DNA from: Planctomycetota bacterium
Lineage (GTDB): Bacteria; Planctomycetota; Planctomycetia; Gemmatales; Gemmataceae
Direction of reading: 5' to 3'
NCBI GenBank assembly: GCA_016873095.1
Contig: VGYC01000076.1
Span: 1 to 32,290, forward strand
Length of the DNA stretch: 32,290 nt
This document shows, piece after piece, positions 1 to 32,290 of this stretch. The notes below the pieces were generated by a model. It had not been told where the DNA came from. It ran no database searches and saw only the letters and a program-made list of their open reading frames with translations. Made by a program: the position numbers and the translations under genes. Each line of letters begins with the position of its first letter. Positions within the stretch are counted from its first letter, which is position 1.

Positions 1-559
1 TGTCCGGCTTCTTCAAATCTGCAATCTGCAATCTCAAATCTGCAATCGCGGCCGCCAGCGTCACGCCATCGATGAACTGCATCGCATAGAAGTGCGTGCC
101 GCGCTCGCAGCCGACGTAGTGCACCGGCACCATGTTGGTGTGATGCAGCTGGGCGGCAGCCTGGGCTTCATTCTTGAAGCGTTGCAATTGCCGTGGGTCA
201 AGGGTGGCGGCGAAGGGGAGGACCTTCAAGGCCACGCGCCGGTTGAGCGAGACCTGCTCGGCCTCGTAGACGACGCCCATGCCGCCGCGGCCGACCTCGC
301 GGATGATGCGGAAGTCGCCGAGGAGTCCCACATGGTAGTCATCGGTTGCGGCCATGCCCGAGCGATCGGCTGCCGACAGGCGCATGAACTGCAGGGCGGT
401 GAGCACATTGCGGATCACGCCGGCGTGCTGGGGATGACGCTGGGCGTATTCGTCGATGGCGGGCTGCTCGCCGCGCTCGAGGCGGTTGCCGAACTCGTCG
501 GCAAGCTGGGCGACGAGGGATTCCAGGGATTGATTGTCGGCGGCGGGAATGTGGGTCAT
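1..559 (-). CDS. Serine/threonine protein kinase, N-terminal part (runs off left edge)
   Basis: I translated this frame from an ATG at 559 down to base 1 without meeting a stop (186 codons). About 80 residues of an acidic/helical leader precede a kinase N-lobe: glycine-rich loop GRGGMGVVYEAE, catalytic-lysine strand VALKVLPF, an alpha-C segment with NEAQAAAQLHHTNMVPVH, and the hinge-like FYAMQFIDGVTLA. This is a Hanks-type (bacterial Pkn) kinase that would phosphorylate Ser/Thr. The catalytic loop and anything C-terminal lie outside the window. Its ATG overlaps the TGA of the ECF sigma gene (ATGA, 4-base overlap), so the two are probably translated together. Sigma-kinase pairs of this kind are common in planctomycetes. 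Just after the hinge the protein contains a low-complexity insertion (bases 14-47). The family call is secure; substrate and full length are unknown. Confidence 0.9.
   Translation of the reverse strand, partial: MTHIPAADNQSLESLVAQLADEFGNRLERGEQPAIDEYAQRHPQHAGVIRNVLTALQFMRLSAADRSGMAATDDYHVGLLGDFRIIREVGRGGMGVVYEAEQVSLNRRVALKVLPFAATLDPRQLQRFKNEAQAAAQLHHTNMVPVHYVGCERGTHFYAMQFIDGVTLAAAIADLRLQIADLKKPD
14..47. repeat. Short interspersed repeat inside the kinase gene
   Basis: A 13-bp unit, caaatctgcaatc, occurs at 14-26 and again at 35-47, with a partial copy (tgcaatct) between. Read on the kinase strand it is in frame and encodes IADLRLQIADLRLQIADLK-like residues, directly after the kinase hinge region. 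Confidence 0.75.
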
Positions 560-1185
560 GGCGTGGGCTCCAGGAGGCCGTGCTCGGTCAGCAGTTTCTG
601 CAGGCGTAGCAAGGCCCGTCCGTAACGTTTGCGTGCCGCCGCCGGGGCGATCTCCAGCGCGGCCGCCACTTCCTCGTAGGCCAGGCCCTCAAAGTTGCGC
701 ATCAGCAGGATGTCGCGATCCGCTTCGGGCAGTCGCGCCAGGGCCTGGTTCACTTGCCGGGCCAGTTCGCGGCGCGACAGCTGCTGGCTGGGGCTCGAAC
801 CGGACCGCAGCAGCTGCTGGGCGAGCAGGAGCGACGAGCCTTGCGGCAGGTGCACCTCGCGGCGCGGCGAGCGCTTGGCGGCGTCATGGTGCTCGCGCAG
901 CTTGACCAGGCACTCGTACGCGGTCTTGCGCAGCCAGACGCGAAAGGGCATCGGCTGCCGCCGCAGGAAATCGCCCAGCCGGCGCAAGGCCTCCCGCTGG
1001 GTTTCCTGCACGACATCGGAAAGATCCAGACGGCCCCGTAGCCTCGGGTCCAGTCGCAGCCCGACGACCTGCCGCACAAACGGCCGGTAGAGGGCAAACA
1101 GCCGTTCGAAGGCCTGTCGATCCCCGTCGCGCGCCTGTTCAAGCAGGCGCTCGGTCTCCCCGGCATCGGGCAGGAGCGTGCCCAT
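556..1185 (-). CDS. ECF-type sigma-70 family RNA polymerase sigma factor
   Basis: The product is 209 aa, normal for an ECF factor. Region 2 spans about residues 15-100: GDRQAFERLFALYRPFVRQV, then LDLSDVVQETQREALRRL, then FRVWLRKTAYECLVKLREH. Region 4 spans about 140-200: LARLPEADRDILLMRNFEGL followed by the helix-turn-helix YEEVAAALEIAPAAARKRYG. It would direct core polymerase to a specific promoter set in the cytoplasm. The start ATG is preceded by a good Shine-Dalgarno (GGGAGG, 7 nt spacing). No anti-sigma factor is visible. The downstream partner is instead a Ser/Thr kinase whose start codon overlaps this stop, so regulation by phosphorylation rather than by an anti-sigma is plausible (inference). 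Confidence 0.93.
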   Translation of the reverse strand: MGTLLPDAGETERLLEQARDGDRQAFERLFALYRPFVRQVVGLRLDPRLRGRLDLSDVVQETQREALRRLGDFLRRQPMPFRVWLRKTAYECLVKLREHHDAAKRSPRREVHLPQGSSLLLAQQLLRSGSSPSQQLSRRELARQVNQALARLPEADRDILLMRNFEGLAYEEVAAALEIAPAAARKRYGRALLRLQKLLTEHGLLEPTP

Positions 1186-1519
1186 CCACGTCCCTCCCAG
1201 TACTTACCGCGGAAAGACGAGAGAATGTGACCGCGCTTGCCGAGAAAATGTTAGCCGTTCGGCCAAAGGGCTGCGTGAGAACTGGTTCATGGGCGTCCTG
1301 GGCTAAAGAGGTCGAAAAATGATCGGAAGTGGTGAAATTCTAGCCAGCAAGGCGCGGCAAGTCCAGGATTCGTCCAGAGGATTATGCGCCGAGGGGGTGT
1401 GTGTCCCTTTCTGGACGAATCCTGGACGAATCTTGCCGCCGCCACACCGGCGCCCGGCGTGATCCTGAGGCCGTGGGGGGACGACCGGCGGAGAAGACGG
1501 CGTTCCGACATCGCCAGCT
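1186..1519. other. Intergenic region (334 bp) without a credible gene
   Basis: This stretch lies upstream of the sigma factor gene and downstream of the isochorismatase-fold gene. I find no protein with recognisable composition on either strand. Its main structure is the hairpin at 1354-1439. The sigma gene's promoter is presumably in 1190-1320 on the minus strand, but I could not assign convincing -35/-10 boxes. Confidence 0.6.
1354..1439. repeat. Long imperfect inverted repeat with tandem 11-bp unit
   Basis: The segment 1361-1378 is the exact reverse complement of 1410-1427 (18 bp). A further 7 bp pair (1354-1360 with 1433-1439) across a 5-nt bulge at 1428-1432, giving a stem of about 25 bp with a 31-nt loop. 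The right arm contains the tandem unit ctggacgaatc at 1411-1421 and 1422-1432. There is no T-run, so it is not a standard intrinsic terminator. It may be a small non-coding mobile or REP-like repeat. Confidence 0.7.
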
Positions 1520-2086
1520 TTACAGGGTTTTCATGCGTTCCTGTACCAGGACGCTGAGCTGCTTGAAGCGCGGATGATCCGAGGCGCCGAGCCATTCAAA
1601 GACGGTGGTCTCGCTGGTGGTGATGATGGCGTTGGCTTTTTCGAGGCGGCGCAGCGCTTGCTCGTGATCGACGGTGTAGCGGCTGCCGACGGCGTCCACC
1701 GGGATGTAGACGCGGAAGTCCCTGGCAAGCAGATCGAGCGCGGTGTGCATGACACAGACATGCGTCTCGATGCCGGCAAGGACGACCTTGGTCCGTGCGG
1801 CACGCTGCAGGTTGTCCACCAGGCCAGGCACGGCGCAACAGCTGAAGGCGACCTTGTCGGGCCGCTGCGACAGCCGGCCGGCCAGCTCGGGAACGGTCGG
1901 ACCGAGTCCTTTGGGATACTGCTCGGTGGCCGTCACCGGCACATCGAGCAGCTTGGCGGCGTCGATGAGAAAGGCGATGTTCTTGACCATCGTCGCCGCT
2001 GCGTGGATCCTGGGGAGCAATTTCTCCTGGACGTCGATGACGAGCAGGCTGCTATCGCCGAGTGTCAACTTGGTCGGATGCGACAT
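1520..2086 (-). CDS. Isochorismatase-family cysteine hydrolase
   Basis: The product is 188 aa, typical for the compact isochorismatase-like hydrolases (YcaC/ISOC1-type), which cleave amides or vinyl ethers through a Cys nucleophile. The expected triad is visible: Asp18 in LLVIDVQE, Lys78 in RPDKVAFSC, and Cys111 in GIETHVCVMHTALDL. The segment TEQYPKGLGPTVPEL, near residues 54-68, is also characteristic of the ISOC1-like subgroup. The ATG is preceded by GGAGA with 6 nt spacing. There is no signal peptide, so the protein is cytoplasmic. It stands alone, divergent from the TIM-barrel gene at 2229, so context does not identify the substrate. Confidence 0.9.
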   Translation of the reverse strand: MSHPTKLTLGDSSLLVIDVQEKLLPRIHAAATMVKNIAFLIDAAKLLDVPVTATEQYPKGLGPTVPELAGRLSQRPDKVAFSCCAVPGLVDNLQRAARTKVVLAGIETHVCVMHTALDLLARDFRVYIPVDAVGSRYTVDHEQALRRLEKANAIITTSETTVFEWLGASDHPRFKQLSVLVQERMKTL

Positions 2087-2228
2087 GAGCGGTCTCCGGG
2101 TATCCCCAAAGCGTTGATGTATCGCGAGGCTGCGCAGGCGTCAACAACAGTGGTTTTGCGCTGTACGGCGATAGGTTGCCGGCAGTAGAATGACGCTGCA
2201 GCGAAGCCGACCACAAGCGAGGTGATCC

Positions 2229-3107
2229 ATGACAGGCACACGCCGCTCCTTTCTGGGCGCCAGCGCCGCCGTTGCCGCCGGCGCGACGTCCGCGACCCAT
2301 GCCGCGCAGGACGATGAGTCGCGCCTGGGTCGGACGCCGCAGACGCGTTTTGCCGTCAACGTGGAGATGTGGTTTCGCAAGCTGCCGTTCATGCGGCGAC
2401 TGGAGGAGGCGGCCCGGCTGGGTTTCCCGGCGGTGGAATTCTGGCCTTGGCAGAACAAGGACATCCCCGCCGTCGCCGCCGCCTGCAAGAAGCTGAAGCT
2501 CGATATCGCCCAGTTCACGGCCTGGGGCTTCCGTCCCGGTCTCAACGAGACCAAGAACCATGCACGTTTCTTGAAGGACCTCGAGGCCGGCTGCAAGGTG
2601 GCGCGGCAGCTCAATTGCCGGAACATGTGCGTCGTGGCCGGCGACGACGTGGCCGGAATGACGCAAGCACAGATGCATCAGAACGTCATTGCCGGCCTGC
2701 GCAAGGGCGCTCCGATTGCCGAGAAGCACGGCATCACGCTCATCCTCGAGCCCATGAACATCCGCGTCGATCACAAGGGGCACTGTCTTTTTGGCAGCGA
2801 GCCGACGGTGCGCATCCTCAAGGCGGTCAACTCGCGGCACGTGAAGATGCTTGCCGACCTGTACCACTTGCAGATCACGGAGGGCGACCTGTGCGGGCAC
2901 CTGCGCGAGAACATCGACCTCATCGGCTACGTGCAGATCGCCGACCACCCCGGCCGGCACGAACCCGGCACCGGCGAGATCGCCTACACGCGCGTCTTCC
3001 AGGAACTGGCGAAGCTCGGCTATCGCGGCTACGTCGGCCTGGAATGCACGCCGCGCAAGACGGATGTCGAGGCGGCCCGGGCGGTGAACCGGGCGGACCA
3101 GTGGTGA
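2229..3107 (+). CDS. Tat-exported hydroxypyruvate isomerase-like TIM-barrel protein
   Basis: The product is 292 aa. It begins with a twin-arginine signal (TRRSFLGASAAVAAGA, then an Ala-rich stretch ending near residue 25), so the enzyme is probably exported folded. The rest is a sugar-isomerase/epimerase TIM barrel (AP endonuclease 2 superfamily). It resembles hydroxypyruvate isomerase through ILEPMN, ADLYHLQITEGDL, YVQIADHPGRHEPGTGEI and GYVGLECTP. Putative metal ligands are Glu174, Asp210, Gln236 and Glu272. Hydroxypyruvate isomerase interconverts hydroxypyruvate and tartronate semialdehyde. Exported planctomycete members may act on other sugars, so the exact substrate is uncertain. A good ribosome binding site (GAGGTG) precedes the ATG. 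The gene ends convergently, 45 bp from the PP2C gene. Confidence 0.88.
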   Translation: MTGTRRSFLGASAAVAAGATSATHAAQDDESRLGRTPQTRFAVNVEMWFRKLPFMRRLEEAARLGFPAVEFWPWQNKDIPAVAAACKKLKLDIAQFTAWGFRPGLNETKNHARFLKDLEAGCKVARQLNCRNMCVVAGDDVAGMTQAQMHQNVIAGLRKGAPIAEKHGITLILEPMNIRVDHKGHCLFGSEPTVRILKAVNSRHVKMLADLYHLQITEGDLCGHLRENIDLIGYVQIADHPGRHEPGTGEIAYTRVFQELAKLGYRGYVGLECTPRKTDVEAARAVNRADQW

Positions 3108-3152
3108 GGAGCAACCAGGTCCCGAATGCTTGCGAATTCCGCCACGACTCGC

Positions 3153-4952
3153 TCACGCCTTGTTGATCTTCACGACGATGCAGGTGATGTTGTCGCCGAA
3201 ACCTTCTGGCTCCTTGAGCGAGGGCAGACGCTGGACAAGATCGGCGGCGTCGCACAGTTGCATGGCGAGGGTTTCGGCGGGGAGATGTGCCCGGCTGCGG
3301 ATGATCTCGGCCATCTGCTCCGGCTCCAGGTAAGCGCCTTCCTCGATCAGGCCATCGCTGCATAACACGATCACGTCGCCGGGAAGGAGCGTCCAGCGCG
3401 ACAGCGTCGGCTCGAAGTAGTCTTCCAGGACGGCGAGCGAGCCATCGGCCGCGACCGTGCAACCGCCCACGCAATCGCGCAGGCCGCGAGCCATGATGCC
3501 GAGCGAGCGGACTTCCTCGGGCGGCACGCGTGCCGCGAGCAGTTCGTTGCCCAGGTCGCCATCCACGGTGAGTTGCTCCACCGTGTTGCCGTCGATGAGG
3601 TAGGCCCGGCTGTCGCCGACATTGGCCAGCGTGAGCGTGTTGCCCTCGATCCAGCCCGCCAGCAATGTGGTGCCCATCAGGTCCATGCCCTGTTCGAGCT
3701 GCCGGCGGTAGCCATTCTCGATGGCCCAGGCGAGGAGATTCTCGGCTCCGCGGCGGCAGAGATCGCCGATGCGGGAGGCGAAGGACTCCGCGGTGGTCCG
3801 GGCGTCGAATTCGTTTTCCAGCATCAGACAAGTTACCAGGCTGGCGATGGCGCCGCTGCCGACTTCGCAGGTGGTGATGCCGTCGGCGACCGTGAGCAAT
3901 GCGCGCTCCGGCTGATGGAAGGAGCGCACGAGCATATGGTCTTCGTTGTCGCGATCGAGAGCGAGCTTGGCACGGCCGGTGCGCGTATGGCCGCCAACCT
4001 CCCAGGCGACCGGCGTGCGCGAGGCGGCGCGTTGCACATTGCGGCGCAGGGCTTTTTCCATTGCATCGCTGAACGCGCCGGGTGACGGAAAGCGATGCCG
4101 CGGATCGAAAGCCAGCCCGCGAGCGATGGCGCCTGCCACTCCAGGAGGCAAGTCGCGGCGGTAGTTACGCAGCGGGGGTATGGCGTGGGAGAACGCCTCC
4201 AGCCCGTTGCCTGTGAAACCGTCCGGCAACAGGCCTGCCAGCCAGTAGTAAGCGAAGAGGGCCAGGTGATAGACGTCGGTGGCCGGGCCGATGTCCTGGG
4301 CCTGAAATCGGGAAACCTCCGGGGGTGCGAAGACGGCCAGGGCCGGCAGCTGGGGCGGAAGCCGCCGGGCGGGATAAACTTCGAGATCGAGATTCGTGAA
4401 GCGCAGCGACGCGCCGATCGGCGTATCACTGCCTTCGATCCATTCCATTTCGCGCGGATCGAAGGTAAGCCAGGCGAGCTGTTGCTCGTGCAGTGACTCG
4501 AGTTCGCCAGCGAGAACCTTCAGGAACCGACACAGATCGCGCAGGTCATCCAGCGGATTCTCTGGGACGGTCGCTTCCCATGGCCTGGCCGGGACGCCGC
4601 GGACCTCGGCCAGCACCCAGGCGCCTCTGGCTTCTTCCACGACCTGAATGGGCGGCAAGGCCGAGGCGGAACGAGTGCGACGGTCCATGATAGCATCGCG
4701 CGTCCGTTCCCACACGGTCCCGGGGAGCCAGTGGGCTCGCCAGCTGCCGAGCCGCCCGACGATCTGCACAGCCAATTCTGGCGCTTCGAGGAGTCGCGAT
4801 TCTTCTGGCGTGAGCGCAACCGGATCCTCGCCGGGCAAAGGGCAGAAGGTCGGCGGCGCGGCATCGGCGGGCGGCGACAGATCCGCGTTGCAATGGTCGC
4901 AGAACTCCGCATCCTGCGCAAAGCTGCCACACGCCGGACAGGTCACGCCCAT
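3153..4952 (-). CDS. Zinc ribbon / pseudokinase / PP2C-type Ser/Thr phosphatase fusion
   Basis: A three-part cytoplasmic protein of 599 aa. (1) An N-terminal zinc ribbon: CPACGSF...FCDHC. (2) A kinase-like region, about residues 50-305, recognisable by FAPPEV, GPATDVYHLALFAYYWLAG and DPRHRFPSPGAF. The HRD and DFG motifs are replaced (LAWLTFDP and TNLDLE), so it should be catalytically dead. (3) A PP2C phosphatase domain, about 325-597, with RDNEDHMLV, VADGITTCEVGSGA, NVGDSRAYLIDG, VLCSDGLIEEG and GFGDNITCIVVK carrying the metal-binding aspartates. It should dephosphorylate Ser/Thr proteins, possibly the targets of kinases such as the one at 1-559. I chose ATG 4952 because AGAGG lies 7 nt upstream; a TTG at 4958 is only 1 nt from it. 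A promoter is seen at 5003-5031. Confidence 0.88.
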   Translation of the reverse strand: MGVTCPACGSFAQDAEFCDHCNADLSPPADAAPPTFCPLPGEDPVALTPEESRLLEAPELAVQIVGRLGSWRAHWLPGTVWERTRDAIMDRRTRSASALPPIQVVEEARGAWVLAEVRGVPARPWEATVPENPLDDLRDLCRFLKVLAGELESLHEQQLAWLTFDPREMEWIEGSDTPIGASLRFTNLDLEVYPARRLPPQLPALAVFAPPEVSRFQAQDIGPATDVYHLALFAYYWLAGLLPDGFTGNGLEAFSHAIPPLRNYRRDLPPGVAGAIARGLAFDPRHRFPSPGAFSDAMEKALRRNVQRAASRTPVAWEVGGHTRTGRAKLALDRDNEDHMLVRSFHQPERALLTVADGITTCEVGSGAIASLVTCLMLENEFDARTTAESFASRIGDLCRRGAENLLAWAIENGYRRQLEQGMDLMGTTLLAGWIEGNTLTLANVGDSRAYLIDGNTVEQLTVDGDLGNELLAARVPPEEVRSLGIMARGLRDCVGGCTVAADGSLAVLEDYFEPTLSRWTLLPGDVIVLCSDGLIEEGAYLEPEQMAEIIRSRAHLPAETLAMQLCDAADLVQRLPSLKEPEGFGDNITCIVVKINKA

Positions 4953-4981
4953 CAGCAATCCTCTGTTCCGCTTCGAGGCCG

Positions 4982-5007
4982 ATCATGGACGAGTTGGTGT
5001 CCATGAT
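4982..5007. promoter_or_regulatory. Palindrome overlapping the -10 box: candidate operator
   Basis: Perfect inverted repeat of 9-bp arms (atcatggac at 4982-4990, gtccatgat at 4999-5007) around an 8-bp spacer. The right arm overlaps the predicted -10 of the PP2C promoter, and the predicted start site (about 4996) falls between the arms. It would therefore act as DNA, as a repressor site, rather than as an intact mRNA hairpin. Confidence 0.45.
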
Positions 5008-5031
5008 AAGAGGTTGTGGCACCGATCACAA
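5003..5031 (-). promoter_or_regulatory. Sigma-70-type promoter of the PP2C gene
   Basis: On the minus strand there is TTGTGA (5031-5026), exactly 17 bp of spacer, then TATCAT (5008-5003), which matches TATAAT at five of six positions. The predicted start is near 4996, leaving a leader of about 44 nt to the ATG at 4952. A second short inverted repeat (gttgtg 5013-5018 with cacaac 5027-5032) overlaps the spacer and -35. Confidence 0.55.
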
Positions 5032-5112
5032 CTTCCCGCGCGGGACTGGAGTCCTCTCGCGGCCTGGACATCTCGGCGAATGGAGCAAACAAGTATGGGT
5101 GCCAGCTACCGC

Positions 5113-6171
5113 TCAGCCGGCTTGCTCAAAAGGGTGGCGTGTGACGGGAAAAAAAACGCAGCGGTTGCGGCCGGTGATCTTGGCTTCGGCCAGGGCAGCC
5201 GCCGCGATGTGCTTCATCTGCTCGTAGTAGGCCGTCACGCCGGCGTCAGCGACAGCAAACCCAAGACTGACACGCACCGAGATTGGCTCGTCGTTGTATG
5301 AGAATCCAGTCTTCTCGATCGTGGTGCGGATGCGCTCGCCGAGAACGACGGCGCCTTCCATCGTGGTCTCGGGCGCGATGACCAGGAATTCCTCGCCGCC
5401 GATGCGGCCCAGGAGGTCCACGGTTCGCAGCGAGCCCAGGAGAGCCTTGCCCAGATCGACCAAGACCTTATCGCCGCCGGGCAGCAGGTAGCGTTCGTTG
5501 ATTTCCTTGAAGTGATCCACATCCACCAGGCCGACGGCCAGCGCGCCGGGAGAGCGCTCGCGGCGACGCAACTCGCGCTCTGCCAGCCGATCCATGGCCC
5601 GGCGATTCGGCAGGCTGGTGAGCGGGTCGGTCAGGGCCAGCTTTTCGAGCATCTTGTTCTTCTGTTTCAGCTCGTGATTGGCCTCCTCCAGCTCGCGGGT
5701 TCGCTGGGCCACGCGATTCTCCAGTTCGGCGTTCAGCTGGCGAAGCTCCTGTAACAGTTGCTCGTGGCTGCGCTCGAGGAAATGTGTACGCGCCGCGTCA
5801 TGGAGGGTGCCGATCAGCTCTTCGGGGCGCCACGGCTTGAACAGATAGCGGAAAACCTGGCCACGATTGATGGCCTCCACGGCTTCTTCCAGTTCGGCGA
5901 AGCCGGTCATGAGCAGGCGGACGGTCTTGGGATGATGCTCGCGGACCCATTCGAGGAACTGCACGCCCGTGACGCGCGGCATTTTTTGGTCGGTGAGCAC
6001 CAGATCGATGTCGCGTTCGGCAAACAGTTGCTTCGCCGTCGCGGCGGAATCCGCGGTCAGGACCTCAAATTCAGGGGTCAAAAGTGTAGCAAGGGTGGAG
6101 AGGATGTATGGCTCATCATCCACGACCAGTAGCGAACACTTGTATTTGCCCACACTATGCCTCGTGCGCAC
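5113..6171 (-). CDS. Response regulator with GGDEF diguanylate cyclase output
   Basis: The product is 352 aa. An N-terminal receiver domain (about 10-128) has acidic residues Asp18/Asp19, phospho-acceptor Asp61 in LVLTDQKMP and Lys112 in LFKPW. A coiled coil follows (about 135-180, HEQLLQELRQLNAELENRVA). The C-terminal GGDEF domain contains LTDPLTSLPNRRAMD, a metal-binding LVDVDHFKEIN and an active-site GGEEF. An RxxD inhibitory site (RTVD) sits five residues before GGEEF, as in product-inhibited cyclases. The usual ND-xx-GH segment is altered (NE/LL), but the key Asn and following Asp remain, so synthesis of c-di-GMP is likely. The partner kinase is not adjacent. The start is ambiguous: GTG 6171, or GTG 6153 with GAGG 6 nt upstream. 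Confidence 0.9.
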   Translation of the reverse strand: MRTRHSVGKYKCSLLVVDDEPYILSTLATLLTPEFEVLTADSAATAKQLFAERDIDLVLTDQKMPRVTGVQFLEWVREHHPKTVRLLMTGFAELEEAVEAINRGQVFRYLFKPWRPEELIGTLHDAARTHFLERSHEQLLQELRQLNAELENRVAQRTRELEEANHELKQKNKMLEKLALTDPLTSLPNRRAMDRLAERELRRRERSPGALAVGLVDVDHFKEINERYLLPGGDKVLVDLGKALLGSLRTVDLLGRIGGEEFLVIAPETTMEGAVVLGERIRTTIEKTGFSYNDEPISVRVSLGFAVADAGVTAYYEQMKHIAAAALAEAKITGRNRCVFFPVTRHPFEQAG

Positions 6172-6485
6172 ACGTACCTTTACCGCCAGGATGCTGGTTG
6201 GGGTAATAAACGAGCAGTTAATCCATCCTGCTCAACATATACCTCAAAATCCGCAGAAAGCCAGTGCCTTGCAGGAAAGTTTGGCACGGAAAGATCCCGC
6301 GTCCTGAGATTCCGCCGCGATCAATGAATTCTGGCTCACAAAAAACCGCTTTTCACGCTAGCAATCGGTTTTTCCGCCCGGTAGACTAGGGAAGCTGACC
6401 TGCCTAGCTTCAGAACCTACCTTCGGGCACGACAAGCAAACTGACCCATCGACGATCCTTGCCGACGGCCGGGGTCGAGGTAGCC
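6172..6485. other. Divergent intergenic region (about 314 bp)
   Basis: This region separates the divergent cyclase and MacA-like genes and should hold both promoters, but no strong boxes could be assigned. One inverted repeat is present: aaaaaccg at 6341-6348 with cggttttt at 6366-6373. No gene is supported here. Confidence 0.5.
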
Positions 6486-7865
6486 ATGAGACGAGCGCTG
6501 TACGTTACACTGGTACTGCTATTGCTGGCATCCGGGGGGCTGGGAGTCTGGTACTGGCAAGCGCAAGCCTCGCCCAGAACGATCTTTCGAACAGCCGCGG
6601 CCGAGCGCGGGCCCTTCCTCGCAGTCATCGCAGCCACCGGGCCGATCCAGCCCGAAGAGGTCATCGACGTCGGTGCCCAGGTCGCCGGTCGCATCGAACG
6701 CTTTGGCATCGATCCACGCAGTCTCCAGCAGACAGCCTGGTTATCCGCACTCACCGGCTTCCCGAGCGGCAATGGCCTGGGCGGCGTGCTGCTGGGCGGC
6801 TTGATCATGCCCAAGCCAATCGATTACCGCTCACCTGTCGAGGAAGGCACCATCCTCGCGCAAATCGACCCAGTGCTGTATCAGTCGCGTGTTGACCGCT
6901 CGCGTGCCGACTTGCAGCGGGCCCAGGCCGATCTCCTGCAGATGCAAGCAAAGCTGACGCAGGCGGAACGCGACTGGGCGCGGGCTCAGGACCTGTACAA
7001 TCGCAAAGCGATTTCCCAGTCCGACCACGACCTGGCTCGTGCCAGTTATGACACGGCTGTTTCGAACCTGGGCGTGGGCAAGGCGGCCATTGCACAGGCC
7101 CACGCCGTTCTGCAAGAAGCCGACACGAACCTCGGCTACACGACCATTCGCTCCCCCGTGAAGGGCGTCATCATCGAGCGCCGCGTCAATGTCGGCCAGA
7201 CGGTCGTTGCCAGCCTCAACGCCCCGAGCCTTTTTCTCATCGCCAAGGACATCAAGCGGTTACAGATCTGGGCATCGGTGAACGAGGCGGATATTGGCCA
7301 TATCAAGCCCGGGCAGGCTGTTCGCTTCAACGTCGATGCCTTTCCCCAGGACGAATTCGTCGGCCAGGTGAACAAGGATCAGCCGCGGCTCAATGCCAAC
7401 ATGAATCAAAACGTGGTCACCTACACGGTCGTGGTCAACACCGACAACGCCCATGGACGGCTGTTGCCGTACATGACTGCCAACGTCAAGTTTCTGGCGC
7501 ATCAGCAAGATAATGCTCTGCTGGTTACCAATGCGGCACTGCGCTGGCGGCCCAAGATGAACCAGGTGGCTCCGGACGCGCGCAAGGCCTACGCTCGCTC
7601 CGGCAAGCAGAATCGCTCGTCGCCGAGAATGGTCAAGTCTGCCGCAGAACGCGAACGCCATGATATGGGAACTGTCTGGATCGTGGATGACGGCTTCGTC
7701 CGGCCGATCCGCGTCGCCATCGGTATGAGCGACGGCGCCATGACACAAGTCCTGGGCGGCGATCTGCGTGAAGGCATGGAACTCGTCGTCGGCGAGGACC
7801 GCGTCGAGGCGGCCGGCGACGAGCACAATCCGTTCTCGGTAAAGATGTTCGGAGGCAAGAAGTAG
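6486..7865 (+). CDS. macA: MacA-like periplasmic adaptor (membrane fusion protein)
   Basis: The product is 459 aa from ATG 6486, which has GAGG 5 nt upstream; a TTG 27 nt earlier lacks support. A membrane anchor (about residues 4-23) is followed by a split lipoyl half-motif (IDVGAQVAGRIERFG ... YRSPVEEGTILAQID), an alpha-helical hairpin (about 130-220, rich in Q/A/R/D with LYNRKAISQSDHDLA) and the second lipoyl half (TTIRSPVKGVIIERRVNVGQ). A beta-barrel and membrane-proximal domains follow (ASVNEADIGHIKPGQAVRF; ending at VVGEDRVEA). MacA-type adaptors link an inner-membrane MacB transporter to an outer-membrane channel and stimulate its ATPase. Oddities are an insertion of roughly 40 residues at about 72-116, and a polar basic loop near residues 370-390. 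The ATPase and permease genes follow immediately. Confidence 0.88.
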   Translation: MRRALYVTLVLLLLASGGLGVWYWQAQASPRTIFRTAAAERGPFLAVIAATGPIQPEEVIDVGAQVAGRIERFGIDPRSLQQTAWLSALTGFPSGNGLGGVLLGGLIMPKPIDYRSPVEEGTILAQIDPVLYQSRVDRSRADLQRAQADLLQMQAKLTQAERDWARAQDLYNRKAISQSDHDLARASYDTAVSNLGVGKAAIAQAHAVLQEADTNLGYTTIRSPVKGVIIERRVNVGQTVVASLNAPSLFLIAKDIKRLQIWASVNEADIGHIKPGQAVRFNVDAFPQDEFVGQVNKDQPRLNANMNQNVVTYTVVVNTDNAHGRLLPYMTANVKFLAHQQDNALLVTNAALRWRPKMNQVAPDARKAYARSGKQNRSSPRMVKSAAERERHDMGTVWIVDDGFVRPIRVAIGMSDGAMTQVLGGDLREGMELVVGEDRVEAAGDEHNPFSVKMFGGKK

Positions 7866-7867
7866 TT

Positions 7868-7916
7868 TTCAGTGTCCAGACAAGCACAGAACACTGAACA
7901 CTGAACACTGAACACC
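7868..7916. repeat. Tandem 7-bp repeat between adaptor and ATPase genes
   Basis: Four tandem copies of gaacact (last copy gaacacc) lie at 7889-7916, preceded at 7868-7875 by ttcagtgt, the inverse complement of part of the unit. They fill the space where the ATPase gene's Shine-Dalgarno would be and could fold in the mRNA. Confidence 0.7.
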
Positions 7917-7919
7917 GGC

Positions 7920-8651
7920 ATGGAACTCATCAAGCTCAAGAACCTGTGCAAGACCTACCGCCTCGGCGAGATCGAGGTGCCTGTGCTCAAAGGCGTGTCG
8001 CTGATGATCCGCCGCGGCGAGATGGTGGCGCTCATGGGCACGTCGGGCTCCGGCAAGTCCACGCTCATGAACATTCTCGGTTGCCTGGACCGGCCCACGT
8101 CCGGGCAGTACTGGCTCGACGGCCAAGAAGTGGGGCAGCTGTCAGCCGATGACCGGGCCATGGTCCGCAACCGCAAGATCGGCTTTGTCTTTCAGAACTT
8201 CAACCTGTTGACCCGGACCAGCGCGCTGGAGAATGTCATGATGCCGCTGGCCTACACGGCCGGGCATCTGAACGAGCGTGAATGCCGCGAGCGGGCCCAG
8301 GCGTTGCTTGAACGCGTTGGGCTTGCCAGCCGGCTTGATCATCACCCCTCGCAGCTGTCCGGCGGGCAGCAGCAACGCGTGGCCATTGCCCGCGCGCTGG
8401 TCAATAACCCGCCGCTGCTGTTCGCGGATGAACCGACCGGCAATCTCGACTCGGCCACCAGCGAGGACATCCTCAAGATGTTCCAGATCCTCAACGAGGA
8501 AGAAGGCATCACCATCATCCTGGTGACGCATGAACTGGACGTTGCCAGGCATGCGCGCCGCATTGTGCGCATCCGCGACGGCCTAATCGAGGACGGCTCT
8601 GTCGAGGCTGACACAGGCAAGAAAACCGTGCACATGGCGGTGTCGCAATGA
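7920..8651 (+). CDS. MacB/LolD-type ABC transporter ATP-binding protein
   Basis: The product is 243 aa, a stand-alone nucleotide-binding domain. Visible motifs are Walker A GTSGSGKST (residues 40-48), Q-loop FVFQNFNLL, ABC signature LSGGQQQRVAIARAL, Walker B LLFADEPTGNLD and switch His in LVTHELDVA. It belongs to the MacB/LolD/FtsE group, which powers mechanotransmission-type transport rather than substrate translocation through the membrane. It lies 54 bp after the adaptor gene, and its stop overlaps the permease start (ATGA). No Shine-Dalgarno precedes the ATG because a tandem repeat occupies that space. In Escherichia coli the ATPase and permease are one polypeptide; here they are split. 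Confidence 0.93.
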   Translation: MELIKLKNLCKTYRLGEIEVPVLKGVSLMIRRGEMVALMGTSGSGKSTLMNILGCLDRPTSGQYWLDGQEVGQLSADDRAMVRNRKIGFVFQNFNLLTRTSALENVMMPLAYTAGHLNERECRERAQALLERVGLASRLDHHPSQLSGGQQQRVAIARALVNNPPLLFADEPTGNLDSATSEDILKMFQILNEEEGITIILVTHELDVARHARRIVRIRDGLIEDGSVEADTGKKTVHMAVSQ

Positions 8652-10027
8652 AGCAGTTGCTCCGCACCTTGAGGATGGCGCTGAACGCTTTGCGCCGCAA
8701 CGTCATGCGCAGCGCCTTGACGACCCTGGGCATCGTCATCGGCGTGGCGGCCGTGATCGCCATGACGGAGATCGGTCAGGGGACCAGCGCTTCGGTCGAG
8801 CGCGCCATCAAGAGCATGGGAGCCAACAACCTGCTCATTCAGCCAGGCAGTGCCTCCAGCGGCGGCGTCACGTTCGGCAGCGGCAGCGTCGTCACCCTAA
8901 CGCCGATGGACGGCGAAGCCATGAAGCGCGAATGTCCCGCTCTCGCCGCCGTTGCTCCCATCGTCCGCGCACGTGTGCAGGTCGTGTCCGGCAATCGAAA
9001 CTGGGTCCCGCTCTACATCTACGGCACCACCCCAACCTTCCTCGAAGTCCGCGAATGGGAGGACCTGGAGGAAGGCGAGAACTTCACCGATCGCGACGTC
9101 AGCAACGGCAACCGCGTCTGTCTCCTAGGTAAGACGGTCGTCAGGGAACTGTTCCAGGATGAATCGCCCGTGGGCAAGGAAGTACGTATCAACAATGTCT
9201 CGTTCAAGGTCATCGGCGTGCTGAGCCGCCGAGGCGCCAACATGATGGGGTTGGACCAGGATGACATGCTTCTGGCTCCGTGGACTGCGATCAAGTATCG
9301 TGTCAGTGGCGCCAGCCTGGCCAGCGTCAACCAGAGCGCTACTGTGGTTCAGGATCCGTCCCAGAAGGTCAACACGCTCAGCCAGCTTTACCCGTCGCAA
9401 AACGTCAGCCTCTATCCGGTGCCGTCAGCGTCGCAGATCGCCAACAACCCGCAGCCGGTTCGCTTCGTCAACGTCGATCAGATTCTGTGCCGGGCAACCT
9501 CGGGCGAGGACATTCCACTGGCGATCGAGCAGATCACGGAGTTGCTTCATGAGCGGCATCGCATTCGCGACGGCCAGCCGGACGACTTCAACATCCGCGA
9601 CATGACCGAGATCAGCCGCACACAGCGGACGACGTCGAATCTGATCACGCGGTTGATCCTGATCGTCGCGCTCGTGTCGCTGATGGTTGGCGGCGTAGGC
9701 ATCATGAACATCATGCTGGTCTCGGTGACGGAACGGACGCGCGAGATTGGCCTGCGCATGGCCGTGGGGGCACGGGCGCGGGACATCCTGCGGCAATTCC
9801 TGGCCGAGGCGATCGTGCTGTGCATGCTGGGTGGACTGATGGGCATCATCCTCGGCCGCGGCGTCGCCATCATGGTCCGCAAGTTCCTCAACTGGCCGAC
9901 CGAGATTTCGCTGCTGGCCATCATCGGTGCCGTCGGTGTTTCCGCGGCCGTTGGCGTCATCTTCGGCTACTATCCGGCATGGAAAGCGTCGCGGCTCGAT
10001 CCAATCGAGGCGCTCCGTTATGAATAG
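8648..10027 (+). CDS. macB: MacB-like ABC transporter permease (FtsX-type)
   Basis: The product is 459 aa. The first transmembrane helix (about 18-40: SALTTLGIVIGVAAVIAM) leads into a large periplasmic MacB core domain (about 45-320) starting with the ERAIKSMGANNLLIQPG type of sequence. A C-terminal FtsX domain follows with three helices (about 335-455), including LMVGGVGIMNIMLVSVTERT and REIGLRMAVGARARDI. With the adjacent adaptor and ATPase it forms a tripartite-type exporter at the inner membrane, possibly for peptides, lipids or antibiotics. The substrate cannot be read from the sequence, and no TolC-like partner is in the window. The start overlaps the ATPase stop by four bases, indicating translational coupling. 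Confidence 0.92.
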   Translation: MKQLLRTLRMALNALRRNVMRSALTTLGIVIGVAAVIAMTEIGQGTSASVERAIKSMGANNLLIQPGSASSGGVTFGSGSVVTLTPMDGEAMKRECPALAAVAPIVRARVQVVSGNRNWVPLYIYGTTPTFLEVREWEDLEEGENFTDRDVSNGNRVCLLGKTVVRELFQDESPVGKEVRINNVSFKVIGVLSRRGANMMGLDQDDMLLAPWTAIKYRVSGASLASVNQSATVVQDPSQKVNTLSQLYPSQNVSLYPVPSASQIANNPQPVRFVNVDQILCRATSGEDIPLAIEQITELLHERHRIRDGQPDDFNIRDMTEISRTQRTTSNLITRLILIVALVSLMVGGVGIMNIMLVSVTERTREIGLRMAVGARARDILRQFLAEAIVLCMLGGLMGIILGRGVAIMVRKFLNWPTEISLLAIIGAVGVSAAVGVIFGYYPAWKASRLDPIEALRYE

Positions 10028-10340
10028 GTCGGCGACCTGCCCTACGTAAGTGTCTCGTCACTTTAGCCTAACAGCGTTCAGTCGCTACAAGCCCAATAGC
10101 CACCTTTTGTTGCAAATCGGGTGTCCATTCGCACCTCGACAGCCATGCCCCTGTATTCTTTTGGCCGAACCCCGCCAGTCAACCCATAATTCGCCTGCAG
10201 CTTGGCAGAAGTCGATGGGCAACGACAGTTGGCCTGCAATTCAGCATTGCGTTGCTCCCAGCGGCTGCGGAACTGTCTGGCCATAACCGATGAACAGGAC
10301 ATAACTTGTGGCACAGTGGCTGTCGCGATCTGCAGCCGAA

Positions 10341-10360
10341 TCAAAAAAAATCAAAAAAAT
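10341..10360. promoter_or_regulatory. Phased A-tracts upstream of promoter
   Basis: Two near-identical 10-bp units (tcaaaaaaaa, tcaaaaaaat) place A-runs exactly one helical turn apart, at 10343-10350 and 10353-10359. They lie about 20-37 bp upstream of the -35 box. Such spacing is typical of intrinsically bent DNA or UP-element-like sequence. Confidence 0.5.
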
Positions 10361-10379
10361 CGTCAAAGTCATGTCCGAT

Positions 10380-10408
10380 TTGAGCATGAAATTTCGATTG
10401 CCTATATA
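10380..10408 (+). promoter_or_regulatory. Sigma-70-type promoter of the surface-protein operon
   Basis: TTGAGC at 10380-10385, a 17-bp spacer, and TATATA at 10403-10408. Each hexamer matches its consensus at four of six positions. The predicted start is near 10415, giving a leader of about 45 nt to ATG 10461. The same transcript could run through the genes at 11413 and 11770. Confidence 0.5.
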
Positions 10409-10460
10409 GAGGGCTCTTCGGCCGTCAGACTGCCAAATTCCAATGGGGGGGACATTGACG

Positions 10461-11357
10461 ATGTTCGGACTTTTTTTCAAGCGCCGCGGCAACCGGCCGG
10501 TTTCGCAAACTCGATCCGTCGTGCGGGCACGCACTGTTCGCCCCTGGCTTGAAATGCTTGAGGCGCGGGACTGCCCGGCGGCCCCGCAGATCACCAATTT
10601 CCAGGCAACTGTTCTTCCAGGGCATCAGGTGCGCCTCACCGGCATGGTGGTTGCCAATCAGCCTGCGACCGTGAACGTCAATTTCAGCGGCACCGTCTCG
10701 GGTAGCACGACGCCGAACGCAACGGGTTACTTCAGCTTCACGACGGGAACAGCCAGCCTGGGAACGGTTTATGCCGTGGGCATTGACCAGCAGCAGCAGT
10801 CGTCGAATACCGCCCAGTCCAGCGTCGCCGTGGCGCCTCCCACCCTCACTCTGAACATAACTTACATGACTCAGCGAACCGTGACGCTGAGCGGTACGGT
10901 CAGCAGCATTGACGCCGGTGGTCGGACCGTCACTTTCTCCGGAGTCGCCACGGGATCCGCCGTGACCACGAGCAACGGCATGTTCAGCTACACCACACAG
11001 GCCTCGGCGCTGGGCAACATCCAGGCAGTCACAACCGATTTGTGGGGCCAGACGTCCAGTTCCGTGCAGGTTACGGTGGCCAGCAATGATCCATCGATCA
11101 CCAATTTCGCCGCCGTGCACGGGATCGGCACTGTCTGGACCTTTCAGGGCCGCGTGATCGACGAAAGCGCGAGCGGTTTGACCATTACCTTTGCCGGCAT
11201 ACCTTCCCTCGCGAACCGCACGACGACGGTCGGCCAGGACGGCTGGTTCTACCTGACGATCGAACTGCAAGAAGGCGAGGAAGGAGTGGTAACCGCCGAG
11301 ACGATTGACTGGTGGGGACTGGAATCGAACGAAGCGCAAACCACGGTGTTCATTTGA
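10461..11357 (+). CDS. Surface/secreted protein with three Ig-like repeats
   Basis: The product is 298 aa from ATG 10461; an in-frame ATG at 10443 has no ribosome binding site. The N-terminus is basic (FKRRGNRP ... RTVRPW) followed by LEMLEARDCPAA. This matches the LExLExRxxPA-type motif that I know from the start of planctomycete extracellular proteins. The rest is three beta-rich repeats of roughly 85-90 residues rich in Thr, Ser, Val and Gly. They begin near PQITNFQATVLPGHQVRLTG, PTLTLNITYMTQRTVTLSG and PSITNFAAVHGIGTVWTFQG, and resemble bacterial Ig-like folds. There are no catalytic motifs. A structural or adhesive role at the cell surface is likely, but the partner is unknown. Confidence 0.75.
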   Translation: MFGLFFKRRGNRPVSQTRSVVRARTVRPWLEMLEARDCPAAPQITNFQATVLPGHQVRLTGMVVANQPATVNVNFSGTVSGSTTPNATGYFSFTTGTASLGTVYAVGIDQQQQSSNTAQSSVAVAPPTLTLNITYMTQRTVTLSGTVSSIDAGGRTVTFSGVATGSAVTTSNGMFSYTTQASALGNIQAVTTDLWGQTSSSVQVTVASNDPSITNFAAVHGIGTVWTFQGRVIDESASGLTITFAGIPSLANRTTTVGQDGWFYLTIELQEGEEGVVTAETIDWWGLESNEAQTTVFI

Positions 11358-11412
11358 TGAAACACCAAGTCAGTGTCATGCCTCATTCCCAGGAGTCGAC
11401 CAAGGAAAAAAG

Positions 11413-11760
11413 ATGTACACAGAACTAGCCCAGGCGATCCAGCAAGGCGACCACGTGGCGGAGACCCGGTTTCGCGGCGCCCTCGAACCAGAGTTGATGC
11501 GCATCGTGCGTCGCGCGTTGAATGCCGGCGGCGGATCGTCTCATCTCGATCAGCGCATTCTTGCGGAGGCCCACCTGGGATTCTGGGAACTCCATTCCGA
11601 ACCGCAAGCGCGCGAGGCGGTGATCCGGCAAGTGGCCGTACGCATGTGCCGCAACATACTCAAACGCTTGCAGACGCGGCCGACCGAGCGCCCCGGCCGG
11701 GATAACGCGATGGGTGACGAATCATGTGCCATGACCGCGACTCTCCTGGCGGGGACCTGA
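11413..11760 (+). CDS. Small helical protein resembling ECF sigma region 2
   Basis: The product is 115 aa. I chose ATG 11413 because AAGGA lies 6 nt upstream; extending further upstream gives junk overlapping the surface-protein gene. The N-terminal segment (LAQAIQQGDHVAETRFRGAL ... LMRIVRRAL) resembles the first helices of ECF sigma region 2. The middle (VIRQVAVRMCRNILKRLQ) is also helical, but there is no region 4 helix-turn-helix, so it is not a complete sigma factor. It ends 9 bp before the hybrid histidine kinase, suggesting a shared transcript. It could be a sigma-like regulator or a decoy. Function is unknown. Confidence 0.6.
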   Translation: MYTELAQAIQQGDHVAETRFRGALEPELMRIVRRALNAGGGSSHLDQRILAEAHLGFWELHSEPQAREAVIRQVAVRMCRNILKRLQTRPTERPGRDNAMGDESCAMTATLLAGT

Positions 11761-11769
11761 GAGGCGAAC

Positions 11770-13410
11770 TTGCTAGATCGGCGCCACAACAAAGAGCAAT
11801 TGCTCGATGATCTTGAATCGCTAATGCATGATGTGGGCGAACTATCGCTGAGACAGGACGAGCAGCGGCCGGAGGCCGCCGCGCTCAAGACGGCTCAGGA
11901 GCGCTTGCAGTACGTTCTTGTCTCGAGCCCAGCCATCATCTACTTGCTCAAGCTCGACGACGGCCAGGAGGTTGTCGCCTCGTGGGTCAGCGACAACGTC
12001 GGCGCCTTGCTCGGCTGCCGCCCCCCGGTCGAGGGTTACCTGCAGTGGTGGCTGGAAAACTTGCATCCGGATGATCGGCCCGGCGCTGAAACGAAGATCG
12101 CCAACCTGATCAAGCAAGATCAACTCGTCAGCGAGTATCGTTTTCGCCACGCCAGCGGCAACTATCTGTGGATTCGCGACGAGGCTCGACTGATTCGCGA
12201 TGCGGCGGGCCGCCCGCTGGAATGCGTCGGCTCCTGGAGCGACATCACCGAGCGCAAGCAGCTTGAAGAACAGTTCCGCCATGCCCAGAAGTTGGAGGCG
12301 GTGGGTCGACTCGCCGGCGGCGTGGCACACGACTTCAATAACTTGCTGACGGTGATTGCTGGCTACACCGAGATCATTCTGAGCACCCTGCACGAAGGTG
12401 ATCCACTGCGCGATCACGTCAAGCAGATTCACAGAGCCGGCGAACGCGCCGCCGGCCTGACCCGGCAGTTGCTGGCGTTCAGTAGAAAGCAAATCCTCGT
12501 GCCGGTGGCTCTGGATCTCAATTCCTTGCTCGGCGACATCGAGAAGATGCTCGGCCGGCTGATCGGCGAGGATGTCGAATTGGTGGTTCACCTCGCCCCG
12601 GGTCTGTGGGCCGTCCGAGTCGACGTTGGACAGTTTGAGCAGGTTGTCATGAACCTGGCCGTCAATGCCCGGGATGCCATGCCGCAAGGGGGCAAGCTGA
12701 CCATCGAGACCGCCAACGTCGTTCTCGATGAGGCCTACGTCCGGCTGAATCCGGAGGCGCGTGTGGGCCCGCACGTCCTGCTGGCCATCAGTGATAACGG
12801 CTGCGGCATGGATGCGACCACGAAGGCCCGCATCTTTGAGCCGTTCTTCACGACCAAGGGGCCGGAGAAAGGCACCGGACTTGGTCTGGCCACCGTCTTC
12901 GGCATCGTCAAGCAGAGCGGCGGGCACCTCGAGGTGCACAGCGAACTCGGAATTGGTTCGACCTTCAAGATCTATCTGCCGCGCCACATCGAAGGAGCCG
13001 TCGCCGGCAAGTCCGTTGCGGGACTCAAGGTAGCGCCGCGCGGGACCGAAACCGTCTTGCTGGTCGAGGATGAAGATGAAGTGAGGCTCCTCGTCCGTCT
13101 CGTACTGGAACGCAACGGCTACAAGGTTCTGGAAGCACGCAATCCCGGGCAAGCCTTGTTGGTCTGCGAACAATACGAAAAGACCATTCACCTGCTGGTG
13201 ACCGATGTGGTCATGCCGGATATGAACGGCCGGCAACTCGCCGAACGATTGCTGCCCATGCGGGCCGGCATGAAAGTGCTCTACCTGTCCGGCTATACCG
13301 ATGACGCCGTCGTGCGCAACCGCGTACTCGATCAGGACACACCGTTTCTGCAAAAACCTTTCACCACCTACGCCTTGGCCATCAAGGTCCGTGAAGTGCT
13401 TGATCAGTGA
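11770..13410 (+). CDS. Cytoplasmic PAS hybrid histidine kinase with C-terminal receiver
   Basis: The product is 546 aa. A short coiled N-terminus precedes a PAS domain (about 43-165, ending with the PAC-like [20 protein letters not shown]). The HisKA domain has phospho-acceptor His187 in [11 protein letters not shown]. The HATPase domain has the N-box Asn299 (VNARDAM), SDNGCGMD (Asp342) and GTGLGL (368-373). The receiver domain (about 427-545) has Glu433/Asp434, phospho-acceptor Asp479 in LLVTDVVMP and Lys529 in LQKPF. It lacks membrane helices, so it senses an internal signal. Start choice: TTG 11770 with GAGG 5 nt upstream fits best. Phosphate probably moves from His187 to Asp479 within the protein, with the output partner not evident here. 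Confidence 0.92.
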
Positions 13411-13531
13411 CGGCCAGCCAATTCTTCAGCCCCCAGCATTCTTGTCTCCGCGCCGCATGACAGCGCAAATGTGCCTGGCGAGATGGCCACGTCACGTTAC
13501 AATGAGAGCAAAGCAGTTGCCCCGGGAACTC

Positions 13532-13792
13532 ATGTTCATTGTCGAAATCATAACCCGCACGGGCAGAATTTGTGAGCGATTTCGCTCGTTCGCGCGTGCC
13601 AAGCGACGCATCGACCAGTTCCAGGACAAAGACCTGGTTGGCATTCCATTCATTTACCAGGAGTTGCCCGACGGCTCACAACGGCTGGTGCGTGAGGACG
13701 GCAAGCCCTTGCAGTGGCACCGCCACCCGGATGAGAGCCTGGCGAGTGACGAACCACTGCCGCTGGTGGAACCGAACCCGGAGAAGCCATGA
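13532..13792 (+). CDS. Small uncharacterised protein coupled to the histidine kinase
   Basis: The product is 86 aa, starting FIVEIITRTGRICERFRSFA. It has no motif I recognise. The N-terminal half is basic and beta/helix-like, the middle reads FIYQELPDGSQRLVREDGKP, and the C-terminus is acidic and Pro-rich. Its TGA overlaps the ATG of the membrane histidine kinase (ATGA), which strongly supports it as a real gene of the same operon. In-frame upstream ATGs exist (for example 13457), but they have no better ribosome binding site. It may be an accessory or regulatory protein of the two-component system (inference from position only). Confidence 0.65.
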   Translation: MFIVEIITRTGRICERFRSFARAKRRIDQFQDKDLVGIPFIYQELPDGSQRLVREDGKPLQWHRHPDESLASDEPLPLVEPNPEKP

Positions 13793-15333
13793 ATCCACGT
13801 CTGGCCTGGCGATTTCTGGTGCCCATGGTGGCGGTGAGTCTGTTGCTGCTGGCGATCGGCGTGGTGGCGGCATGGTCCATGCATCGGCTGCAAAGCGAGG
13901 TTTCGGAGATCCTGGCGGCGCACGTGGGCAGCGTCCGCGCGGCCGGCGAGTTCGAGATCAGCATGCGTGAGACCCGCAAGCATCTCAGCTACTGCCTGCT
14001 CACCGGTGACCGCGCACACTTGCGGCACATTCCGGAGCTGCGCGCGCAGACCGACTACTGGTTGACCGAAGCGGAACGGCTCGCGACCACTCCGAAGGAG
14101 GCATCGCTGACGAGGCGTATTCGCCAGGGGTACGAACAGTTTTGCGAGCAGCTTGCCGAGATCTCGGAAAGCCGATCCACACCGGTGTCCCCGCGCAAGG
14201 TTCTTGACGAAATCCACGACGGACTGATGAAGGAGATTCTCAAGCCGGCGCACGACTATCTGGAACTCAACGAGGAGACGGCGGTGGCCGCCAGCAAGGA
14301 GAACCAGAGGATGACGCAGCGGATGTCGCTGGTGCTGCTGCTGCTGGGCAGCACGGGCTCGCTGGCCGGTTTGCTGGCCGGCTTCGCCATTGCCCGGGGC
14401 ATTCGCCAGTCGCTGGTGCAGCTCAGCTTGCCTCTGGGGGACGCGGCCGGCAAGCTCAAGGAAGTCGTGGGTCCGATCACCTTTTCGACGCGCGGCGGCT
14501 TCAAGGACCTGGAGAGAATCCTGCGCACCGTGGCCGAGCACGTCGGCACCGTGGTCAGACGCCTGCAAGAAAGCCAGCGCGAGATCCTGCGCTCCGAGCA
14601 GCTGGCGGCGGTCGGACAGATGGCAGCCGGCATGGCCCACGAACTGCGTAACCCCCTGATGGCCATGAAGCTGCTCGTGCAGGCCGCCGCCGAGCGTGGC
14701 CTGAGGGATCGCGATCTCACCGTACTGGAGGATGAAATCTTGCGCCTGGAGAATCTGGTGCAAAGTTTCTTGAATTACGCGCGGCCCCCCCAGATCGAGA
14801 AACGACCGGTCAATCTGGTGGACTTGATCCGCCAGAAACTCGTGCTGGTGGCCAGCACCGCTGAGCCGCGCGGCATTCACATCGACGTGGAATGGCCGAC
14901 CGTCCCGGTCATCGTCGAGGCCGACCTGGGACAGATGCGGCAGGTCTTGCTCAATTTGCTGCTGAACGCCGTGGATGCCATCGAGCCGCCAGGCGGGCGT
15001 GTGATCATCAGGATCCGAGACGATCGGCACAGTGGCACAGCGCCGTCCGGAGTCGCGATCGAAGTCGAGGACACCGGCCGGGGCCTGCCCCTCGACCTGG
15101 GCGCACGCATTTTCGAGCCGTTCGTCAGTTCCCGTGAAACCGGGCTGGGACTGGGGCTGTCGATTTGCAAGCGCATCATGGAGGCCCATGGCGGCAAGAT
15201 CAGCGCTTGCAGCTTGCCGCAAGGCGGGGCGCGTTTCACGGTCTGGTTGCCCGCTGCCGTGGCGAGCGATTCGAGCCATTCCGAGGAGCCGTCGCGTGAG
15301 GTGACCGATGTCGAAGTTGCTGGTCGTCGATGA
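13789..15333 (+). CDS. Membrane-bound sensor histidine kinase (NtrB/ZraS-like)
   Basis: The product is 514 aa. It has transmembrane helix 1 (about 11-30), an extracytoplasmic helical sensor region of roughly 150 residues, and helix 2 (about 179-202). A HAMP-like linker and a HisKA domain follow, with His284 in GMAHELRNPL. The HATPase domain has Asn393 (LLNAVDAI), EDTGRGLP and ETGLGLGLSICKRIMEAHGG. The H-box AHELRNPL is the type found in kinases paired with sigma54 activators. The pairing fits the next gene, an NtrC-type regulator whose start lies inside this gene (26-base overlap). The sensor region is mostly helical and its ligand is unknown. Together they form one signalling operon with the small gene at 13532. 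Confidence 0.92.
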   Translation: MNPRLAWRFLVPMVAVSLLLLAIGVVAAWSMHRLQSEVSEILAAHVGSVRAAGEFEISMRETRKHLSYCLLTGDRAHLRHIPELRAQTDYWLTEAERLATTPKEASLTRRIRQGYEQFCEQLAEISESRSTPVSPRKVLDEIHDGLMKEILKPAHDYLELNEETAVAASKENQRMTQRMSLVLLLLGSTGSLAGLLAGFAIARGIRQSLVQLSLPLGDAAGKLKEVVGPITFSTRGGFKDLERILRTVAEHVGTVVRRLQESQREILRSEQLAAVGQMAAGMAHELRNPLMAMKLLVQAAAERGLRDRDLTVLEDEILRLENLVQSFLNYARPPQIEKRPVNLVDLIRQKLVLVASTAEPRGIHIDVEWPTVPVIVEADLGQMRQVLLNLLLNAVDAIEPPGGRVIIRIRDDRHSGTAPSGVAIEVEDTGRGLPLDLGARIFEPFVSSRETGLGLGLSICKRIMEAHGGKISACSLPQGGARFTVWLPAAVASDSSHSEEPSREVTDVEVAGRR

Positions 15334-16765
15334 CGAGGCCAACGTCCGTTATTCACTGGAGCGCAGCCTCGAGTCGGATCGATTGCAGATCGTGACGGCG
15401 GGGACGGCGCTCAAGGGCATCGAGCTTGTGCGCCGCGAGAAGCCGGATGCGGTCATCCTGGACATTCGCTTGCCCGACCTGTCCGGACTGGATGCCTTCA
15501 ACCAAATTCGCGAGATCGATCCGCGCTTGCCGGTGATCGTGATCACGGCGTTCGCGACCACGGACACGGCCATCGAGGCCATGAAGCGCGGCGCCTTCGA
15601 GTATCTGGTCAAGCCTGTGGACTTATCGCAGCTTAGAGAAGTGGTGGACAAGGCTGTTGAACTGAGCCGCTGGCGGCACGTGCCGGCGGTCTTCGAGGCC
15701 GAGCCGCTTGCCGGCGGCGAACGCATCGTCGGCCAGGCCGCGGCGATGCAGGAGGTTTACAAGGCCGTCGGCCGCGTCGCGCCGCAGGACATCAACGTCT
15801 TGATTCTCGGCGAGACCGGCACCGGCAAGGAACTGGTGGCGCGGGCGATCTTTCACCACAGCCGCCGTCACGACAAGCCTTACCTGGCGATCAATTGCGC
15901 AGCGATACCGGAAACGTTGCTGGAAAGCGAGATGTTCGGCCACGAGCGCGGTGCCTTCACCAGCGCCGACCGCCGACGCATCGGCAAATTCGAGCAAGCC
16001 AACGGTGGCACGATTTTCCTCGACGAGATTGGCGACATGTCCAGTGGCGTGCAGTCGAAGGTGCTGCGACTTCTGCAGGAGCAGCAGTTCGAGCGCATTG
16101 GCGGCAACGAGACGCTTCGGACCGACGTGCGCATCATCGCTGCCACCAACCAGGACCTCGAATCTCAGGTCGCCGACGGCAAGTTCCGCAAGGACCTGTA
16201 TTATCGTTTGCACGATTTCACCATTCGCTTGCCCCGGCTGCAAGATCGCCTGGAAGACTTGCCTCTGCTCGTGGAGCATTTCATCAAGGTATTCAATCAA
16301 GACCTGGGCAAGGAGGTGCGGTCGGCAACGCCGGAGGCGATGAAACTCCTGGAAAGCCATGAATGGCCCGGCAACGTGCGCGAACTCCAGAGCGCTATCA
16401 AGTATGCGTTGCTTCATGCCAGCGGCGGCGTGCTGGGCGCGGATTCCTTGCCGGACACCGTCAACCCTGCACGAAACCATGCGGCGACGCCGGCGGTTGC
16501 CGATACACTGGACCTCGTGCAACTGATTCGTCAGCTGCTGGCGGCGGGCGAGTCCGATGTGTACCACAAGCTGGTGCTGGCCGCGGATCGCGTCGCACTC
16601 ACAGAAGTGCTGCGCCATGCCAAGGGGAGCCAGGTCCAGGCCAGCGAGATTCTGGGCATCTCTCGGACAACGTTGCGCGCGAAGATGCGGGCAGCTGGGT
16701 TAGCTGTCGAAAAACACCTCTTGCCAGATTCTGGCCAGGCGGAACAGAAACTGGACATCTCTTGA
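15308..16765 (+). CDS. Sigma54-dependent NtrC-family response regulator
   Basis: The product is 485 aa. The receiver domain (1-120) has Asp8/Asp9, phospho-acceptor Asp52 in VILDIRLPD and Lys102 in LVKPVD. The AAA+ domain (about 138-370) has Walker A GETGTGKE (168-175), Walker B GTIFLDEIGD and arginine-finger region FRKDLYYRL. A C-terminal Fis-type helix-turn-helix (about 425-460) contains QASEILGISRTTLRAKMR. The sigma54-contacting loop reads GAFTSA (215-220) instead of GAFTGA. It should remodel sigma54 holoenzyme at -24/-12 promoters after phosphorylation by the upstream kinase. A candidate promoter of this type lies just downstream, ahead of the transporter cluster, which makes that cluster a likely target. 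Confidence 0.93.
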   Translation: MSKLLVVDDEANVRYSLERSLESDRLQIVTAGTALKGIELVRREKPDAVILDIRLPDLSGLDAFNQIREIDPRLPVIVITAFATTDTAIEAMKRGAFEYLVKPVDLSQLREVVDKAVELSRWRHVPAVFEAEPLAGGERIVGQAAAMQEVYKAVGRVAPQDINVLILGETGTGKELVARAIFHHSRRHDKPYLAINCAAIPETLLESEMFGHERGAFTSADRRRIGKFEQANGGTIFLDEIGDMSSGVQSKVLRLLQEQQFERIGGNETLRTDVRIIAATNQDLESQVADGKFRKDLYYRLHDFTIRLPRLQDRLEDLPLLVEHFIKVFNQDLGKEVRSATPEAMKLLESHEWPGNVRELQSAIKYALLHASGGVLGADSLPDTVNPARNHAATPAVADTLDLVQLIRQLLAAGESDVYHKLVLAADRVALTEVLRHAKGSQVQASEILGISRTTLRAKMRAAGLAVEKHLLPDSGQAEQKLDIS

Positions 16766-16774
16766 TGTGGCGTT

Positions 16775-16790
16775 TGGGCATGGCATTGCC
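16775..16790 (+). promoter_or_regulatory. Candidate sigma54 (-24/-12) promoter ahead of the SulP cluster
   Basis: TGGGCAT, four bases, TTGCC: a GG at 16776-16777 and a GC at 16788-16789 separated by exactly ten bases, as sigma54 promoters require. The -12 element TTGC is perfect. The -24 element matches TGG but then diverges from TGGCAC. The predicted start is near 16801, giving a leader of about 200 nt to ATG 17001. The adjacent sigma54 activator gene raises its plausibility. Confidence 0.4.
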
Positions 16791-17000
16791 TAAATCTCTT
16801 TTGCTCTAATAGATGCGCTGCGATTGGCGTCAAGGTCCTCGGCTTCTTGAAGTATCGGCATGCCGTTTGCACTTGGCGGAAGTTGCCGTTTCGTCACTCG
16901 ATCGGTCGAATTGGGCAACTCACTGGATCGGGAGGCGGAGCGGCTTTTTTCGGCCTTTCGCGTCTTCTCTCCCTGCGGCCGAATGCGAGGAATTTGTCCA

Positions 17001-18602
17001 ATGAATGTGACATCGCCGAGTATTCCGAGTCTCGCAAATCTCAAGGCGGATTTCCTGGCCTCGATTGTTGTGTTTCTCGTGGCGCTGCCGTTGTGCATGG
17101 GAATGGCCATCGCCTCGGGATTGCCGCCGGCATCAGGGCTGATCACCGGCATCATCGGCGGCTTGTTTCTCGGCATGATCGGCGGGAGTCCCTTGCAGGT
17201 CAGCGGGCCGGCCGCCGGATTGACGGTCATCGTCTTCGAACTCGTGCGTAACGGCGTCGCAACGATTGGCTTGATCGTGCTGCTGGCGGGCGTGATGCAG
17301 ATGGCCGCCGGCATTCTGCGCCTGGGGCAATGGTTCCGGGCCGTATCTCCGGCGGTGATTCACGGAATGCTGGCCGGCATCGGCGTGCTGATCGTCGCCA
17401 GTCAGTTCCACGTCATGGTCGATGACATTCCCAAGGGAAGCGGGCTGGAAAACATCGTCTCGATACCGGATGCCGTGATCAAAGGTGTCTTTCCTCTGGA
17501 CGATGAATCCAAGCATCACAAGGCGGCCATGATCGGCGTCTTGACCATACTGGTCATCGTGTTGTGGAAGGCGCTGGCCCCCCTCAGGCTGCAAGTGATC
17601 CCGGCCCCATTGGTGGGCGTCGTGGTCGGTACGGTCACGGCGGCGGTGAGCGGTTTCAGCGGCGGCAACAATGGCATTCTGTGCGTGACGCTCGGCGACA
17701 ATCTGCTCAATTCAATCGCCTTGCCGACGCTGGATGGACTCGCCGCCGCGCTTTCCTGGCCTATCGTACTGGCGGCTGGTTCGCTGGCGCTGGTCGCCAG
17801 CGCGGAGACCCTGCTTTGCGCCACCGCCGTCGATCAAATGCATAACGGCCCGCGCACCCGCTATGACCGCGAACTGTTCGCCCAGGGCGCCGGCAACCTC
17901 GTATGCGGCGTGCTCGGCGGACTGCCCATGACCGGTGTCATCGTCCGTTCCGCTGCGAATGTTCAGGCCGGCGGTAAAACCCGGTTGTCCGCGATATTGC
18001 ACGGCGTCTGGCTCCTGGCCTTCGTCATGGTGCTGCCGGGCGTGCTGGAATGGATACCCACTGCAAGCCTGGCCGCCATCCTCGTCTATACCGGCTACAA
18101 GCTCGTCAATCTGAGGATTCTTGATGCGCTGTGGCAGTACGGCAAGGGCGAGGCCTTCATTTACCTGGCCACCATCGTCGGCATCGTCACAACGAACTTG
18201 CTCACCGGTATCCTGATCGGCGTCGGTCTTTCCATCGCGAAGCTGTTGCACACGTTCTCTTCCCTGTCCCTGCGGCTGCAAGTGGATCCCGAGGCGAATC
18301 GAACGACGATGCTCATTCGCGGGGCGGCGACATTCATCCGCCTGCCCAAGTTAGCACGGGCCCTGGAATCGGTCCCCGCCACCTCCGAACTACACGTGCA
18401 TTTCGAGGATCTGACATACATCGATCATGCCTGCCTGGACCTGGTGATGAACTGGGAAAAGCAACATGCGGCATCCGGCGGCACCCTGGTCATCGACTGG
18501 GATACGCTGCACGCCCGGTTTCGCCGTCCCGGCCGGCGAGCCCACGAGAATGGCCGGCAAAAATCCACGCTGAAGTTGCCGAAGTCGGTGGCGGGCCACT
18601 AG
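17001..18602 (+). CDS. SulP-family anion transporter with STAS-like tail (first copy)
   Basis: The product is 533 aa from ATG 17001, which has AGGAA 8 nt upstream; the longer in-frame opening from 16860 is not protein-like. It is a polytopic membrane protein with about 10-12 helices. SulP signatures include FLASIVVFLVALPLCMGMAI, GGSPLQVSGPAAGLTVIV, SAETLLCATAVDQMHNGPRT and MTGVIVRSAANVQAGGKTR. The C-terminus (about 425-510) folds like a STAS domain (LHVHFEDLTYIDHACLDLVM). SulP proteins move sulfate, bicarbonate or other anions, usually with Na+ or H+. The neighbouring carbonic-anhydrase-like and MpsC-like genes favour bicarbonate (inference). It is closely similar to the transporter at 20109, so the pair arose by duplication. 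Confidence 0.93.
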   Translation: MNVTSPSIPSLANLKADFLASIVVFLVALPLCMGMAIASGLPPASGLITGIIGGLFLGMIGGSPLQVSGPAAGLTVIVFELVRNGVATIGLIVLLAGVMQMAAGILRLGQWFRAVSPAVIHGMLAGIGVLIVASQFHVMVDDIPKGSGLENIVSIPDAVIKGVFPLDDESKHHKAAMIGVLTILVIVLWKALAPLRLQVIPAPLVGVVVGTVTAAVSGFSGGNNGILCVTLGDNLLNSIALPTLDGLAAALSWPIVLAAGSLALVASAETLLCATAVDQMHNGPRTRYDRELFAQGAGNLVCGVLGGLPMTGVIVRSAANVQAGGKTRLSAILHGVWLLAFVMVLPGVLEWIPTASLAAILVYTGYKLVNLRILDALWQYGKGEAFIYLATIVGIVTTNLLTGILIGVGLSIAKLLHTFSSLSLRLQVDPEANRTTMLIRGAATFIRLPKLARALESVPATSELHVHFEDLTYIDHACLDLVMNWEKQHAASGGTLVIDWDTLHARFRRPGRRAHENGRQKSTLKLPKSVAGH

Positions 18603-18679
18603 CAGGGGAAAGAAAACGATCGACAAGGTCATCCTCACAGCGACCTGTCCGGGTGATTATCGGTGGGAGGCCATGACTG

Positions 18680-19099
18680 ATGACGGAGCGCCAGTGCCGA
18701 AAGAACAAGGGAGATGCGGAGTCAGCGATTTGCCAGGCCCTGATCCGTTTCGAGAAGGAGTACATGGGTCGCGGCCCTCTGGAGATACGTTCCTTCATCG
18801 TGGATGATATGGTGCTCGTGAGGCTCAAGGGAGTACTGACGCAGGCAGAGATCAAGCTAGCCGAGGTCGAGGAAGGCCCGCGTGGCCGGTACCTGCTCAA
18901 GCAGGTTCGCCAGGAACTGCTGGAGCGCGGCAGGCCGCTTCTCGAAGTTGCCATCCGCGACATTCTCGGCGTCGATGTGGTCAGTGTGCACACCGACATC
19001 AGTACCCGCACGGGCGAGCGCATCATTGTGTTTACGCTGGAGCGCCCGCCCACTCTGGAGAGCAGGCAATCAGTGACGATCGCCACGGCGGGCGAATAA
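18680..19099 (+). CDS. DUF2294 / MpsC-like protein
   Basis: The product is 139 aa, typical for the family. It has the conserved blocks ALIRFEKEYMGRGPLEIRSF, IVDDMVLVRLKGVLTQAE, LKQVRQELLERGRPLLE and VSVHTDISTRTGERIIVFTL. This is DUF2294 (Pfam PF10057), renamed MpsC after the Staphylococcus membrane-potential-generating locus. The mpsAB genes of that locus are linked to CO2/bicarbonate supply. The biochemical role of MpsC is not established. There is no signal peptide or membrane helix, so it is probably a soluble accessory. GGGAGG lies 9 nt before the ATG. Its position between a SulP transporter and a carbonic-anhydrase-like gene, without MpsA or MpsB here, suggests it serves the SulP-based system (inference). 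Confidence 0.82.
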   Translation: MTERQCRKNKGDAESAICQALIRFEKEYMGRGPLEIRSFIVDDMVLVRLKGVLTQAEIKLAEVEEGPRGRYLLKQVRQELLERGRPLLEVAIRDILGVDVVSVHTDISTRTGERIIVFTLERPPTLESRQSVTIATAGE

Positions 19100-19119
19100 G
19101 AGTTGCGACAATGAAGGCT

Positions 19120-19140
19120 GCCGCAAATCATGGTTGCGGC
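19120..19140. other. Hairpin just after the MpsC-like stop codon
   Basis: GCCGCAA (19120-19126) pairs perfectly with TTGCGGC (19134-19140) across a 7-nt loop. There is no T-run after it. It lies 20 nt past the stop of the DUF2294 gene and may stabilise a 3' end or be part of the leader of the next gene. A second small stem (cgggg 19201-19205 with ccccg 19216-19220) lies further along the same leader. Confidence 0.45.
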
Positions 19141-19285
19141 GAACGAGAATTGACGGACCGACGGTTTTCATCCATGAGACGATAGCTGCGTGCGAGAATG
19201 CGGGGAAAGACCAAGCCCCGGATTGACGCCGCCAGGAATATACCGTGCCCGAAGTCCTTTGAGATTCGATGCTCGAGGGAAAACA

Positions 19286-19329
19286 GGCCGGAAGCCACCG
19301 TGAACAGGTGGCTTTCGGCCATTTTTTTT
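19286..19329 (+). terminator. Strong intrinsic terminator directly before the carbonic-anhydrase-like gene
   Basis: A 14-bp stem (19286-19299 with 19307-19320, one G-U pair) closes a 7-nt loop (gtgaaca) and is followed by A and eight T (19322-19329). The ribosome binding site AGAGGAAG of the next gene begins within two bases of the T-run, with the ATG at 19343. It may simply end the upstream transcript, or it may be a leader attenuator controlling read-through into the carbonic-anhydrase-like and second SulP genes. Confidence 0.85.
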
Positions 19330-19342
19330 GAGAGGAAGCTCG

Positions 19343-20050
19343 ATGTCAAGCCTGTCCACTTGCCCTCGCGATCCCCGTGGCGTCGTCAGCGCGCGCAAGC
19401 TGAAAGCTGCCGAGCCCGTTCGCGACAGGGGCGGCCCCCGCGCCATGCTCATCACCTGCACCGACTCCCTCCTTGACGAGCATTTGCTGCCGCGGCTGCG
19501 TGACGAACCGCTGATGGTATGGCGCACCTCCGGGCACGTCGTGCCCCCTTATGGCGCCGGCCACGGCGACGCCGAGGAGGCCATCGATGACGCTGTCCGC
19601 AGATCAGGCGTTCGCGAGATCATCATGTGCGGACACCTGTCGTGTCACGCCCTGCAAACCCTCATGCACCATGAGTCGCACCAGTCGCACCAGTCGCACG
19701 AGTCGCACGAGTCGCACAAGGCCCATGGTGACTGCCTGCAATTCGCTCGTCCGGCGCAGCGCATCGCCGAGGACAAGTACGGTCGGTTGCCGCGCGAGCA
19801 ACTCCTGCAAGCGATGATCGAAGAGAACGTATTCTTGCAGATGACGCACCTGCGCACTTACCCTGTCGTGCGTGACGGCCTGGCAAGGGGCACGCTCATG
19901 CTGCACAGTTGGATCTACGATCACGACACGGACGAGATCTATGGCTACGAGCCAGGCGAGAGCGCGTTGTTGCGGCGCATGCGCGGAAAGGGCCGGCCCA
20001 GCCGTCAACTCCTCCCCTACATCGACCCTTGCGAGATTTACCTGGCCTGA
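19343..20050 (+). CDS. Beta-carbonic anhydrase-like protein with altered active site
   Basis: The product is 235 aa from ATG 19343, with AGGAAG just upstream. Beta-carbonic anhydrases hydrate CO2 using zinc held by Cys-His-Cys plus an Asp-Arg dyad. Here the ligands are Cys39 (LITCTDS), His98 and Cys101 (MCGHLSCHAL), and Asp41 is kept. The Arg of the CxDSR motif is Leu43, and the usual RNAGN is RTSGH (61-65). The VVPPYGAG block and the C-terminal MIEENVFLQMTHLRTYPVVR and MLHSWIYDHDTDEIYGYEP segments match the family well. An inserted stretch at 109-128 holds eight histidines. It lies between MpsC-like and SulP genes. It may be a weak or repurposed enzyme, for example a bicarbonate or zinc sensor. 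Confidence 0.85.
   Translation: MSSLSTCPRDPRGVVSARKLKAAEPVRDRGGPRAMLITCTDSLLDEHLLPRLRDEPLMVWRTSGHVVPPYGAGHGDAEEAIDDAVRRSGVREIIMCGHLSCHALQTLMHHESHQSHQSHESHESHKAHGDCLQFARPAQRIAEDKYGRLPREQLLQAMIEENVFLQMTHLRTYPVVRDGLARGTLMLHSWIYDHDTDEIYGYEPGESALLRRMRGKGRPSRQLLPYIDPCEIYLA
19673..19717 (+). repeat. Five tandem 9-bp units encoding a His-rich loop
   Basis: Units of gagtcgcac or cagtcgcac at 19673, 19682, 19691, 19700 and 19709, in frame, encode alternating Glu/Gln-Ser-His triplets inside the carbonic-anhydrase-like protein, immediately after its second and third zinc ligands. Confidence 0.9.
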
Positions 20051-20077
20051 GCCGCAATGAAGCAAGCCGACGGAGAA

Positions 20078-20102
20078 CATGGACGGAGCACATGGACGGA
20101 GG
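20078..20102. repeat. Short direct repeat before the second SulP gene
   Basis: The unit acatggacgga occurs twice in the 58-bp spacer between the carbonic-anhydrase-like and SulP genes, and the first ten bases of the SulP gene (atgaagcaag) are also present upstream at 20057-20066. This suggests a small local duplication at the junction. Confidence 0.55.
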
Positions 20103-20108
20103 AGATAG

Positions 20109-21737
20109 ATGAAGCAAGTCAATCCGAGCGCTCGGCTTCGTGGCACCTTGATACCGGACCTGTCTGCATCGCTGGTGGTGTTTCTCGTGGCGTTGCCGCT
20201 ATGCCTGGGCATCGCCATCGCTTCTGGGGCGCCGCCCGTGGCCGGCATCCTGAGCGGCGTCATTGGCGGTCTGGTCGTCTCCAGTCTGGGCGGCAGTCCC
20301 ATGCAAGTGAGTGGCCCGGCCAACAGCCTCATCGTGCTGGTGATGCTGGTCGTCCAGCAACACGGGCTGGGCATGCTGGGGGTCATCGTGCTCGCCGCTG
20401 GCGCCTTGCAGCTTGCCGCGGGACTGGCGCGCGTCGGTCAGATCTTTCGAGCCATTCCGCCGTCCATCGTCCATGGGCTGATGACTGGATTTGCGGTCAT
20501 GATCTTCGCGGGCCAGTTTCACGTCATGCTCGACGACCTGCCGCGGACCACGACCGTTGACAACCTGCTGAGCATGCCGACGGCGATGTGGGAAGCACTC
20601 ATCTTGCGCGACGGCTCGCACCGAGCCGCGGCCATCGGCGCCTTGACCGTGATCTTGCTTCTGTCCTGGAAGTCGCTGTCGCCGCGGCGGCTGGCCTTCT
20701 TGCCGGCGTCGCTGGTTGCAGTCGTGGTCGCCACTGTTGTCGCCGAGGTAGCCCGCCTGAACGTCGGCCGCGTGCAACTGCCGGAAAGCTTGCTCGACTC
20801 GGTTCACTGGCTTGATTACCAGCTATTGCCGCGCCTGGCGGAGTTGCCAGTGCTCGAGGTGGCCATGGTGATGGCGTTCCTGGCGAGCACGGAAACGCTG
20901 CTGAGCGCGACGGCTGTGGACCGCTTGCACCAGGGGCCGCGCACGGACTACGACCGCGAATTGGTGGCACAGGGAATTGGCAACATGACCTGCGGCCTAG
21001 TGGGCGCGGTTCCCCTCACCGGGGTCGTGATCCGCAGTGCCACGAATGTCGCCGCCGGCGCCCGCACCCGGCTGGCAGGAGTCATGCACGGTGTCTGGTT
21101 GTTGCTGCTCGTCGTGCTGGCGCCGTGGCTGCTGTCGCGCATCGCCACGGCCAGCCTGGCTGCCGTCCTCGTGGTTGCGGTCTTCAAGCTCATCGATGTG
21201 CGTGCCTTGCGCGAGCTCTGGCGGCAAGACCGGCGCGAAATCGCCATCTACGCGGTTACAGCCCTTGGCATCGTGTTGCTCGGCGTCCTGCCGGGCGTGT
21301 TGCTGGGTATCGGCCTGGCCATCGCCAAGTTGCTGCACACGCTCGGTCGGCTCAAGATCCGCACCGTGATCGACGAGAGTCGGCGGCGCACGACCTTACA
21401 CCTTCGCGGCACGGCGACCTTCATGAGCCTGCCCAGGCTGGCCGCCGCCCTTGAGACCGTGCCGGTTGGCCACGAGTTGCACATCCACTTCGAGGAACTC
21501 AGCCTCATTGACCACGCCTGCCTCGATCTGCTGATGACGTGGGAAAAGCGGCACGAACCGGTGGGCAGCGCGCTGGTGCTGGACTGGGAAGACCTCGCCG
21601 CCCGCCTGAAGGCCCGCGCCGGTTGGCATGGTCCCAAGGTCAGCCGCGACGACGAACAGCCAACCGTGACGAGGCCAACGCGGCACCGCTTCTTTCGCGC
21701 TGGCTGGAGAACTGTGGCCGGCGCATACGACGAATGA
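20109..21737 (+). CDS. SulP-family anion transporter with STAS-like tail (second copy)
   Basis: The product is 542 aa, with a strong ribosome binding site (GGAGGA) before ATG 20109. It is a multi-pass membrane protein clearly homologous to the transporter at 17001 along its whole length. Shared blocks are LVVFLVALPLCLGIAIASG, GGSPMQVSGPANSLIVLV, STETLLSATAVDRLHQGPRT, LTGVVIRSATNVAAGARTR and a STAS-like LHIHFEELSLIDHACLDLLM. The STAS serine/threonine usually found after the aspartate is replaced (DHACL), in both copies. The tail after the STAS-like part (about 500-542) is basic and not conserved between the two. It follows the carbonic-anhydrase-like gene by 58 bp. A role in bicarbonate uptake is an inference from context; sulfate or other anions are possible. 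Confidence 0.92.
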   Translation: MKQVNPSARLRGTLIPDLSASLVVFLVALPLCLGIAIASGAPPVAGILSGVIGGLVVSSLGGSPMQVSGPANSLIVLVMLVVQQHGLGMLGVIVLAAGALQLAAGLARVGQIFRAIPPSIVHGLMTGFAVMIFAGQFHVMLDDLPRTTTVDNLLSMPTAMWEALILRDGSHRAAAIGALTVILLLSWKSLSPRRLAFLPASLVAVVVATVVAEVARLNVGRVQLPESLLDSVHWLDYQLLPRLAELPVLEVAMVMAFLASTETLLSATAVDRLHQGPRTDYDRELVAQGIGNMTCGLVGAVPLTGVVIRSATNVAAGARTRLAGVMHGVWLLLLVVLAPWLLSRIATASLAAVLVVAVFKLIDVRALRELWRQDRREIAIYAVTALGIVLLGVLPGVLLGIGLAIAKLLHTLGRLKIRTVIDESRRRTTLHLRGTATFMSLPRLAAALETVPVGHELHIHFEELSLIDHACLDLLMTWEKRHEPVGSALVLDWEDLAARLKARAGWHGPKVSRDDEQPTVTRPTRHRFFRAGWRTVAGAYDE

Positions 21738-21770
21738 ATCGCGCGTTGCGCATGCACTTGGCTCGGCGCT

Positions 21771-23966
21771 TTACCAGCCAATGCAGCATGGACACGCCCG
21801 GCCCAGCCAGGGCACATGGCCCGACCGATCTTCCGCCAGCAACCGATCCGCCAGCCGCTGGGGTCGATCGCGCCAGCCCGCCGAAGGGCTCGCCTTCTCC
21901 AGCCCGTAGTCGATCTCCAGCGGCGGCGCCTTGCCGCCGGGCCCTTTAAGGTAATGCTCCATCCATTGTAAGAGCCGCAGGTTGTAATCGAGCCGCGAGG
22001 CCGCCCGGCGGTTGCCGTGGCCTTCGCCGGGATAGAGCACCAGCCGCACCGGCGCCTGGTTGCGCACCTTGAGATGGCGATACAGCTCCAGCGATTGAGA
22101 GGGATGCACGCGCGGGTCGTTCTTGCCGTGCATGATGAGCAACGGCGTCTTCGCCTTGTCGAGATAGCGGATCGGGCTGGCCTTGGCGAAGTAGTCCCAG
22201 TCCTCCCACAGCCATTTGCGATGATGAACGAGGTTCATCTCCTGCGGGATATCGGTGGTGCCGGAGCAGGAAATCCAGTCGCTGATGCCGACGAACATGA
22301 CGCCGGCGGCAAAGCGGTCGGAGTAGTAGGTGCTGCCCCAGGCCGTGGCGTAGCCGCCGTAGGATCCGCCGGTGATGCCGACCTTCTTGGGATCGACCAG
22401 GCCCGTCTTGACGAGATGATCGACGCCGTCGATGAGGTCATCGAACTCCTTGCCGCCGGCCTCGCGCTGCCCCTTCATCGAGAACTCGACGCCGTAGCCA
22501 GTGCTGCCGCGATAGTTGGGATAGAACACCGCCATGCCTTTGGCCGCGGCGACCTGTCCCAGCGAGTGATACAGAGTCACCCAGCCGTTGGAGTAATGCG
22601 CCTCCGGACCGCCATGGACGGTGAGGACGAGCGGATAGCGCTGGCCCGGCTTCTCATCGAGCGGGCGGACGAGGATGCCTTCCAAATCGAGTCCATCGCG
22701 GGCCTTGTACTTGATGACTTCCTGCCTGGCGAAGCGCAAGGTGCGCAGCCAGGGGTTGCTGTCGGTGAGGCGGCGCGGCTCGCCTCTCCACTCCGAGCTG
22801 ATGTAGACTTCTGGCGGATGATTGGCCGCATGGCCGATCATGGCGATGGCCTTTCCATCGCGAGACACGCTAATATCGGTTGCGATCGGTCGATTCTCGC
22901 CCACCTGATACCCATTTGCTTTAGCTCCTGCTATGCCAACCAATGGTGATACTCCCGCCGCCCCCAAGAAGAGCAGGTAGTCCGAGTTTCTCCAGGCGAA
23001 TGATTCCAGGTGTTCAGCGTCCCCCTTATGGACGTCGATCCACTTGCTGCCGTCATGAATCCATGGACGGCCCTCCTTCGGATCGTGCTTGTCTCTGCCG
23101 GTGATCATTGCCAGCTTCTTGCCGTCCGGAGACCAGGCGAGCTGGCCGAGTTTACCGGGATTCTTGAGGTTGGTGACTTTCCCGACCAGCGGTCGCTCTT
23201 GCTCCCCGCTCGCCAGTTCGAAGATGTGGACCTTGCGGAACATGATGTGGTCGTCGATGCCGGCCGATGGAGCGAGCGCAACGGCGAGCTTGTCCTCCTG
23301 CGGGTTCCAGTGCAGCTCGGAGGCGGAGCCGTCGAGCTTTAGCATCGTCGTTAAGCGCCACGGGCTGGCTGGGATGGAGGTACCGTCATTTGCGCGTTCG
23401 TGCGTCGGGATCAGGTCGGCGATCCACACGCGGACGAACGGTTGCTCTTCCTCGTAGATTTCCTGGTTGAAGCCCTGGTCTTGCCTCGCCTTCTTCGCCT
23501 TGGCGACGGGCTCGGTCGCCAGGAAGGCGACGCGGTTGCCGTCGCCGGAGAAGCTGAAGCTCTGGATGTCGGTGGCGTGGGACAGGACCTTGCGGGCCTC
23601 GCCGCCGCGGGTGCCGATGAAGTAGAGCGATTTCGTCTCGTCCTTGTCGCGCTTGGCGAGGAAGGCGATATGCTTGCCGTCCGGCGTCCAGGCGATATGG
23701 TCCACATTGACCGGGCCGGTGATGTACGGGGTCGAGTTGCCCTTGGTATCGACGACGTGCAGTTCCGCCCACGACGGCCCATCCTTTTCCTTCGGGATCG
23801 CCCGCGGCACGGACAGAATGTACGCGATCTGCTTGCCATCCGGCGCGATCACCGCCGACGTGACGATCTTCAGCTTCGCGATGTGCTGCGGCGTGAACGT
23901 GTCCTGGGCGGTGAGGGTATGTGAAAGCGCTAGAGACATGACCAGCGCCAGGAGACGTGATGGCAT
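21771..23966 (-). CDS. Secreted S9-family prolyl oligopeptidase-type peptidase
   Basis: The product is 731 aa. The signal peptide is about 1-21 (LLALVMSLALSHTLTAQ). A beta-propeller with PD40-like strands (about 30-400, e.g. IAWTPDGKHIAFLAKRD, LAWSPDGKKLAMITGRD) covers a C-terminal alpha/beta-hydrolase. Its triad is Ser535 (GGSYGGYA), Asp617 (HGKNDPRV) and His650 (PGEGHGNR), and LTVHGGPEAHYSNGW lies near the oxyanion region. It would hydrolyse short peptides (acylaminoacyl- or dipeptidyl-peptidase type) in the periplasm. AGGAG lies 6 nt before the ATG. The last 45 residues or so, rich in Arg/Trp and ending CPCCIGW, extend past the normal end of the fold and may come from a shifted stop. The gene converges on the second SulP gene with a 33-bp gap. 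Confidence 0.93.
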   Translation of the reverse strand: MPSRLLALVMSLALSHTLTAQDTFTPQHIAKLKIVTSAVIAPDGKQIAYILSVPRAIPKEKDGPSWAELHVVDTKGNSTPYITGPVNVDHIAWTPDGKHIAFLAKRDKDETKSLYFIGTRGGEARKVLSHATDIQSFSFSGDGNRVAFLATEPVAKAKKARQDQGFNQEIYEEEQPFVRVWIADLIPTHERANDGTSIPASPWRLTTMLKLDGSASELHWNPQEDKLAVALAPSAGIDDHIMFRKVHIFELASGEQERPLVGKVTNLKNPGKLGQLAWSPDGKKLAMITGRDKHDPKEGRPWIHDGSKWIDVHKGDAEHLESFAWRNSDYLLFLGAAGVSPLVGIAGAKANGYQVGENRPIATDISVSRDGKAIAMIGHAANHPPEVYISSEWRGEPRRLTDSNPWLRTLRFARQEVIKYKARDGLDLEGILVRPLDEKPGQRYPLVLTVHGGPEAHYSNGWVTLYHSLGQVAAAKGMAVFYPNYRGSTGYGVEFSMKGQREAGGKEFDDLIDGVDHLVKTGLVDPKKVGITGGSYGGYATAWGSTYYSDRFAAGVMFVGISDWISCSGTTDIPQEMNLVHHRKWLWEDWDYFAKASPIRYLDKAKTPLLIMHGKNDPRVHPSQSLELYRHLKVRNQAPVRLVLYPGEGHGNRRAASRLDYNLRLLQWMEHYLKGPGGKAPPLEIDYGLEKASPSAGWRDRPQRLADRLLAEDRSGHVPWLGRACPCCIGW

Positions 23967-23995
23967 GGATGACTCCTACAGTGAAGGTGAAATTC

Positions 23996-24020
23996 GGGAG
24001 GGCGAGGCTCCTGCCGAGCC
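23996..24020. repeat. 25-bp dispersed repeat, copy 1
   Basis: A 25-bp GC-rich sequence starting gggagggcgaggc lies upstream of the S9 peptidase gene. It is identical to the two copies arranged as an inverted pair at 27761-27785 and 27815-27839. Confidence 0.85.
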
Positions 24021-24096
24021 GTTTTGACAGAGAGCGTCAAGCGCAGCACGGCCTGGCGCGAGCCCTCTCTTTCGGATAGCCTCAGAGGCCGTCAAG

Positions 24097-25359
24097 TCAA
24101 GCCGATTCCGCCGCGTGCGTTCCTGCCAGCCAGCCGGTGCTGAAGGCTGACTGGAAGTTGTAGCCGCCGATGGGGCCGTCCAGATCAAGCACCTCGCCGG
24201 CGATGTACAGTTCCGGGACCAGCTTGCTGCGCATGGTCCGGCTATCGACCTCGTCGAGCGCCACGCCGCCGGCCGTGACCTCTGCCTTCTCGAATCCGAG
24301 CGTGCCGGCGACAGGCAGCGTCAAGCGCTTCATCGCGGCGACCAGAATCGTGCGCTCAGCCTTGCTGAGCGCCGCCGCCTTGCGCTCCGGTGCCATGCCG
24401 GCTTGCCGCAAGAGCGCATCGCACAATCGGCGTGGCAAGCGGCTAGCCAGCACGACAGCGAGTTGCTTCTTGCCGGAGGCGAGCGACTCGGAGCGCAGGA
24501 AATCGCCAAGCTCAGCCTCGGAATCACCGAGCAAGAGATCGAGCTCCAGCCGGAGCGACCTCGGCGATGGATGCCCGCTGATAACGCGGCTGACATCAAG
24601 CGCCACCGGCCCGCTCAGTCCGAAGTGGGCGAACAACAACGAGCCGCGGCGCACGGCCGGATGGCTGGCAACGAGCTTGCCATCCGCCTCCAGAACGCGC
24701 AGCTGCACGCCTGGGATGGTCACACCGCGCAGATCCGTGATCCAGGGAACGGTGACGCGGATTGGCGTGAGCGACGGCCGCGGCGGGATGATGGTATGGC
24801 CGAACTGCGCGCAGAAGCCGTAGCCGTCGCCGGTGGTGCCGCTGCCGGGGTACGACTTGCCGCCGCTGGTGACGATGACGCGCCGAGCGGCGATGGTTCG
24901 CTGTGGGGTGGTCAGCGTCCACGCTCCGCCGCGCGTCGGAGCCACACGGGTCACGGGTTCGGCGAGCGACAATATCGCACCGCTGCGGTGCAAACGGCGC
25001 AGGAGCGCGTCGAGCACGTCGGCGGCCTTGTTGCTGACGGGGAAGACCTTGCCGGTGTCCTCGGCCTTGGTTGCGACGCCCTCGTTCTCAAACAGGGCGA
25101 TGGTATCCGCGACGCTCAAGGCAGCAAGCGGCGAGTGCAGGAACTTGCCGGCGGGGCCGAAGGCCTCGACGATGCCGCGGTTGTCGGTGGCGTGGGTGAG
25201 GTTGCAGCGCGTGCCGCCGGACATGAGTATCTTGACGCCGGGCTTCTTGTTCTTTTCGAGGAGGAGCGTGCGCCGACCCAGTTCCGCGGCGCGAATGGCA
25301 GCCAGCAAGCCCGCCGCACCGGCGCCGATCACCACCACGTCCCAGGTTTCCGCGATCAC
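24097..25359 (-). CDS. HI0933/BaiN-family FAD-dependent oxidoreductase
   Basis: The product is 420 aa from GTG 25359. A longer reading of the same frame up to 26100 only shadows the WD40 gene. N-terminal dinucleotide-binding motif WDVVVIGAGAAGLLAAIRAA (GAGAAG at 12-17), then LLLEKNKKPGVKILMSGGTR. Family signatures are TSGGKSYPGSGTTGDGYGF, EVTAGGVALDEVDSRTM and LYIAGEVLDLDGPIGGYNFQ near the C-terminus. These are soluble FAD-binding proteins. The clostridial BaiN member has been linked to bile-acid reduction, but most members have no known substrate. The GTG overlaps the TGA of the WD40 gene (GTGA) and has no ribosome binding site, so it depends on coupling with that gene. Confidence 0.9.
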   Translation of the reverse strand: MIAETWDVVVIGAGAAGLLAAIRAAELGRRTLLLEKNKKPGVKILMSGGTRCNLTHATDNRGIVEAFGPAGKFLHSPLAALSVADTIALFENEGVATKAEDTGKVFPVSNKAADVLDALLRRLHRSGAILSLAEPVTRVAPTRGGAWTLTTPQRTIAARRVIVTSGGKSYPGSGTTGDGYGFCAQFGHTIIPPRPSLTPIRVTVPWITDLRGVTIPGVQLRVLEADGKLVASHPAVRRGSLLFAHFGLSGPVALDVSRVISGHPSPRSLRLELDLLLGDSEAELGDFLRSESLASGKKQLAVVLASRLPRRLCDALLRQAGMAPERKAAALSKAERTILVAAMKRLTLPVAGTLGFEKAEVTAGGVALDEVDSRTMRSKLVPELYIAGEVLDLDGPIGGYNFQSAFSTGWLAGTHAAESA

Positions 25360-26357
25360 GCCCGCAAATCCATGACGCTGATCTTCTGATGGCCCACGGC
25401 GTAGAGCCGTGTGTGATCCTCGTTGAAGGCGACATCGTGGACGTGCATTGGGATGTTGCCCTGGTGGATGGAGGCACGGCGGGCGGGGTCGTGGAACATG
25501 ACGAGGCCGTTGCTGCCGCCGCCGATGGCGCAGAGCCATTCGTTGGCCGGATGCCAGACAAGCCGATTGACGATGCCCTGCTGCCCGGTGAAGAAGAAGA
25601 GCCGCTCGGCTCTGGCCCAGTTGAAGACCTCGACGCGCGACGGACCTTGCAGGGCGTCCACGTTGCCGATCTGCCCGACACCGCCCACGGCGATCTGGGT
25701 GCCGTCCGGGTTGAAGGCGAGGCCGCGGACGCCGCCGATGGAGCGGATGCGCTGCACGCCGTCCCAGGTGTAGAGCGTGGGCGCGTCGACGGCGCCAAGC
25801 TGTCGGCCGTCCTCGACGTTCCAGATGATCACGCGGCCGACGCGGTCGCCGGTGGCCAGCTTTCGCCCATCGGCCGAGAAGACGCACGCATAGAGCATGG
25901 AACCAAAGTTGGTCGGTGTGCGTGCCGCATGGCCGCGTAGCTCGCGGATGCGCTCGCCGGTCGTCGCGTTCCAGATGCGGCAGACCATGTCGTCGGCAAC
26001 GCTGGCAAGCTTCGTACCATCTGGCGAGACGGCCAGTTGCCGCACCCAGCGTGTGTGGGCGGCGACGGTGCGGATTACTTCGCCGCGTTCGCGGTCCCAC
26101 CAGATCAGCCGACCATCGTAGCCGCCGGACACGACCGTGCGCGTGCCGACGAGGCGGACACTGGTGACGTAGCGGCCGTGATCAGCCAGCTCGCGATCGG
26201 GTGGATTGTTCTGCCCGGCGTTCAGTTCATGCACCTTGTTGTCCGAGCTGCCGACGATGAGCGTGTCGCTGTTCGGTAGACGCGCGACGGAAAATAGAAT
26301 GTCGCGGCGGTTGATGTCGCGAACGGAGCGCAGATTGCGCGGGGAGCTGGCCGGCAT
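25356..26357 (-). CDS. WD40 repeat (beta-propeller) protein
   Basis: The product is 333 aa, composed almost wholly of WD40 blades. Examples are VVSGGYDGRLIWWDRERGE, LAVSPDGTKLASVADDMVC (followed by RIWNATTGERIRELRGH), FSADGRKLATGDRVGRVIIW and AVGHQKISVMDL. Probably six or seven blades form one propeller. There is no signal peptide and no catalytic motif. Such proteins serve as scaffolds. In planctomycetes, WD40 genes frequently sit beside DUF1501/DUF1549 genes, as here, but the partner is unknown. AGGAGA lies 7 nt before the ATG. The stop overlaps the flavoprotein start by four bases, and the DUF1501 gene lies 81 bp upstream on the same strand. Confidence 0.9.
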   Translation of the reverse strand: MPASSPRNLRSVRDINRRDILFSVARLPNSDTLIVGSSDNKVHELNAGQNNPPDRELADHGRYVTSVRLVGTRTVVSGGYDGRLIWWDRERGEVIRTVAAHTRWVRQLAVSPDGTKLASVADDMVCRIWNATTGERIRELRGHAARTPTNFGSMLYACVFSADGRKLATGDRVGRVIIWNVEDGRQLGAVDAPTLYTWDGVQRIRSIGGVRGLAFNPDGTQIAVGGVGQIGNVDALQGPSRVEVFNWARAERLFFFTGQQGIVNRLVWHPANEWLCAIGGGSNGLVMFHDPARRASIHQGNIPMHVHDVAFNEDHTRLYAVGHQKISVMDLRA

Positions 26358-26438
26358 GAAGAAGTCTCCTCTTGTTTACGATTCGCGTGCGCGCGATCGC
26401 GTCGTCGAAAGTATCCTCGCGAACGCGAAACGTAAACC

Positions 26439-27737
26439 CTATGCCAGCACCTCGCGGATCGGCTCGGTGCCGGGGTCGGTGAGCGGAATCGGGCGGGCGC
26501 CTACATGGTAGTTCTTGCGATGGTTGATGCCCAGGGCGCGATAGATGGTCGCGAACAGGCGGGCGGCGTTGATCTCGCCGTCGGCGACGCGCTGGCCGGT
26601 GGCGTCGCTACGGCCATAGACCGAGCCGCCGCGGATGCCGCAACCGGACAGCGAGCAACTCCATGCCGAGGCAAAGTGGTCGCGGCCGAGCTGTGAGTTG
26701 ATGTTCGGCGTGCGGCCGAACTCCGCCAGCGTGATGACCAGCGTGCTTTCCAGCAAGCCACGTTGCTCCAGGTCGTCGAGCAGCGTGCACATGACCTGGT
26801 CGAGCTCCGGGACCATCTCCTGGTGCGTCTCGAAATTGTGGCCGTGGCTGTCCCACCAGGCCCGGCCGACGCGGACAAACGGTACGCCGGCTTCCACCAG
26901 GCGGCGGGCGGCAAGCGTCTGCTGGCCGAAGAGTGTTGGCCCGTACATGTCGCGAATGCGCTGCGGCTCGCGGCCGATGTCGAAGAGCGCCTCGCTCGAC
27001 ATCAGCCCGCGCACCCGACTGTAGGCGTGGCTGTGACTATCGATGGTCAACGACGAACGGCCCCGCTCGAAGCCGCGGCTGAGCGTGCCGCGCAGGTCGG
27101 CGCGCTCGATGTGGTCCTGCTCGCTGATGCCGTTGCGGCGGATGTTCTCCGGGATCATGGACGTGTACAGGTCCATGGCGCCGTGGCGAGCGCCCAGGAA
27201 GCCGGGATTGCTGGGGGCCATGTTGCGGCCCTCGGTCGCGAAGTAAAATGCGACGTAATCGGGGACTGGACTGGATTCCTGGCCCAGCTCGCGCGACAGG
27301 ACGGCGCCCAGGTCGGGGTAGTTGAGTCCCGCCTCGCGTGGCCGGCCGCGCATCATCATCTCCGCGGCGCTGTTGTGGTCGGCGTTGCGTGTGTTCAGCG
27401 AGCGAATGATGGCCGTGTCCTTGAGCCGGCGGGCCATGCGTGGCATGAGTTCGCTGATATGGATGCCGGGAACGGAAGTCTGGATGGCCTGGAAGGGCCC
27501 GCCGGTGACGGCGCCTGGCTTGGGGTCCCAGGTTTCGAGCTGACTGGCGCCGCCTGCCAGCCACAGGAGGATGCAGCGCTTCTGGTTGCGGCGCAGCTCG
27601 GCGGAGATCTCGGGGGCCGCCAGCGCCTGGATGGCTGTCATGTCGGCGCATGCCGCCACGCCGCCGGCAGCCATGGTCCCCAGGAAACCACGCCGGCTGA
27701 TCACGTGTTCGCCGGAACCGCAGAAACGCTTACGCAT
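26439..27737 (-). CDS. Tat-exported DUF1501 protein (sulfatase-like fold)
   Basis: The product is 432 aa from ATG 27737, preceded by a GGGGGG ribosome binding site with 6 nt spacing. A longer reading up to 27857 only translates the dispersed repeat. Tat signal SRRGFLGTMAAGG (residues 14-26). DUF1501 features include CILLWLAGGASQLETWDPKP, MPRMARRLKDTAIIRSL, ADHNSAAEMMMRGRP, RVGRAWWDSHGHNFETH, LVITLAEFGRTPNIN and LGRDHFASAWSC. The family is structurally related to alkaline phosphatases/sulfatases but has no proven activity. It is greatly expanded in planctomycetes, nearly always beside a DUF1549/DUF1553 gene, as here. The two probably work together outside the cytoplasm, perhaps on carbohydrates. 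Confidence 0.93.
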   Translation of the reverse strand: MRKRFCGSGEHVISRRGFLGTMAAGGVAACADMTAIQALAAPEISAELRRNQKRCILLWLAGGASQLETWDPKPGAVTGGPFQAIQTSVPGIHISELMPRMARRLKDTAIIRSLNTRNADHNSAAEMMMRGRPREAGLNYPDLGAVLSRELGQESSPVPDYVAFYFATEGRNMAPSNPGFLGARHGAMDLYTSMIPENIRRNGISEQDHIERADLRGTLSRGFERGRSSLTIDSHSHAYSRVRGLMSSEALFDIGREPQRIRDMYGPTLFGQQTLAARRLVEAGVPFVRVGRAWWDSHGHNFETHQEMVPELDQVMCTLLDDLEQRGLLESTLVITLAEFGRTPNINSQLGRDHFASAWSCSLSGCGIRGGSVYGRSDATGQRVADGEINAARLFATIYRALGINHRKNYHVGARPIPLTDPGTEPIREVLA

Positions 27738-27759
27738 GACAATCCCCCCTGTCGGCGAC

Positions 27760-27840
27760 TGGGAGGGCGAGGCTCCTGCCGAGCCAAGAACCCTCATCAA
27801 TGTTATCGGCTGGCGGCTCGGCAGGAGCCTCGCCCTCCCA
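27760..27840. repeat. Inverted pair of the 25-bp dispersed repeat (copies 2 and 3)
   Basis: Segments 27760-27785 and 27815-27840 are perfect reverse complements (26 bp) separated by 29 bp. They lie between the DUF1549/1553 and DUF1501 genes and could form a long hairpin in the shared transcript. Translated, they give GSAGASPS- or EGEAPAEP-like peptides. Confidence 0.88.
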
Positions 27841-27853
27841 ATGATGCTCTGCC

Positions 27854-29494
27854 TCAATGATTAAACCGAAACTCGGCGCTCGTCAACAAGGCCCAGACGA
27901 TTTGCTGACAGGCGGCCTCGACTCGGTCGCCGCGCCGCTGCAGGTAATCGCTGATGGCCTGGATCTCCTCGGCCCTGGCGGGCCGGCTCAGGACGGTGCG
28001 AACGGCCAGGTCCGAGCGGCGGGCGTTGTCCGGTTCCTGCTTGAGTCGGGTCACGAGCGTGCCGCCGCCTTCCAGCAACTCGCGCTGGAGGTTGCTGTTG
28101 TTCGTGAACAGCAGCGCCTCGCTGACCGAGACCTGAAAGTTGTCGCCCGGCTGCGTGAACAGCGACGCCCGGCCTTCCGAGCTGCGCTCGATACCTTCGA
28201 GCCGCTTGTCCAGTTCCTTGCCATCGGCGGTCAACGACATCGGGTCGGTGGTGGCGACCTTGAGCGACACGGCCATCTGCATCGGCGTGAGGGCCCGCAA
28301 CCTGGATACGGCAAAAAGCTGCTCAGGCGGCATGTCGCCGCTTTCCCAGCGACTGCCACGGGCATATGCGTTGCTGAGCACCAGTCCGCGGATCAAGCGC
28401 TTGAGGTCATACTTGTGGGCTACCAGGTCGCGGGCCAGCCATTGTAGCAGCTGCGGATGGCTGGCCTGGTTCTCGATGTGCATCTGGTCGAGCGGCATGA
28501 CCAGGCCGCGGCCGAATAGCCGATGCCAGACGCGATTGACAATCGACCTTGCGAAGAAATCATTCTCTCCTGGGGCGAGCGCCGTCTCTACCAGCTTGGC
28601 CCGCAGGCTGAACTGCGGCGGCGCGGGCGGCGTCTTTTTCTTCTTCCCCTGGTCAAGCCGTTCCTGTTCCTTCTTGCGTTCCTCCTTGCTTGGCTCCTTC
28701 AAACCGGGCACGTCGAGTGCCTTGCCGGTGAGAAACATCACCGGAGCCACCTTTTCCTTGCCCTTGTTGGGGATGTACTTTACGAAGCCGAAGTCACGCT
28801 CGGCGACAAAGCCGCCGGAGTCAAAGCTGCGGGCGAAGAAGCTCTTCATGCCGTAAAAGTGATCCTGCGTCCAGGCCGACACGTGTGGATGATCGTGGCA
28901 CTGGGCACAGCTAACATTCACGCCCAGAAACACGACACTGGCATCGATCGTGAGGCGATTGGTGTCGCGGACCCGGCTCTTGAGGAACTCGCCGGCGCCG
29001 CGCATGGCCTTGTCTTTCTCATCGGGGAGCATCATGTCGCGAAACATGCGGTCCCAGCCGCGGTTCTCGCGAAAACCGGCGAGCAGGTATTCAAAGAGAG
29101 GCGTCCGCCTGGCCGCGCGGCGCGGGTCGTCTGACGCTTGCAGGAAAGTGAAGAATTCCTGGGCCTGATGCCGCGCGAAACTCGGTGCGGCGAGCAGCCG
29201 GTCGACAAGCTTGACCTTCTTGTCGGTTGCGGAAGCCGCCAGAAAATCGGCTGTCTCACTCAGGGCGGGAATGTGGCCGACGAGATCGAGCGACAGCCGT
29301 CGCATGATGGTCGCATCATCGGCCTGCGGAGCTGGTCGCACATTTGCCGCCTTGAGTGCGGCATCGACGTAGTGATCCACGACCTGCTCGATCGGTCGAT
29401 CGCCAGCCAGCAAATCCTTCGCAGAATCATCCGCGCGCGCGGCAGCCGCGCTGCAGCATGTGACGACCATCACTCGCAGGAGACTTCGCAGCAT
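27854..29494 (-). CDS. DUF1549/DUF1553 protein with CxxCH motif
   Basis: The product is 546 aa from ATG 29494, with GAGG 7 nt upstream; the 57 residues readable further upstream are not protein-like. The signal peptide is about 1-21 (LLRVMVVTCCSAAAARA). The DUF1549 region (about 35-240) includes LSLDLVGHIPALSETADFLA, LVDRLLAAPSFARHQAQEF and CAQCHDHPHVSAWTQDHFYG (195 onward). CAQCH has the CxxCH form of a covalent haem site, and cytochrome-like assignments exist for this family. DUF1553 (about 300-530) includes ARSIVNRVWHRLFGRGLV, LQWLARDLVAHKYDLKRLIR and the C-terminal QIVWALLTSAEFRFNH. It is periplasmic. It stands upstream of DUF1501 in the usual planctomycete pair. Biochemical role unproven. 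Confidence 0.92.
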   Translation of the reverse strand: MLRSLLRVMVVTCCSAAAARADDSAKDLLAGDRPIEQVVDHYVDAALKAANVRPAPQADDATIMRRLSLDLVGHIPALSETADFLAASATDKKVKLVDRLLAAPSFARHQAQEFFTFLQASDDPRRAARRTPLFEYLLAGFRENRGWDRMFRDMMLPDEKDKAMRGAGEFLKSRVRDTNRLTIDASVVFLGVNVSCAQCHDHPHVSAWTQDHFYGMKSFFARSFDSGGFVAERDFGFVKYIPNKGKEKVAPVMFLTGKALDVPGLKEPSKEERKKEQERLDQGKKKKTPPAPPQFSLRAKLVETALAPGENDFFARSIVNRVWHRLFGRGLVMPLDQMHIENQASHPQLLQWLARDLVAHKYDLKRLIRGLVLSNAYARGSRWESGDMPPEQLFAVSRLRALTPMQMAVSLKVATTDPMSLTADGKELDKRLEGIERSSEGRASLFTQPGDNFQVSVSEALLFTNNSNLQRELLEGGGTLVTRLKQEPDNARRSDLAVRTVLSRPARAEEIQAISDYLQRRGDRVEAACQQIVWALLTSAEFRFNH

Positions 29495-29624
29495 TGGCAG
29501 GCCTCGGCAAGCAGGCAATCCAGGCATCGCCCCGGCACATGGAATGAAGCCGGGTCGGGAGGGTAGGATCAGTTTAAGGCAAATGGAGGAGGGAAGCAAC
29601 CGATTTGAAGTGAAAGTCATCAAA

Positions 29625-32027
29625 TCACCGCAGCGGCACGCGAAACTCGACGAGATCATCCTCATTCTTGCCGCTGGGGAGAACGGCGCCGCCGTGTTGC
29701 AGGTCGCGCCAGCGCAACCGGCCGTTGGGGCCGTAAAGAAGGAAGCGGACGACGTTGGCGGAGCCTTCGACGCGCACCTCCATGAAGCTCTGGAAGAATG
29801 GAGCGCGATTGTAACCGAAGGCGGCGGCCAGCGCCTCGGGGTTCGACGGCCAGGCGCCGAGCCGCTTTACCCAGAACCACAGCGGTTGCTTCCACATGGG
29901 TGTCTGCCGGTCAAGGTTGTCGATGATGGCGTCGGCGCGCGGGTAGAACGCCCAGTCAGCAGTGGCCGGATCGCGTGGCCAGGACAGCGCCGTGCCGATG
30001 CTCAGATACGCTCCGCCGCCGCCGTTGACGAAGTGCTGCTGCGACCGTTGCTTGTCCCTGCTTTCGTAGACTTCGCGGTAATACTCGAAGTCATGCGTGT
30101 CGCCAGCCATGACCACTTCCACCTGATGTTCCTTGAGCAATTCATGGACGGCAGTGAAGGAGGGCTCGGCGTTCCCCTGATAGTGTCCGGCGGCGTATAG
30201 CGGATGGCCGAGGATGGCCATCGTGAACTTGCCGCGCGAGCGTTTCAGTGCAGACCGCAGCCAGGCCATCTGATCGTCGTCCACACTCTTGAGGATGCCG
30301 GTGTCCACGACCAGCAGGGCGAAACGGTCGGCCTGAACCTCGAAGTATGGCGCACGCTGAAAACCGGCGCGGATTTCATACATCTTGCGCAGCCGTGCCG
30401 CCTCGGCGATCATGTCATCGATGCGTGCCTCGGTGGTGGTGGTCAGCCGCAGGTCGGCCTCGCGGCGGGCGCGCATGGCCGCGCGGGCAGCCTTGGGCTC
30501 CAGGAAATTGGCCGTGAACGCCTCCAGCGCGTCGTACCAATCATGATTGCCCGGCAAAGCGTATATGGGTTGACGAAATCCCTTGAATGGCAGATAGAAC
30601 TTGGGCTCGTAGTCCCTCATCGCGCCCGATGGATAGATGACGTCCGACGAGACGACCAGAAACTTTACCTCCGGATTCTGCCCCAGAAACAGAAACTGAT
30701 CACGAAGGATGTGCTGTGACGCATCCCCCTCGCCGGTGTCGCCGATGACGATGAAGCTGAAGTCGCTGGCGCCCGCGACGCCTTCCGGTGTGACCTCGAA
30801 CAGTTTGTCATCCGGCACGCCGGTGTATGCGTCGCGGACGGCGCGAACCATCTCGACGCGCCAGTCGTCGGTGCGGTGCTCGGCGTAGATTTCCCAGAAG
30901 CCTGCCGCCCAGTTTTCGGTGTTGAAGTACCAGTTGATGCCCCAGACCGGGTTCAAGGCAACCAGGATGCCAGTGAGCGGGAGTCCGATCTGCAGTCCAC
31001 GCCCCACGGCCGCCGTCGGCGACCGGCGGGCACGATTGACGCGCAAGGCGAAATGCAATCGACCGGTCAGCCACCAGCGAATCGCGTGCAGCCAGCCTGC
31101 GCCCCGGCCCTGCTCGCTCCGGGCCAGCAACCGCCGCCAGGCGCGTCGCTCGAGCGGCCGGGTCAGGGCACGCCACGCCAGCCGGCGCGGAATCACGATC
31201 GCGTACGCAAAGAACAGGGCGTAAACGAGGTCGCCAAGGACAGCCACGCCCGGCGACAGGAAGCCGACCAGGTTCCAGTCCGCATCCATCCGCCCGACGT
31301 GAATCGCAAAGAACATGAGAATGAGCACCCAGCGCCAGAAGCGGTCGGTGCGGCAATGGGCCTCGTCGGCAGCGTCGAGTTGTTCGCGCAACTCTGCGAA
31401 GAGCGGATTGGCCGGCAGTTCCAGCCGCGCGTCCGGGTGACTGGTCTCATCTGTGGCAGCGGCCGACGTGCCGGCATAGCCCAGAATCATCGACCAGCCG
31501 GCCGACAGGTTATGGAGCGCGACGTAGATGCCAAGCGACAGCACGCCGGAGATGGGCCATTGCAAGGCAATGGCCAGTCCGAGCAGCATGTTGACAAGTC
31601 CGTCCACGGCCGGCCAGACGTCGTGCCGCCGCACCGCGGTGAACATGGCGACCAGCCCGGCCCCGATCCACGACAGCCCCAGCAAGATCGTCAGCCCCGA
31701 GAAGGCCAGCCTCGGCGTGGCCAGCAGCAACGCGCCAGCGAGGGCCGTCATGGCGCTGTTGAAGAAGCCCGCGAACCCGGCCCGGCCTTCACCGACCCAG
31801 AATGCCTGCAAGGATTGCAGCGCCGCCGTGGCCAGCAGAAGCAGCCCCAGAAAGAAGGCGCCGCTGCTGCTGCCGGAGAGAGCCGTCAGCGCCGCCAGTC
31901 CACCCAGGATGAAGATCAGCAGTCCAACGATTAGCCGGCGGCCCTTGTGCCGAACCGCGGGGAGACCCGAAACAGCGCCTGTTGCCATGCCCCGGTTGTA
32001 GATACTGTCAACGCGTCGGTGAGACAT
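29625..32027 (-). CDS. Membrane-anchored calcineurin-like metallophosphatase with HdeD-like N-terminus
   Basis: The product is 800 aa. The N-terminal third has six or so membrane helices (about 32-185) resembling the HdeD/DUF308 family. Two more hydrophobic segments follow (about 231-280 and 345-362), separated by a basic loop. The C-terminal half (about 420-700) is a metallophosphoesterase: FIVIGDTGEGD (Asp430), VVSSDVIYPSG (Asp462), PGNHDWYD (Asn494, His495), LGHPLYAAGHY and VVMAGDTHDFEYY. The phosphatase would act on the face of the membrane set by its anchor; substrate unknown. The start may be ATG 32027 (no ribosome binding site) or ATG 31988. The ends are otherwise clear. The final part (about 700-800) is a beta-rich region I do not recognise. 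Confidence 0.85.
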   Translation of the reverse strand: MSHRRVDSIYNRGMATGAVSGLPAVRHKGRRLIVGLLIFILGGLAALTALSGSSSGAFFLGLLLLATAALQSLQAFWVGEGRAGFAGFFNSAMTALAGALLLATPRLAFSGLTILLGLSWIGAGLVAMFTAVRRHDVWPAVDGLVNMLLGLAIALQWPISGVLSLGIYVALHNLSAGWSMILGYAGTSAAATDETSHPDARLELPANPLFAELREQLDAADEAHCRTDRFWRWVLILMFFAIHVGRMDADWNLVGFLSPGVAVLGDLVYALFFAYAIVIPRRLAWRALTRPLERRAWRRLLARSEQGRGAGWLHAIRWWLTGRLHFALRVNRARRSPTAAVGRGLQIGLPLTGILVALNPVWGINWYFNTENWAAGFWEIYAEHRTDDWRVEMVRAVRDAYTGVPDDKLFEVTPEGVAGASDFSFIVIGDTGEGDASQHILRDQFLFLGQNPEVKFLVVSSDVIYPSGAMRDYEPKFYLPFKGFRQPIYALPGNHDWYDALEAFTANFLEPKAARAAMRARREADLRLTTTTEARIDDMIAEAARLRKMYEIRAGFQRAPYFEVQADRFALLVVDTGILKSVDDDQMAWLRSALKRSRGKFTMAILGHPLYAAGHYQGNAEPSFTAVHELLKEHQVEVVMAGDTHDFEYYREVYESRDKQRSQQHFVNGGGGAYLSIGTALSWPRDPATADWAFYPRADAIIDNLDRQTPMWKQPLWFWVKRLGAWPSNPEALAAAFGYNRAPFFQSFMEVRVEGSANVVRFLLYGPNGRLRWRDLQHGGAVLPSGKNEDDLVEFRVPLR

Positions 32028-32194
32028 TTCGTGGAGACGTCACCGGTGAGCCAGTTGCGTTGCTGGGCCGGCGGGGGGGGCAGGCGCGGGGCCGCGGGGT
32101 GATGGGATGACGCGACGCGGGCGCGGAGAGGCCGGGCACGCGATGCGGACGGGGGACGGGACCAGGGGGTGAGCGCGGGTCGGAGGCGTGGACG
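32028..32194. other. G-rich intergenic segment
   Basis: Strongly strand-skewed G-rich sequence (runs such as ggcggggggg and gaccagggggtgag) between two minus-strand genes. No gene or clear regulatory element was seen. It may contain the promoter of the metallophosphatase gene. Confidence 0.4.
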
Positions 32195-32290
32195 TTACAC
32201 GGCGGCGTCTTGCTCGGTCGGCGCCATGGGTGCTTGGATCAGGGCGCGCAGCGATTTAGCGATGGGCGACAACTTCATCTTGCCGTACGT
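32195..32290 (-). CDS. C-terminal fragment of a gene entering from the right edge
   Basis: The minus-strand frame is open from the window edge to a TAA at 32195-32197. It encodes 31 residues, including KMKLSPIAKSLRALIQAP and ending TEQDAAV. Codon use resembles the neighbours, but the fragment is too short to assign a family. It could be the tail of a real gene or a chance reading. Confidence 0.35.
   Translation of the reverse strand, partial: TYGKMKLSPIAKSLRALIQAPMAPTEQDAAV

Follow-up and report, generated by a model that had tools for sequence, protein, structure and literature searches.

Beta-carbonic anhydrase (beta-CA) genes that adjoin and are co-oriented with genes for SulP anion transporters have been described as can2-sulP clusters and as SulP-CA fusions (Felce and Saier 2004; PMC6458275), and the known members keep both the CxDSR and the HxxCG motifs. 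Coupling of a beta-CA-like protein to a membrane transporter also occurs in the DAB (MpsAB) inorganic carbon pumps, where DabA/MpsB has DabB as its partner and both keeps and needs its Asp-Arg dyad. For example, alanine changes of the dyad and zinc residues of DabA2 significantly impaired growth under CO2 limitation (PMC13144422). In S. aureus, MpsAB does not require the product of mpsC (PMC6689103), a gene also present at the locus described here. A beta-CA domain without a catalytic site can survive in a non-catalytic role, as in the second domain of CsoSCA, the alpha-carboxysome CA, where it is the fused half of an active enzyme. SbtB is a small soluble protein that is encoded beside the bicarbonate transporter SbtA and controls it; its PII-like fold places it in a family unrelated to the protein studied here, and the likeness lies in the proposed way of working.

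In the 32,290-nucleotide planctomycete stretch analysed here (the window), a beta-CA-like gene that lacks the dyad arginine, hereafter pseudo-CA, lies directly upstream of a SulP transporter gene, SulP2 (Table 1). While the SulP-linked beta-CA is a known kind, its probable pseudoenzyme form is new. Unlike the known SulP-linked enzymes, pseudo-CAs lack the dyad arginine and often a zinc cysteine, their SulP partners form a subclade of their own, and four of these genomes carry the usual CA-SulP pair at another site. In contrast to DabA, the pseudo-CA is paired with a SulP protein rather than with DabB, and Pfam scans of the main genes in the window detected MpsC but no DabA (PF10070) or DabB. 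In contrast to the CsoSCA domain, it is free-standing and sits beside a transporter. A text search of the open-access literature, with subscription papers outside its scope, returned no description of such a pseudo-CA.

Table 1. Coordinates of the features of the pseudo-CA locus and of the leader copies at related loci
Feature	Sequence	Position	Strand	Remarks
SulP1	window	16860..18602	+	second SulP transporter, 51% identical to SulP2; true start may be further in
MpsC-family protein (PF10057)	window	18680..19099	+	upstream of pseudo-CA at 5/6 loci
Leader	window	19245..19327	+	mpsC to pseudo-CA intergenic region; hairpin with covariation, then a second hairpin (19286-19320) resembling an intrinsic terminator, with T8
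Pseudo-beta-carbonic anhydrase	window	19343..20050	+	open frame, ATG at 19343, stop ending at 20050, 235 aa; C39/D41/H98/C101 kept, R43L, RNAGN to RTSGH, G102H, C-terminal IYLA
CTDSL motif	window	19457..19471	+	TGC ACC GAC TCC CTC (C39 T40 D41 S42 L43)
9-bp tandem repeat	window	19674..19717	+	4.9 copies, encoding His-rich loop HQSHQSHESHESHK
C-terminal DPCEIYLA tail and stop	window	20026..20050	+	final YLA invariant in 6/6, absent from canonical CAs
SulP2	window	20109..21737	+	SulP family anion transporter, weak STAS domain; subclade found only beside pseudo-CAs
Leader copy	L098	6854-6937
Leader copy	L150	846-930
Leader copy	L194	locus region
Leader copy	L151	9544-9630	-
Leader copy	G669:C65	16269-16351

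The window protein belongs to the beta-carbonic anhydrase family by descent, as judged from its sequence and predicted fold. It matches the Pfam Pro_CA family (PF00484) with 80.5 bits against a cut-off of 25.7, a cut-off that all six pseudo-CAs described below exceed. The closest solved relative by sequence is CcaA, the carboxysomal beta-CA (5swc; phmmer, E=1.2e-26), and in this alignment Leu43 falls on the Arg of CSDSR and His98 and Cys101 fall on the zinc His and Cys. An AlphaFold2 model (mean pLDDT 77.6) has CcaA 5swc as its best Foldseek match, and comparison with solved beta-CAs gave Z scores of 18.3 for pea CA (1ekj, the top match) and 17.8 for CcaA. However, CcaA is a carboxysome enzyme with a full active site, which the window protein lacks, and none of the window genes that were scanned with Pfam was recognised as a carboxysome gene.

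A sequence-only reading of this DNA had listed Cys39, Asp41, His98 and Cys101 as present, Leu43 in place of the dyad Arg and RTSGH in place of RNAGN, and all of these were found at the positions it gave (RTSGH spans Arg61 to His65). Codon 43 (19469-19471) is CTC where canonical CAs have an Arg codon. The three zinc ligands, Cys39, His98 and Cys101, are all in place. Beyond that reading, we note that the canonical CGHxxCG block is C96-G-H98-L-S-C101-H102, with the Gly of HxxCG changed to His at position 102, and that the gene carries a 9-bp repeat. This His-rich insertion is found in the window copy only, with none in the other five members of the clade, and the number of repeats could differ between strains.

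Searches for relatives covered about 920 distinct planctomycete genomes, with limited searches outside the phylum. Among the first 59 relatives and the family, the matches were canonical, at 30-41% identity. A class-wide search brought in two proteins without the Arg (in G669 and G632) that have the same gene context, and with these the view of the window protein as a lone divergent copy was rejected. A profile built from the three proteins (A1) added three further members and separates the clade, at 200 bits or more, from the next match at 137; a six-row profile gives 320 versus 153 bits. Pseudo-CAs without the Arg thus occur in six genomes of four families (f1, f109, f120 and three genomes of f114) among those searched. 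No clear clade member was found on plasmids, where the search returned canonical or unplaced CA relatives that were less than 60% identical (about 29-38% among the matches listed), and a genome-contig scan with the single sequence gave one match, which was spurious.

The six proteins form one side of a branch with SH-aLRT 100 in a 114-row tree that kept the active-site columns, and they are monophyletic with support of 100/99 in a 45-row tree from which the active-site and tail columns had been removed; the clade is small and its branches are long. An independent marker agrees, as the SulP proteins adjoining the pseudo-CAs form their own clade in a SulP tree (SH-aLRT 100). The six are best explained as a small clade that had no name before and descends from a CcaA-like CA of planctomycetes.

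The residues that distinguish this clade were defined by aligning its six members with 107 planctomycete canonical homologues, which were picked by similarity to the query or profile and so sample related CAs rather than the whole family. Position 43 is Arg in 107/107 canonical proteins and L, V, V, V, E and V in the pseudo-CAs. The clade marker is therefore the absence of Arg, not the presence of Leu: the proposal that an Arg-less beta-CA clade is linked to SulP and MpsC genes is borne out (SulP downstream at 6/6 loci, MpsC upstream at 5/6), while Leu as its defining residue is not. Ser42, Asn65, Gly102 and Ala103, each present in 107/107 canonical proteins, are replaced in most clade members, Gly102 in five of the six. 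Cys39, Asp41, Gly97 and His98 are invariant in both sets and Cys96 is nearly so. New residues fixed in the clade are Thr40, Leu44, Trp60, Glu92, Tyr173, Asp193, Tyr200 and the terminal YLA. One misread or misassembled base (CTC for CGC) would be enough to hide the Arg codon of a normal CA at position 43, and the assembly is in 548 contigs; a sequencing error here had been offered as grounds for refuting the loss of the Arg. The Arg is missing in five other genomes too, and several further invariant residues differ in the same protein, which contradicts an error and makes it exceedingly improbable.

The statement that the protein keeps its zinc ligands holds for the window protein and for one relative (G632), and fails for the clade. 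Position 101 is Cys in 107/107 canonical proteins and C, G, N, S, C and S in the pseudo-CAs. Because Cys101 is lost in four of the six (as Ser, Ser, Gly and Asn), a conserved zinc-binding role is unlikely, and conserved zinc binding across the clade was rejected. Residual metal binding or chemistry is possible, judging by the retention of Cys39, Asp41, Cys96 and His98 in all six. A reading built on this would have a metal site formed from these four residues, a new reaction, or metal storage by the His-rich loop of the window copy, unrelated to CO2. It draws on the invariant C39/T40/D41 and C96/G97/H98 blocks as well as on the His-rich repeat, but the other five members lack that loop, Cys96 is equally conserved in canonical CAs and hence is no new feature, and the neighbouring genes encode anion rather than metal transporters; we consider this reading rather doubtful.

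SulP2 starts 58 nt downstream of the pseudo-CA gene in the same orientation, and a SulP2-like gene lies directly downstream of the pseudo-CA gene at 6/6 loci. Among the same 296 genomes, the SulP2 and pseudo-CA profiles pick out the same five genomes, and the SulP2 subclade occurs only beside a pseudo-CA. The SulP2 gene of G632 is split across two contigs, and the next full-length SulP in the 296-genome SulP2 profile search scores 621 bits. SulP2 matches the Sulfate_transp Pfam family and scores 119 against a cut-off of 880 for the BicA NCBIfam model, so that the sequence does not settle its substrate. The window seems to hold SulP1 and an MpsC-pseudo-CA-SulP2 set side by side, and in four related genomes the SulP1 counterpart is preceded by a canonical CA. 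Directly upstream of SulP1 (13789-16765) are genes for a histidine kinase and a sigma-54 response regulator, possible regulators of the transporter genes.

MpsC was rejected as an obligatory partner, as in G669 the place before the leader is taken by an ORF of 544 aa that matches no Pfam family. MpsC also pairs with canonical CAs: L099, from another genome of the same family, has an mpsC gene (890-1285) directly upstream of a canonical CSDSR CA gene (1518-2189).

A separate canonical CSDSR CA is encoded in at least five of the six genomes (G000, G669, G632, G750 and G774), and in the last four of these it adjoins a SulP1-type gene; the search found no second CA in G763. The SulP gene beside the canonical CA of G669 (L154, 1134-3049) is in two overlapping frames, by frameshift or assembly error. 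These canonical copies bear on whether the pseudo-CA could still hydrate CO2, weakly or under some conditions, with another group in the role of the Arg, and serve SulP2 as ordinary SulP-linked CAs do. The fold, Cys39, Asp41 and His98 are kept in all six, the window copy and G632 have all three zinc ligands, and can-sulP pairs that encode an active-type CA are common (PMC6458275). However, Cys101 is lost in four members and Gly102 in five, a canonical CA is already available in at least five of these genomes, and R355A of the same dyad in DabA2 abolished growth under CO2 limitation (PMC13144422); residual anhydrase activity of this kind is accordingly judged unlikely.

The pseudo-CA evolves faster than the adjoining SulP2 (34-39% versus 57-70% identity to relatives), as would be expected of a CA that is redundant with another copy and drifting. 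Nevertheless, all six frames are open, and dN/dS is about 0.3-0.5 in pairwise estimates that are rough, with dS near saturation; the closest pseudo-CA pairs give about 0.3, and SulP2 gives about 0.17 in one of these pairs. The pseudo-CA genes are thus under purifying selection. Open frames in four families and newly fixed residues argue against decay, as do dN/dS values below 1, the invariant C terminus and the strict co-occurrence with SulP2, so that a decaying gene appears very improbable.

Between the upstream gene and the pseudo-CA gene, all six loci carry a hairpin, then a second hairpin that resembles a terminator, and a T run, and in the window this leader lies directly before a Shine-Dalgarno-like GAGAGGAAG. 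In the six-sequence leader alignment 89% of cells pair, with 10 pairs changed on both sides, versus 35-55% in slid controls, a comparison that favours the structure since it was derived from the same six sequences. Searching the six genomes with the leader model gave one strong copy each, at the pseudo-CA locus, and on this basis a genome-wide repeat was rejected; the weaker matches are mostly this hairpin read from the opposite strand, or a second element. The window stretch and five relatives have no Rfam match above the gathering score. A TTGAC block is invariant upstream of the pseudo-CA genes, and a consensus scan found no promoter at this block in the window or L098. Downstream of the first unit and just ahead of the start codon, several relatives have a second tandem hairpin and terminator unit, GGTCATTGTC...GGAATGTGGCCGGAGG...TTTTTT (L097 about 6400-6480, L098 about 6965-7041, also L150 and L152), which is missing from the window. 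The leader may act as an attenuator or mark where the mpsC transcript ends, and its terminator half may be simply a terminator.

We propose that the clade probably represents beta-CA pseudoenzymes fixed as dedicated partners of SulP2: they would act as accessory subunits without catalysis of their own, and hydratase activity would come from a separate canonical CA. Loss of useful CO2 hydration is the natural reading of the missing dyad Arg because further otherwise invariant active-site positions are gone as well. Partnership with SulP2 is suggested by the genomic link, namely strict co-occurrence and co-orientation. The pseudo-CA may dock on SulP2 through its YLA tail on a flexible linker, a speculative step suggested because YLA is invariant after a linker of low confidence (AlphaFold2 blocks 211-235, pLDDT 54-62). 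From the known CA-SulP association (PMC6458275), it might tune or stabilise the transport of inorganic anions, perhaps bicarbonate, by SulP2. Alternatively, the pseudo-CA would be an inorganic-carbon sensor whose dead site binds bicarbonate or CO2 without turnover and gates SulP2 via the C-terminal tail, with the leader as a ligand- or protein-responsive attenuator of the pseudo-CA-SulP2 operon; to this version we assign a low probability.

The usual account of CA-SulP pairs is metabolic coupling, with the enzyme interconverting the species that the transporter carries. A CA relative with impaired catalysis that has long been kept beside one SulP subclade, with an active CA in the genome, separates coupling from partnership. 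The clade offers a natural way to test whether proteins of the CA family bind and control SulP/SLC26 transporters without catalysis. Additionally, as all six score as Pro_CA, Pfam labels will misannotate pseudo-CAs as carbonic anhydrases.
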